From: Polynucleobacter sp. HIN5
GTDB taxonomy: Bacteria > Pseudomonadota > Gammaproteobacteria > Burkholderiales > Burkholderiaceae
NCBI RefSeq assembly: GCF_030297555.1
Contig: NZ_AP028136.1
Span: 1,426,001-1,490,000, forward strand
Length of the DNA stretch: 64,000 nt
Reading direction: 5' to 3'
The stretch's first letter is position 1; every line of letters begins with the position of its first letter. The notes beneath the pieces were generated by a model. The model had not been told where the DNA came from, searched no databases, and saw nothing but the letters and a program-made list of their open reading frames with translations. This document shows, one piece after another, positions 1 to 64,000 of this stretch. The position numbers were made by a program, and so were the translations under genes.

Positions 1-196
1 GTTCCTGTTGTACTTGAATGAGACCGTCATCGAGCTTTTCAATTCCAGCAAGGATCTTTAGTAAGGAGGATTTGCCGGTGCCATTGCGCCCAATGAGACC
101 CACACGCTCACTTTCTTCGAGTGCAAAGTTGGTGCGGTCTAGAAGGGGGTGATGACCAAACGCTAGCTTGGCGTCCGTCAGAGTAATCAGTGCCAT
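1..196 (-). CDS. ABC-F family ATPase, N-terminal fragment (cut by window edge)
   Basis: The first ~65 residues of an ATP-binding cassette protein start at an ATG at 196 and run off the left edge. The Walker A sequence GRNGTGKSS is visible at about residues 37-45, preceded by a typical cassette start (ALITLTDAKLAFGHHPLLD). The absence of membrane segments and the N-terminal cassette fit soluble ABC-F proteins such as Uup, which act on ribosomes or in DNA/RNA metabolism; an ordinary transporter ATPase cannot be excluded from this fragment. It is divergent from prfC, with a 100 bp gap between them. Confidence 0.7.
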   Translation of the reverse strand, partial: MALITLTDAKLAFGHHPLLDRTNFALEESERVGLIGRNGTGKSSLLKILAGIEKLDDGLIQVQQE

Positions 197-234
197 AACC
201 CATCATTATCAACGGTTTATTCGTCTAAGCGTCT

Positions 235-240
235 TATAAT
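235..240 (+). promoter_or_regulatory. Candidate -10 element upstream of prfC
   Basis: A perfect TATAAT lies in the divergent gap between the ABC-F gene and prfC. No good -35 hexamer is found at 16-18 bp, so this is a composition-level candidate only. It would place a transcript start near 247, just upstream of a GAGG at 253-256. Confidence 0.3.
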
Positions 241-299
241 GATGCTTTTCCTGAGGTGTTTCCATTAACTCCCCCGATTCATCATCGACCTTATCCACC

Positions 300-1895
300 T
301 TGGATGAGGTTGCACGCCGCCGAAGCTTTGCCATCATCTCGCACCCCGATGCGGGTAAGACCACACTCACTGAAAAATTACTCCTTTATGCAGGTGCGAT
401 TCAAATCGCGGGCAGCGTGAAGGCCCGCAAAGCCAGTCGTCATGCGACCTCCGACTGGATGGAAATTGAGAAGCAACGTGGTATCTCGGTTGCAAGCTCG
501 GTGATGCAGATGGAATACCGCAATGCCATCATTAATCTCTTAGATACCCCAGGTCACCAAGACTTCTCCGAAGATACCTATCGGGTCTTAACGGCCGTCG
601 ACTCGGCCCTCATGGTGATTGATGCAGCCAACGGTGTGGAACCGCAAACCAGACGTCTAATTGATGTGTGTCGCGCCCGGAACACCCCTTTAGTAACCTT
701 TATCAATAAGCTCGATCGTGAGGTCAAAAAGCCACTCGATCTGATGGATGAGATTGAAGCGGCACTCGGTATGGCGGTAGTCCCCTTTACTTGGCCCGTC
801 GGTATGGGTAAATCGTTTGCCGGTGTGATCGATATCATCAATAATCAAATGCGCCTCTTTAAAGCCGGTGAGGATCGCATTACCGAAGACTCGAACCTCA
901 TCGTGTCTTTAGATGATCCCATGCTTAAAGAGCGCTTTGGTACCGATCTAGAGGAAGCATTGGCTGAAGTAGATCTTGTCAAAAATGCTATGCCCGCTTT
1001 TGATCGTGAGGCATTTTTGGCAGGTAAGCAATCCCCGGTCTTCTTTGGATCTGCGATTAATAACTTTGGTGTGCGTGAGATCTTGAACACCTTGGTGGAT
1101 TTAGCTCCTGGGCCTGGTTCACGCAAGGCCGTGCAGCGCCAAGTCGATCCGCATGAGAAAAAATTTACGGCCGTGGTGTTTAAGATCCAAGCCAATATGG
1201 ATCCCGCACACCGCGATCGCGTCGCATTTTTACGCATTTGCTCGGGTCACTTTGAGCGTGGCATGAAACTCAAGATTGTGCGCAATGGTAAAGAGATTCG
1301 GACGAACAATGCCCTCTCGTTTTTATCGCAGCGGCGCGATATCTTGGATGAAGCGTTTCCCGGTGACATTATTGGTTTACCCAATCATGGACTCTTGCAT
1401 TTAGGTGATACGCTCACCGAAGGCGAGGAGCTGCAATTTACAGGTCTACCGTTTTTTGCCCCGGAGATCTTTCGCATGGTTGAGGCAGCGGATCCCATGC
1501 GAAATAAACAACTACGCACAGGACTCTTACAACTCGGCGAGGAAGGTGCGATTCAAGTGTTTCGCCCCATGAGTGGCGGCACGATGCTCTTGGGCGCTTT
1601 TGGGCAATTGCAGTTCGAGGTAGTGGCACATCGCTTGCAATCCGAATATGGCGCTGAGGTGAGGCTATTACCCGCGCGCTACACCATGGCAAGGTGGGTA
1701 ACTTCCGAGGATCCGGTCGCGCTCAAGAAGTTCATTACCGAGAACAGTCACCGTATGGCTGAAGATGTGGTGGGCGCCTCGGTCTTCTTAGCGGCTCACA
1801 AGTCCGAACTCGATGTTGCGCAGCAACGCTGGGAACAAATTGAGTTTCATGCTCTTCGTGAGCATGCAGGACTCATTTATCAGACTGAGATGTAA
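300..1895 (+). CDS. prfC: Peptide chain release factor 3 (RF3)
   Basis: GTPase that removes RF1/RF2 from the ribosome after termination; cytosolic translation factor. The G1 motif SHPDAGKTT is at residues 14-22, with DTPGHQDFSEDTYR (G3) and NKLD (G4) following. EF-G-like domains II/III continue to residue 531, near the E. coli length of 529. The TTG at 300 is the only usual start codon in the right place but has no Shine-Dalgarno (SD) sequence, and it gives an N-terminus a few residues shorter than the family. An in-frame ATT at 264 has GAGG 7 nt upstream and no stop until the TGA at 252, so the real start may be upstream. Convergent with the next gene. Confidence 0.96.
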   Translation: MDEVARRRSFAIISHPDAGKTTLTEKLLLYAGAIQIAGSVKARKASRHATSDWMEIEKQRGISVASSVMQMEYRNAIINLLDTPGHQDFSEDTYRVLTAVDSALMVIDAANGVEPQTRRLIDVCRARNTPLVTFINKLDREVKKPLDLMDEIEAALGMAVVPFTWPVGMGKSFAGVIDIINNQMRLFKAGEDRITEDSNLIVSLDDPMLKERFGTDLEEALAEVDLVKNAMPAFDREAFLAGKQSPVFFGSAINNFGVREILNTLVDLAPGPGSRKAVQRQVDPHEKKFTAVVFKIQANMDPAHRDRVAFLRICSGHFERGMKLKIVRNGKEIRTNNALSFLSQRRDILDEAFPGDIIGLPNHGLLHLGDTLTEGEELQFTGLPFFAPEIFRMVEAADPMRNKQLRTGLLQLGEEGAIQVFRPMSGGTMLLGAFGQLQFEVVAHRLQSEYGAEVRLLPARYTMARWVTSEDPVALKKFITENSHRMAEDVVGASVFLAAHKSELDVAQQRWEQIEFHALREHAGLIYQTEM

Positions 1896-1938
1896 GCATT
1901 AAATCTACGCATTAAAACAATCCGTCAGTCGTTCAGTA

Positions 1939-1968
1939 GGCTTAGTTTTGGCTTAGTCTAGGCTTAGT
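1939..1968. repeat. Three tandem copies of GGCTTAGT, 11 bp period
   Basis: GGCTTAGT occurs at 1939-1946, 1950-1957 and 1961-1968, separated by ttt and cta. The third copy contains the stop codon of the minus-strand fusion gene. The array lies in the short gap between convergent genes and has no obvious terminator hairpin. Confidence 0.8.
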
Positions 1969-3673
1969 TGGTTTTTTTGGGTCCCCCAAGGATCTCTGGG
2001 TACTGTAGCTTATAACGATAAATGGCTAGTCGTAGACTAACCAAGAAGATAAATGTCAACCCCACAGTCAGCACAACCGGTATTGGGCTTGATTCATAGT
2101 AATTGGCGATAAAGAGTCCCCCAGTGAGTACCAAACCACCTACTACTGCCGCTTCCTCATAAATCACTCCTTTAAAGGTATGCGGCTCTTGATTGACCAA
2201 CACATCTCGCAAGACTCCCCCGCCAGCGCAGGAGAGCGCTGCACAAATCGGTGCCCAAAACCAAGCCATTCCTGCAGCAAGAGCCAGCATCGCACCCAAG
2301 GTGGCTAAACCGGCAAAGCCAATCACGTCGGTGTATTTTTTAACAGTCTTGAATGTCTCGGTATGATGAAAATCACGATAACGCAATCCAATGAGACTAG
2401 CAGTAAGAACAATCAGTAAAATACCGGTGGGGAAGACGACGTCTCGCACGTAAAAGAAATCTAAGCGCTCACCCCCAATAATGATGTCTCTTAAGGTTCC
2501 ACCGCCAAGGCCCGAAAGGAAGGCCAACACCAACCGCCCCCACAGATCGTAGTTGCGGTTCATACCTTCTAAGGTTCCCGATAGGGCAAAAGTAAATGCG
2601 GATAAATAAATGAGTAACTTAAACCAAGTGGACTTCACAATCTCTGTGACATAAAAGCGAGTCGCCTCCGTGAGCGGTAGTTTTCGGCCGTCTTCTTTTT
2701 GTACTTGATTCCATATTTGATGCGTCCACAGTGAACGAGGATCTAAATCCGAATTTTTAGACACAGCACTTAAGCGACGCACACTCTTATCAAAATAGGC
2801 GAGGTTAAATAAGCCAAACTGTTTGTTCTCTTTGGGAATTAAATCTAATACCACTTGTAACATGTGCAACTGTTGGGCAGGATCCAAATGGGGAGCAATT
2901 TTTTGCACCGATTGGGCGGCAAGCGTTGGGGCGATGCGGGCTTCAGACCACCCCTTGCGTAGTGCCCGAATTAGACGAACCATTTGCTCTCGAAAGATGG
3001 GGTCTTCGAGGCGGTCGCTCATCACATATAAACCGTCTTCAATATTAGTGGTGCCATATTTTTGAGGATCCACCACCACCAAATCTGCACTTGGTATGCC
3101 AGAGTGCAAAATTTTCCAATACTCGTTGTAGGACATGGCAGTCGCACACGCCACATTCCCATCAATTAAATCCTCGCCATTGGAGCGTTGCATTACGACT
3201 TCGACTGAATTTCTTGGAATACTGAGTTGATCTAGAAGTTCATAGAGGATCTCTTGATCCCCTACACCCCAGACTCCAATACGTTTACCCTGAACGTCCT
3301 TCGGCACATAAACGCCCGCACTGATTCGGCAAATAATATTGAGCGCCGATCCTGAAAACAACTGTGCAATATTAGTAATGCGCTGACCGGGCTTGGAGAG
3401 CTCAAAGGCGTTGTTAAACCAGGAGATCGCCACATCAGCATTACCATTTTGAAGCTCTAGTAGGGGATTAATGCCTGATCCCCCAGGAAATGTAATCACA
3501 TCTAGTCCTTCGTTTTCAAAGTGCTTACGAATTTGGGCTACATAGACGCCAGCAAACTGGCTTTGATGCGACCATGCTAATTGCAAACGAATGGATGCTG
3601 TTGTATTTGGCTGGGCCCAACAAATACCGGCATTCAATAAAACCGTGCTTAGGATTAGTCGTAGCCAGATCAC
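1964..3673 (-). CDS. NMT1/THI5-like periplasmic binding domain fused to a TRIC/UPF0126 channel domain
   Basis: The 569-residue protein combines two modules. Residues 1-20 are a signal peptide (hydrophobic core, ending ICWA). Residues ~25-330 resemble NMT1/THI5-like solute-binding proteins (opening LQLAWSHQSQFAGVYVAQ), which usually serve ABC transporters for pyrimidine or sulfonate-type ligands. Residues ~351-569 are a polytopic TRIC/YicG-like domain with its two signature repeats, GGGTLRD (390-396) and GGGVLRD (484-490). TRIC proteins are trimeric cation channels; bacterial members are usually ~210 residues and stand alone. No ABC ATPase or permease gene lies next to it, so the binding domain probably serves the attached membrane domain. 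The ligand is unknown. Confidence 0.88.
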   Translation of the reverse strand: MIWLRLILSTVLLNAGICWAQPNTTASIRLQLAWSHQSQFAGVYVAQIRKHFENEGLDVITFPGGSGINPLLELQNGNADVAISWFNNAFELSKPGQRITNIAQLFSGSALNIICRISAGVYVPKDVQGKRIGVWGVGDQEILYELLDQLSIPRNSVEVVMQRSNGEDLIDGNVACATAMSYNEYWKILHSGIPSADLVVVDPQKYGTTNIEDGLYVMSDRLEDPIFREQMVRLIRALRKGWSEARIAPTLAAQSVQKIAPHLDPAQQLHMLQVVLDLIPKENKQFGLFNLAYFDKSVRRLSAVSKNSDLDPRSLWTHQIWNQVQKEDGRKLPLTEATRFYVTEIVKSTWFKLLIYLSAFTFALSGTLEGMNRNYDLWGRLVLAFLSGLGGGTLRDIIIGGERLDFFYVRDVVFPTGILLIVLTASLIGLRYRDFHHTETFKTVKKYTDVIGFAGLATLGAMLALAAGMAWFWAPICAALSCAGGGVLRDVLVNQEPHTFKGVIYEEAAVVGGLVLTGGLFIANYYESSPIPVVLTVGLTFIFLVSLRLAIYRYKLQYPEILGGPKKTN

Positions 3674-3783
3674 GAAATCATCGCCTCTAATGTTGATTTA
3701 GATATTTTTACTATATTAGTTGAATTTACCCTCCTCAATACTGATTTTTCTACCTAAACGGTGAGAGCAATACAATTGACCAT

Positions 3784-4431
3784 ATGAGGCAACTGACCAA
3801 AATCTGTTTTGTTCGTCATGGGGAAACCGACTGGAATGTTGAGAAACGCATGCAAGGTCATACTGACATCCCCCTCAATGCCCACGGTGTCATGCAGGCT
3901 GAGCGCTTAGCCAAAGCCCTCCTACGAACCGGTCATCGCTTTGATTACATCTACTCAAGTGATTTAGAGCGCGCTTTTCATACTGCTAAGACAATTGCAC
4001 AGCCGCACTCTATGGAAATTACTATGCATGCTGATTTGCGCGAGCGCCATGTGGGGAAACTACAAGGACTGCTCCTTACTGATGCACCCCAGCTCGAACC
4101 TGAATTGTGGCAGCGTCATCTAGCACGTGATTTAGACTTTGATCTTGGTGGCGGTGAGAGCATTGTGCAGTTTCATGATCGGATGAAGCGTATGCTCGAT
4201 CATTTATTAATGAAACATACGTGCGAACAAATTTTGGCAGTGAGTCATGGTGGCTCACTCGATATGATCTACCGCATCGTCACAGGGCAAACCTTAGATG
4301 CGGAGCGTGTCGCCGTGGTTCCCAATACCTCACTCAATTGGATCGTCCATGATGGTAATAGCTGGTCGATTGAGCGCTGGGGCGATACCAGTCACCTCAC
4401 GGATTCCGTACTCGATAATATTGAAATCTAA
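3784..4431 (+). CDS. Histidine phosphatase family protein (phosphoglycerate mutase-like)
   Basis: 215 residues with the catalytic RHGETDWN motif (phospho-histidine) at 11-18, the second half-site around SHGGSLD near residue 157, and the acidic loop typical of the cofactor-dependent mutase/phosphatase superfamily. This size class includes GpmB and CobC-type phosphatases; the substrate cannot be told from the sequence. Its TAA abuts the TGA of the next, convergent gene with no spacer. Confidence 0.85.
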   Translation: MRQLTKICFVRHGETDWNVEKRMQGHTDIPLNAHGVMQAERLAKALLRTGHRFDYIYSSDLERAFHTAKTIAQPHSMEITMHADLRERHVGKLQGLLLTDAPQLEPELWQRHLARDLDFDLGGGESIVQFHDRMKRMLDHLLMKHTCEQILAVSHGGSLDMIYRIVTGQTLDAERVAVVPNTSLNWIVHDGNSWSIERWGDTSHLTDSVLDNIEI

Positions 4432-6045
4432 TCAGGCGCTCACGAGATCGAGCGCAATGGCTTCAGCGACTTTAATGCCATCAATTCCGGCGGACATAAT
4501 TCCACCGGCATACCCAGCACCCTCACCGGCTGGATAGAGGCCTTTAGTATTAATACTTTGATAGTTAGGCCCACGTTTAATTTGTAAGGGTGATGAGGTG
4601 CGTGTCTCTACACCGGTAAGAACTGCATCGGCCATCGCAAAACCTTTGATCTTTTTCTCAAACGCTGGAATCGCCTCCCGAATCGCCTCGATTGCATAGC
4701 TCGGTAGGCTTGTAGCGAGGTCGGTGAGATGCACGCCGGGCTTATAGGATGGAATTACGCTTCCAAATTCCGTGGATGACTTGCCTTTTAAGAAATCACC
4801 CACTAACTGTCCGGGCGCTTCATAGGTGGATCCACCGAGAATAAAAGCTCTGGACTCCAACTCCCGCTGAAAATCAATTCCGGCGAGCGGCCCACCGGGA
4901 TAATCACTCGGATCGATCCCCACCACAATCCCCGCATTGGCATTGCGCTCATTGCGCGAATACTGACTCATGCCGTTGGTGACCACCCGATTAGGTTCCG
5001 AGGTTGCCGCCACTACCGTTCCTCCTGGGCACATGCAAAAGCTATAAACCGAGCGTCCGTTCTTGGCGTGATGCACTAGCTTGTAATCCGCTGCGCCAAT
5101 GAGTGGATGACCAGCATGCGGTCCTAAGCGCGCTCGATCAATCACGGATTGTGGATGCTCAATCCGAAAACCCACCGAGAACGGTTTGGCTTCCATATAG
5201 ACGCCTGCATCAAAGAGCTCTTGGAAGGTATCGCGGGCACTATGACCCAGGGCGAGGACGACGTGATCGGCCGCCAGATACTCACCGCTTTCCAACTTCA
5301 AACCTCTGAGGACGTGATCATTAATATCAAAGCCCACCACCTTTTGACCAAAGCGCACTTCACCACCCAGATCAATAATCTCTTGGCGGATCTTCTCCAC
5401 CATGCCCACCAGTCGAAAGGTACCAATGTGGGGTTTGGAGACATACAGAATTTCTTCGGGAGCGCCAGCTGTCACAAACTCCTGTAAAACTTTACGGCCA
5501 TAGAACTTGGGATCCTTCACTTGGCTCCACAACTTACCATCCGAAAAGGTGCCTGCCCCACCCTCACCAAACTGCACATTGGATTCTGGGTTCAAAATCT
5601 TTTTACGCCACAACCCCCAGGTATCTTGCGTACGCTCGCGCACCGCTTTACCACGCTCAAGCACAATCGGTTTAAATCCCATTTGCGCCAAAAGGAGTGC
5701 CGCAAAAATCCCACAGGGGCCAAAGCCGATCACAACGGGTCGCAATGGGGATTTTGTTGACTGGTTATGACTTTGCTGAACAACAAAGTGATACGACGTA
5801 TCAGGGCTGGGTCGCACATGGGGGTCATGTGCATGTTTTTTAAGAACGCTGACCTCATCCCGAACCGATGCATCGAGGGTGTAGCTAAAGGTCAGCGCAC
5901 TATTTTTACGGGCATCGTAACTGCGCTTAAAGACCTCAAACCGCACGAGATCTTTGGGTGCAATGGCAAGCTTCTTCAGAATTTCTGCCTCAAGCGTTTC
6001 TGGCGCATGATCAATTGGCAGGCGGAGCTCAGTAATACGAATCAT
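4432..6045 (-). CDS. FAD-dependent dehydrogenase (COG2509-type)
   Basis: 537-residue flavoprotein. After a ~95-residue N-terminal domain comes an FAD-binding Rossmann motif, IGFGPCGIFAALLLAQMG, near residues 107-124, then VLALGHSARD. A C-terminal YPAGEGAGYAGGIMSAGIDG segment contacts FAD. This architecture is conserved in a widespread but poorly characterised dehydrogenase family; the substrate is unknown. The gene is convergent with the histidine phosphatase gene and divergent from the GNAT gene. Confidence 0.85.
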   Translation of the reverse strand: MIRITELRLPIDHAPETLEAEILKKLAIAPKDLVRFEVFKRSYDARKNSALTFSYTLDASVRDEVSVLKKHAHDPHVRPSPDTSYHFVVQQSHNQSTKSPLRPVVIGFGPCGIFAALLLAQMGFKPIVLERGKAVRERTQDTWGLWRKKILNPESNVQFGEGGAGTFSDGKLWSQVKDPKFYGRKVLQEFVTAGAPEEILYVSKPHIGTFRLVGMVEKIRQEIIDLGGEVRFGQKVVGFDINDHVLRGLKLESGEYLAADHVVLALGHSARDTFQELFDAGVYMEAKPFSVGFRIEHPQSVIDRARLGPHAGHPLIGAADYKLVHHAKNGRSVYSFCMCPGGTVVAATSEPNRVVTNGMSQYSRNERNANAGIVVGIDPSDYPGGPLAGIDFQRELESRAFILGGSTYEAPGQLVGDFLKGKSSTEFGSVIPSYKPGVHLTDLATSLPSYAIEAIREAIPAFEKKIKGFAMADAVLTGVETRTSSPLQIKRGPNYQSINTKGLYPAGEGAGYAGGIMSAGIDGIKVAEAIALDLVSA

Positions 6046-6077
6046 AGGCCATAACGATAGCAGTTTATGATTTATTC

Positions 6078-6497
6078 ATGCAAGAAATGATGATCATGCG
6101 CTGGGAGGAAGCAAGGCATTTAGCCTATCCGATTCGACTTACTGTATTTGTGAATGAACAACAGGTTCCTGAGGAGCTGGAACTCGATGAAGATGATCCA
6201 ACTGCCTGGCATGCTGTTGTACTCGATCATAGCAAAGCGATTGCAACCGGTCGCTTACTGAGGAATGGCAAGATTGGGCGTTTAGCGATACTGAAAGAGT
6301 ATCGCGGTCTGGGTCTTGGAAGTGAACTACTAAAGACTTTAGTGTCTTATGGCCGTCAAGAAGGAATAAAGCAATTCTTTTTGCACGCTCAGACAACTGC
6401 TCTTGACTTTTATCAACGCCACGGCTTTAAGGCAATCGGCCCCGTATTTAACGAGGCCGGTATTGACCATATCAAAATGATACTTGAACCAACTTAA
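6078..6497 (+). CDS. GNAT family N-acetyltransferase
   Basis: 139 residues with the GNAT acetyl-CoA loop (LKEYRGLGLGSELLKTLV, ~74-91) and the terminal FYQRHGFKAIG strand typical of the fold. The N-terminus (VFVNEQQVPEELELDEDD) resembles ElaA/YjgM-like small acetyltransferases acting on amines. The acceptor is unknown. Its stop overlaps the stop of the convergent 54-residue gene by 4 bp. Confidence 0.88.
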   Translation: MQEMMIMRWEEARHLAYPIRLTVFVNEQQVPEELELDEDDPTAWHAVVLDHSKAIATGRLLRNGKIGRLAILKEYRGLGLGSELLKTLVSYGRQEGIKQFFLHAQTTALDFYQRHGFKAIGPVFNEAGIDHIKMILEPT

Positions 6498-6658
6498 AAG
6501 TATTTTTTAATATCGTCCTCATCTTTAGAACGAAACCAAGCTTGATAAAACAGAATCAGAAAGCCAATCGCAAAGAACATCACATTTTGAGTGGTCACAT
6601 ACGCAATGATGCCGCCAATGGTGGCAAAAATACCCAGTAAGCTCCAGAAAATAGTCAT
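6494..6658 (-). CDS. Small two-helix membrane protein, 54 residues
   Basis: An ATG at 6658 is preceded on the minus strand by AGGGAG about 8 nt upstream and opens a 54-codon frame ending at TAA 6496-6494. The product has two hydrophobic stretches (residues 2-20 and 25-40), then AWFRSKDEDDIKKYF, a charged tail. The reading frame, the SD and the neat 4 bp tail-to-tail overlap with the GNAT gene support a real gene. No family is recognised. It sits downstream of the K+ channel gene in the same orientation (68 bp gap), so the two may be cotranscribed. Confidence 0.75.
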   Translation of the reverse strand: MTIFWSLLGIFATIGGIIAYVTTQNVMFFAIGFLILFYQAWFRSKDEDDIKKYF

Positions 6659-6726
6659 AGTAATCTCCCTATGTCGTTATTTTATTCGGTTTTTGGGAAG
6701 GTGATTTCGAAGGCAGTGCACTGAAA

Positions 6727-7176
6727 TTACTTTGGCTCGCGTGAGCCCCAATACTTTTGCATTTCTATAAATAGAAAAGATGCGGACCAGGTAATCAGGA
6801 TCAGGCCGGTGAGCGCTTCAATTCCGGTTAGATAGCGAAGATAACCGTCCACCACAATGTCACCGTACCCCACAGTGGTATATGTGACAAACGATAAATA
6901 CGCACTATCGAGTAGCAAGCCATGATCAGAGGCGGCCCCAATCACACTTCCAAGATTGGGGAATTTCAGCATGAGGTAATAAGCGAGTGCAAAAATCCAA
7001 ATCTCAATGATGTGTGCAATAAAAATCACACCAACTGCAATTAATACCTTATAGCGAGCATGAATATGCTTAATCGCCGGCATGGCTCTGTTTAGTTTGT
7101 ACAAAATCTCATAATGAAATACGATCGCCAACAGTGCAATTAGTGTATTGAATATGAAGGTAATCAATAGAAGCAT
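6727..7176 (-). CDS. Two-pore-helix type potassium channel subunit
   Basis: 149-residue membrane protein carrying the canonical K+ selectivity filter TTVGYGD at about residues 99-105, followed by a final transmembrane helix (LTGIEALTGLILITWSASFLF). Two hydrophobic segments precede the pore (~1-20 and ~45-70), matching Ion_trans_2 channels. No RCK or cytosolic gating domain is present. The start lies only 18 bp after the 3' end of tRNA-Ser on the same strand, so read-through transcription is possible; the SD is weak. Confidence 0.88.
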   Translation of the reverse strand: MLLLITFIFNTLIALLAIVFHYEILYKLNRAMPAIKHIHARYKVLIAVGVIFIAHIIEIWIFALAYYLMLKFPNLGSVIGAASDHGLLLDSAYLSFVTYTTVGYGDIVVDGYLRYLTGIEALTGLILITWSASFLFIEMQKYWGSREPK

Positions 7177-7193
7177 GCGAGGCTTTCAGGATA

Positions 7194-7284
<91 letters not shown>

Positions 7285-7301
7285 GATACTCGATGGCTCA
7301 A

Positions 7302-8630
<1,329 letters not shown>

Positions 8631-8638
8631 TCAAGCCA

Positions 8639-9310
8639 TTAGTTTAGTCGCAAGACCTCGGCGCCCTGCGGAGGCTTAAATTGAAAGCGGCTAGCATCCA
8701 CACCGGGATTGATTTGCATCTGATTAAAAATCACGAGCACCATACTGCCAAATCCGTCGGTCAACTCCAAGGCCTTGGGTAATCCAGAGCCCATACCAAT
8801 CGCGATTTGAGTATAGGGTAGATCGCCCTGCCCAGGTTTGGATTTGGGCTTGAGATTCACCCACTGCAAATTGGTTTTGGTGCCTGCTTCCTCTAAATCA
8901 AACTGCTGATCAAGAGCGGCATCCCCAAACAGGATGGCGGCAGGCGAGGCGGCTAAGGCCTGATTGGCTGATCGGATGGTTAATTGGTTGAGGTCTTTAT
9001 CCCACATTAAGAGTTGCTTACCATCCATGATGAGTTTTTGCTCATACGGCTTTTGGGTATCCCATACAAAGCGCCCCGGACGCTGAAAAATAAATTGCCC
9101 TGAGGTTTGCCGAATCATTTTCGGTTTATCTTGTGGCTCATTCGGCTTAGGGATGCGCATTTGTTGCTGCACAAACTCACCTTGGGCAGAGCGCACGGTC
9201 TTTACAAACTGCTTCAGTTGTTCAATACCAGATGGTACGGCCGGTTGTGCATGAATCGCATTTGGAATAGCCAATGCTGCGACGGCGAAACAGAAAATAA
9301 AACGCTTCAT
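8639..9310 (-). CDS. lolA: Outer-membrane lipoprotein carrier LolA
   Basis: Periplasmic chaperone that ferries lipoproteins from LolCDE to LolB. It has a signal peptide (first ~21 residues, ending HAQ), then the LolA beta-barrel core with GEFVQQQ, SGQFIFQRPGRFVWD and KPYEQKLIMDG. 223 residues, family-typical. It lies 18 bp downstream of ftsK, the common ftsK-lolA pairing of proteobacteria. Confidence 0.96.
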   Translation of the reverse strand: MKRFIFCFAVAALAIPNAIHAQPAVPSGIEQLKQFVKTVRSAQGEFVQQQMRIPKPNEPQDKPKMIRQTSGQFIFQRPGRFVWDTQKPYEQKLIMDGKQLLMWDKDLNQLTIRSANQALAASPAAILFGDAALDQQFDLEEAGTKTNLQWVNLKPKSKPGQGDLPYTQIAIGMGSGLPKALELTDGFGSMVLVIFNQMQINPGVDASRFQFKPPQGAEVLRLN

Positions 9311-9328
9311 TGTTTAGGATTTGATGAC

Positions 9329-12957
<3,629 letters not shown>

Positions 12958-12977
<20 letters not shown>

Positions 12978-13233
12978 ACTTTCTTACCTCTCTAGCATTT
13001 GCTCTTCGGGCAGAAATGATTCGAATAACATTCAATCGATGAGTGAATATAACAACAAAACACTTTTCATCTAACTTTCCGATTAATCGAAAACGGTCCT
13101 CACCGTAATCCCACCTATCATCTGTTTCTACCAGTCGACAGGGATCCCGAAAGACATCTATAACAGCCTCAAAATCAAATCCTCTTTGAATATAACAATC
13201 ATCGCTTTTTAATTGATCCCATTCGAAGTCCAT
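12958..13233 (-). CDS. BrnT family toxin (RelE-fold ribonuclease)
   Basis: 91 residues opening MDFEWDQLKSDDCYIQRGFDF, then EAVIDVFRDP, RFRLIGKLDEKCFVVIFTHR and VIRIISARRANAREVRKYE, the conserved blocks of BrnT ribonuclease toxins (FEWD..K; G.DFEEA..VF.DP; R.ISAR.A...E...Y). BrnT cleaves mRNA and arrests growth until neutralised. The ATG at 13233 lies about one nucleotide from the predicted transcript start, so the message may be leaderless. The coding region is visibly more AT-rich than its neighbours, consistent with acquisition by transfer. Confidence 0.88.
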
Positions 13234-13238
13234 TGCCT

Positions 13239-13267
13239 ATGGTAGTTCAATGAACTACTATTGTCAA
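13239..13267 (-). promoter_or_regulatory. Promoter with embedded 17 bp palindromic operator for the toxin-antitoxin operon
   Basis: Reading on the minus strand, a perfect -35 TTGACA (13267-13262), a 17 bp spacer, and a -10 TACCAT (13244-13239) precede the toxin ATG at 13233. A perfect inverted repeat, GTAGTTCA-A-TGAACTAC (13242-13258), fills the spacer and enters the -10, so a bound repressor would block RNA polymerase. Confidence 0.8.
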
Positions 13268-13294
13268 ACAAAAAACCCAGAATGAATCTGGGTT
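13267..13294 (-). terminator. Intrinsic terminator downstream of hppA
   Basis: Perfect 8 bp stem AACCCAGA (13274-13281) / TCTGGGTT (13287-13294) with a 5 nt loop. On the minus strand it is followed by TTTTGTTTG. It ends hppA 20 bp after the stop codon and insulates the toxin-antitoxin promoter. Confidence 0.9.
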
Positions 13295-13315
13295 CTTCGT
13301 CTTGGTGAGCTCCTA

Positions 13316-15373
13316 TTAACGAACCACCGGTAAGAGCGGTACGATCAATAGTGCCACGATATTAATGATCTTAATAAGTGGGTTGACTGCTGGGCCCGCA
13401 GTATCTTTGTAGGGGTCACCTACGGTATCGCCCGTCACGGCAGCCTTGTGGGCTTCCGAACCTTTGCCGCCATAGTTACCCTCTTCAATGTATTTCTTGG
13501 CGTTATCCCAAGCGCCACCTCCGGTACACATGGAGATTGCCACAAAGAGTCCCGTAATAATCGTACCCATCAAGAGGCCACCCAATGCGGCAGGTCCTAA
13601 GAAGAGGCCCACCAGAATGGGGACCACTACTGGTAAGAGCGAAGGAATAATCATTTCCTTAATCGCTGCCGAGGTGAGCATGTCCACCGCCTTGCCGTAC
13701 TCTGGCTTTGAAGTTCCTTCCATAATGCCGGGGATGTCTCTGAACTGACGACGCACTTCCTCAACCACAGCACCGGCGCAACGGCCTACTGCCTCCATGG
13801 CCATGGCACCGAAGAGGTAAGGAATCAAGCCGCCAATAAAGAGGCCAATGATCACCATGTGATTGGAGAGATCAAAGGTCACTTGCTGACCAATCTCCTC
13901 TAGGGCATGGGTGTAGTCCGCGAATAGCACCAAGGATGCGAGACCCGCTGAGCCAATCGCGTAACCTTTGGTCACCGCTTTGGTGGTGTTACCCACCGCA
14001 TCTAATGGGTCAGTAATATCACGTACCGAGTCGGGTAAACCTGCCATCTCAGCAATGCCACCAGCATTGTCGGTAATTGGACCATAGGCATCGAGGGCCA
14101 CCACAATCCCTGCAAGTGAGAGCATAGCGGTTGCGGCTACTGCAATACCGTAAAGACCTGCTAGGTAATACGCAGCAAAGATCGCAATGCAAACAAAGAT
14201 GACTGGGTATGCAGTCGAGCGCATCGATACACCCAAGCCCGCAATGATGTTGGTGCCATGACCCTTGGTGGAGGCTTCGGCAATGTGTTTGACCGGTTTG
14301 TAATCGGTACCGGTGTAGTACTCCGTAATCCAGACCAAGCCAGCGGTGAGCAATAGACCAACAATCGACGAACCAAATAAGCGCCACTGACTACCTGGAA
14401 TCCCTAAGGCATCGTCAGGAATAATCCACTTTGTGACAAAGTAGAAACCCACTAATGAGATGACGCCTGAGATGATTAAGCCTTTGTACAAAGCAGGCAT
14501 GACATTTTTCATACCAGGGCTTGCTTTAACAAACGAGCAGCCAATGATCGAGGCAATGATCGAAATGCCGCCAAGGACCAATGGGTATACCACCGCTGCA
14601 ACTGGGGCATTCATCACCATGAGTGCACCCAAGACCATGGTTGCAATTAAGGTCACTGCATAGGTCTCAAATAAGTCGGCTGCCATTCCAGCACAATCGC
14701 CTACGTTATCACCCACGTTATCGGCAATCACTGCGGGATTGCGTGGGTCATCTTCTGGAATACCGGCTTCGACTTTACCCACCAAGTCAGCACCGACGTC
14801 TGCGCCCTTGGTAAAGATGCCGCCACCGAGACGCGCAAAGATCGAAATTAAGGAAGAGCCAAAGGCTAAACCAATTAAGGGATGCAACACATCCGAGAGA
14901 TCCTGACCACCACCCATTGAAACCAGTAGCATGAAAAACACTCCGACCCCAAGAAGACCCAAACCGACTACAAGCATGCCGGTAATGGCGCCGCCTTTGA
15001 AAGCGACATTCAATGCTTGGTTCATGCCTTGAGTGGCTGCTTGCGCAGTACGCACATTCGCGCGCACCGAGACGTTCATGCCAATGAATCCGCAGGCGCC
15101 CGATAACACAGCGCCGATCACAAATCCGATCGCGGTTGCCAAATCGAGGAAGACCGCCATCAGGATGGTCAACACCACACCCACAATCGCAATCGTTTTA
15201 TATTGGCGCGCCAGATAAGCAGCCGCACCCTGCTGAATCGCTTCCGCAATCTCGACCATGCGGGCATTACCCGTGTCTTGCTTCAAGATCCAGGTGCGCA
15301 TCACAAAGCCGTAGACCACGGCAATCACACCACATGCTAAGGCAAAATACAGACCTACAGTCACATCACTCAT
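13316..15373 (-). CDS. hppA: K+-independent H+-translocating inorganic pyrophosphatase
   Basis: Integral membrane pump coupling PPi hydrolysis to proton export; 685 residues, ~15-16 helices. The three acidic substrate motifs are present: [20 protein letters not shown] with [28 protein letters not shown], and [18 protein letters not shown]. In [17 protein letters not shown] (near residue 463) the Lys after GNTT occupies the position that decides potassium dependence; Lys there marks the K+-independent class. It is divergent from the soluble pyrophosphatase ppa, with a 187 bp shared promoter region; AGGAGTG precedes the start. Confidence 0.97.
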
Positions 15374-15495
15374 GCTAAATCACTCCTACTTGGTTGAGGA
15401 TTCAATGTAATTTTGATACGACAATCTAGCGATTTGTTTGCAGGCTTAAAATAGCAACTTAATCGCTTTCAAAAGTATCCAACAGATTTAGTGAT

Positions 15496-15524
15496 TTGCC
15501 ACTTTGCTAAGATCAGGGTATCTA
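15496..15524 (+). promoter_or_regulatory. Sigma-70 promoter candidate for ppa
   Basis: TTGCCA (15496-15501), 17 bp spacer, TATCTA (15519-15524), giving a start near 15531 and a ~30 nt leader that carries GGAG before the ATG at 15561. Confidence 0.6.
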
Positions 15525-15560
15525 CTAAGCAGACCGTTTTTTATTTAATTTGGAGCATGT

Positions 15561-16097
15561 ATGAGTCTTGATAACGTTACCCCAGGAAAACGGGTTCCCG
15601 AGAACTTTAACGTCATTATTGAAATCCCCATGAACGCCGACCCCATCAAATACGAGGTCGATAAGGAAACCGGGGCGATCTTTGTGGACCGCTTTATGGG
15701 TACTGCGATGCACTATCCCTGCAATTATGGCTACATCCCCAAGACCATTGCAGGGGACGGCGATCCAGTCGATGTCTTGGTGATTACACCCTTTCCGTTG
15801 ATCCCTGGCGTGGTGGTCAGCTGCCGTGCGCTGGGTGTTTTACAGATGAACGATGAAGCTGGTGATGACGCCAAGTTATTAGCCGTTCCCGAGGATCGCA
15901 TTTTGTCGATCTATAGCCATTGGGAGAGCTCCGAGGACATCAACCAAATGCGTTTGAATCAGATTCAGCATTTTTTTGAGCATTACAAAGACCTGGAAAA
16001 AGGGAAGTGGGTCAAGGTCAAAGGTTGGGGCTCGATTGCCGATGCCCACAAAGAGATTACCGATGGCATGGCCCGCTATCAGAAAGAGAAGGCATAA
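15561..16097 (+). CDS. ppa: Soluble inorganic pyrophosphatase (family I)
   Basis: Cytosolic Mg2+-dependent PPi hydrolase that pulls biosynthetic reactions forward. 178 residues with the family I active-site blocks [31 protein letters not shown], and the triple-Asp signature DGDPVDVLV. Start supported by GGAG upstream. Placed back to back with the proton-pumping pyrophosphatase hppA, so PPi can be either wasted or used for energy. Confidence 0.97.
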
Positions 16098-16122
16098 GCA
16101 TGAATCGTGCATGGTGTAGGTT

Positions 16123-17754
16123 ATGAGTCAGCGCACTCATTCCCCCATGCGGATTGCAATGGCGCAACTCAATCCTCTTTTAGGGGATTGCGCTGCTAAT
16201 GCACAGGCAATTTTTCAGGCGGCGCACGTTGCCCATCAACATGGAGCCAGTCTCCTTTTAACACCTGAGCTCTCTTTAACTGGCTACCCTCCAGAAGATC
16301 TATTACTGCGCCCCGGATTTATTCAAGAAACGCGGACTGTCCTTCAGTCTCTGTGCGAACAACTTCAAGAGTTGCGTGGATTAACGGTAATTGTGGGTCA
16401 CCCCTGCGAATCCGATGCCGGCCTGCGTAATGCAGCATCAGTAATTACGAATGGCAAAGTGATTACTACTTACTTCAAACACGAATTACCCAATCACGAA
16501 GTGTTTGATGAGAAGCGTTATTTTGTGGCAGGTGAAAATGCCTGCGTTTTTGAGCATCATGGTTTAAAACTGGGCGTTTTGTTATGTGAAGACATTTGGC
16601 ATTCAAAACCAGCGCGTCTAGCCAAGGATGCGGGGGCGCAAATGCTGGTGGTACTCAATGCCTCGCCCTATCATCTGCAAAAAGAACATACACGCTACGA
16701 ACTACTGAAACAGCAAAGTCAGACCTGCGGTTTACCCATCCTCTATCTCAATATGGTGGGCGGGCAAGACGAACTCGTTTTTGATGGTGGATCCTGTGCT
16801 GTGAACTCTCACGGCGAGCTGGTTTTTGCCATGTCGCAGTTTCAGGAGGGAGTCGGATTTATTGAGCCTGTAGGAAGCGAACCACAACGAGGTGCGATTG
16901 CTCCTGCATTAACGCTCGAAGCACAAGTGTATGCCGCACTCGTGATGGGAACGCGTGATTATGTTCGCAAAAACCGTTTTCCAGGAGTCATTCTTGGTTT
17001 GTCGGGTGGCGTAGATTCTGCTTTAGTGCTAGCCATTGCGGTTGACGCACTCGGGTCAGATCAAGTGCGCGCAGTTATGATGCCATCGCCTTACACCGCT
17101 GAAATTTCCTGGCTGGATGCCCGTGAGTTGGCATCCAATCTAGGCGTGCAATACGATGAGATTTCAATTCAGGAGCCGGTAAAGGCTTTTGAAGATGCAT
17201 TACGAGTCCAGTTTGCCAATTTACCGAGCGACACCACGGAAGAAAATATTCAGGCACGGGTGCGCGGCACCATCTTGATGGCCCTCTCTAATAAAACCGG
17301 TCGCTTGGTTCTCACCACGGGCAATAAGAGTGAGATGGCCGTTGGCTATTGCACCCTCTACGGCGATATGGCCGGCGGCTTTGCGGTGATTAAAGATATT
17401 GCCAAGACTTTGGTCTATCAATTGTGTCGCTATCGCAATCAAATCAGGCCAGTGATCCCTGAGCGGATTCTGACGCGCGCACCATCCGCAGAATTACGCC
17501 CCAATCAAACCGATCAAGATAGTCTCCCCCCTTACGAAATTCTGGATGCGATCTTGGCGCGTTATATGGAGCAGAACCAATCCAGCGCGCAGATCATTGC
17601 AGCAGGCTACGATTCTGCGGCAGTGCAAAAAATTACACGCCTCATTCAAATCAATGAATACAAGCGTCGTCAGGCACCCCCAGGCGTGCGCATCACTGCA
17701 CGCGCTTTCGGACGTGATTGGCGCTACCCGATTACATCAGGCGCCAAACTCTAG
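16123..17754 (+). CDS. nadE: Glutamine-dependent NAD+ synthetase
   Basis: Two-domain enzyme making NAD+ from deamido-NAD+. The N-terminal nitrilase domain supplies ammonia from glutamine, with triad E49, K119 and C155 (LLCEDIW). The C-terminal ATP pyrophosphatase has LGLSGGVDSALVLAI near residue 289. 543 residues. ATG 16123 is used, but ATG 16147 (MRIAMAQ) would also give a normal domain. It precedes glnB by 66 bp; nadE-glnB is a common proteobacterial arrangement. Confidence 0.97.
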   Translation: MSQRTHSPMRIAMAQLNPLLGDCAANAQAIFQAAHVAHQHGASLLLTPELSLTGYPPEDLLLRPGFIQETRTVLQSLCEQLQELRGLTVIVGHPCESDAGLRNAASVITNGKVITTYFKHELPNHEVFDEKRYFVAGENACVFEHHGLKLGVLLCEDIWHSKPARLAKDAGAQMLVVLNASPYHLQKEHTRYELLKQQSQTCGLPILYLNMVGGQDELVFDGGSCAVNSHGELVFAMSQFQEGVGFIEPVGSEPQRGAIAPALTLEAQVYAALVMGTRDYVRKNRFPGVILGLSGGVDSALVLAIAVDALGSDQVRAVMMPSPYTAEISWLDARELASNLGVQYDEISIQEPVKAFEDALRVQFANLPSDTTEENIQARVRGTILMALSNKTGRLVLTTGNKSEMAVGYCTLYGDMAGGFAVIKDIAKTLVYQLCRYRNQIRPVIPERILTRAPSAELRPNQTDQDSLPPYEILDAILARYMEQNQSSAQIIAAGYDSAAVQKITRLIQINEYKRRQAPPGVRITARAFGRDWRYPITSGAKL

Positions 17755-17811
17755 CCCTAAAAAAGATGGGGAAATGAGTAAGTCATCGTCCTTGAGTATG
17801 ATTGAGTCTAA

Positions 17812-19109
<1,298 letters not shown>

Positions 19110-19251
19110 CACCAAATGCGTCTCGCTTTTTATTTAATTTTTATTATTATTTTTATTAGAATCAATACCTTATATTTTTAGCGTAAATTCTATTTATATA
19201 GCAAATATTACATAAATTCCCATATTTGGCTATTTACTTCAAGGCTAATAT

Positions 19252-19869
19252 TTACTTGGCCAGATTAGCCTCCAAATAGAATTTCACCAAATCCTGCAGG
19301 GAGTGGGCTTGCATCTTTTCCATGACCCTGGCTTTGTGAACCTTGATCGTGGCATCGGTCGTACCCAGGCGTTCGGCAATTTCTTTATTCCTGAGGCCTT
19401 CCACGAGCAAAGTGCACACCTCTTTTTCTCGAGGAGTCAGCGTATTAAAGTTACGCTTAATTTCCCCATCTTTTAAATTACGCTTGAGCTGTTTCTGGTC
19501 GTAATCAAGGGCTTGATCGATAGCCTGCAAGAGCTCATCAATATTGAAGGGCTTAAACAGAAAATCCAGCGCACCCTTTTTAAGACCTTTGACGATCTGC
19601 TGGGGATGGCTTTGGCCACTTAAGAATACGATAGGGGTTTTACGACCCAACTTCTCCAATCGCTCCATCAGATCCAGACCATTAAGATCCGGCATTTGCA
19701 TATCAAGCACAATCACAGCGGGCGCAACCGGTAATGAATTTTGTAAAAACGAGGTGGCACTCTCAAAATCTTGAACGATGTAGCCAACATCGCGCAGCAT
19801 CCGCGCCAATGAATCCCTCATCGAGTTGTCATCATCGATGAGATAGATGGTGCCGGTTAATCGCGTCAT
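19252..19869 (-). CDS. Orphan response regulator, FixJ/NarL type
   Basis: 205 residues. The receiver domain occupies 1-125, with the acidic pocket (LIDDD), phospho-acceptor Asp in VIVLDMQMPDLNG (~57), and the Lys of FLFKPF. A LuxR-type HTH follows (LTPREKEVCTLLVEGLRNKE then IAERLGTTDATIKVHKARVM). This is the FixJ/TtrR/NodW family layout. No histidine kinase gene lies near, so the partner is unknown. The last codons and the trailer show a short imperfect duplication of AAGTAAATA...GCC. Confidence 0.92.
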   Translation of the reverse strand: MTRLTGTIYLIDDDNSMRDSLARMLRDVGYIVQDFESATSFLQNSLPVAPAVIVLDMQMPDLNGLDLMERLEKLGRKTPIVFLSGQSHPQQIVKGLKKGALDFLFKPFNIDELLQAIDQALDYDQKQLKRNLKDGEIKRNFNTLTPREKEVCTLLVEGLRNKEIAERLGTTDATIKVHKARVMEKMQAHSLQDLVKFYLEANLAK

Positions 19870-20006
19870 CGCTTATCATTACCTTGAAATTACTTATAGA
19901 TCAACAATGTAACGCCCCGTAACCGAGCTGGCTATTAGCCATGAGGCTAATTTTGCCGGAGATCCCTAAAATATCCTTTCTATCCCAATCAGTGAATCAC
20001 AATTCT

Positions 20007-20171
20007 ATGAGAACCTATCTTTGCATTGTTTGCGGTTTTATTTATGACGAATCAGCGGGTCGGCCCGAGGACGGCATTGCACCTGGCACTAAATGGGACG
20101 ATGTCCCTGCCGACTGGGCCTGCCCCGATTGTGGCGCAGGAAAAGATAGCTTTGAAATGATGGCAATTTAA
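20007..20171 (+). CDS. Rubredoxin
   Basis: 54-residue one-iron electron carrier. The iron is held by C6/C9 (CIVCG) and C39/C42 (CPDCG), with the conserved aromatic core [12 protein letters not shown] and [11 protein letters not shown]. The ATG at 20007 gives the standard length; the open frame continues upstream but would add an unrelated tail. It precedes ilvD by 17 bp and may be cotranscribed with it. Confidence 0.96.
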
Positions 20172-20188
20172 TCGCGGAGATCGAATCA

Positions 20189-21898
20189 ATGGCAGACCAA
20201 AAACAAGCCCCAAAACGTATGAATGAGCGTTCCCGCATGGTGACCGAAGGGGTTGCGCGTGCACCCAATCGATCGATGTACTACGCGATGGGCTACAAAG
20301 AGGAAGATTTTGTGAAACCGATGGTGGGCGTGGCCAATGGCCATTCCACCATTACACCGTGCAATAGCGGTCTCCAAAAGTTAGCCGATGCCGCAATCGA
20401 TGCCTTAGAGAAAGCAGGCGCTAAGGCCCAAGTATTTGGTACGCCCACGGTTTCTGACGGCATCGGCATGGGCACCGAGGGCATGAAATACTCCCTTGTT
20501 TCACGCGAGGTGATTGCGGACAGTATTGAGGTTTGTGTCAACGGTCTTTGGCAAGACGGCGTGGTGGTCATTGGCGGCTGTGACAAAAACATGCCAGGCG
20601 GCATGATTGCGCTAGCGCGCACCAACGTCCCTGGAATCTATGTATACGGCGGCACGATCAAAGCAGGTCATTACAAAGGTAAAGAACTCAATATCGTTTC
20701 TGCCTTTGAGGCCGTTGGTGAATTTACCTCCGGACGCTTAACCGAGGAGGACCTCAAGGGCGTTGAGCAAAATGCTTGTCCAAGCAGTGGTTCCTGTGGT
20801 GGCATGTATACCGCCAATACCATGAGCTCCTCGTTTGAAGCCCTAGGGATGAGTCTGCCCCACTCCTCAACCATGTCCAATGTTGATCAAGAAAAGGTCG
20901 ATAGCGCCGCCGAATCAGCTCGCGTATTGGTTCAAGCGATCAAAAATAATATTCGGCCGCGCGACATCATTACCAAAAAATCTCTTGAGAATGCGGTGAG
21001 CGTCATCATGGCTGTGGGTGGTTCGACCAATGCCGTCTTGCACTTCTTGGCAATTGCAAGCGCAGCGGAAATTGATTGGACCATCGATGACTTTGAGCGA
21101 ATCCGTAAACGCGTCCCTGTGATTGCTGATATGAAACCCTCGGGTACCTATTTGGCACCCGATCTGCATTTAGCGGGGGGCATTCCTCAGGTCATGAAGA
21201 TTTTGCTAGATGGCGGCTTACTCCACGGTGATTGCATGACTATCACTGGCAAAACGATTGCAGAGACTCTAAAGGATGTTCCATCTAAACCTCGAACTGA
21301 TCAGAAGGTCATTCGGACCTTAGATAACCCGATTTATGCTCAAGGTCACCTCGCCATCCTCAAAGGCAACATCTCGCCCGAGGGTTGCGTTGCAAAAATT
21401 ACCGGCCTCAAGAATCCATCGATTACTGGTCCTGCGCGAGTATTTAACTCCGAAGACGAGGCGATGGCCGCCATCATGGCCCAGGAAATTAAACATGGTG
21501 ATGTGGTCGTGATTCGGTATGAGGGCCCCAAAGGCGGTCCCGGCATGCGAGAAATGTTAGCTCCCACTTCCGCTCTCGTCGGTCAGGGGCTTGGTGAGAC
21601 CGTCGGACTGATTACCGATGGGCGCTTCTCAGGCGGTACCTGGGGAATGGTCGTCGGTCACGTAGCTCCTGAAGCCTTTGTGGGCGGCACGATTGCCCTC
21701 ATTGAAGAGGGTGACTCGGTCACAATCGATGCGCACAAGCTACTAATCCAGCTCAATGTGCCAGACGAGGTGATTGCCAAACGGCGCGCCGCCTGGAAAC
21801 AGCCAAAATCCCGTTATACGCGCGGTTTATTGGCCAAATATGCCCGTTTAGCGAGCTCTGCCAGCAAAGGGGCTGTTACCGACCGAAATCTAGATTAA
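20189..21898 (+). CDS. ilvD: Dihydroxy-acid dehydratase
   Basis: Fe-S dehydratase of branched-chain amino-acid synthesis, converting 2,3-dihydroxy-acids to 2-keto-acids. 569 residues. The three cysteines C58 (TPCNSG), C131 ([10 protein letters not shown]) and C203 ([17 protein letters not shown]) correspond to the ligand set of the [2Fe-2S] subclass. The SD GCGGAG precedes the ATG. Located away from other ilv genes. Confidence 0.96.
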
Positions 21899-21911
21899 TG
21901 AACTTCGCTCG

Positions 21912-21948
21912 ATACAGCCTGAACCGCTCACGGCGAGACAGGCTGTAT
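21912..21948. repeat. Perfect 10 bp stem-loop between convergent genes
   Basis: ATACAGCCTG (21912-21921) and CAGGCTGTAT (21939-21948) form a perfect stem; the 17 nt loop contains a small CCG-CTCA-CGG hairpin. It sits in the gap between ilvD and the copper chaperone gene. Neither side has a U-tract, so it may be a mRNA 3'-end stabiliser or a Rho-assisted end rather than an intrinsic terminator. Confidence 0.65.
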
Positions 21949-21962
21949 GACCGGGAGTCTGA

Positions 21963-22451
21963 CTAGTGCTTCAGGTGGCCCGAACCCGAGCTCATATCAC
22001 GCACGGGGACTTTGATTTCAACTTCACCGGCCTTCTGGAACTTCAATTTAACGGGGACCGCTTCGCCTGCTTTTAATGGGGTCTTGATATCCATAAACAT
22101 CAGATGCAAACCACCTGGCTTAAGGTCCACGGAGCCATTAGCCGGTACATCAATCGCCTTCACCTCGCGCATTTTCATGACGTTGCCATCCATTGCCATA
22201 GTATGCAATTGCATCTCGCCAGCCACAGGAGAGCTTGCTGCAATCAATTGATCGGCAGCCCCTTTGTTTTCAATCTTCATAAATCCGCCAGCAGCTTTTT
22301 GCCCAGGGGCCGTCGCACGCGCATAAGGGTACTCAATCTTGAGTTGTCCAAGTCGATACTCAGGATTCTTCATATCGTTATGTGCCAAAGAGTAGCCTGA
22401 GAATGCGATCAAGGCGCTTGCTGTCACTGCTTGTAAAAAGTTGATGCTCAT
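21963..22451 (-). CDS. Periplasmic copper chaperone PCu(A)C
   Basis: 162 residues with a signal peptide (~1-24) and the Cu(I) site typical of the PCuAC family: a His/Met-rich pair, MQLHTMAM near residue 83 and GLHLMFMDIK near 122, plus a His-containing C-terminus. These proteins deliver copper to cytochrome oxidase assembly. ATG 22451 is chosen because AAGGAT stands 8 nt upstream; an earlier ATG (22478) has no SD. It follows the DUF2946 gene by 63 bp, same strand. Confidence 0.93.
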   Translation of the reverse strand: MSINFLQAVTASALIAFSGYSLAHNDMKNPEYRLGQLKIEYPYARATAPGQKAAGGFMKIENKGAADQLIAASSPVAGEMQLHTMAMDGNVMKMREVKAIDVPANGSVDLKPGGLHLMFMDIKTPLKAGEAVPVKLKFQKAGEVEIKVPVRDMSSGSGHLKH

Positions 22452-22514
22452 ACTGAATCCTTCAAATGAAAACTGCATTACATGAGGGGGCGAATCAAAC
22501 CCCTGCCGATGAAA

Positions 22515-22886
22515 TCAGATGCAATAGTTTGAAGGCGGCCCCTGAGAGGGGAGTTTGACCCACGCAAAGAGAGTTTTGGGAGACTCCAAATAGAGACTGG
22601 GAGTCAAAATAGGTATTGCAGGGCTTGCAAATCCAAGATTGGTTAGTAGGTTCAGTGGCGCCATTGATTGCACGACACAGTAGGGACAGTCGCTGGCCAT
22701 CGTAGTCGGCGCTTCGGTATCTAAATTAACGGTTTGCTTGGAACCATCCACCACACACAGTTCCATGGTCAGAAAATTTGTATTGGCCGAATGGAAAAAG
22801 GCTTGCGCCATCGACGGAGTAATAACGCTCCATGAAAAGGCAATAGCGCATAGCCAGTGAATCAATTTTTGATGGGGAAAATGCAT
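22515..22886 (-). CDS. DUF2946 family secreted protein, probably copper-related
   Basis: 123 residues with a signal peptide (~1-28). It shows the DUF2946 pattern: a conserved ELCVVDG segment near residue 42, DCPYC near 66, and a C-terminal proline motif (SQGPPS). DUF2946 genes are usually beside copper uptake or copper chaperone genes, as here. The biochemical role is not known; the Cys pair could bind metal. Confidence 0.8.
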   Translation of the reverse strand: MHFPHQKLIHWLCAIAFSWSVITPSMAQAFFHSANTNFLTMELCVVDGSKQTVNLDTEAPTTMASDCPYCVVQSMAPLNLLTNLGFASPAIPILTPSLYLESPKTLFAWVKLPSQGPPSNYCI

Positions 22887-22920
22887 ATCGCTATTTTATC
22901 CAGAATACCTTTGGATAAAG

Positions 22921-22942
22921 AAAGGGGGCTTGCGCCCCCTTT
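22921..22942. terminator. Bidirectional intrinsic terminator after tctA
   Basis: AAAGGGGGC (22921-22929) / GCCCCCTTT (22934-22942), 9 bp GC-rich stem, 4 nt loop. T-rich runs follow on both strands (TTATTT on plus, CTTT on minus). On the minus strand it ends tctCBA 23 bp after the tctA stop. Confidence 0.9.
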
Positions 22943-22964
22943 TTATTTGAATCAAGCTCAAAAT

Positions 22965-24452
22965 TTAAGCTTTCTTCTGCCTTAATTTTGAAATTAAAGG
23001 CCAGAACAAGAGGATGATTGCAAGTAAGGTGATGCTACCAACCAGGTAGTTTGAGAAGAACACGTTCAAATTACCTTGAGAGATTAGCATCGCTTGACGG
23101 AAAGAGTCTTCGGCGCGATCACCCAACACTAAGGCGAGAACCATCGGCGCCATCGGATAGTCAAGTTTCTTAAAGAGATAACCCAGTACACCAAAACCTA
23201 ACATGAGCCATACATCAAACATCGCGTTATGAACTGTAAATGCACCAACTGCACAAACCACAATGATCACTGGAGCGATGATTGAGAATGGGATTCTTAA
23301 AATTGAGGCGAAAATTGGTACACAGGTTAATACTACAAACAAACCGGCAATATTACCCAAATACATACTAGCAATTAAGCCCCAAACAAAATCTGGCTTC
23401 TCTACAAATAAAAGTGGGCCTGGTTGTAAACCCCAAATGAGGAGACCGCCCAACAGAACTGCGGCAGTAGGTGAACCCGGGATACCCAGAGAGAGCATGG
23501 GCAGAAGGGCCGCTGTTCCAGCGGCATGCGCCGCTGTTTCGGGGGCAACAATACCTTCCATCTCGCCCTTACCAAACTTGTCTTTGTTCTTAGACATTTG
23601 CTTCGCTACCCCATAACTCATAAATGAGGCAGGTGTCGCTCCACCAGGGGTAATACCCATCCAGCAACCAATTAAACAGCTACGCAGGGATGTTGCCCAA
23701 TATTTTGGCAACTTTGCCCATGTTTCAAAAACAACTTTTGCACGAATCTTGGCACTCTTACCGGAAAATGAAAGCCCCTCCTCCATGGACTGCAAAATCT
23801 CACCAATTCCGAATAAACCAATTACTGCAATCAAGAAATCAAAACCGCGCATTAGTTCAGTTGAGCCAAATGTTAGCCTTAGCTGTCCAGTAACGGTGTC
23901 CATACCGACAGAAGCTAATGCAAAACCAAGCATCATGGCAGAAATGACTTTGAAGGGTGAGCCCTTGTTCATGCCCACAAAGCTGCAGAAAGTTAATAAA
24001 TAGACAGCAAAAAACTCAGGGGGTCCGAACTGCAATGCGAACTTGGCAACTAGTGGGGCCAAGAAGGTAATCATAATGATTGCGAAGAATGCGCCAACGA
24101 AAGAGGAGGTGAATGCGCCGGTTAAGGCCTCACCAGCTTTGCCATCTTGGGCCATAGGGTAGCCATCAAAGGTGGTTGCTACGGACCAGGGCTCACCCGG
24201 AATATTAAAAAGGACGGACGTGATTGCGCCACCAAATAGAGCTCCCCAATAAATACAGGAGAGCATAATAATCGCTGAAGTTGGGGGCATCGTGAAGGTG
24301 AGAGGTAACAAAATTGCGATTCCATTTGCTCCGCCAAGCCCTGGTAATACGCCAATGATGACGCCTAGGGTGACGCCAACAAGCATCAACAAAATATTGA
24401 ATGGCGACATCGCAACAGCAAAGCCTCCAAATAGGGCGTTAATTTCTTCCAA
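22965..24452 (-). CDS. tctA: Tripartite tricarboxylate transporter large permease TctA
   Basis: 495-residue membrane protein, ~11-12 helices, with the two TctA signature loops: GVLPGLGGANGIAILLPLTF near residue 37 and GIPGSPTAAVLLGGLLIWG near 324. It transports a carboxylate with H+/Na+ using the periplasmic TctC receptor. Follows tctB by 50 bp in the tctC-tctB-tctA order. Confidence 0.95.
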   Translation of the reverse strand: MEEINALFGGFAVAMSPFNILLMLVGVTLGVIIGVLPGLGGANGIAILLPLTFTMPPTSAIIMLSCIYWGALFGGAITSVLFNIPGEPWSVATTFDGYPMAQDGKAGEALTGAFTSSFVGAFFAIIMITFLAPLVAKFALQFGPPEFFAVYLLTFCSFVGMNKGSPFKVISAMMLGFALASVGMDTVTGQLRLTFGSTELMRGFDFLIAVIGLFGIGEILQSMEEGLSFSGKSAKIRAKVVFETWAKLPKYWATSLRSCLIGCWMGITPGGATPASFMSYGVAKQMSKNKDKFGKGEMEGIVAPETAAHAAGTAALLPMLSLGIPGSPTAAVLLGGLLIWGLQPGPLLFVEKPDFVWGLIASMYLGNIAGLFVVLTCVPIFASILRIPFSIIAPVIIVVCAVGAFTVHNAMFDVWLMLGFGVLGYLFKKLDYPMAPMVLALVLGDRAEDSFRQAMLISQGNLNVFFSNYLVGSITLLAIILLFWPLISKLRQKKA

Positions 24453-24502
24453 CGTCAGCTCCTTAGTATTAAATCTTTATCGTTATTGATTTTTGTCTTG
24501 TA

Positions 24503-25018
24503 TTACTGCAATCCGAATATAGCCAGTGGATTAATTAAGGATCCATGGGGCAATGGTATTTGGAACCAATATTCAAACATCATGAATAAGGCGACACTGA
24601 CTCCCAAACCAACTGCAGCAGCTTTCCAGAGCGCGTATTTGCCGAGCCAAACCATAAAAATAGCGATGTAAAGGGCTGAAGCTACATAAATACCAATTAA
24701 TTGAACGCCAAGGACGTATAAAGCTGCAGGAATTAAAACTGAGAGAACTTGGCGTAAAGGCTCTTTATCAACGAAAGCCTCTTCAGCCTGCTCTTTATTT
24801 TTAAATGCTTGGAATAACGTGATCGAACTTGAAACCAAAATAATTAGACTGATATAGAAGGGAAAATAGCCGGACTCTGGGCCATCACTTCCCCACTTTG
24901 CCCCCAATTTAAGACTTCCAGTCATCACCACAAAGCCGATGACTAAAAATAAAAGGGCAATGATGATTTCCATCGATCGCATACTAATTACAGAATTTTG
25001 ATTTGAGTGATCAGACAT
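24503..25018 (-). CDS. tctB: Tripartite tricarboxylate transporter small permease TctB
   Basis: 171 residues, four hydrophobic segments, with the TctB landmark GPESGYFPFYI near residue 54. It is the poorly conserved small membrane subunit that partners TctA. It lies 78 bp after tctC, beyond a terminator-like hairpin, which would lower its expression relative to the receptor. Confidence 0.92.
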   Translation of the reverse strand: MSDHSNQNSVISMRSMEIIIALLFLVIGFVVMTGSLKLGAKWGSDGPESGYFPFYISLIILVSSSITLFQAFKNKEQAEEAFVDKEPLRQVLSVLIPAALYVLGVQLIGIYVASALYIAIFMVWLGKYALWKAAAVGLGVSVALFMMFEYWFQIPLPHGSLINPLAIFGLQ

Positions 25019-25057
25019 ACTTTGCTCTATATAAAAATTAATTCAAACTTAAAAAAA

Positions 25058-25080
25058 TAAGACCCCGTTCAGAGGTCTTA
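25058..25080 (-). terminator. Attenuating terminator between tctC and tctB
   Basis: On the minus strand, TAAGACC (25080-25074), 9 nt loop, GGTCTTA (25064-25058) and then seven U. It sits inside the operon 17 bp after the tctC stop, so it likely acts as a partial terminator or 3' stabiliser, giving an excess of binding protein over permease. Confidence 0.8.
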
Positions 25081-25096
25081 TTTAGTAACAAACAAA

Positions 25097-26107
25097 TTAC
25101 TTAGCCAGGAATCCAGCTTCCTTCATCAGCTGAGCATGGAGAGCGGCATTTTTTTCCAACCAAGAATTAAAGTCTTTACCGGTCATAAATGTCTGATTAA
25201 AGGCTCCATCAGCCATAAACTTCTTCCACTCAGGTGTTGCACGCACTTTATTGAACAGGTCGATGTAAAAATCGACTTGTGCTTGCGTCACACCAGGTGG
25301 CATAAAAATACCGCGCAACATGACGTAATCCGTGTTCACACCAACCTCTTTACAGGTTGGAACATCATTCCACGATTGGGTAGGGGTGATTTTTTCCTTG
25401 TATGGCATGCGCTCAGTATCAAACACACATTGAGCGCGTAACTTACCAGCACGCCACTGAGCAACAGCTTCAATTGGATTATTAACCGATGAATCAATAT
25501 GATTACCAACCAACTGAACTGCTACTGCGCCACCGCCTGCGAATGGAACATACGTGAACTTCGCGCCGGTTGCTTTCTCAAGCGCTACGGTGATAATCTG
25601 GTCCTCTTGCTTAGAACCAGTTCCACCCATCTTGAACTTGCCAGCACCAGCTGCTTTTGCTGCATCAATATATTCCTTAGCAGATTTATATGGCTTTTCA
25701 GCGTTAGTCCACAATACGAACTGGTCAAGTGCCAACATGGCAACTGGGGTCATTTCTTTCCAGCTAAATGGCACACCAGTTGCAAGGGGGGTAGTAAATA
25801 AATTGGAGAGGGTGATGATAATTTTATTTGGGTCACCTTTAGCCTCTTTAATTGCCAAGAAACCTTCCGCACCAGCTCCCGCACCCTTGTTTACAGGAAT
25901 AACCGACTGCTTCATCAGATTATTTTTAGAAATAATTCCCTGAATCATCCGTGCCATTTGATCGGCGCCGCCTCCGGGACCTGCTGGGATAATAAATTCT
26001 ACTGGCTTAGTTGGCTCCCATTTCGCCTGAGCTTGTGCAGTAGTTGCAGCTGCAAAACCGGCAATTAGGGCAACACTTAGTACTGTTGACTTGAATTTCA
26101 AACGCAT
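25097..26107 (-). CDS. tctC: Tripartite tricarboxylate transporter binding protein TctC (Bug family)
   Basis: 336-residue periplasmic receptor. Signal peptide ~1-28 (ending AQAQA), then the Bug/TctC fold with EFIIPAGPGGGADQMARM, the beta-loop that holds the two water molecules coordinating a carboxylate. The ligand is not predictable from the sequence. A strong SD (GGAGGAG) precedes the ATG. First gene of tctCBA. Confidence 0.94.
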   Translation of the reverse strand: MRLKFKSTVLSVALIAGFAAATTAQAQAKWEPTKPVEFIIPAGPGGGADQMARMIQGIISKNNLMKQSVIPVNKGAGAGAEGFLAIKEAKGDPNKIIITLSNLFTTPLATGVPFSWKEMTPVAMLALDQFVLWTNAEKPYKSAKEYIDAAKAAGAGKFKMGGTGSKQEDQIITVALEKATGAKFTYVPFAGGGAVAVQLVGNHIDSSVNNPIEAVAQWRAGKLRAQCVFDTERMPYKEKITPTQSWNDVPTCKEVGVNTDYVMLRGIFMPPGVTQAQVDFYIDLFNKVRATPEWKKFMADGAFNQTFMTGKDFNSWLEKNAALHAQLMKEAGFLAK

Positions 26108-26197
26108 GGCTGCTCCTCCAAAAAGTTTTTCAAAGTATTAGTTTTGTCATGTAGCAACTTTGATGACTAATTCTTCAATAAAAGTTTTAGACAAAAA

Positions 26198-26211
26198 TTG
26201 ACAGACATCAA
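26198..26211. promoter_or_regulatory. Fnr/Crp-like box upstream of tctC
   Basis: TTGAC-AGAC-ATCAA, one mismatch from a symmetric Fnr-type box. Its centre (26204.5) is 97 bp upstream of the tctC ATG. If it sits at -41.5, an AAGAAT hexamer (26175-26170, minus) falls at -10. It resembles the box at oxc (56270-56285). Confidence 0.4.
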
Positions 26212-26234
26212 CAAACGAAAATTTTCACATAAGT

Positions 26235-26266
26235 AAAACCCGTACTGACTAGTGAAAACCCGTACT
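26235..26266. repeat. Tandem direct repeat AAAACCCGTACT, 20 bp period, upstream of tctC
   Basis: Identical 12-mers occur at 26235-26246 and 26255-26266. A period of 20 bp is close to two helical turns, as expected for two protomers binding the same DNA face. It lies between tRNA-Thr and tctC, 128-159 bp upstream of the tctC start, and is a candidate activator site (TctD-like or other). Confidence 0.65.
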
Positions 26267-26291
26267 TTAGGCATTTATTTGAGGGGCAACT

Positions 26292-26367
26292 TGGTGCCGG
26301 AAATAGGAATCGAACCTACGACCTTCGCATTACGAATGCGCTGCTCTACCAACTGAGCTATTCCGGC
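26292..26367 (-). tRNA. tRNA-Thr(CGU)
   Basis: 76 nt including encoded CCA (26294-26292). Acceptor GCCGGAA pairs with TTCCGGC. D-loop AGCTCAGTTGGTAGAGC, anticodon loop TTCGTAA (anticodon CGU, reading ACG), T-loop GGTTCGATTCC. It lies 71 bp after pepN on the same strand. Confidence 0.97.
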
Positions 26368-26438
26368 ATAAACCTTGAGAAAAAGGTTACATGAAGCCTG
26401 TAATTTTATCCTAGCAAAATCAATGCCTTGATCGGGAG

Positions 26439-29096
26439 CTAGGATGTATGCATTACCAATGCTTTGGTGACAACCTCGCGAACATCAGGAGAAAGGCGGT
26501 TAGCTGCTGCTACGGTCTCCAGTGCCACTTTCATCGGTCTTTGATAACGCGGTGCAAACTGCCGCCAGCGGTCCAAACCGCGGGCGAGTCGTGCCGCTAC
26601 CTGAGGATTGATCTCATCAAGTGCAATGACCTGCTGTGCCCAAAAGGCATACGTCACGCCCTCGGCTCCATGAAATCCACCTGGGTTACTCAAACAAAAG
26701 GCATGAATGAGGCTACGCACCCGATTGGGGTTATTCATCTGGAATGCAGAATGACGCATAAGCGCCTGAATGTGATCAAGCACCGACTGACTCTTGGTTT
26801 GTGGAGGTCGAGTGGCTTGCAAAGCAAACCACTTATCAACTACGAGCGGATCATCGGCAAAGCGCTGATAAAAATCCGCTAAGGCATTCTCAGCCTGCGG
26901 TGCGTGAGCGAATACAAGGGCCTGTAATGCTGCAAAGCGATCGGTCATGTTGTTCGCTAGCTCGTACTGTTCTTCAGCCACCTCATACCACTGAGCGTCC
27001 TTGGTTTCCAAAAGCATCGTGAGCGCATCATTTTTGAGAGCGCGCCGACCCATACTCCTCGCATCTGGACTGTATTTGACCGAGGTTTGAAGTGATCGAT
27101 AGATTCTTTCCCAATCGGATTTCAGCGCATTTGCTAGAGTTGACTTAAAACCTCTACGCGCCCAATGTAATTTCTGAGGATCAACCGATTGAACCTGCTC
27201 ATACAAATAAGTTTCAGCTGGCAGAGTAAAGAGAAGTTGCTTAAATGCTGGGTCCAGTTGCGGATCAACCAGCAATCCACGGTAGCCCTCTTGCAATCGC
27301 TGATCTGGCTCTCGGTCTGTCAAGATCAATTGCTGGGCTAACTTTTGCACAGCCTCCCAGCGGTTAAAGGAATCTGTTTCATTGGCCATGAGAGCAAGCA
27401 ACTCCGCCTCACTTTGCTCATGCTCCAGCACAATCGGTGCCGAGAAATCCCGATTGATCGACAGCACGGGTTTAGCAGGAATATGCTTTACCGCCCAGGT
27501 TTGCTCTGGCTGGGTCAGCTCCAGCAATACCTCTTGACCAAAATACTGAGCTTCTTTTGAACTGATGGATGTACCTGGTTCAAATAACAAACTGGCTTTC
27601 AATGGAATATGAAATGGCTTTTTTGTCTTTTGCCCGGGAGTCGGCGGGCAAGATTGCTTGAGGGTCAAGCGGTACTCGTGCTTGCGCGAATCAAATTGCT
27701 CCTTGACTTGAACCCGTGGGGTGCCCGATTGGCTGTACCAATTTTTAAACTGACTGAGATCGCGCCCATTGGCGTCTGCCATCGCGGCGATGAACTCATC
27801 GCAGGTGACCGCCATACCGTCATGACGCCTGAAATACAAATCCATACCGCGACGAAAGCCATCGACGCCGAGCATCGTTTGATACATGCGCACCACTTCG
27901 GCGCCCTTCTCATAGACAGTAACCGTATAGAAATTATTGATTTCTTGATATTCGTCAGGACGAATCGGATGGGCCATGGGTCCCGCATCCTCAGGAAACT
28001 GCAACTGGCGCAATAAACGCACGTCATCAATGCGTTTAACGGCCCTGCCAGACTCTGTGCCCATTTGATCGGCTGAAAACTCTTGATCCCGAAAGACCGT
28101 TAAACCTTCTTTCAGCGACAACTGAAACCAATCCCGACAAGTGACCCGGTTACCCGTCCAATTATGAAAATACTCGTGCGCTACCACGCTCTCTACGTTG
28201 GCAAAATCGGTATCCGTCGCCGTTTGCGCATCCGCAAGTACAAATTTGGTATTAAAGATATTGAGACCCTTGTTCTCCATCGCCCCCATATTGAAATCAC
28301 TTACGGCCACAATCATGAAACGCTCTAAATCAAGCTCTAGCCCAAAGCGTTTCTCATCCCAGACAATTGATCGCTTTAGCGAGTCCATCGCGTGATGGGT
28401 TTTATGGAGGTCGCGGGACTCAACCCAAATTTGCAACAGTTTTTTATGACCACTACAAGACGTAATGACATCCTCTAAGCAAACCAATTTGCCAGCCACT
28501 AAGGCAAATAAATAGGAAGGCTTTGGAAATGGATCTTCCCAGATGGCGCTATGCCAACCATCAGCCAAATCCTCTTTGGCAATCAAATTACCATTCGAGA
28601 GCAAGACTGGGTAATCTGCTTTGAGTGCTCGCAAGGTCACTCGGTAGCGTGCCATTACATCGGGGCGATCCTGGAAATACGTGATTTTGCGAAAACCTTC
28701 TGCTTCGCACTGCGTAAAGAAATTGCCGCGCGAAACATATAGCCCCATCAATGAGGTGTTTTTCTCGGGAATGCATGCGGTTTTGATTTCAATCACAAAA
28801 TTTTGCTTACCTCGATTAGGTAGGCTATGAATCACCATGCGACCGGGCGTTAACTCCAAATGACGATGCGTCTCGCCATTGATACGCAGGCTAATGAACT
28901 CAAGATCTTCGCCATCCAAGATGAGGGGAAGCTCGTCTTTAGTAGTTTGCGTTACCTCACTCGGGATCACCTCAATGCGACTATGCACGAGGGTACGTTG
29001 GGGCATTAACTCAATATCGAGTTCTACTTGGCCAAATTGATAATCCGGGGCTTTGTAATGAAGGCGCAAAAAGCGCTTTGCAGAATCAGTTCGCAT
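26439..29096 (-). CDS. pepN: Aminopeptidase N (M1 family)
   Basis: 885-residue zinc aminopeptidase, cytosolic, broad specificity. GAMEN substrate motif near residue 273, zinc site HEYFHNW with the distal Glu in KEGLTVFRDQEF, followed by the long helical C-terminal domain of the E. coli-type enzyme (870 residues). No signal peptide. It lies 32 bp downstream of the GDT1 exporter gene, so the two may be one operon. Confidence 0.97.
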   Translation of the reverse strand: MRTDSAKRFLRLHYKAPDYQFGQVELDIELMPQRTLVHSRIEVIPSEVTQTTKDELPLILDGEDLEFISLRINGETHRHLELTPGRMVIHSLPNRGKQNFVIEIKTACIPEKNTSLMGLYVSRGNFFTQCEAEGFRKITYFQDRPDVMARYRVTLRALKADYPVLLSNGNLIAKEDLADGWHSAIWEDPFPKPSYLFALVAGKLVCLEDVITSCSGHKKLLQIWVESRDLHKTHHAMDSLKRSIVWDEKRFGLELDLERFMIVAVSDFNMGAMENKGLNIFNTKFVLADAQTATDTDFANVESVVAHEYFHNWTGNRVTCRDWFQLSLKEGLTVFRDQEFSADQMGTESGRAVKRIDDVRLLRQLQFPEDAGPMAHPIRPDEYQEINNFYTVTVYEKGAEVVRMYQTMLGVDGFRRGMDLYFRRHDGMAVTCDEFIAAMADANGRDLSQFKNWYSQSGTPRVQVKEQFDSRKHEYRLTLKQSCPPTPGQKTKKPFHIPLKASLLFEPGTSISSKEAQYFGQEVLLELTQPEQTWAVKHIPAKPVLSINRDFSAPIVLEHEQSEAELLALMANETDSFNRWEAVQKLAQQLILTDREPDQRLQEGYRGLLVDPQLDPAFKQLLFTLPAETYLYEQVQSVDPQKLHWARRGFKSTLANALKSDWERIYRSLQTSVKYSPDARSMGRRALKNDALTMLLETKDAQWYEVAEEQYELANNMTDRFAALQALVFAHAPQAENALADFYQRFADDPLVVDKWFALQATRPPQTKSQSVLDHIQALMRHSAFQMNNPNRVRSLIHAFCLSNPGGFHGAEGVTYAFWAQQVIALDEINPQVAARLARGLDRWRQFAPRYQRPMKVALETVAAANRLSPDVREVVTKALVMHTS

Positions 29097-29128
29097 GAAA
29101 TGATTTTAGTTGGATCTTGACTTGACGC

Positions 29129-29716
29129 TTACGCGAGATCCCCGCCCCAAACTAGGGTCACCATTCCAAGCAGAATGAAAATCATAGCCGCAATGCGATG
29201 CACCCACGTAATTGGTAAGCGCTTAGTAAATTGTTTGCCAAGCCAAACTGCCGGGGCATTTGCCAGCATCATGCCAAGTGTGGTTCCGATAGTTACGGAC
29301 ACAACACTGTCGTACTTCGCACCCAGAGCAATTGTGGCGATTTGGGTTTTATCACCCATCTCGGCAATGAAAAATAGAGTAGTGGTCAAAACAAAAATTG
29401 CCCAAGCTCCTTTTGCTGGTTTTGCTGCTTGGTCTTCATCGAGCTTATCGGGGACCAGTAGCCAAGCACCAAGGGCTAAAAATCCAATTCCCAGAATCCA
29501 ACGGAGTAAATCAGGGCTAAGTAGCCCGGCAACCCAATGCCCCACATAGGCGGCCAGGGCATGATTAACTAAGGTTGCGAGCAAGATCCCCCAAATAATC
29601 GGCCAAGCATGTTTAGGGTAGCGCGCAGCGAGCATCAACGATAAAAGCTGGGTCTTGTCCCCGATTTCCGCCAGGGCAACGACGCCAGTGGAAATCAATA
29701 ATCCATAAAAATCCAT
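29129..29716 (-). CDS. TMEM165/GDT1 family cation exporter (MneA-like)
   Basis: 195 residues, six helices in two repeats, each with the family motif: AEIGDKTQLLSLML near residue 17 and AEMGDKTQIATIAL near 117. Bacterial members export Mn2+ (MneA) or Ca2+. No yybP-ykoY manganese riboswitch is visible in the 113 bp upstream. Divergent from the Fe-S protein gene. Confidence 0.93.
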   Translation of the reverse strand: MDFYGLLISTGVVALAEIGDKTQLLSLMLAARYPKHAWPIIWGILLATLVNHALAAYVGHWVAGLLSPDLLRWILGIGFLALGAWLLVPDKLDEDQAAKPAKGAWAIFVLTTTLFFIAEMGDKTQIATIALGAKYDSVVSVTIGTTLGMMLANAPAVWLGKQFTKRLPITWVHRIAAMIFILLGMVTLVWGGDLA

Positions 29717-29829
29717 ATAAATCAGTAATTTAAATAAAAACTATCAATATTTTTAATTAATACAATTTGGCTATCATAGGAAAAAACCCTAAACTGCGTT
29801 CATCTTAATTTTTCCTCGAAAGCAATCCC

Positions 29830-31167
29830 ATGACTTTACGCGAAGGTAATCTCGAAGCCCCAACCAGACACCCCTTGGACTGGACGAATCCAGACTTCTA
29901 CAACACCGAAAAGCTTGAAGCCGAGATGGAGCGGGTGTTCGATCTTTGCCATGGTTGCCGTCGCTGCGTGAACCTGTGCGGCTCATTCCCCACCCTTTTT
30001 GATCTTGTCGATGCGACCGAAGAAGGTGAAGTTGAGGGAGTAGCGAAAGCAGATTATCAAAAGGTGGTTGATCAGTGCTATCTGTGCGACGTATGTTATA
30101 TGACCAAATGTCCCTATACCCCACCTCACCCATGGAATATTGATTTCCCACACTTAATGTTGCGCGCCAAAGCGGTCGCCTTCAAAGAGGGTAAAACGAC
30201 TTTCCGTGACAAGCTGCTCTCATCCACAGACAAGCTAGGTCAATTTGCAGGCATTCCAATCGTGACCCAAGCAGTCAATGCCGTCAATAATTTAGGTGTT
30301 ACTCGATTAATGATGGAAGGCGCCCTGGGCGTTGATAAGAAAGCATGGGTTCCTGAGTATGCTGCTAAGACCTTCCCACAATTGGCGAAGGCATCGGCAG
30401 CATTTCCGGTTAAAGATGGTCAACGGACCCCTGGCAAGGTAGCCATCTATGCAACCTGCTACATCAACTACAACGAGCCTGGTATTGGTCAAGACCTCAT
30501 CAAGATTCTGAATCACAATCAGATTCCATATGCGCTGGTTGATAAAGAGGCCTGCTGTGGCATGCCTAAACTCGAATTGGGTGACCTTGAGTCCGTGAAG
30601 GAAAACAAGGAAAAGAACATTCCTAAACTTGCCAAATTGGCGCGTGAAGGCTACGCCATCGTGACTCCAATTCCTTCCTGCACCTTAATGTTCAAACAAG
30701 AACTGCCATTAATGTTCCCGGATGATGCCGATGTGCAAGTAGTTAAAGATGCCATGTGGGATCCTTTTGAGTACTTTATTGCTCGCAGCAAAGATGGTCT
30801 CTTAAATCAAGACTTCAAAGAAGAATTAGGCCATGTCAGCTATCACGTTGCCTGCCATTCGCGCGTACAAAATGTCGGCCAGAAGACCGCTGAAGCATTG
30901 AAACTTATTCCAGGGACTGAAGTGAATGTGGTTGAGCGCTGCTCAGGCCACTCAGGAACATGGGGGGTAAAGAAAGAGTTTCATGCGATGGCAATGAAGA
31001 TTGGACGTCCAGTGTTCCGCAGCATGGCTGAAGAATCACCGAACTATATTAGCTCCGACTGCCAGCTCGCTGGGCACCATATTGCCCAAGGGATGGATGA
31101 ACTGGGTTTGCCGAAGACCGCCATGGCGCATCCACTCACTCTCATGGCCAAAGCATACGGACTCTAA
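29830..31167 (+). CDS. Fe-S/CCG-domain oxidoreductase (GlpC/HdrD-like)
   Basis: 445 residues. Two ferredoxin-type clusters near the N-terminus (CHGCRRCVNLC ~39-49; CYLCDVCYMTKCP ~82-94) are followed by two cysteine-rich CCG domains (KEACCGMPKLELGD; VERCSGHSGTWGVK), as in GlpC and heterodisulfide reductase subunits. No catalytic flavin subunit is beside it. It lies 3 bp before a DUF3501 gene; this pairing recurs in proteobacteria, sometimes with a rubrerythrin, which is absent here. The electron donor and acceptor are unknown. Confidence 0.88.
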   Translation: MTLREGNLEAPTRHPLDWTNPDFYNTEKLEAEMERVFDLCHGCRRCVNLCGSFPTLFDLVDATEEGEVEGVAKADYQKVVDQCYLCDVCYMTKCPYTPPHPWNIDFPHLMLRAKAVAFKEGKTTFRDKLLSSTDKLGQFAGIPIVTQAVNAVNNLGVTRLMMEGALGVDKKAWVPEYAAKTFPQLAKASAAFPVKDGQRTPGKVAIYATCYINYNEPGIGQDLIKILNHNQIPYALVDKEACCGMPKLELGDLESVKENKEKNIPKLAKLAREGYAIVTPIPSCTLMFKQELPLMFPDDADVQVVKDAMWDPFEYFIARSKDGLLNQDFKEELGHVSYHVACHSRVQNVGQKTAEALKLIPGTEVNVVERCSGHSGTWGVKKEFHAMAMKIGRPVFRSMAEESPNYISSDCQLAGHHIAQGMDELGLPKTAMAHPLTLMAKAYGL

Positions 31168-31170
31168 ATC

Positions 31171-31776
31171 ATGACAACAGGATCAATTGAAATGGGAAAA
31201 ATTACTCGCAATAGTTTATTAAGCCTGGAGGCTTATCACAAAGCACGCCCTGAAATGAGAGCGCGCGCCATTGCGGAACGCAAACTGCGCACCGTTCACT
31301 TGGGCGAGCATCTCACACTGATTTTTGAAAACGAGTTCCTAATGCGTTACCAGATTCAAGAGATGTTACGCGTTGAGAAAACCTTTGAAGACGAAGGCAT
31401 TCAAGATGAATTAGATGCCTACAACCCAATGGTACCCAGTGGTTCAGACTTCAAGATCACCATGATGATTGAGTACCCTAATGAAGCCGATCGACGCGTA
31501 GCACTTGCTAAGCTGGTTGGCGTTGAAGATCAGATCTTTATTGAAGTTGAAGGTCAGCCACGGGTCTACGCGATTGCCGACGAGGATTTAGAGCGAGCAA
31601 CGACCGAGAAAACCTCGGCCGTGCACTTCCTGCGCATTCCATTAACACCTGCCATGAAAGAGGCACTAAAGGCCGGCGCTCAAATGATGGTGGGTTGCGA
31701 CCACAAGGGATACCCCATGCATGTCGAAACCCTCCCCCATGAAACACTCGCCTCCTTAGTCACAGACCTCGACTAA
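31171..31776 (+). CDS. DUF3501 family protein
   Basis: 201 residues, no signal peptide or membrane segment. Contains the DUF3501 landmarks RKLRTVHLGEHLTLIFEN and YQIQEMLRVE, with a conserved HFLRIPL segment later. It starts 3 bp after the Fe-S protein and must be cotranscribed, implying a joint function; none is established. Its 3' end overlaps convergent ald by 21 bp. A second ATG at 31192 (MGKITRN) is a possible start. Confidence 0.88.
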   Translation: MTTGSIEMGKITRNSLLSLEAYHKARPEMRARAIAERKLRTVHLGEHLTLIFENEFLMRYQIQEMLRVEKTFEDEGIQDELDAYNPMVPSGSDFKITMMIEYPNEADRRVALAKLVGVEDQIFIEVEGQPRVYAIADEDLERATTEKTSAVHFLRIPLTPAMKEALKAGAQMMVGCDHKGYPMHVETLPHETLASLVTDLD

Positions 31777-32898
31777 ATCGGGGCGCAGTAAAGCCTCATC
31801 TGCTGAGACGTACGACCGCTTCTGCGCCCGAGCGACTGGTGCAGAAGTGAGTTGTCCTTGATAGACGCTTAACCCATTCCTCAAGTGTGAGTTCAGGCGC
31901 AGTGCCTCCATTACCCCAAGGTTGGCAATCTGTTCAATGAAAGGATAGGTCGCATTGGTTAAACCAATTGTCGATGTTCGAGCAACAGCACCCGGCATAT
32001 TGGCCACACAATAATGAATCACTCCATGCTCAACATAAGTAGGCTCTGCATGGGTGGTGGGTCGTGAGGTCTCAAAGCAACCGCCTTGGTCAATCGCTAC
32101 ATCGACCAAAACAGATCCGGCTCGCATCTGCCGGATCATGTCCTTGGTCACTAATTTGGGAGCTGAGCCACCTGGCAGCAACACTGCACCAATCACCAAA
32201 TCACTATCCCTAACTGCATTCTCAATGCTCTGTTGATCAGAGAATAAGGTTTGTACCCGATTACCGTAGAGCGCATCAATCTGCCGCAATCGATCCAAGT
32301 CGCGATCCATGATGCTCACGTGCGCGCCCATACCAACTGCAATTTGTAAGGCATGACGTCCTACAACACCTGCACCCAAGATCAATATCTTTGCAGCAGC
32401 AACCCCAGGAATGCCCCCCAACAATAATCCAGAGCCTCCTTTGGATTTCTCCAAATGCGCCGCACCCGCCTGAATGGACATCCGCCCAGCCACCTCACTC
32501 ATGGGCGCCAACAGTGGCAATGCACCGCTCGATGAGGTCACCGTCTCATACGCAATGCAAATGGCTTTGGACTCGATTAATGCTTGTGTCTGGACTGGAT
32601 CGGGGGCTAAATGTAAATAGGTAAAGAGGGTTTGATCCTCGTGAAGCATGGCACACTCCTGTGGCTGCGGCTCTTTCACTTTCACAATCAACTCAGCATC
32701 TGCAAAGACTGTTTGCGCATTTTCGATGAGCGTTGCTCCCGCTGCTTGGTACTGCTCATTCATAAACCCAATGTGAGCACCGGCATTTTTTTCGACCAAT
32801 ACCGCGTGGCCCTGGCGGGTAAGGCCATGGACTAGACTGGGTGTTAAGCCAACTCGAAACTCATTGTTTTTAATTTCTTTTGGAATACCAATAATCAT
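31756..32898 (-). CDS. ald: Alanine dehydrogenase
   Basis: NAD-dependent oxidative deamination of L-alanine to pyruvate and ammonia. 380 residues. N-terminal IGIPKEIKNNEFRVGLTP, Lys/His active-site region VKVKEPQPQE, and nucleotide-binding ILGAGVVGRHALQIAVGMGA near residue 174. Its ATG overlaps the TGA of the upstream permease gene (ATGA), so translation is coupled: alanine uptake plus catabolism. Confidence 0.96.
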   Translation of the reverse strand: MIIGIPKEIKNNEFRVGLTPSLVHGLTRQGHAVLVEKNAGAHIGFMNEQYQAAGATLIENAQTVFADAELIVKVKEPQPQECAMLHEDQTLFTYLHLAPDPVQTQALIESKAICIAYETVTSSSGALPLLAPMSEVAGRMSIQAGAAHLEKSKGGSGLLLGGIPGVAAAKILILGAGVVGRHALQIAVGMGAHVSIMDRDLDRLRQIDALYGNRVQTLFSDQQSIENAVRDSDLVIGAVLLPGGSAPKLVTKDMIRQMRAGSVLVDVAIDQGGCFETSRPTTHAEPTYVEHGVIHYCVANMPGAVARTSTIGLTNATYPFIEQIANLGVMEALRLNSHLRNGLSVYQGQLTSAPVARAQKRSYVSADEALLRPDLVEVCD

Positions 32899-34292
32899 TT
32901 TTGCTCTCCTAATTGAAGTACATGTTTTTTATCAATCCCCAATACGAAATACAGGATCAAATAAATGGTTAATAAGATCGGGCCCACAATGAGTGCCATA
33001 CGTGCATCCTCATGAAAACTCATCAAAACAATGACAAGCGCGATGAAGGCCAAGGCAAACCAGCTGGAATACGGCCACCATGGAGCGCGATACGATAGTT
33101 GGGCAAGTTGGTCCTTGCTAAGGCTGGCCCGAAAACGATAGTGGGTATACAGAATGGAAATCCAAACCATAAGGCCCACAAAAGTAACGGCTGCCATCAT
33201 GTAATGGAATGCCTTCTCAGGGACAAAATAGTTCAACACGACACCCACCATAGGTACGCAAACCGTTCCGATCACAGCGCGATGCGGAACACCGCTGTTG
33301 GATAACTTTACAAAAGGCTTTGGTGCATACCCATTAGCCGACAGGGCGTATAGCAAGCGTCCGCCACTAAATACACCAGCGTTACAGGCTGATAAGGCTG
33401 CGGTAATGACTACGAAATTAATAATACCTGCAGCCTCACGCAAGCCAATGCGCTCAAACATGGCCACAAATGGACTACCTTGTTGACCGACTTCATTCCA
33501 AGGAAAGATAGCTAAGATCACCATCAGTGCGCCCAGATAAAAAATCAGAATGCGCCAGATGAGCGAATCTATTGCCATCGGAATCGTCTGTTTTGGATTT
33601 TGTGCCTCACCCGCAGATAAGCCGATCATTTCAATGCCGACATAGGCAAACAGCACCATATGCAAGGAGAGCAAAAATCCGCTAAAGCCGTTAGGAAAGA
33701 ATCCGCCATGCTGCCAAAGATTACTTAGCCCCATCGGTACCCAATCATTGGTAAACCCAAAGAAGATGACCGAGCAGCCCAGAGCAATCATCAGCACAAT
33801 CGCCATAATTTTGATGAGCGCAAACCAAAACTCAAACTCACCAAATACTTTGACAGCAATCAGATTAATGAGCCCCATGAGGATGATGGACGATAGCGCC
33901 CAAATCCATTGCGGTATGTCTGGGAACCAAACACCCATATAGATACCAACTGCCGTAACTTCTGCAATGGCCACTACCACCCAGTAGGTCCAGTATCCCC
34001 AACCCACCATATATCCAGCTAAGGGATTGACATAGGTATTGGCATAAGTGGCAAATGATCCCGTCACCGGTTCATGGACAGCCATTTCACCTAAGGTTCG
34101 CAAAACCACAAATGCAACCATGCCAGCCAAGAAATAGGCAAGCAAGATAGATGGTCCTGCAATTTGAATTGCGGTGGCAGATCCTAAAAATAATCCGACA
34201 CCAATTGTCGAACCCAAAGCCATTAAGCGAATGTGTCTGACTTTGAGATGGCGCTTTAGGCCTTCTTCATTCTTCTCCAAGGGAACTCCTTT
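32895..34292 (-). CDS. Amino-acid permease, AAT family (CycA/ProY-like), probable alanine uptake
   Basis: About 460 residues, 12 helices. N-terminal HLKVRHIRLMALGSTIGVGL with the AAT glycine motif, and EPVTGSFATYANTYVNPLAG in helix 3. Coupling to ald suggests L- or D-alanine/glycine uptake. Start choice: the ATG at 34292 has no SD, but AAAGGAG at 34290-34284 stands 5 nt before a TTG at 34277, making TTG a serious alternative. A 7 bp hairpin (34301-34319) lies just upstream. Confidence 0.9.
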   Translation of the reverse strand, partial: KGVPLEKNEEGLKRHLKVRHIRLMALGSTIGVGLFLGSATAIQIAGPSILLAYFLAGMVAFVVLRTLGEMAVHEPVTGSFATYANTYVNPLAGYMVGWGYWTYWVVVAIAEVTAVGIYMGVWFPDIPQWIWALSSIILMGLINLIAVKVFGEFEFWFALIKIMAIVLMIALGCSVIFFGFTNDWVPMGLSNLWQHGGFFPNGFSGFLLSLHMVLFAYVGIEMIGLSAGEAQNPKQTIPMAIDSLIWRILIFYLGALMVILAIFPWNEVGQQGSPFVAMFERIGLREAAGIINFVVITAALSACNAGVFSGGRLLYALSANGYAPKPFVKLSNSGVPHRAVIGTVCVPMVGVVLNYFVPEKAFHYMMAAVTFVGLMVWISILYTHYRFRASLSKDQLAQLSYRAPWWPYSSWFALAFIALVIVLMSFHEDARMALIVGPILLTIYLILYFVLGIDKKHVLQLGEQK

Positions 34293-34300
34293 CATGATGA

Positions 34301-34319
34301 CGGTGGCACAACGCCACCG
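34301..34319 (-). promoter_or_regulatory. Leader hairpin before the permease-ald operon
   Basis: CGGTGGC (34301-34307) / GCCACCG (34313-34319) with a 5 nt loop ends 8 nt before the ATG at 34292. No U-tract follows. The rest of the upstream gap (34323-34516) is AT-rich with nothing else recognisable. Confidence 0.5.
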
Positions 34320-34516
34320 CATGAAAGTCTATGGAGCGAACACGATTGAAACTAGTGCTTGAAAACTATAGAAGTATCAAGAATGAAATTAATAATTAAG
34401 CAATTTTGAGAAACCGCTGAATAATCAACGCATATTGCAATAATAAAAGTAATTGCTTACAGAAAAATCAACAAATTCTTACAGGGATAGCCCTAGTCAA
34501 TCTGGGCAAATTTTGG

Positions 34517-34544
34517 ATAAAAAAAACCCCAGCAAGCTGGGGTT
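34517..34544 (-). terminator. Strong intrinsic terminator after the Ala/Lys-rich small protein
   Basis: On the minus strand AACCCCAGC (34544-34536), tight 2 nt loop, GCTGGGGTT (34533-34525), then a run of U (34526-34519). It follows the small gene's stop by 17 bp. Confidence 0.93.
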
Positions 34545-34561
34545 CTATGAGACAAAAAGGA

Positions 34562-34708
34562 TTACTTCTTGTCAGCTGGCTTAGCAGCAGGAGCAGCAGC
34601 AGCTGGCTTAGCGTCTTTCTTGTCATCTTTCTTAGCAGCTGGAGCAGCTTGAGCGAAAACACCAGCAGAGAACAAACCAGCAACTAACATAGCAACGATC
34701 TTTTTCAT
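34562..34708 (-). CDS. Tiny secreted Ala/Lys-rich protein
   Basis: 48 residues. A clean signal peptide (MKKIVAMLVAGLFSAGVFAQ) is followed by a 28-residue tail made only of A, K, D and P (clusters KKDDKK, KPAAAAPAAKPADKK). GGAG stands 8 nt upstream of the ATG and a strong terminator follows, so this is a compact, probably highly expressed unit. Codons are repetitive (GCAGCAGCAGC). No family recognised; resembles low-complexity periplasmic proteins of unknown role. Confidence 0.8.
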   Translation of the reverse strand: MKKIVAMLVAGLFSAGVFAQAAPAAKKDDKKDAKPAAAAPAAKPADKK

Positions 34709-34891
34709 GTAAAACTCCAAAGTAAAAATTAATAAACGTAGTCTCCTACGGAAATACAACAGCCTAAGAAAACCAATGTAGCTACGAATGGCTTTCATTA
34801 GGTTAGTTCATTAACGCTTCTAAAAAACAAAGGGTTGACAAACCAATTACCTGAACATCATTTCAAGTAAATCAGGAGTTTAGCAAAAATA

Positions 34892-35668
34892 TTAAGCTTG
34901 CAAGTTGGCTATTTGGGCAAGGCAAGCTGCGGCGGCTGCAAATCCAAACCCTGCAGTGACGGTAACCCCGGAGCCATATCCGGAGCATTCCAAACCCCCA
35001 CCGGCTGCGCCCCTCCTGGCTTCGGATGAGTAAACGGCCTGAATTCCCATGGATTTCTTCAAATCCCTACTAAATGAGTGGTTTTTACGCAATTGGGCTC
35101 TGATTTTGGCTAACAAAGGGTCTTGGGTAGTTTTAGATAAGTCGGCAATCTGAATTCGGGTGGGGTCAACCTTGCCGCCTGCCGCTCCACACATCACCAA
35201 TGGAATCTGCTGACTTTTACAAAAACTAGCAAGCGCTACCTTCGCCGATACATCATCGCAAGCATCTAATACCAATGAGCCTATTGGAACGATCTGCTCC
35301 AAATTGGCTGGCTCTGCAAACACATCGTGCATAGTGATCGAAATATTTGGATTAATTGCTTGAAGACGCTCAGCCATGGCCAACACCTTGGCCTTCCCAA
35401 AACTTCCCTCAATGGCATGCAACTGACGATTAATATTACTTGGGGCAATGTGATCAAAATCTACTAAGACCACATGCCCAACAGCGGAACGCGCCAAGGC
35501 CTCAGCAGCCCACGAGCCAACCCCGCCCAAACCAATCACTACAACGGTGGTGCGACCAAAAGCGGTAAACGCATCCTCGCCGTACAGGCGAGCAACCCCT
35601 GCAAATCGTCGATCTGCGGTTGAATTAGCTTCACAGGCGGTATCGTCAACTACTCTTTCGTTTGCCAT
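34892..35668 (-). CDS. tcdA: tRNA threonylcarbamoyladenosine dehydratase
   Basis: E1/ThiF-like ATPase that cyclises t6A37 of tRNA to ct6A. 258 residues. ATP-binding [20 protein letters not shown] near residue 42, [14 protein letters not shown] and [19 protein letters not shown] match E. coli TcdA (CsdL). Divergent from pdxH with only 22 bp between starts. Confidence 0.93.
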
Positions 35669-35690
35669 AGGCTCTCTTTATACTCAATCC

Positions 35691-36338
35691 ATGAGCTCAA
35701 TCAGTAAAAACCTAGCCGATTTACGGAAAAACTATACCGCAGGGCAACTTTCGGAACATGAGGTGCCGGGAGATCCGATCAGCCTATTTGAAAGCTGGTT
35801 TGAGCAAGCAAGTCAGGCAGAGTGTCCAGAGCCTAATGCGATGGTGCTTGCTACAGCCGATGCATCAGGTACGCCGTCTGCCAGGGTGGTTTTGTTAAAA
35901 GGAATCAGCCAAGGCGATTTTTGTTTCTTTACGAATTACGATAGCCAAAAAGGGCGAGAGCTCGCCGATCGCCCGCAAGCGGCACTCCTCTTTCATTGGC
36001 ACGAGCTAGAACGCCAAGTACGGATTAATGGGATTGTCTCCAAACTGAGTGCGGCTGAGAGTGATGATTACTTTTTTCAACGCCCCCCGGCCTCTCGTAT
36101 AGGCGCCTGGGCTTCACCCCAAAGCCGAGAGATTGAAAGTCGTGCTTTTTTAGAACAAGAAGAGTTACGGTTTAAAGAACAATTTGGAGAGAACCCCCCG
36201 CGACCAGTCCAATGGGGGGGATATCGTTTAAAGCCTGAGAAGATCGAATTTTGGCAAGGTCGCCCCTCCCGTTTGCACGATCGTATTTTGTATACCAAGG
36301 CTCAAGAGGCATGGCGCATTAGTCGCCTAGCGCCTTAG
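35691..36338 (+). CDS. pdxH: Pyridoxamine/pyridoxine 5'-phosphate oxidase
   Basis: FMN oxidase making pyridoxal 5'-phosphate. 215 residues from ATG 35691 ([15 protein letters not shown]). FMN/PLP-binding blocks [30 protein letters not shown], and the C-terminal signature [20 protein letters not shown]. The frame is open far upstream but that part would overlap tcdA. Confidence 0.96.
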
Positions 36339-36349
36339 AATGGATTTAC

Positions 36350-36883
36350 TCAATCTTTAAGTAAAGAAGAGAAGGTCTTTTTAAACTTACTGACCTTGGG
36401 TCCAACGACCGCCATGCAATACCCTTGAAATGGGTGATTGCGGTAGTAGTTCTGGTGATAATCCTCCGCGGGATAAAAAATAGGAGCCATGATCACTTCG
36501 GTAACAATCGGATCAGAGAAGTGTCTTTGCTCCTCAAGCTCTTTAACTAGCTCATTGGCGATTTGTAATTGCTGCTCGTTAAGTGCATAAATCACGGAGC
36601 GATATTGCGTGCCTACATCATTGCCCTGGTAGTTCAATGTGGTTGGATCATGAATCACAAAAAAGATTTCTAGCAACTGCCGATACGAAATGATGGTGGG
36701 ATCAAACTCAATTTGAACAACCTCGGCATGACCCGTTGACTCTGAACAGACTGCCTCGTAACTTGGATTGGCAACATGGCCACCAGCATATCCCGAGATC
36801 ACATGCGTAACGCCCTGAACCCGCTGATAGACCGCCTCAAGGCACCAGAAACACCCGCCACCCAATATTGCTTTCTCCGTCAT
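36350..36883 (-). CDS. msrA: Peptide methionine (S)-S-oxide reductase
   Basis: Repairs oxidised methionine. 177 residues from ATG 36883 (MTEKAILGGGCFWCLEA); catalytic Cys is in GCFWC, with YAGG, GHAEVVQIEFDP and DVGTQYRSVIY conserved. No MsrB domain is fused. An extended frame upstream would run into the LeuE gene and is not used. Confidence 0.96.
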   Translation of the reverse strand: MTEKAILGGGCFWCLEAVYQRVQGVTHVISGYAGGHVANPSYEAVCSESTGHAEVVQIEFDPTIISYRQLLEIFFVIHDPTTLNYQGNDVGTQYRSVIYALNEQQLQIANELVKELEEQRHFSDPIVTEVIMAPIFYPAEDYHQNYYRNHPFQGYCMAVVGPKVSKFKKTFSSLLKD

Positions 36884-36917
36884 CGTTGCCACAAATACTC
36901 TCCAATCATTCGTGATC

Positions 36918-37577
36918 TTAATTACCCATGAGTAAGCGTAACGCAAAATAGATAAACAAGATGCCAACCCCAAACCAGAGCACGGCTGTCCATTGTGGAT
37001 GACGCTCAATGCGATAAGCCAGAGTTTCACCAAGCCAAATCAATACGCCTAAGTAGGTGATGCTAATCACCTGCAAGATGATGGCGAGGTATAAAAAACT
37101 CAGGGCCGGATTGGCAAACTGTGGATCCACAAACTGGGTAAAGAAGGAGATGAAGAAAAAAATGGCTTTGGGATTAGTAAGGGATAAGCCAAGCGCAGCC
37201 ACAAATGGATGCATTTGCATGAGTCGCATGGAGCTTGTTTGCGAACTATTTTGTGGGGAAATCTTTTGCAAACGACTCCAAGCGGCTCGGATCAGGCCCG
37301 AAGCTAGCCATAGTAAGTAAATCGCCCCCAGCCAGCGTAATGCCATAAAGAGGCCAGGAGAGTTTTGTAAGAGCGATGCGGCCCCTAAAACAATGGCCAC
37401 CATCAGAATCGAATCGCCCACCACAATGCCGCATGATGCCCACGCTCCGGCCCTCCAGCCCAGCTTGGAAGAGGCTGTCAGGACATAAAGGGAGTTTGGG
37501 CCCGGTAATAAAACAATCGCAATGGTGCCCAAAATATAGGTCGGCAACTGCACGACGCCCACATGCGTCAAATTCAT
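36918..37577 (-). CDS. LysE/RhtB family exporter, LeuE-like
   Basis: 219 residues, six helices. The family signature VLLPGPNSLYVLTASSKLGW lies near residue 20, and LSLTNPKAIFFFISFFTQFVD near 130. The closest resemblance is to LeuE (leucine/neutral amino-acid export). ATG 37577 (MNLTHVGVVQLPTYILGT) aligns with LeuE N-termini; ATG 37589 is possible. Divergent from the helicase gene. Confidence 0.85.
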   Translation of the reverse strand: MNLTHVGVVQLPTYILGTIAIVLLPGPNSLYVLTASSKLGWRAGAWASCGIVVGDSILMVAIVLGAASLLQNSPGLFMALRWLGAIYLLWLASGLIRAAWSRLQKISPQNSSQTSSMRLMQMHPFVAALGLSLTNPKAIFFFISFFTQFVDPQFANPALSFLYLAIILQVISITYLGVLIWLGETLAYRIERHPQWTAVLWFGVGILFIYFALRLLMGN

Positions 37578-37698
37578 CCAATCCAGCATGACTAGATCAT
37601 AAACAGGAAACGTGTCATAATGGAGGGCTTTTTGAAACATCGTCCCCAGCAATTCACATTTTTCAGCGTTTTGGTTTTTACCCCGCTGCCGCTTGTCT

Positions 37699-37774
37699 GA
37701 TGGTCGATGCCCTTGACCATCGCGCCTTTACATAAACATGGCGCACAACCGGAGACCATCCTGTAAGAGGATGG
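37699..37774 (+). promoter_or_regulatory. Structured leader with alternative pairings before the DEAD-box helicase gene
   Basis: Three consecutive hairpins precede the ATG at 37782. HP1: GATGGTC (37699-37705) / GACCATC (37715-37721). HP2: GCGCC (37722-37726) / GGCGC (37740-37744). HP3: CCATCCT (37756-37762) / AGGATGG (37768-37774), whose 3' arm contains the SD (GAGG). The HP1 partner GACCATC is repeated exactly at 37754-37760, overlapping the 5' arm of HP3. HP1's left arm can therefore pair with either copy, and pairing with the second frees the SD. No U-tract, so control would be translational. Confidence 0.65.
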
Positions 37775-37781
37775 GTATTGC

Positions 37782-39104
37782 ATGTCACATTCTGCTGAAA
37801 TTACGAATCATTCATTTGCTTCACTGAACTTAGCGGCGCCTTTACTCAAGAACATTGAGGCGCTCGGCTATACCCAAGCCACCCCCGTCCAAGCACAGGT
37901 TATTCCTGCGGCCCTCGAGGGCGGTGATTTATTGGTGAGCAGCCAAACAGGAAGCGGTAAAACCGCTGCCTTTTTATTGCCACTCCTTCATCAACTCGTT
38001 CTTGCCAACCCCCATGGTAGCCCTGTGCCTGGTCGCGCTCAGCCCAAGATCTTGGTTTTGTGCCCAACCCGCGAACTCGCTCAACAAGTTGCCACCGATG
38101 CAATTAATCTGGCACGCGGTATTAAGAGCCTACGGATTGCCACCATCATGGGCGGTATGCCCTATGGCAAACAAATCCAAGCCATTAAGGGTGCGAGCTT
38201 AGTAGTAGCCACCCCGGGTCGCTTGCTAGATTTATTTAACTCGCGTGCCATTCGCCTAGATCAAGTTGAGTGCCTGGTCGTCGACGAGGCCGATCGCATG
38301 CTTGATCTTGGCTTTGCTGAAGATCTTGAGGCAATCGATGAGCGTTGCAAAGGCCGTTCTCAAACCCTGATGTTCTCAGCAACGTTCGCACCACGCATCA
38401 TGAGCCTTGCCTCAAATCTAACTAAAGATGCTAAGCGGATCGAGCTTGCCCATGCCGGTGAAGCGCATGCCAACATCGCCCAAAAACTACATTGGGCTGA
38501 CAACATGGCGCACAAACATCGTCTGTTGGAGCACCTGCTCTCCGACCCCGAGCTCGATCAAGCAGTTGTCTTCGCGAGCACCCAAGTGGAAAGCGAAAAG
38601 ATTGCTGACACCTTGCGTGCCAATGGCTATCAAGCGAGCGCCTTGCATGGCGCGATGCCACAGGCCGTTCGCAACCGTCGCCTCGATTCATTACGCAAAG
38701 GTCAAACCCGGATTTTGGTCGCCACTGATGTGGCTGCGCGTGGGATTGACGTGCCCCGGATTAGCCACGTGATCAATTTTGGTCTTCCCATGAAACCCGA
38801 AGACTATACCCACCGTATCGGTCGTACGGGTCGTGCCGGACGCAATGGCATTGCCATCACATTGGCCGAGCATCGTGACCGCGTGAAAATCAGAGCCATT
38901 GAGCGATTTACCCAGCAACCCATGGCTGCTGCAGAAATTGCAGGTCTTGAGCCTCAACAAAAACCAAGCTCACATAAACCCAATCATCGCCCTGGGGCTG
39001 CTAAACGCAGTAAACCCAAGTTTGGGGGACAGGCTCGCAAAAGTTCAGGGCCGCGCTTTGGCTCCCGTACAGGCTCATTCCAAAATAGCACACGTCAGCA
39101 TTAA
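37782..39104 (+). CDS. DEAD-box ATP-dependent RNA helicase (RhlE-like)
   Basis: 440 residues. All helicase motifs are present: Q-motif (YTQATPVQAQ), Walker A SQTGSGKTAAF, PTRELAQQ, TPGRLLD, DEAD in VVDEADRMLDLGF, SAT, ATDVAARGIDVP, and HRIGRTGRAGR. A ~60-residue basic tail rich in K/R/G/S (KRSKPKFGG, GPRFGSRTG) should bind RNA, as in RhlE. Its leader is able to hide its own ribosome-binding site, suggesting autoregulation or cold control. Confidence 0.95.
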   Translation: MSHSAEITNHSFASLNLAAPLLKNIEALGYTQATPVQAQVIPAALEGGDLLVSSQTGSGKTAAFLLPLLHQLVLANPHGSPVPGRAQPKILVLCPTRELAQQVATDAINLARGIKSLRIATIMGGMPYGKQIQAIKGASLVVATPGRLLDLFNSRAIRLDQVECLVVDEADRMLDLGFAEDLEAIDERCKGRSQTLMFSATFAPRIMSLASNLTKDAKRIELAHAGEAHANIAQKLHWADNMAHKHRLLEHLLSDPELDQAVVFASTQVESEKIADTLRANGYQASALHGAMPQAVRNRRLDSLRKGQTRILVATDVAARGIDVPRISHVINFGLPMKPEDYTHRIGRTGRAGRNGIAITLAEHRDRVKIRAIERFTQQPMAAAEIAGLEPQQKPSSHKPNHRPGAAKRSKPKFGGQARKSSGPRFGSRTGSFQNSTRQH

Positions 39105-39116
39105 TTAGCGCCTTGT

Positions 39117-39707
39117 ATGTTGTGGCGGAAGTCTCGCTCCCCATCGACCTGGCATCAACTTAACCATGGAGCACCTTTAGGTGCTCCATTGGCACTACAA
39201 GAATGGTTAAGGGATACCGGCTCGCTCACACGCAAACTCGAGAAGGCGCTTCTCTACCCCGAAGATCGTCACCTGGAATTACAGATCCTTGCTGATTGCA
39301 AACAAAATTTAGTCGCATCCGAAAAGAAATTCTTTCGACGCCCGATCAATCGCTCGCGGATTCGTGAGATTTTGCTGTGCGATCAGGGTGAGCCGATTGT
39401 GATGGCGCGGAGCGTATTGCCCATCACAAGTTCGATTGGCAGCAACCATACGATTCTGAAATTGGGTCATAAACCCTTGGGTGCCGTTTTATTTGCCAAA
39501 GTTCTCAAGGGACGCTTTCGCCCCATTCGGCAAATTGTTCGTTTGGACCACCATCATCCAGAGTGGAAAGTCTGCCAGCGCCGTTATGCAGATCTGCCCA
39601 AACGCGTTTGGGCCAGACGTACACTCTACCAACTCAATGGCCATCCTTTACTAGTCATGGAAATCTTTTTACCTGCTCTGCTAGCCAAGCTGCAGCAGAC
39701 TGACTAA
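39117..39707 (+). CDS. ubiC: Chorismate--pyruvate lyase
   Basis: First committed step of ubiquinone synthesis: chorismate to 4-hydroxybenzoate plus pyruvate. 196 residues. REILLCDQGEPIVMARSVLP, LGHKPLGAVLF, and PKRVWARRTLYQLNGHPLLV then MEIFLP match UbiC, including the Arg and terminal Glu of the product pocket. It starts 12 bp after the helicase stop. The 3' end overlaps convergent hemD by 53 bp. Confidence 0.92.
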   Translation: MLWRKSRSPSTWHQLNHGAPLGAPLALQEWLRDTGSLTRKLEKALLYPEDRHLELQILADCKQNLVASEKKFFRRPINRSRIREILLCDQGEPIVMARSVLPITSSIGSNHTILKLGHKPLGAVLFAKVLKGRFRPIRQIVRLDHHHPEWKVCQRRYADLPKRVWARRTLYQLNGHPLLVMEIFLPALLAKLQQTD

Positions 39708-40494
39708 TCGACTCGTCCCGCGGCTCACAAACCGAGATATTTTTAAAACCAATCTGCTGTGCCGCGTTTGCGATATTGGCATGACTGCATAAGGCCGAGC
39801 TATTCTCAATCGCAAGTCTTGGAATTCGGTTGACCTCCTTACAGCGCTCACCCAAATGCCGCACCGCCTCAGAGGATGTCAAGGTCCATAAGGTATGCCG
39901 TAGATCAAGTTCAGCGCACGACTGCCACATTGGGCTTGCAAGATCTAACGGAACACGCAAGTAGATCGATAGAATCTCAAGCCCAGCGCTAACTGAACGA
40001 AGTTGCTCGATCAGGGTCTCACGACCTCCCTCACCCTTAATGATCAAAACGGATTCCTTGGACCAGTCGGTGATGTTGGTTCGGAGTACCTTCCATAGAC
40101 CATCAGAATCCGATTCGTTCTGGGCGGGAACCAAGATGCACTCTTTAGTTAGGCCGTGCCGGATCAGTGCCTCTTGACTGCTCTGCCCCACCACCCCAAT
40201 CTTTACCCCAGGGCTCACTAATTGCTCCCAAGACGAGTTAGCATCATCAACGGCTCGCATGGCGCACTCAATCGCATTGGGGCTCACAAAAACGATTAGT
40301 GTTGCGCGGTGTAAGGCTGTGCGTAATTGCGTTAAGAGCGCTAAATCATTTTTTGGAATAATCGTCAGTAACGGAAGACTCACCATCCGCACCGATGGAT
40401 AAACTGCCTGCGTAGCTGCTTCGATTAGTTCAGTTAAGCGACGTGCTTGACCGGTCGGTCGGGTTACGATGATCGCCGGTTCAAACGCCTTCAC
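39655..40494 (-). CDS. hemD: Uroporphyrinogen-III synthase
   Basis: Cyclises hydroxymethylbilane to uroporphyrinogen III. 279 residues from GTG 40494 (VKAFEPAIIVTRPTGQARRL); this start lies 4 nt after the hemC stop and avoids a 35 bp overlap that the earlier in-frame start would need. Low-conservation family; IVFVSPNAIECAMRAV and TLTSSEAVRHL are its typical landmarks. Translationally linked to hemC. Confidence 0.9.
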   Translation of the reverse strand: MKAFEPAIIVTRPTGQARRLTELIEAATQAVYPSVRMVSLPLLTIIPKNDLALLTQLRTALHRATLIVFVSPNAIECAMRAVDDANSSWEQLVSPGVKIGVVGQSSQEALIRHGLTKECILVPAQNESDSDGLWKVLRTNITDWSKESVLIIKGEGGRETLIEQLRSVSAGLEILSIYLRVPLDLASPMWQSCAELDLRHTLWTLTSSEAVRHLGERCKEVNRIPRLAIENSSALCSHANIANAAQQIGFKNISVCEPRDESISQSAAAWLAEQVKRFP

Positions 40495-40498
40495 GGAT

Positions 40499-41428
40499 TT
40501 AGTGCGGCAATAAGGCTGCCGCCCCCTTCGCAATCAGATCATCGGCAATCGCCAGGCCAAACGCTTCCGCCTCTTGATAATTGCTGATCGCACGCGAGCC
40601 AGATGCCAAACAAATTTGCCGACCATCAGTGCTAGCTACATACGAACGCATCGAGAGCTCTTGAGGACTTTGCCATTGTGCATGTGCCGCCAGAGGCACC
40701 TCACACGAGCCGCCCAACTTACGCGATACCGCCCGCTCAGCGGTTACTGCAAGGGCAGTTGGTAAATCATTTAAAGGCGCTAGCCAAGCTTTCACATCAG
40801 GGCGTGCGCTCAAGGTTTCAATACCTAATGCCCCTTGGCCTGCCGCTGGGGTGTGGGGATCATAGGGTAATAAAGCTTTAATGCGCGCACCCATCCCCAG
40901 GCGCTTTAAGCCTGCAGCAGCCAAAATGATGGCTTGGTACTCACCGCGGTCAAGTTTAGCCATGCGCGTGTCTAAATTACCGCGCAATGGCTCAACGCGT
41001 AAATGAGGATATTGACTCCGAATAATCGCTTCACGTCGCAGGCTTGAGGTACCGACCACTGCTCCTGCGGGCAACTCAGCCAAGCTGGCATAGTCATTGG
41101 ATACCAAAGCATCGCGCGCGTCCTCGCGCACCATGATGCAGGACAGATCAAAGCCCTCTGGCATGACCATCGGCACGTCTTTTAGTGAGTGCACGGCAAG
41201 ATCAGCGCGACCATCCTCCAGGGCAGTTTCTAGCTCCTTCACAAAGAGGCCCTTTCCTCCCACCTTGGAGAGGGCGCGATCTAAGATTTGATCGCCTTTG
41301 GTGGTCATCCCCAGAATGATGACCTCGCAGCTGGGGTACAACTTTTTAAGGCATGCTTGAACATGTTCGGCTTGCCACATGGCAAGCCTACTCTCACGAG
41401 AGGCAATAACTAAACGCGTTGGGCTCAT
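40499..41428 (-). CDS. hemC: Porphobilinogen deaminase (hydroxymethylbilane synthase)
   Basis: Polymerises four porphobilinogens. 309 residues. N-terminal [34 protein letters not shown], and the dipyrromethane-attachment cysteine in [13 protein letters not shown] near residue 241. First gene of hemC-hemD, divergent from argH. Confidence 0.97.
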
Positions 41429-41481
41429 AGGGCAACTTCAGAATTAAAATAAACTGTTACGACACACAATATACTGTGTTT

Positions 41482-42909
41482 ATGAGCTCATCCAAAAATT
41501 CTTTAGCCAACAAATCCAAAGCGTGGTCTGGCCGCTTTGCGGAACCCGTCGATTCCCTGGTTCAGCACTACACTTCCTCACTGGCCTTCGACCAGCGCCT
41601 AGCCCTAGTGGATATTGCCGGATCATTGGCCCACGCCGAGATGCTGGCTGCCCAGAAAATCATTTCGAAGGCTGATTTCATGGCCATCCAAAAGGGCATG
41701 GCGCAGATCGAAAAAGAAATTGTGTCTGGACGCTTTGAGTGGCAATTAGCCCTTGAAGATGTTCACCTCAATATTGAAGCCAGGCTTACCAAATTGATTG
41801 GAGATGCAGGTAAACGTCTGCATACTGGCCGCTCACGTAATGATCAAGTTGCCACCGATATTCGTTTATGGCTCAGAAGTGAAATTGATTTGATTCTGGT
41901 GGACCTCACACGTCTACGCGCGGCATTCCTAAACCTGGCGGAGCAACACGCCAACACCATCATGCCGGGTCACACCCATCTGCAAGTGGCTCAACCCGTC
42001 ACATTCGGACATCATCTGCTGGCCTACTATGAGATGTTTACCCGGGATTCCCAGCGCTTAGCCGATTGCCGCATGCGAGTGAACCAATTACCCTTAGGTG
42101 CTGCTGCCTTAGCTGGCACCAGCTACCCGATTGATCGGGCACGCGTTGCCAAAACACTGGGTTTTGATGGAGTCTGCCAAAACTCCCTCGACGCAGTATC
42201 GGATCGTGATTTTGCAATTGAGTTTTGCGCAAGCGCTGCAATCCTCATGATGCATGTCTCAAGACTGTCTGAGGAGTTGATTTTGTGGCTCAGTCCCCGC
42301 TTTGGTTTTATTGATTTGCCAGACCGGTTTTGTACCGGCAGTTCCATCATGCCGCAGAAAAAAAATCCCGATGTCCCAGAATTAGCTCGTGGTAAGACCG
42401 GGCGGGTGAATGGGGATTTGATTGCTCTTCTCACACTCATGAAAGGGCAGCCCCTTGCCTATAACAAGGACAATCAGGAAGATAAAGAGCCGCTCTTCGA
42501 TGCCGTCGATACGGTTAGTCAAACGATCCAAATTTTTGCGGACATGGTGCCGCACATCAAGGTTCAGCAGGCTGCCATGGAATATGCAGCAGAAGAGGGC
42601 TTTGCAACTGCCACGGATCTGGCCGATTACTTGGTTAAGCAAGGCTTACCCTTTCGGGATGCGCATGAGGCAGTTGCCCATGCGGTCAAACATTGCGTCG
42701 AGAAAGATTGCGCCTTAAGCGATCTCACCCTGGCCGAGCTCATTAAGGCTTGCGGATTAAGCCCGAAGTCCAAATTAATTACCCAGGAGGTATTTGCGGT
42801 CTTAACCCCCAAAGGCTCAGTCAATTCCCGCAATCATGTGGGAGGTACCGCCCCCAAACAGGTCATTGCAGCGATCAAACGCGCCCGCACGGCTCTGAAA
42901 AAGAAGTAA
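41482..42909 (+). CDS. argH: Argininosuccinate lyase
   Basis: Last step of arginine synthesis. 475 residues. [43 protein letters not shown] and the fumarase-family signature [23 protein letters not shown] 41482 follows a TATACT hexamer (41470-41475) by only 6 nt with no SD, so initiation may be near-leaderless, but no good -35 is present; an in-frame GTG lies 6 bp upstream. Confidence 0.97.
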
Positions 42910-42917
42910 TTAATCGT

Positions 42918-45170
42918 TTAAGCGCGCACGCAGTCGACGTAGTAACCATTATTGCCATCGGCATTTTTAACCAGGCCGTGGATATCGGTTTCAAAACCTG
43001 GGAATTGCTGATTAAAGTCACGAGCAAAGCGTAAGTAATTCACAATCGCTTTATTAAAGCGCTCGCCTGGAATCAGCAGCGGAATGCCCGGGGGATATGG
43101 TGTCACCAGCATAGCGGTGATGCGACCCTCAAGCTCATCAATCGGTACTCGATCAATGTCTTTATGCGCCATCTTGCTCCAGGCATCGCCAGGGACCATC
43201 GCAGGCTCCATATTTGAGAGGTACATCTCGGTAGTCATCCGGGCTACATCGCGGCTCTTATAAAAAGAATGGATTTGCGCAGAAATCTCTTGCAACCCAA
43301 CCCGTTCATACCGGGGATGCTTGGCGACAAACTCAGGCAGTACCTTCCACAGAGGTTGGTTCTTATCAAAGTGATCCTTGAACTGTTGCAACTCGGTTAC
43401 CAGAGTATTCCAACGTCCTTTGGTAATACCAATCGTGAACATGATGAAGAAGGAATAGAGCCCGGTCTTTTCAACGATCACACCATGCTCAGCTAAGTAT
43501 TTGGTCACAATACTGGCCGGAATACCAATCTCACCAAAGTTACCTTCAATATCTAAACCTGGCGTCACCACCGTTGCCTTGATCGGATCAAGCATATTAA
43601 AGTTCTTGGCCAAAGGACCAAAGTCATGCCAATACGCATTAGGCTCCAAAATCCAATCGTCACGCGTTCCAATACCTTCTTCAGCCAAATGATCTGGACC
43701 CCAAACCTTAAACCACCAGTCAGAGCCAAATTCCTCATCTACTTTACGCATCGCACGCCGAAAATCCAAGGCTTCCGCAATCGACTCTTCAACCAAGGTG
43801 GTACCGCCAGGGGACTCCATCATGGCTGCCGATACATCGCATGAGGCAATAATCGCGTACTGCGGACTGGTCGAGGTATGCATCAAGTAGGCCTCGTTAA
43901 AGCAATCTCGATCAAGCTTACGCTCCTGCGCATCCTGCACTAAGACTTGCGAGGCTTGCGATAAGCCAGCGAGTAATTTATGGGTTGATTGGGTTGAGAA
44001 CAATAAACTCTTTTGCGGACGCTTACGATGCTGACCAATCGCATGCATGTCCTGATAAAAAGGATGGAAAGCGGCGTGTGGCAACCACGCTTCATCAAAA
44101 TGCAAGCTGTCGACCTTACCATCGAGCATCGACTTAATCATCTCAACGTTATAGACAATTCCGTCATAGGTGCTTTGAGTAATCGTTAAGACCCGTGGCA
44201 CAACATTTTTATCTTTGATAAAGGGGTTGGCCGCAATCTTTTTCTGGATATTGGCCCACTCAAACTCTTCCTTTGGAATCGGCCCAATAATGCCAAGGTG
44301 ATTACGGGTGGGCATCAAGAAGACTGGGATCGCACCCATCATCATGATCGAATGAATCACGGATTTATGGCAATTGCGATCAACTAGAACTACGTCGCCT
44401 GGCGCCACCGTCGAGTGCCAAACAATTTTGTTCGAGGTCGACGTACCATTGGTGACAAAAAACAAATGGTCTGCATTGAAGATACGTGCAGCATTGCGCT
44501 CACTCGCCACCACGGGTCCGGTGTGATCTAAGAGCTGGCCTAACTCTTCCACTGCATTGCACACGTCGGCACGCAGCATGTTCTCACCAAAAAATTGATG
44601 GAACATGCGACCAACAGGGCTCTTCAAAAAGGCAACGCCTCCGGAATGACCTGGGCAATGCCATGAATACGAACCCTCAGAGGCATAGTGGGTGAGCGCC
44701 CGAAAGAATGGGGGCGCTAAAGAATCAAGATAGACCTTCGCCTCACGAATGATGTGGCGCGCCACGAACTCCGGCGTATCTTCATTCATATGAATGAAGC
44801 CATGCAGCTCACGCAAAATATCGTTCGGAATATGGCGCGAGGTACGGGTCTCACCATACAAAAAGATCGGAATATCTTCATTGCGCTTACGCACTTCGAC
44901 GACAAAAGAGCGCAAATTAGTAATTGCTGGTAGATCACTGTCTTCAGAGTCGATAACAGCATCAAATTCTTCATCGTCAATCGATAAAATGAAGCAGGAT
45001 GCCCGTGAGGCTTGCTGCGCAAATGAAGTGAGATCCCCATAACTGGTAAGACCAATCACCTCAATTCCCTCCTTCTCAATCGCAACTGCAAGGTCACGAA
45101 TACCAGAACCCGAAATGTTCTCGGAGCGAAAGTCTTCATCAATGATGATGATCGGGAAACGAAATTTCAT
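42918..45170 (-). CDS. Orn/Lys/Arg decarboxylase, AdiA-like
   Basis: 750-residue fold-type I PLP decarboxylase. An N-terminal receiver-like wing (~1-130) is followed by YSWHCPGHSGGVAFLKSPVG, the PLP-lysine motif STQSTHKLLAGLSQAS near residue 395, and the C-terminal domain YPPGIPLLIPGERF. The length and layout match biodegradative arginine decarboxylase AdiA (755) rather than SpeA. Substrate choice among Arg, Lys and Orn cannot be fixed. Convergent with argH (8 bp gap), so arginine or polyamine metabolism is likely. Confidence 0.88.
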   Translation of the reverse strand: MKFRFPIIIIDEDFRSENISGSGIRDLAVAIEKEGIEVIGLTSYGDLTSFAQQASRASCFILSIDDEEFDAVIDSEDSDLPAITNLRSFVVEVRKRNEDIPIFLYGETRTSRHIPNDILRELHGFIHMNEDTPEFVARHIIREAKVYLDSLAPPFFRALTHYASEGSYSWHCPGHSGGVAFLKSPVGRMFHQFFGENMLRADVCNAVEELGQLLDHTGPVVASERNAARIFNADHLFFVTNGTSTSNKIVWHSTVAPGDVVLVDRNCHKSVIHSIMMMGAIPVFLMPTRNHLGIIGPIPKEEFEWANIQKKIAANPFIKDKNVVPRVLTITQSTYDGIVYNVEMIKSMLDGKVDSLHFDEAWLPHAAFHPFYQDMHAIGQHRKRPQKSLLFSTQSTHKLLAGLSQASQVLVQDAQERKLDRDCFNEAYLMHTSTSPQYAIIASCDVSAAMMESPGGTTLVEESIAEALDFRRAMRKVDEEFGSDWWFKVWGPDHLAEEGIGTRDDWILEPNAYWHDFGPLAKNFNMLDPIKATVVTPGLDIEGNFGEIGIPASIVTKYLAEHGVIVEKTGLYSFFIMFTIGITKGRWNTLVTELQQFKDHFDKNQPLWKVLPEFVAKHPRYERVGLQEISAQIHSFYKSRDVARMTTEMYLSNMEPAMVPGDAWSKMAHKDIDRVPIDELEGRITAMLVTPYPPGIPLLIPGERFNKAIVNYLRFARDFNQQFPGFETDIHGLVKNADGNNGYYVDCVRA

Positions 45171-45176
45171 GATGGC

Positions 45177-45743
45177 TTAGGTTTTGGGTAGGGTAACGCC
45201 GTGTTGGCCTTGGTACTTACCGCCACGATCTTTGTAAGAGGTGCCGCATACTTCATCGCTCTCAAAGAAAAGGACTTGAGCACAGCCCTCGCCAGCATAA
45301 ATTTTGGCTGGTAATGGAGTGGTATTCGAAAACTCCAGGGTGACATAACCTTCCCACTCAGGTTCAAATGGCGTGACGTTAACGATGATTCCGCAACGCG
45401 CATAGGTACTCTTGCCTACGCATATGGTTAATACATTGCGAGGGATCTTGAAATACTCCACCGTTCTTGCCAAGGCAAAGGAATTGGGGGGGATGATACA
45501 GACATCACCCTTGAAATCCACAAATGATTTTTCATCAAATTGCTTCGGATCCACAATCGTGCTGTTGATATTCGTGAAGATCTTGAACTCATTTGCGCAT
45601 CGAATATCATAGCCATAACTTGATGTGCCATAACTCACAATTTTTTGCCCTGCGGCGTTCGTCCGAATTTGGCCAGGCTCAAAGGGGCTGATCATGCCCC
45701 CTTCGGCCATCCGGCGGATCCAATGGTCAGATTTAATAGTCAT
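45177..45743 (-). CDS. dcd: dCTP deaminase
   Basis: Makes dUTP from dCTP for thymidylate synthesis. 188 residues from ATG 45743 ([18 protein letters not shown]), exactly the family length. [28 protein letters not shown], and a C-terminal [15 protein letters not shown] are conserved. It precedes the decarboxylase gene by 6 bp. Confidence 0.97.
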
Positions 45744-45797
45744 GGCGGGATTGTAAGACTTTCGCGCCCAAGTGGGCACAAAGCCCTGCTTTCAGGT

Positions 45798-46640
45798 CTA
45801 AGGTGTCTGAAAAACCACACGCTCCGGGGCGTTGTAAATCTCAAAGTGCTTACCGGAGCAGCGCGAGAGCAAGGTTAAATGGGTCTTTTTAGCCAACTCC
45901 AAACCCATCTGCGTGACTCCGGAACGGGTGAGCAGAAAGGGAATGCCCATCTGAGCCCCTTTGATCACCATCTCAGAGGTTAGGCGCCCGGTCGTAAAGA
46001 AGATGAGTTCCTCACCATGGCGCTTAGCCAACCAGAGTAAGCCTGAAATAGAATCAACCGCATTGTGTCGCCCCACATCCTCAATCAGATGCAAGAGTCT
46101 GACCCGATCGTCTCCCGCGCGCTCAAAGACGGCGCAGGCATGTACAGAGCCGGCTTTTTTGTAAATGGTTTCGTGAGCCCGGATTTGCTCTAATAGATCC
46201 ACAATCGCCGCTTGGTGAAGCTTGGGGCCCTCTGGCAGCCGAATTTGAGCCATGTCCTCCATCAGTCCACCGAACATGGTTCCTTGACCACAGCCCGTGG
46301 TTACCACCCGCTTACTGGTAATCGCATCAATATCGACGGTGCTTCGGCGGGTCTTGACCGCCACCGAATCGGTGTCCCAATCGACCTGAATACTCTCAAT
46401 ATCCTCAGCCGATTCCACCAATCGTTGGTTGCGTAAATAACCCAAGACCAAGGCCTCGGGGGCAGAACCCAAGGTCATGAGGGTCACTACTTCGCGCTTA
46501 TCTAAGTAGATCGTGAGCGAGCGCTCCCCTGGAATAAAGGTTGTTTTCTGACGCCCTAACTCATCGATAATCGTTACCTCATGAACCACCGGTACCGAGG
46601 CATTGGTCATTGCAATAGTTGATTGTGAAGTCCTACTCAT
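45798..46640 (-). CDS. fdhD: Formate dehydrogenase accessory sulfurtransferase FdhD
   Basis: Transfers sulfur from IscS to the molybdenum cofactor of formate dehydrogenase. 280 residues. GCGQGTMFG near residue 114 replaces the CxxC of E. coli FdhD, keeping the first Cys only; HEDVGRHN-like IEDVGRHNAVD and FFTTGRLTSEMV are present. No fdh structural genes in the window. Functionally it would complement the oxalate/formyl-CoA module 4-10 kb away, whose product is formate. Confidence 0.93.
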   Translation of the reverse strand: MSRTSQSTIAMTNASVPVVHEVTIIDELGRQKTTFIPGERSLTIYLDKREVVTLMTLGSAPEALVLGYLRNQRLVESAEDIESIQVDWDTDSVAVKTRRSTVDIDAITSKRVVTTGCGQGTMFGGLMEDMAQIRLPEGPKLHQAAIVDLLEQIRAHETIYKKAGSVHACAVFERAGDDRVRLLHLIEDVGRHNAVDSISGLLWLAKRHGEELIFFTTGRLTSEMVIKGAQMGIPFLLTRSGVTQMGLELAKKTHLTLLSRCSGKHFEIYNAPERVVFQTP

Positions 46641-46727
46641 GAGCAGATTGATCCTTGGCCATCATCGATACCCCGCGGTATCTCACCATACACTTTAACC
46701 GCAGTCTAAAATCAATGTTTAATAAAA

Positions 46728-48395
46728 ATGATTGATATGCGTCAACTGCTCGTTACCTCCGCCCTACCCTACGCCAATGGCCAGATCCATATTGGGCATC
46801 TCGTGGAATACGTACAAACGGATATCTGGGTTCGGTTCCAAAGAATGCGTGGCCATGAGGTGCATTACGTCGGTGCCGACGATACCCACGGTACTCCGAT
46901 CATGCTACGAGCTGAAAAAGAAGGAATTACCCCGAAAGAACTGATCGATAAGGTGTGGCATGAACACAAGCGGGATTTCGATCACTTTCTCATCTCCTTT
47001 GATCATTACTACACCACCGATAGTCCTGAAAATGAGCAGTTGTCTCGGGATATTTATCTGAAGCTGCGGGATGCCGGACTAATTGAAAAACGGTCCATTG
47101 AACAAGCCTATGATCCTGTCAAAGAAATGTTTTTACCAGATCGCTTCATTAAAGGTAATTGCCCTAAATGTGGAGCGGCTGATCAGTATGGTGACTCGTG
47201 TGAAAAGTGTGGTGCCACCTATGCACCCACCGATCTCAAAAATCCATACTCTGTAGTGAGTGGCGCCACGCCGGTTCGTAAAGTCTCGGATCATTATTTT
47301 TTCAAGCTCTCGGATCCACGCTGCGAAGCATTCTTACGCGATTGGACTCAGGTGAAAACCCCGCTTCAGAGTGAAGCCAAGAACAAGATGAAAGAGTGGG
47401 TGGGTACCGAGGGTGATAGCAAACTTGGGGACTGGGATATCTCGCGTGACGCGCCCTACTTTGGCTTTGAAATCCCCGACGCGCCCGGTAAATATTTTTA
47501 TGTCTGGCTTGATGCTCCCATTGGCTATTACGCGAGCTTCCTAAAGTATTGCAAGGAACGAGGCCTTGATTTTGCAAACTGGGTCAAGCCTGATAGCACG
47601 ACTGAGCAATACCACTTCATCGGTAAAGACATTTTGTATTTTCATACGCTCTTTTGGCCTGCGACCTTGCACTTTTCTGGCTATCGCACACCCACCAATG
47701 TTTATGCTCACGGATTCTTAACCGTGGATGGCGAGAAGATGAGTAAATCGCGCGGTACGCTCATATCTGCAAACAGTGTGATTGAGGCGGGCCTGAACCC
47801 AGAGTGGTTCCGCTACTACTTTGCGACCAAGTTAAATGCGACTATGGAAGATCTTGATCTGAACCTTCACGATTTTGTGGCACGCGTGAATAGCGACCTC
47901 TTGGGAAAGTACATCAACATTGCTAGTCGTACCGCTGGATTTTTAGTCAAGCGCTTTGAGGGTCGAGTCATCGATGCGGCGATGGCCCATCCATTACTGG
48001 AATCGATTGCCAATGCGAGTGACTCGATTGCTGATCTATATGAAACTCGCGAATTTGCAAAAGCGGTACGCCAAATTATGGAGCTCGCAGACCTGGTCAA
48101 TGCCTACGTCGATGAAAACAAGCCCTGGGAACTTGCTAAGGATCCCCAAGGGTCAAACAAACTACATGAAGTGTGCAGTGTCATCCTAGAATCCTTTCGG
48201 CGTTTGAGTTTGTACTTAAAGCCTGTCTTACCAAATCTTGTTACTCAAGTTGAAGAATTTTTGTCCATTCCACCAATGCAATGGCAGGATATCGGCAAAT
48301 CATTAAAGAGTAATTCTGCAATTCAACCCTATCGCCATTTAATGACCCGGGTCGAGCCGACACAGGTGGATACGCTTCTCGAATTAAATCGCTGA
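46728..48395 (+). CDS. metG: Methionyl-tRNA synthetase, short form
   Basis: Class I synthetase. 555 residues. [20 protein letters not shown] contains the HIGH box, a zinc knuckle [17 protein letters not shown] lies near residue 144, and KMSKSRG near 341; an anticodon-binding helical domain follows. The C-terminal Trbp111-like tRNA-binding domain found in ~680-residue MetG is missing, and no frame for it follows. ATG 46728 or 46737 may be the start; neither has a clear SD. Confidence 0.96.
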
Positions 48396-48463
48396 GACGC
48401 CCTTAAAAATCGTTAATAATGAAGGGTGTTGTAATTCATTTTATTATGTAAGTTATTGATTTT

Positions 48464-48644
48464 ATGAAGAAATATAAATCTCAAGCGACCTTGTTTTTAG
48501 AAAAACTCAAGTCTCAAAATCCCCAACTGGAACAAGCGCAGCGTGAAGGTCGTGCTCTTCTGTGGGATAAGCCCGCATTGAGTCCTGATGAGATCCGCCG
48601 TAACCAACTGGCTAAAGTCAAGCAACGCGCTTACGTGTATGGCA

Positions 48645-48652
<8 letters not shown>
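48464..48652 (+). CDS. DUF3460 family protein
   Basis: 62 residues with the family pattern YKSQATLFLEKLKSQNPQLE, GRALLWDK and QRAYVYGND. Short cytosolic protein, conserved in betaproteobacteria, function unknown. Its stop overlaps the scpA start by 8 bp (coupled translation), tying it to the scpA-panC unit. Confidence 0.88.
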
Positions 48653-50359
<1,707 letters not shown>

Positions 50360-50362
50360 GGT

Positions 50363-51298
50363 TTAAGCGTCAAAGAACTGGCCAACTTGAATACCAGCCG
50401 CACTGGCACACTCAGCACCAGAAACTTTAGAACCTTTTCCTGCTTTGGCTTTCAGAACCTCAATCTGCCCGCCATGGCAAGCGACCTTAAATGAGTCTGG
50501 GCTTATCTCAACCACTTCGCCAGGTTTCCCTTTAACCGATCCGAAGGTCGGGGTGACATGCTTACGCACGTCATAGATCTGAACCTTCTCACCGTTGAGC
50601 GCAGTCCATGCACCTGGGGCTGGGTTACATGCCCGAATCAAGTTATAGATTTGGCTCACATGATTGGACCAATGAATCCGAGCGGCGGCTTGATCAAACC
50701 ACCCTTCGTAGTTCGCTTGCGACTCATCTTGCACCATTTCTTGATGCTTACCGACAGCTACGAGGTCAGCGGCCTCCAGTAATGCCTTGATCCCCAATGG
50801 GAAGAGGTGATTAAAGTACACCTGACCCAGGGTGTCATCTGGACCAATTGGTACTTCCTTTTGCAAAATGATTTCGCCTTCATCTAAACCATCGGAAGGC
50901 CTAAAGATGGTTAATCCAGTTTTGGTCTCACCCAATGCAATCGACCAACCGATGGCGCTAGGACCACGGTATCTTGGCAATAGCGATGGGTGATACTGAA
51001 TCGTGCCAAAGCGTGGGATCTTCACTAAATCCTGCGGTACAAATTGCAATACATAGGCCATCACACAAATATCCGCTTTGCTGTCGCGCATCGCATTGGC
51101 AGCCTCGGGCCCTTTGAGACTTGGAAACTGGAGCATATTGAGGCCCCGAGCCAAAGCGGTTTCTTTTAGGATCTCGGCCTTGGTGGCCTTCGGATTATCG
51201 GGTGGACAGAACACTGCCACCACCTCATCTCCACGCTCCAGAAAAGCCTCTAGTGCGGCTTTACCAAAATCCTGACTGCCAATGAGTGCAACGCGCAT
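50363..51298 (-). CDS. Formyltransferase-fold protein like the hydrolase domain of 10-formyl-THF dehydrogenase (ALDH1L1)
   Basis: 311 residues. YHPSLLPRYRGPSAIGW (H103) and FRPSDGLDEGEI (D139) align with His106/Asp142 of the N-terminal domain of 10-formyltetrahydrofolate dehydrogenase, and LFPLGIKALLEA plus NPAPGAW are shared with it. The catalytic Asn of Fmt is replaced by Gln101, as in the dehydrogenase family where it is Ile. So it is not the initiator-tRNA formyltransferase. Its ATG overlaps the stop of frc (TAATG), placing it in the oxalate module, where it may exchange or hydrolyse formyl groups derived from formyl-CoA. That role is inferred. Confidence 0.85.
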   Translation of the reverse strand: MRVALIGSQDFGKAALEAFLERGDEVVAVFCPPDNPKATKAEILKETALARGLNMLQFPSLKGPEAANAMRDSKADICVMAYVLQFVPQDLVKIPRFGTIQYHPSLLPRYRGPSAIGWSIALGETKTGLTIFRPSDGLDEGEIILQKEVPIGPDDTLGQVYFNHLFPLGIKALLEAADLVAVGKHQEMVQDESQANYEGWFDQAAARIHWSNHVSQIYNLIRACNPAPGAWTALNGEKVQIYDVRKHVTPTFGSVKGKPGEVVEISPDSFKVACHGGQIEVLKAKAGKGSKVSGAECASAAGIQVGQFFDA

Positions 51299-52545
51299 TA
51301 GATGACTTTCTTATGTCGTAAATCAATTAGATCATCGATATTAAAGCCAAGTTCTTGCAAGATCTCATCGGTGTGCTCACCCAATAGTGGTGAACGGGTA
51401 ACCTCGGTAGGGCTATCGGACAATTTGATCGGGTTACCAACGGTTAAATACTTGCCACGAATGGGGTGATCGACTTCCACCACCGTACCAGTGGCACGCA
51501 AGGCAGGTTCTTCAGCAATCTCTTTCATGGAGAGAATTGGGCCACAAGGCACATCGTACTGATTGAGCGTATTCATGACCTCAAACTTTGTCTTGGTCAT
51601 GGTCCATTTCTCAATCTCTGCAAAGATGCTCATGAGACGCGGCAAACGAGCCATAGGAGATGCGTAATCGGTGTCAGTAAGCCAATCTTCACGTCCAATC
51701 ACTTTACAAATCGCTTCCCACACTGCAGCCTGAACCACAATATAGATATAGGAATTAGGATCGGTTTCCCAACCCTTGCACTTTAGAATCCAGCCAGGCT
51801 GGCCACCGCCAGAAGCATTACCAGCACGGGGAACCGCATCACCAAACTTACCGTTAGGAAACTGTGGATACTCTTGCATCGTGCCATTACGATCCAAGCG
51901 CTGTTGGTCACGAAGTTTGACGCGGCAGAGATTGAGAACCGCGTCTTGCATGGCGGCATCGACCTTTTGCCCCTTTCCAGAGTGGGTACGATGATAAAGC
52001 GCGGTCACAATACCAAGCGCCAAATGCAAACCAGTGCCGCTATCACCAATCTGTGCACCCGTTACCATCGGGGGGCCATCATCAAAGCCTGTGGTTGATG
52101 CAGACCCGCCAGCGCATTGCGCAACGTTCTCATACACCTTGCAATCTTCGTAAGGCCCAGGTCCAAATCCCTTAATCGAGGCCATGATCATGCGGGGGTT
52201 GAGTTCTTGAATACGTTGCCAAGTAAATCCCATTCGATCGAGGGCGCCCGGTGCAAAGTTTTCAACCAGGACATCACACTGCTTAATCAGACGCTCCAGA
52301 ATATCTTTACCTTCTGGTGTTTTGGTATTCACGGTAATGGAGCGCTTGTTGTGATTGAGCATCGTGAAATACAAGCTATCGGCATCGGGTATATCTTGGA
52401 GTTGATTACGTGTTGCATCGCCCTCGCCCGAGCGCTCCACCTTGATGACATCCGCTCCAAACCAAGCGAGTAGCTGGGTGCACGTCGGCCCAGATTGAAC
52501 GTGCGTAAAGTCGAGGACCTTAATCCCCTCAAGTGCTTTAGCCAT
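51298..52545 (-). CDS. Formyl-CoA:oxalate CoA-transferase paralogue 1
   Basis: Class III CoA-transferase, 415 residues, closely resembling Oxalobacter Frc. Catalytic Asp168 lies in [12 protein letters not shown]. Position 48 is Gln, as in YfdW, rather than the Trp of Oxalobacter Frc. The glycine loop reads SGGGQPGW instead of GGGGQPGW, and GFDDGPP replaces GFWDGPP. These active-site changes relative to paralogue 2 suggest a different donor or acceptor acid. Coupled to the formyltransferase gene; follows the PAS gene by 102 bp. Confidence 0.9.
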
Positions 52546-52587
52546 AAAAAAGTCCTAAAAAGTATGAAAATATGATGAAAGCCATTT

Positions 52588-52601
52588 TACCAGTGCTGGT
52601 A
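52588..52601. promoter_or_regulatory. Palindrome TACCAG-TG-CTGGTA upstream of frc paralogue 1
   Basis: Perfect 6 bp arms with a 2 bp centre, 43 bp upstream of the ATG at 52545, in the 102 bp gap after the PAS gene. It could be an operator or a small mRNA hairpin. No clear promoter hexamers flank it. Confidence 0.4.
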
Positions 52602-52647
52602 TTGGCTAAAAATGATGATCCAGACCCAATCCGAGGCAGCCGTTGGA

Positions 52648-53079
52648 TCAAGCCTCTGGCTTGGATTCCAGCTCGAGCAGGCGCTTTTTAAGCTCTTTTT
52701 CTTCCAAGAATCGAGCGGTTTCATCTCGAATTACCGCAACGACACCGCTCACTTGACGGTCTTCATCATGGAGCATGGCAACCGTAAATGCGATCGACAA
52801 GGTATGGCCATCTTTGTGAATAGCCGGTACTCGCAGGGTCTGCTTCCCGTATTTCGTAGTGCCCGTTTCCATGGAATGGTGATAACCATCCCAATGACGC
52901 GCTCTGAATCGCTCAGGGGTAATGATGTCAAGGTTTCGTCCTAATACCTCTGCGGCGGTATATCCAAACATCTCTTCGGCAGCGCGATTCCATAACGTGA
53001 TTTTGCCTGCCACATCGGACACCACAACAGCATCACCAATCACCTGAATCAGCTGATCAAGGTCAACTTCATACTTCAT
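52648..53079 (-). CDS. Stand-alone PAS domain protein
   Basis: 143 residues: one PAS domain (DAVVVSDVAGKITLWNRAAE then EMFGYTAAEVLGRNLDIITP) with its PAC strand, and a short C-terminal helix (EEKELKKRLLELESK) that could form a coiled coil. There is no kinase, GGDEF or DNA-binding output. The ATG at 53079 is preceded by AGAGGAGG. It sits between the two frc genes, downstream of a terminator-like hairpin. Probably a ligand or redox sensor that signals by protein contact; partner unknown. Confidence 0.88.
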   Translation of the reverse strand: MKYEVDLDQLIQVIGDAVVVSDVAGKITLWNRAAEEMFGYTAAEVLGRNLDIITPERFRARHWDGYHHSMETGTTKYGKQTLRVPAIHKDGHTLSIAFTVAMLHDEDRQVSGVVAVIRDETARFLEEKELKKRLLELESKPEA

Positions 53080-53094
53080 GTTTCTGCCTCCTCT

Positions 53095-53124
53095 GAAAAA
53101 CAAATGGCGCCCGCAGGCGCCATT
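53095..53124 (-). terminator. Terminator-like hairpin between frc paralogue 2 and the PAS gene
   Basis: AATGGCGCC (53103-53111) / GGCGCCATT (53116-53124), perfect 9 bp stem, 4 nt loop; on the minus strand followed by TGTTTTTC. The SD and start of the PAS gene lie within ~25 nt downstream, leaving no room for a separate promoter after the hairpin. Confidence 0.85.
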
Positions 53125-53142
53125 GCTTAACAGCTAATCCGA

Positions 53143-54393
53143 TTAAACCGCTTTTGCCGCATGCAACTGAGCAATTTGGTCTTTGCTGTAGCCAAGATCC
53201 GATAGAACTTCATCGGTGTGCTCACCCAATACTGGGGATGGCTTCACTTCAATCTCCAGATCGGAGAACTTAATGGGGCTACCAATCGTGAGGTACTTGC
53301 CGCGGACTTTATGATCCACTTCCACGATGGAACCGCTGGCACGCAAATCAGGTGACTCGGCAATCTCTTTCATCGAGAGTACGGGTGCACATGGAATATC
53401 AAACTTGCGCAAGATATCAACGGCTTCGTACTTGGTCTTGTCTTTGAGCCAATCTTCGATGGTTGCGAAGATGTCAAAAATCTTGTCTTGACGTGCTTGC
53501 GCAGTCATATAGGCTGGATCAGTTGCCCACTCTGGTTTGCCAAGAGCCTTGGTAATTGGCTCCCAAGCGTGACCTTGAATCGTGAAATAGATGTAGGCAT
53601 TTGGATCGGTTTCCCAACCTTTGCACTTTAAGACCCAGCCAGGCTGACCACCACCACCGGCGTTACCGCCACGGGGTACGACATCACTAAACTTGCCATG
53701 GGGATACTGTGGATACTCTTCGAGGTAGCCAACACGATCCAAACGCTGTTGATCACGCAACTTCACACGGCAGAGGTTCAATACAGCATCTTGCATCGAG
53801 CAAGCCACTTTCTGGCCTTTGCCAGTCTTTTGACGGTGCATCAGGGCGGTCAAGATACCAATTGCCAAGTGCATACCGGTATTGCTGTCGCCCAATGCAG
53901 CCGCAGATACGGTGGGAGGACCATCCCAGAAACCGGTGGTCGATGCTGCACCGCCAGCGCACTGAGCAACGTTCTCATACACTTTTAGATCCTCGTACGA
54001 GTGACCGTCTGAGAAACCTTTTACGGAAGCCAAGATCATCTTGGGATTCAATTCCATAATGCGATCCCATGAGAATCCCATGCGATCTAAGGCGCCTGGG
54101 CCAAAGTTCTCAACCATCACATCAGAAACCTTGATCAACTTCTCGAGCACTTCTTTGCCCTCAGGAGTTTTGGTATCCAAGGTTAAAGAACGCTTATTGC
54201 CATTGAGCATCGTGAAATACAAGGCATCGGCATCCGGAATGTCACGCAACTGACTACGGGTCACGTCGCCTGAACCAGGACGCTCTACTTTAATCACGTC
54301 GGCACCATAAAAGCCGAGCAATTGGGTGCAAGCAGGACCTGCTTGTACGTGGGTGAAATCGATAATCCGAATTCCGTCTAGTGGTTTACTCAT
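53143..54393 (-). CDS. frc: Formyl-CoA:oxalate CoA-transferase paralogue 2
   Basis: 416 residues, very close to Oxalobacter formigenes Frc in every block: [31 protein letters not shown], catalytic Asp169 in [12 protein letters not shown], and an intact GGGGQPGW loop. It moves CoA from formyl-CoA to oxalate, feeding oxalyl-CoA decarboxylase. Position 48 is Gln (YfdW-like). It lies 37 bp after oxc in the same orientation: an oxc-frc core operon. Confidence 0.95.
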
Positions 54394-54430
54394 CTTGAAT
54401 CTCCTTTGGACTCTTTATATCAATTAATGA

Positions 54431-56167
54431 TTACTTCTTGGTTGCAGTAGAAGCTGGGTTGAGATTGGTTAAACGACCACTCTCAGTTCCGGCAGTTTCG
54501 TCAATCACGGCATTAATAACAGTAGGCTTACCAGAGGCGAGTGACTTGTTCAATGCATCAGTCAACTCCTCGGGAGTAGTAACGTTGTATCCAACGCCAC
54601 CAAACGCCTCCATCATCTTGTCGTAACGGGCATTCTTCACAAACACAGTTGGAGCAACATCGGCACCACCCGTGGGGTTCACATCGGTACCACGGTAAAC
54701 ACCGTTGTTATTAAATACCACGGTAATGATTGGCAAGTTATAACGGCAGATGGTTTCGAGCTCCATGCCACTAAAGCCAAACGCGCTATCGCCCTCGATC
54801 GCAATCACCGGCTGCTTGCTAACAACCGCTGCGCCGATGGCGTAGCCCATACCAATGCCCATGATGCCCCAAGTTCCGGAATCAAAACGCTTACGTGGCT
54901 TGTACATATTGACGATGCTGCGAGCATAGTCAAGGGTATTGGCGCCTTCGTTCACGATATTGACATCAGGATTAGCCTTCACCACCTCACGAATGGCACG
55001 CAATGCACTGTGAAAGTTCATTGGGGAAGGATTCTTGGAGAGCGTCTCCTCCATCTTGGCAATGTTCTTATCTTTTTTCTCATTGATCGCATTCATCCAC
55101 TCAGCACTGGGCTTGGGAACGCTGCCAATTTGCTTCAAGATCTCGGTCACACAGGAGCCAACATCACCAATGACAGGGGCTGCAATTGGAACGTTGCTAT
55201 CAATTTCAGTTGCTGCAATATCAATCTGAATAAATTTCTTCAAATGATTGCCCCAGGTTTTACCTTTACCGTGAGCCAATAACCAATTTAAGCGGGCGCC
55301 AACCAACATCACGGCATCGGCTTCTGCCAATACAAATGAACGCGCTGCGGATGCGCACTGTGGATGGGTATCGGGTAATAAACCTTTTGCCATCGACATT
55401 GGCAAATAAGGAATGCCTGATTTCTCAACCAAATCTTTGATCTCTTGATCAGCTTGTGCATAAGCAGCGCCTTTACCCAACAGAATCAAAGGCCGCTTGG
55501 CGTTTTTCAAAACATCGATCGCACGCTTGATGGCGTCTGGAGCAGGAATTTGCTTTGGTGCTGCGTCGATCACACGGAATAACGATTCTTTTCCTTTTTG
55601 AGCTGGAATACTTTGCCCTAGCAACTGTGCAGGTAGGTCAAGGTACACGCCGCCTGGACGCCCCGATACCGCAGCACGAATCGCACGCGCGACACCAATG
55701 GCAATGTCTTCTGCCTTATTAATCCGGTAGGAGGCTTTGGCATAGGGCTTAGCAGCATTTAACTGATCCATCTCTTCATAGTCACCCTGCTGCAAGTCCA
55801 CAATCTCACGCTCGCTTGATCCAGAAATCAAGATCATGGGAAAGCAGTTGGTGGTTGCATTTGCTAGAGCAGTCAAACCATTTAAGAATCCAGGCGCTGA
55901 TACGGTTAAGCAAATACCAGGTTTTTGGGTCATGTAACCGGCAATCGCTGCAGCATTCCCTGCATGCTGTTCGTGGCGAAATCCAATAAAGCGCATACCT
56001 TCAGCTTGAGCCAAGCGCGCTAAATCGGTAATTGGAATACCAACTAGTCCAAAAATGGTGTCGATATCGTTAGCCTTAAGGGCATCGATCACCAAATGGA
56101 AACCGTCGGTTAATGGGGTCTCTTCTGCAGCGACATTGGCAGAATGCTCTTTCGTAGCTGTCAACAT
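54431..56167 (-). CDS. oxc: Oxalyl-CoA decarboxylase
   Basis: ThDP enzyme converting oxalyl-CoA to formyl-CoA and CO2. 578 residues. [20 protein letters not shown], the ThDP-activating Glu in [48 protein letters not shown], and the ThDP motif [20 protein letters not shown] match the Oxalobacter enzyme (568 residues). ATG 56167 with GGAGAG upstream is preferred over ATG 56215. Predicted to be controlled by the Fnr-like box at 56270-56285. Confidence 0.96.
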
Positions 56168-56242
56168 AACGTTGTCTCTCTCCGTGGGATTGATTGAATT
56201 CAACATCGCCTCCATAAAAGGGTTTCAGTTGAACTGAGACAA

Positions 56243-56285
56243 ATCTTAGGACTCATGGATAGGTTCAGCATTGACTTTCGTCAAT
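56243..56285 (-). promoter_or_regulatory. Fnr/Crp-type activator box and -10 element for oxc
   Basis: ATTGAC-TTTC-GTCAAT (56270-56285) is a perfect inverted repeat of the Crp/Fnr superfamily type (TTGAY-N4-RTCAA). On the minus strand a TAAGAT hexamer follows at 56248-56243. With a start at ~56236 the box centre (56277.5) falls at -41.5, the classical class II activator position. The regulator gene is 67 bp away on the other side. Confidence 0.75.
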
Positions 56286-56351
56286 TTCCCCTAAAATCCA
56301 ATAAAAACCTAGGGTTAGAGCCTACTCAATCCGTGAAATAACCCTTTTATT

Positions 56352-56969
56352 TTATATAAATAGCTCTTTGTGTTTGCTCTTTAGACGACTTAGAGTTTCG
56401 GGCGAAAGATTCAGATAGGCGGCCAATTCTTTCTTGGGCAAGACATCGAACAAGTTTTCATACTTCCGCAAAAATCGTTCGACCCGACCCGGGGCATCGA
56501 GCATATGCAAGGTGATCGTGTGGGCCATGATTTCACTCATGAGACGCATCACCTCAAACTCAAAACTCTCTTTCAACTTTGGATGATTCTCTAAAAACTC
56601 AGCCCATTTTTTAAGAGGCATGCGTGCCACCCTCGCCTTGGTAACTGAAGCAATGCTGTATGGGGCTGCGCGCTGCAGGCGCCAAGCGGCATAACTAGTT
56701 TCAATATCTTTCTCAATGGCAAATCGCAAGATCATTTCTTTTGCATCGGCACTAGAAACAATACGCTTTAAGATGCCATCAAGGACAAAGTACTGCTCCA
56801 TTTGATAGTTACCTTGGCGCAATAAGATCTCGGATTTCTTAAGATCCGAGATCTCTAAGGAGCTCTCTAATTCAGCCATGCTGCCCGGATCTAGATTGCG
56901 CAAAACAATATTTTGGCTAAGCTGTAAGCGAATTAGATTTTTCTCTGGGTGTCTGTCTAGTATGGTCAT
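56352..56969 (-). CDS. Crp/Fnr family transcriptional regulator
   Basis: 205 residues from ATG 56969 (MTILDRHPEKNLIRL). A cyclic-nucleotide-binding-like sensor domain (~20-140) is followed by a C-terminal Crp-type HTH (LPKKELAAYLNLSPETLSRL). No N-terminal Fnr cysteine cluster, so not an [4Fe-4S] oxygen sensor. Located just upstream of oxc in the same orientation, with a matching target box in between, it is the best candidate regulator of the oxalate module; the effector is unknown. An ATG at 56990 is a less likely start. Confidence 0.9.
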   Translation of the reverse strand: MTILDRHPEKNLIRLQLSQNIVLRNLDPGSMAELESSLEISDLKKSEILLRQGNYQMEQYFVLDGILKRIVSSADAKEMILRFAIEKDIETSYAAWRLQRAAPYSIASVTKARVARMPLKKWAEFLENHPKLKESFEFEVMRLMSEIMAHTITLHMLDAPGRVERFLRKYENLFDVLPKKELAAYLNLSPETLSRLKSKHKELFI

Positions 56970-57049
56970 TGAAATATTTACTCGAACCACTCATTGTAAG
57001 CCTTCCGATATCAGATATTCGGGTTATTCCTAGTCACAAATAGGGTAAT

Positions 57050-57245
57050 ATTAGGTTGTCGTGGTGCCCATATGTATGACATCTGGGTTAAACGGGAAAC
57101 ACTACCCAAACGTGTGCTGCCCCCGCAACGGTAAGTGAATGCGCTAGTTGTTTAGCGCTATGGTTTGATAAGCCACTGTGTATCAATGCATGGGAAGGCC
57201 AAATCTAAAGTTCACCAGCCCGGATACCGGCCAAGACAGGTGGAA
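57050..57245 (+). ncRNA. Cobalamin (B12) riboswitch
   Basis: Conserved core elements in order: GGTGCC (57063-57068), TTAAACGGGAA (57088-57098), CCCCGCAACGGTAAG (57121-57135), AGCCACTG (57171-57178), GGGAAGGCC (57192-57200), and the B12 box GCCCGGATACCGGCC (57218-57232). Downstream, GAACGGGGACC (57252-57262) can pair with GGTCCTTGTTC (57280-57290) as an expression platform; no U-tract follows, so translational control is more likely. It precedes the btuB-like gene. Confidence 0.95.
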
Positions 57246-57375
57246 TTTCGTGAACGGGGACCTTCGCGCGCCAATAAAGGGTCCTTGTTCGCCCTCATTG
57301 ACGCTCATCCCTATTCCGCATTCTGTATCGCCCGCTAACGGGGAGGTTGGCAGGCATTACAACTTGGGATTTGTC

Positions 57376-59352
57376 ATGCAGCCTTGCCGTAACCCTTGGA
57401 GGGTCAACAATCGTTGGCGCCTATCCATCCTTACCCTAGCATCAACCATCGTTTTTAGTAACCAAACTGTCTTCGCTCAAAGTGGCAATGTCTCAGTGAG
57501 CACAGCCAATAATGCAATGGATCCGGTGATTGTCACTGCAACTCGCACCCCCACGCGAGCCAACGATGTGCTAGCTGACTACGTCTACATCGGCCCAGAA
57601 GAAATCGCTGATGCCGGACAAACCAGTCTGGTGGAGCTATTACAGCGGCAAAGGGGGGTGGAGATTTCTACTATTGGTGGCCCCGGATCAGCAGCAAGCG
57701 TATTTTTGCGAGGATCAAACTCGAATCAAGCGCTCTTATTAGTTGATGGAGTTCGCAGTCAAGCCGCGGGAACAGGTGGATTTTCGTTACAAGCAATTCC
57801 TCTAGGCATCATTGATCGAATTGAAATCATTTTTGGACCGCAGAGTAGCCTGTACGGCTCTGACGCTATTGGTGGCGTAATACAAATATTCACTAAAAAG
57901 GGAACGGGGCCGTTTCAGGCGAATGCCTCAACAGGGTATGGCAGTTATGGCACGAGTATTACGGATGCCAGCCTTTATGGTTCCTTTGGAGATACCAGGA
58001 CAACAAGTTATGCCCTTAGTGGATCCCAAGAAATTTCTACTGGATTTACGTCCGTTGCAGCAAATAACGTTTGCAATCCCAATACTCAGTCACGAGCGAC
58101 ATTAAATGGAAATTTTTGTGGCAATGGTTTGAATATGAATCGAACCGGCTATACAAAGAGTGGGGGCGCCGGTCGTATTGCTCAGGAATGGGATCGTGGC
58201 CAAGAATTTGGATTTCAGTTTTTAGCGTCGCGACTCGACAATCAATACCCTGTCTCTAGTTTTTATGGAGGTGGGATTGGGAGCCAAATTAGTAATTTGG
58301 GGATCTTTTCTTTGTTTTCGAATAATCAAATCAACAAAGACTGGAAAAGCATGCTTCAAGTCTCCCAATCCAATGATTACTCACAGAATCTCTACAGTAC
58401 CGGAAATCCTGTTTATAAAACAAAACAGATGATTTATTCCTGGCAAAACGATATCAAAATTGGCAGCGATTTATTGCAACTCGTTGCTGAGCGAAAAACT
58501 TTAAACGGGTATTCGAATGATGGTGGAATTGTCAGTCAAAACCAAAATACTAATACGGTGGCAGGCTCTTATCAACTCAAGCGCGGATCTCACTTAGCAA
58601 ACCTAGCGCTTCGCAATGACAGCATTACTGGCTATGGACCACAAACAACCGGTAGCGCATCGTATGGTTACTTTTTCTCCAAACAAATTCGGGGCAATAT
58701 TAATTACGGCACCGGCTTTAAGGCGCCTTCATTTAATGATTTGTATTTTCCAGATTACGGTAATACAAATTTGCAAGCGGAAAAGAGTAAAAATACCGAG
58801 ATTGGTCTGCACTATGAATCCAGCAAATTAGATCTTCATTTAGTTGGCTTTAATAGCACTATCACCAACCTCATTCAGTACACCACTACCGCTCCCCCAT
58901 GCACGATTGCACAACTCAATGGTCCAAACTATGGTTGCGCTGGAAACGCTGGTGTTGCAAAAATCTCTGGTGTGTCGGTTGGCGGCATTGCAAAGTTATC
59001 AAGTCTTCGTTTAAAGGCATCTTATGATCAACAAAACCCAATTGATCAGACTACGGGATTTCTGCTAGCAAAACGTGCTCGTCAATTTGGAAACCTTGGT
59101 GCAGAGTACCGCTATCGGAAAGTGAATATGGGTGCCGAGGGAACTTTCCAAGGTGGTCGCTATAACTCCGGTAACTCGGGTTATATGGGCGGCTATGCCA
59201 TCTTCAACCTGTATGGCAATTACGAGTTTGCGAAGGACTGGTCGGTCTTTGGTCGTTGGAACAATATCTTCAATAAGGATTACCAGTTGTCCTATGGATT
59301 TAATACCCCTGGTTCGAACCTTTTCATCGGGGTTCGGTACGCTATGAAATAA
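57376..59352 (+). CDS. btuB: TonB-dependent outer-membrane receptor, BtuB-like
   Basis: 658 residues. Signal peptide (to about residue 35, FAQ), TonB box-like DPVIVTATRTPTR, plug domain (LVELLQRQRGVEISTIGG, SVFLRGSNSNQALLLVDGVR, YGSDAIGGVIQIFTKKG) and a 22-strand barrel ending NLFIGVRYAMK. The B12 riboswitch in the leader identifies the likely ligand as a corrinoid. ATG 57376 is used; the frame is open upstream but that part belongs to the riboswitch. Confidence 0.92.
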   Translation: MQPCRNPWRVNNRWRLSILTLASTIVFSNQTVFAQSGNVSVSTANNAMDPVIVTATRTPTRANDVLADYVYIGPEEIADAGQTSLVELLQRQRGVEISTIGGPGSAASVFLRGSNSNQALLLVDGVRSQAAGTGGFSLQAIPLGIIDRIEIIFGPQSSLYGSDAIGGVIQIFTKKGTGPFQANASTGYGSYGTSITDASLYGSFGDTRTTSYALSGSQEISTGFTSVAANNVCNPNTQSRATLNGNFCGNGLNMNRTGYTKSGGAGRIAQEWDRGQEFGFQFLASRLDNQYPVSSFYGGGIGSQISNLGIFSLFSNNQINKDWKSMLQVSQSNDYSQNLYSTGNPVYKTKQMIYSWQNDIKIGSDLLQLVAERKTLNGYSNDGGIVSQNQNTNTVAGSYQLKRGSHLANLALRNDSITGYGPQTTGSASYGYFFSKQIRGNINYGTGFKAPSFNDLYFPDYGNTNLQAEKSKNTEIGLHYESSKLDLHLVGFNSTITNLIQYTTTAPPCTIAQLNGPNYGCAGNAGVAKISGVSVGGIAKLSSLRLKASYDQQNPIDQTTGFLLAKRARQFGNLGAEYRYRKVNMGAEGTFQGGRYNSGNSGYMGGYAIFNLYGNYEFAKDWSVFGRWNNIFNKDYQLSYGFNTPGSNLFIGVRYAMK

Positions 59353-59404
59353 GGGATTTGTGCTAATTTAGGTCTAAAATAGGCTCATTATTCAAGGAGG
59401 AAAC

Positions 59405-59941
59405 ATGTTTAATCTTTCGACCAAACAGACCGTAGGGATTGCAGTCGTTTTTTCCTTGATTTTGTGGGCTACGCGAGGGCAGCATATGGCCTCCATGATG
59501 AGCCTGCCAGATGCCACTTGGGCTATTGCCTTCATGCTTGGTTTTTTATTAAGCCCCATTCTTTTTCTGATCGTTTTAGCTCAGGCTTTTGCGATCGACT
59601 ACTTGGCGATGGGTAATTACCTCTTTAATGCTGCCTACGCAGCTTTAATTCCTGCGTATTTAGCACTTTGGCTAGCTGGTCGGTGGTTACGGCAACACTA
59701 CGAACAACAAGGCTTCAAAATTGGTCAGTTTGTTGTAGCTCTAATTGGTGGTGTTGCCATTTGCGAGCTAATCTCGAGTGGGGCCTTTTATCTGCAAAAG
59801 AGCAATGCATCGCTTGCGGGATTTGCTGAACTGTTTGGAACCTATTTCCTTGGTAATTTATTCTTCACCCTCTGCTACGTTGCGATTGCCTCGCTGGCGT
59901 TCTATCTGGTGACTGGAACCTCTAAGAAGAAATTGGCCTAG
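59405..59941 (+). CDS. Polytopic membrane protein in the B12-regulated unit, unknown
   Basis: 178 residues, about six membrane helices; AAGGAGG precedes the ATG by 5 nt, 52 bp after btuB. Notable segments: MASMMSLPDATWAIAFMLGF, FAIDYLAMGNYLFNAAYAAL, PAYLALWLAGRWLRQHYEQQ. Position after btuB under a B12 riboswitch suggests a role in corrinoid transport, like the BtuM or ECF S-component idea, but I do not recognise a defined family. Two cysteines occur in late helices; their equivalence to the functional BtuM Cys is not evident. Confidence 0.75.
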   Translation: MFNLSTKQTVGIAVVFSLILWATRGQHMASMMSLPDATWAIAFMLGFLLSPILFLIVLAQAFAIDYLAMGNYLFNAAYAALIPAYLALWLAGRWLRQHYEQQGFKIGQFVVALIGGVAICELISSGAFYLQKSNASLAGFAELFGTYFLGNLFFTLCYVAIASLAFYLVTGTSKKKLA

Positions 59942-59960
59942 TTCTGATACGATCTTGTCT

Positions 59961-60200
59961 ATGTCACAAGATTCCATCGAGCAAACGCTCCGACGCCTTT
60001 CTGAGAAGTTAAAAATGGTGAATGCCTCCGTTGAGGCATTACGAAACGACCGCGTTGCCCTTGAGTCAAAAATTGAGGATGCCCAAAAGCGCATTGAGCA
60101 CATCCTAAAGCGCCTGCCAGAGCAAAGCGATTCTCGTCAAATGAACCTGCTGGGTGATAACGCAATCATTGATAAAGACCATGACCCAACAACGCATTGA
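59961..60200 (+). CDS. Small coiled-coil protein next to zapA
   Basis: 79 residues, almost entirely a predicted coiled coil (TLRRLSEKLKMVNASVEALR then NDRVALESKIEDAQKRIEHI). Such ZapB-like small proteins often precede zapA in proteobacteria. ATG 59961 (a TTG lies 6 bp upstream). It overlaps zapA by 20 bp, implying coupled translation and a likely cell-division link. Confidence 0.8.
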   Translation: MSQDSIEQTLRRLSEKLKMVNASVEALRNDRVALESKIEDAQKRIEHILKRLPEQSDSRQMNLLGDNAIIDKDHDPTTH

Positions 60201-60534
60201 AGTAAGTCTTGCTGGCCACAAAATCATGCTTGCTACGTCAAGCGATCATGAGCCATTGCTGCGTGAGGCTTGCTCCTTAGTGGATGAACAAATTAAGTTG
60301 GCACTCGCCAGTGGTAATAAGAGTATTGAACGGGCAGCCATGATGGCAGCTATTAAATTAGCGGGTGACCTGATTCAGGCTCAGCAATCTTTGGCACAAG
60401 CAGCCAATGCCCCCAAGGTTGATCCCGAACAACTGACTTTGATTGAACAGGAAGTCAATGCACTTGAACAGCAAGTCGATTCCCTGATCAAAACACTTTC
60501 CCTGCCTGGTGCGCCAAGGCCAATAGTTCCTTGA
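60181..60534 (+). CDS. zapA: Cell division protein ZapA
   Basis: FtsZ-ring stabiliser. 117 residues from ATG 60181 (MTQQRIEVSLAGHKIML). The N-terminal globular part includes LLREACSLVDEQIKLALASG, followed by the C-terminal coiled coil (QLTLIEQEVNALEQQVDSLI). The last codons appear to double as the 5' arm of the 6S RNA closing stem. Confidence 0.92.
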   Translation: MTQQRIEVSLAGHKIMLATSSDHEPLLREACSLVDEQIKLALASGNKSIERAAMMAAIKLAGDLIQAQQSLAQAANAPKVDPEQLTLIEQEVNALEQQVDSLIKTLSLPGAPRPIVP

Positions 60535-60710
60535 ACCGATGCGTAAGCATACGGAACGGGTATTGCAGTATGGGCGCGAGCGTCTGGTCGATTTACAGTG
60601 TGGGCTTGTCCGATACTCCCTGAGTCATTTGATGCACCCGAAGTATTGCTACCGTGCCACCTTGAACTTTAGGGTTCAGGATGACGGTCTAGCGACCAAG
60701 GCGGGGATCC
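60500..60710 (+). ncRNA. ssrS: 6S RNA
   Basis: Position directly after zapA is the standard ssrS locus. The 3' part, CACCTTGAAC..GGGTTCAGG (60657-60680), matches the E. coli 6S segment that forms the small hairpin of the central bubble. A closing stem can form between CCCTGCCTGGTGCGC (60500-60514) and GCGACCAAGGCGGGG (60692-60706), about 14 pairs with two bulges. An inner stem uses GCAGTAT with GTATTGC. 6S RNA binds sigma-70 RNA polymerase in stationary phase. The 5' end is uncertain; if the stem is right, it starts inside zapA. Confidence 0.7.
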
Positions 60711-60714
60711 TTTT

Positions 60715-61533
60715 ATGTTTCTGACTGATATCGCAATCCTGCTAGTTTGCGGAGCCTGTGCAGGGTTCCTAGCAGGCCTGCTAGGAATCGGCGGGGGGAT
60801 GATTTTGGTTCCCTTCATGATCATTGTCTTTAATCACCAGGGCTTTAGCCAAGACATCATTGTTCATATGGCCATTGCGACTGGGATGACCACCATTTTG
60901 TTTACCTCACTCTCAGCCATTCGGGCGCATCATCGCCATGGTTCAATTGACTGGAAGTTGGTCGCAGGGTTCACCCCAGGAATTATTGTTGGGAGTTTTT
61001 TGGGGGGTAGTGAACTGTTTGAAGCATTCAATACTGGCTGGCTTTCCCTCTTCTTTGCAGTCTTTATTGTGTACACCTCGATTCAGATGTTCATTAACAA
61101 AAAGCCCAAGCCCGAACGCGAACTGCCTGGTAAGGTTGGCCTGTTTTCCTATGGCGCCTTCTCTGGAGGACTATCGAGCTTACTGGGTGCTGGTGGCGCC
61201 TTTGTCACCGTACCGTTCATGATTTGGTGCAACGTGAGCCCTCATGTTGCAATGGCAACCTCCTCGGGGCTGGGATTTCCGATTGCACTTGCCTCAACCC
61301 TGGGGTATGTCTTTGGTAGCTTTGATCGACCTGACTTACCAGTAGGCTCCTTTGGTTTTATCTATCTACCAGCCGTGGCCTGCATCGTAGCAACCAGTAT
61401 TTTTACCGCCCCACTAGGTGCAAAATTAGCTCGCAAACTCAATGTCGTTCAGCTCAAGCGAGTCTTTGGGGTAATGCTGATGTTCTTGGCGCTCTTTATG
61501 TTCAATGAGGCCCATAAAGCGCTTAGCGCTTAA
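60715..61533 (+). CDS. TauE/SafE family permease
   Basis: 272 residues, about eight helices in two halves, each with the family glycine motif: FLAGLLGIGGGMILVPFM near residue 18 and GLSSLLGAGGAFVTVPFM near 152. Members export sulfite, sulfoacetate or other small organosulfur or carboxylate anions. Substrate unknown. It begins 4-9 bp after the 6S RNA and its stop overlaps matB's stop by 4 bp. Confidence 0.9.
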   Translation: MFLTDIAILLVCGACAGFLAGLLGIGGGMILVPFMIIVFNHQGFSQDIIVHMAIATGMTTILFTSLSAIRAHHRHGSIDWKLVAGFTPGIIVGSFLGGSELFEAFNTGWLSLFFAVFIVYTSIQMFINKKPKPERELPGKVGLFSYGAFSGGLSSLLGAGGAFVTVPFMIWCNVSPHVAMATSSGLGFPIALASTLGYVFGSFDRPDLPVGSFGFIYLPAVACIVATSIFTAPLGAKLARKLNVVQLKRVFGVMLMFLALFMFNEAHKALSA

Positions 61534-63053
61534 TGACTGTACTGCTGGCGCAACACGTTCTTCTGTACCTTACCCATTGCATTCCGAGGCAAGTCCTCAA
61601 CAATTTCAATTCGCTTGGGAACTTTGAAGTTTGCAATCTTTGATTTGAGTGCATCGATCATCGATTGATTGTTAAGTTTGGCTCCGGGCTTTGGAACCAC
61701 AACTGCCATGACTGCCTCACCAAAGTCTTTGTGCGGAATCCCAATCACTGCACTTTCTTCAACCCCATCCATGTCATCAATAAAACTCTCGATCTCTTTT
61801 GGATACACGTTGTAGCCGCCAGAGATAATCAAATCCTTATTACGACCTACGATGCAAAGATAGTGGTTAGGCACCTTGCCAGCACTGGTTTCACCACCCC
61901 AGCGGCCTACATCACCGGTTTTAAACCAACCGTCTTTAGTGAACTCCTCAGCGGTCTTCTCGGGCATGCGCCAGTAGCCCTTAAATATATTTGGGCCGCG
62001 CACTTCAATGGCGCCGATCTCATTGACACCACAAAGCGAACCAGATTCATTCACGACCCGGACCTCAACGCCTGGTAAGGGCACCCCAACGGATCCCCCG
62101 ACTCTGGCACCTTTGTACGGATTGGAGACCAACATGACAGTCTCACTCATGCCATAGCGCTCAAGAATGGTATGTCCTGATACCTTCTGGAAATTATTAA
62201 AGGTCTCGGTTAACAAAGGTGCGGAGCCTGAAACAAAGAGACGCATGTTTTTACAAACGCTCTGGTTAAAGTTAGGGTCGAGCAATAAGCGCACATAGAA
62301 TGTCGGCACGCCCATCATGACCGTTGAGCGCGGCAGGTGCTTGATGAGTTGCGCAGTATCTAAACGAGGCAGCCAAATCATTTTGCTGCCATTTAATAAT
62401 GCACCATGGGCAGCAACAAATAAACCGTGCACATGGAAAATGGGCAGGGCATGTAAAAGGATGTCACCTTTTTTCCAGCCCCAGAACTCTTTTAACACTT
62501 GGGCATTGCTACCAAGATTACCGTGCGTGAGCATGGCGCCCTTGCTACGCCCTGTTGTGCCCGAGGTGTACAAAATAGCGGCTAGATCGTCTTCGGTCTT
62601 TGTAACGGTCTTAAATTGATCGGAATATTGAGCGGCGCGATCCAAAAGAGAACCGGTCCGATTCTCATCGAGAGTAAATACATTTTGGGTACCACTCTTG
62701 AATGCAATTTTCGAGATCCAGGAGAAGTTCTTGGAACTACAAACAACAACTGCTGGTTCTGCATTCTCAAGAAAATATTGAATCTCAGATTCTTGATACG
62801 CCGTGTTCAGGGGCAAATAAACATACCCAGCACGCAAGGTAGCAAGGTATAGAAAAAGTGCTTCTGGGGATTTTTCAACTTGGACAGCAACCCGTGAGCC
62901 TTGAGGTAGGTTCAAGCTCTTGAGAAGATTTGCCATCATAGCCGTGGCGCGATCAAGATCGCGCCACGAGTAGTACAGTCCTTCATGGGTTTCTAGTGCA
63001 CAGTCTTCGCGATTTTTAGGAAAGCCAGACTCTAATAATGCGTATAAGTTCAC
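61530..63053 (-). CDS. matB: Malonyl-CoA synthetase
   Basis: Acyl-adenylate-forming enzyme, 507 residues. It follows rhizobial MatB block by block: VAVQVEKSPEALFLYLATLR, YLPLNTAY, the P-loop ILYTSGTTGRSKGAMLTHGN, HALPIFHVHGLF, FVSGSAPLL, ERYGMSET, FKGYWRMPEKTAEEF, ISGGYNVYPKEIE, and a terminal NAMGKVQKN with the catalytic Lys. Converts malonate, CoA and ATP to malonyl-CoA. It follows a TTT binding-protein gene by 27 bp, suggesting dedicated malonate uptake. Confidence 0.93.
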   Translation of the reverse strand: MNLYALLESGFPKNREDCALETHEGLYYSWRDLDRATAMMANLLKSLNLPQGSRVAVQVEKSPEALFLYLATLRAGYVYLPLNTAYQESEIQYFLENAEPAVVVCSSKNFSWISKIAFKSGTQNVFTLDENRTGSLLDRAAQYSDQFKTVTKTEDDLAAILYTSGTTGRSKGAMLTHGNLGSNAQVLKEFWGWKKGDILLHALPIFHVHGLFVAAHGALLNGSKMIWLPRLDTAQLIKHLPRSTVMMGVPTFYVRLLLDPNFNQSVCKNMRLFVSGSAPLLTETFNNFQKVSGHTILERYGMSETVMLVSNPYKGARVGGSVGVPLPGVEVRVVNESGSLCGVNEIGAIEVRGPNIFKGYWRMPEKTAEEFTKDGWFKTGDVGRWGGETSAGKVPNHYLCIVGRNKDLIISGGYNVYPKEIESFIDDMDGVEESAVIGIPHKDFGEAVMAVVVPKPGAKLNNQSMIDALKSKIANFKVPKRIEIVEDLPRNAMGKVQKNVLRQQYSH

Positions 63054-63080
63054 TCAAAACCCTTAACTACAAGTACAAAA

Positions 63081-64000
63081 TTAATCGAGCTTAGCGCCTG
63101 ATTTCTTAACAACCTCAGCCCAACGGGTTACGTCGGAAGCAACTTGCTTACCAAATGCCTCGCCGTAAAGATTTGGGTTATCCGCACCGTTTTGAGCCCA
63201 AATCGCTTTCAACTTTGGTGAATTCAGGGCCTTTTGAACTTCAGCAGTCATCTTGTCAACGATTGGTTTTGGTGTTCCAGCAGGAGCAAACATGCCGTAC
63301 CAAGTCGATACACGATAGTCAGGCAAGCCAGCCTCTACAAACGTTGGTACGTTTGGAATCGCTGGATTGCGTTTATCGGAAGCAACGGCGATCGCAAACA
63401 ACTTACCCGCATTAATTTGCGGAGCGGATGTTCCCAAACCGTCGAATTCCAAATCAACCTGACCGGCAAGGAGATCGCTCATGGCTGGACCTGCGCCACG
63501 GTAAGGAATATGAACAATGAAGGTGCCTGACTGTATCTTAAATAGCTCGCCAGCAAGGTGATGCACGGTACCGCTGCCTGCGCTAGCAAAGTTATATTTA
63601 CCAGGGTTCTTCTTCATGAGCGCAATGAAGTCTTTTAAGTTACGAGCACTCACACGATTAGGGTTGACCACCAATACCTGTGGAACACTCGCTAGCAGTG
63701 CAACAGGAATGAAACTCTTTTGAATGTCATAGTCCAAGTTTTTGTACATGGAAGGAGCAATCGTATGATGCGATGCGCCGATGAACCAGGTATAGCCATC
63801 TGGTGCAGCTTTCGCTGCCACCGATGCACCGACCGTACCGCCTGCACCACCGCGGTTATCAATAATGAATTGTTTGCCCAATTGCTCGGTTAACTGAGCG
63901 GCCAAGGGACGGGCAAATGCGTCCGTTCCACCACCGGCTGGGAATGGGTTCAAAAATGTGACGGTTTTTGCTGGCCACTCTTGTGCATGAGCGGTGCTTG
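63081..64000 (-). CDS. TTT/Bug-type periplasmic binding protein, 5' end outside window
   Basis: About 306 residues are visible, the gene running off the right edge. The reading frame continues upstream of NPFPAGGGTDAFARPLAAQL to STAHAQEWPAK, the end of a signal peptide, so the ATG lies just beyond 64000. The Bug/TctC ligand loop (NPFPAGGGTDA), NRGGAGGTVGASVAAKAAPD and FVEAGLPDYRV are typical. Next to matB, so malonate or a similar dicarboxylate is a reasonable guess; its permease genes are not in view. Confidence 0.9.
   Translation of the reverse strand, partial: STAHAQEWPAKTVTFLNPFPAGGGTDAFARPLAAQLTEQLGKQFIIDNRGGAGGTVGASVAAKAAPDGYTWFIGASHHTIAPSMYKNLDYDIQKSFIPVALLASVPQVLVVNPNRVSARNLKDFIALMKKNPGKYNFASAGSGTVHHLAGELFKIQSGTFIVHIPYRGAGPAMSDLLAGQVDLEFDGLGTSAPQINAGKLFAIAVASDKRNPAIPNVPTFVEAGLPDYRVSTWYGMFAPAGTPKPIVDKMTAEVQKALNSPKLKAIWAQNGADNPNLYGEAFGKQVASDVTRWAEVVKKSGAKLD

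Follow-up and report, generated by a model that had tools for sequence, protein, structure and literature searches.

A conserved structured leader before a CsdA-like DEAD-box helicase gene in Polynucleobacter and its probable relation to a two-helix RNA element of the Burkholderiales

DEAD-box helicases remodel RNA, and little is known of how cells meter their activity. A gene for such a helicase lies in the window, the 64,000-nucleotide stretch of DNA from Polynucleobacter sp. HIN5 analysed here, and the segment in front of it can be drawn in more than one paired form. The locus raises the question of which pairings are conserved, in the genus and beyond, and what they might mean for expression of the helicase. 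The leader extends from 37638 to 37781, directly before the helicase start at 37782 (Table 1), and a conserved CATCG box at 37638 puts its 5′ side 61 nt or more upstream of the start given in an earlier reading of the same DNA (the original prediction). The three adjacent hairpins of that prediction are recovered in the computed fold as the tandem HP1, HP2 and HP3, with the Shine-Dalgarno (SD) sequence in HP3 as claimed. The fold energy of these hairpins is only modestly better than that of dinucleotide shuffles (z -2.06; 7/200 shuffles equally good). The CATCG box is complementary to GG-U-CGAUG, which consists of the HP1 5′ arm and loop. A scan of 36500-39500 found no intrinsic terminator between leader and gene, the + strand having none before 37953, and intrinsic transcription attenuation was rejected on this ground.

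Table 1. Features of the helicase leader and gene in the window (positions are those of the window).
Feature	Position	Strand	Basis or remark
-10-like CATAAT, putative leader promoter	37616..37621	+	sequence pattern; -35 TTG absent at 15-19 nt in window species
5′ box CATCGTCC	37638..37645	+	proposed upstream partner (helix A) of HP1 5′ strand
CAGCG arm	37664..37668	+	pairs with CGCTG 37684-37688 in window minimum-energy fold (predicted)
CGCTG arm	37684..37688	+	partner of CAGCG 37664-37668 (predicted fold)
P1 5′ strand CCGCTTGT	37689..37696	+	partner 37745-37752; covariation
HP1, GATGGTC-loop-GACCATC, loop start GATGCC	37699..37721	+	near-invariant; taken as short helix B
Shared strand GGTCGATG	37702..37709	+	either HP1 5′ arm and loop, or helix A with 37638-37645
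HP2	37722..37744	+	covariation in genus alignment
P1 3′ strand ACAACCGG	37745..37752	+	continues into GGAG 37751-37754
Second GACCATC	37754..37760	+	exact copy in window leader only, 1/62
HP3, sequesters SD	37756..37774	+	fold and covariation
Shine-Dalgarno AAGAGG	37765..37770	+	by sequence; ATG 11 nt downstream
CsdA-like DEAD-box RNA helicase of 440 aa (best model, score below its cut-off)	37782..39104	+	

The gene had been labelled rhlE. The DEAD-box assignment holds and the RhlE part does not, since the NCBIfam models for CsdA (NF053636) and SrmB score 418 and 393 bits against 338 for RhlE; the cut-offs for CsdA and RhlE are 890 and 743, and no NCBIfam helicase model reaches its cut-off for this protein. 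The CsdA model is also the best for the orthologues L112 and L118, and a Polynucleobacter paralogue (L135) scores 637 bits with the RhlE model. Because CsdA is the best model and the paralogue fits RhlE better, the scores suggest that the window gene is CsdA-like rather than RhlE. The next gene (39117-39704, +) resembles chorismate lyase at 70.6 bits, below the cut-off of 191. Further away in the window, Rfam models match a Cobalamin riboswitch (57045-57249, +; 84.8 bits), a 6S RNA (60496-60711, +; 56.9 bits) and tRNA genes at 7198-7284 and 26295-26367, both on the - strand.

A search of 121 genomes with the leader DNA matched 60 of them, the window's own genome included. One of these (G108) is a chance match inside a long frame that by eye resembles ribosomal protein S1, and was rejected as a leader. 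Fourteen same-genus genomes gave no leader DNA match, and 13 of them carry the helicase gene, with leaders that are divergent versions. The genus-type set comprised 72 leaders, 63 of them distinct once nine had been dropped as core-identical; one leader cut by a contig end (L059) and one without the helicase (L060) were set aside. Alignment A2 holds 62 of the 63 distinct leaders, omitting L069 (segment end misplaced), and is composed of 61 from the genus and one from a MAG labelled beta proteobacterium (L091) that was counted with the genus and has a helicase of 80% identity.

By this comparison the genus leader is a conserved RNA structure with the helices P1, HP1, HP2 and HP3. The model was drawn from the same sequences that were used for its covariation test, in which 94.0% of 1542 cells in A2 are paired (89.3±0.3% in shuffled alignments), with 78 two-sided cells (19.8±3.5 shuffled), 12 pairs showing a two-sided change (6.9±1.3) and a covariation score of 0.180 (0.116±0.004), each value being reached in 0/500 shuffles. 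The count of further pair types (28 against 25.8±1.5 shuffled, 59/500) is not outstanding, and in slid controls the paired share is at most 50.5%. Most of the two-sided cells (52 of 78) fall in HP2, which is 93.0% paired, changes on both sides in 5/6 pairs (GC/AU, AU/GC, CG/UA) and is missing from 7/62 rows. P1 is 96.2% paired, with two-sided changes in 3/6 pairs and 18 of the 78 cells; clade-shared changes are counted repeatedly here, as 14 of those 18 cells represent one change in two pairs in the 7 rows without HP2. HP3 (96.3% paired) has two-sided changes in 4/7 pairs and 8 of the cells. HP1 is 90.6% paired and near-invariant, with zero two-sided changes. Of the four helices, RNAalifold run unaided on A2 recovered HP3 alone, together with a 3-bp hairpin that lies inside HP1, the divergent rows being misaligned.

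The 5′ box, CATC(G/A)(T/C)CCCC, is present in 72/72 genus-type leaders (63 distinct, L091 included). The sole sequence that tests pairing of the box with the HP1 strand is L063, where CATCA in the box is accompanied by TGATG in the strand, a compensatory change. A -10-like hexamer (loose pattern) lies 15-30 nt upstream of the CATCG box in 68/72 leaders, 54/72 also having a TTG -35. An upstream leader peptide starting from the CGATG box was considered and rejected, as 5/71 leaders lack a start codon there and the lengths and sequences scatter. Many of the genus leaders L008-L058 have an in-frame ATG within HP3, 12 nt upstream of the helicase ATG; in the window the ATG within HP3, at 37771, lies in another frame, and no ATG is present there in L029, L031 and L034. 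Leaders of a divergent clade (L069, L070, L072 and L073) have a longer linker between the box and HP1, and a conserved hairpin-like stretch, GTCTT..AAGACGTAG.

Outside the genus, the motif CATCG-n-CUGACC…GGUURGCGnCGAUG occurs in leaders of the same helicase in many Burkholderiales. The helicase was found in 131 of 200 Burkholderiales genomes searched (E up to 1e-95), and 144 leaders from these 200 genomes and named contigs were examined. The downstream box occurs within 2 substitutions in 89/144, or 85 once near-copies were removed, and 71 of the 85, picked by upstream-box score and spacing, form alignment A1, two of whose rows come from MAGs with the labels Desulfobacterales and Desulfuromonas (L116, L118). 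As judged from the sequences, the downstream strand can pair either with the upstream box (helix A) or locally with a downstream partner (helix B), the two being mutually exclusive and B the weaker.

Comparison across the order supports helix A by covariation. The upstream boxes were chosen by likeness to CATCG-n-CTGACC, a consensus itself complementary to the strand; in the 85 leaders 885/935 helix-A cells are paired, against 871.5±2.3 when the boxes are re-dealt (0/2000 as high). On A1, 96.5% of 781 cells are paired (95.4±0.2% shuffled), 13 cells are two-sided (5.5±1.7) and the covariation score is 0.158 (0.133±0.006), none of these being reached in 500 shuffles. One pair varies as UA 40/UG 18/CG 12. 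Doubly changed pairs (191/500) and further types (189/500) are not above shuffles. Support for helix B is modest: 69.9% of 615 cells are paired (66.6±0.9% shuffled, 0/500) and the covariation score is 0.192 (0.166±0.010, 4/500), with 36 two-sided cells (28.2±4.1, reached in 26/500) and with doubly changed pairs (314/500) and further types (363/500) unexceptional. The tests for both helices are inflated by relatedness among the leaders. When folded locally, 71/85 leaders show the box engaged in 5 or more pairs with downstream sequence, a raw count with no control. A swap test came out in favour of both helices (upstream z -3.1, 6/5000; downstream z -5.6, 0/5000) and is confounded by G+C, and in dinucleotide shuffles of each flank the 5% level is reached by only 36/85 upstream and 15/85 downstream pairings (median z -1.28 and -0.66).

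The element is tied to the helicase gene across the order, as shown by searches with the covariance model R1. With an E threshold of 1e-3 these gave 96 matches in 95 of the 200 order genomes, and 94/94 checkable matches are upstream of the helicase; the other two, cut by contig ends, could not be placed, and no match was found away from the helicase. The helicase match begins 19-194 nt (median 89.5) downstream of 86 of the 96, and lies downstream on the same strand for 8 of the other 10, at 16-608 nt for the seven measured, distances that run to points inside the protein, where the matches start. For the 65/96 matches that belong to A1 or have a 40-mer in common with it, the place before the helicase is built in; 31/96 are outside the training set, and 30/30 checkable ones among these are at the helicase. 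No R1 match was found in 42 helicase-bearing genomes outside Polynucleobacter, and of 15 divergent Burkholderiales loci three (L189, L206, L213) have a leader match at E below 0.02. L101 and L123 have no R1 leader match. Seven leaders (L101, L104, L106, L107, L123, L192 and L196, Collimonas and Herbaspirillum included) carry a long conserved block, CGGCGCAAAGCTTTTGTGCC, upstream of the helicase, followed by CATTTCG and TTGGCG or similar. A search of the class gave 18 matches in 15/274 genomes at E up to 0.01, of which four are upstream of a helicase (L283, L285, L289, L299) and 14 have no helicase in the fetched flanks. By eye, L299 has the inner helix CUAACC:GGUUGG and a different outer helix.

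The window leader was not found by the genome-wide R1 search. In a local scan it scores 4.7 bits, with the boxes correctly placed, and ranks second in 1.5 kb. The 26 other genus loci likewise gave no significant leader match, and 6/26 have a weak one (E 0.5-4.4) starting at the CATCG box. As R1 does not significantly detect the genus leaders, the link is built on position, the shared boxes and one compensatory change. The window leader is located upstream of the orthologous helicase gene, as is the order-wide element, and like it has a GG..CGATG strand able to form a local hairpin, here HP1, with a CATCG box on its upstream side. L175-L177 appear to be intermediates with TTGGTCGA(T/C)GCG, the hairpin arms matching in L176 and L177 (by eye). 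The same gene and place, the box, the strand with its hairpin, the L063 change and these intermediates together indicate that the genus leader, that of the window included, is probably homologous to the order-wide element, as a divergent member.

Helices A and B are close in predicted energy across the order. Helix A was compared with the best fold in which the inner upstream arm is kept unpaired, in 71 leaders and with no control set; the median difference is -0.3 kcal/mol at 37 °C, with 41/71 leaders within 3 kcal/mol, and -3.0 kcal/mol at 10 °C, with 26 within 3 kcal/mol, a computed move toward helix A in the cold. Folds of the window leader forced at 37 °C have -51.3 kcal/mol for HP1, -41.2 for helix A and -41.4 for HP1's GATGGTC paired with the second GACCATC. 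The HP1 state is favoured over helix A by about 10 kcal/mol at 37, 20 and 10 °C, with no shift of state. Exposure of the SD is alike in all states tested (mean unpaired probability 0.33, 0.34 and 0.31, in the same order), and no computed state opens HP3. In cspA-type leaders one leader adopts exclusive folds, one of them favoured in the cold, a resemblance in the way of working; unlike those leaders, the window leader precedes a different gene and has no computed change in SD exposure.

The leader is most likely autoregulatory and possibly cold-responsive, and it may well be a cis-acting leader of a CsdA-like helicase in which a divergent member of the order-wide two-helix element lets the helicase feed back on its own leader. 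HP1 in the window would then correspond to helix B, and 37638-37645 to the upstream box. In the genus, as the comparison shows, P1 closes HP1 and HP2, and HP3 follows and buries the SD. In the proposed working, cooling would favour helix A, which would open P1 and expose GGAG (37751-37754) as a ribosome standby site beside HP3, allowing the helicase to be made; the accumulating helicase would then shift the leader into P1/HP1, the more stable state, and lower translation. The assignment of helix A as the ON state is tentative. Autoregulation by the helicase is suggested because of precedents in the available text of PMC5472812 and PMC3485376.

The foremost alternative is a genus leader without switching, a static 5′ UTR structured as P1, HP1, HP2 and HP3, which would serve mRNA stability and basal translation, the CATCG box being kept for RNase or protein binding or similar. 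The dominance of the HP1/P1 state in the window at all three temperatures and the failure of R1 to detect genus leaders are consistent with this, as is the near-invariance of HP1 and the 5′ box, whose pairing is tested by L063 alone. However, helix A covaries across the order, A and B are near-equal in energy there, and the window loop GATGCC and the box retain their complementarity. A static UTR is a serious but rather unlikely explanation. A regulatory leader that recognises protein rather than switching is less likely again: the GGUCGAUGCC hairpin would serve as an operator recognised by the helicase or by some other RNA-binding protein, and the alternative pairing would be incidental. Genes of RNA metabolism commonly have autogenous protein operators, and HP1 and its loop are conserved in sequence beyond the needs of pairing, but the strand covaries with the upstream box order-wide.

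Control of the helicase gene by a metabolite riboswitch is very improbable. The compact junction and conserved loop are aptamer-like in general appearance only, and across the order the element goes with a helicase gene rather than a metabolic one. Rfam 15 at the gathering threshold gave four matches elsewhere in the window and none in the leader, a scan of 37500-37900 under relaxed settings gave a single match, to an lncRNA and due to chance, and 20 relatives' loci gave 0 matches; a riboswitch of an Rfam family was rejected accordingly.

Least tenable is the pairing put forward in the original prediction, in which GATGGTC (37699-37705) switches between GACCATC at 37715-37721, which would trap the SD in HP3, and the second copy at 37754-37760, which would free it. 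Both copies are present, exact and perfectly complementary, but the switch was rejected because the second copy is found in 1/62 leaders, and pairing with it is weaker by about 10 kcal/mol and does not free the SD. Lack of conservation of this copy had been named beforehand as refuting, and the one leader with an exact copy after HP1 is the window's own. A downstream 7-mer with at least 6 pairs to the HP1 arm occurs in 5/62, and HP1 itself has 7/7 pairs in 55/62. Across the window GACCATC occurs 15 times against an expectation of 6.9, so a lone second copy is weak evidence. Covariation among related leaders, the check proposed with the original prediction, was found, as two-sided changes, in P1, HP2 and HP3 and not in HP1. 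What survives of the proposed alternative-pairing riboregulator is a conserved structured leader and, order-wide, a shared strand; the downstream partner does not, and the relatives point instead to the upstream CATCG box.

A literature search, in which subscription journals were only partly covered, found no description of such a helicase-leader element. PMC2864571 has no mention of helicase or rhlE and PMC4603805 none of helicase, and PMC5874925, in the part available, deals with RhpA and the rnj 5′ UTR. A close likeness is the 186-nt 5′ UTR of Caulobacter crescentus rhlE. According to the accessible text of PMC5472812, maximal expression requires this UTR, an rhlE mutant shows raised expression from it, and the protein is cold-induced. 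Both are long leaders with predicted stem-loops before a DEAD-box helicase gene, but Caulobacter is alphaproteobacterial and its gene encodes RhlE whereas the window gene is CsdA-like, and the accessible text describes no two-state pairing. In Synechocystis, crhR is an RNA helicase gene that regulates its own expression with temperature, and the account, in the sections of PMC3485376 available, concerns the half-life of transcript and protein and, unlike the window leader, includes no such leader element. The csdA transcript of the cold-adapted Pseudomonas syringae Lz4W has a 227-nt 5′ UTR in which, unlike the window leader, its authors report no noticeable specific motif (available part of PMC10783127). 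In three Pseudomonas/Stutzerimonas genomes R1 gave two matches with E no higher than 0.01 (L345, L346), and neither of them lies at the helicase. Autoregulated helicase leaders are a known kind, and the sequence family and the shared-strand design appear to be new.

The broader proposal, put forward tentatively, is of an RNA family absent from Rfam 15, spread over many Burkholderiales and occurring in part of the rest of the class. Two exclusive helices would share a strand in it and the helicase would resolve the less stable one, making the leader a direct, cold-tuned sensor of free helicase activity. If true, the shared-strand leader would naturally act as a substrate-sensor for its own enzyme. 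The order-wide element is testable, with defined arms, and would add an RNA family that is lacking in Rfam 15.
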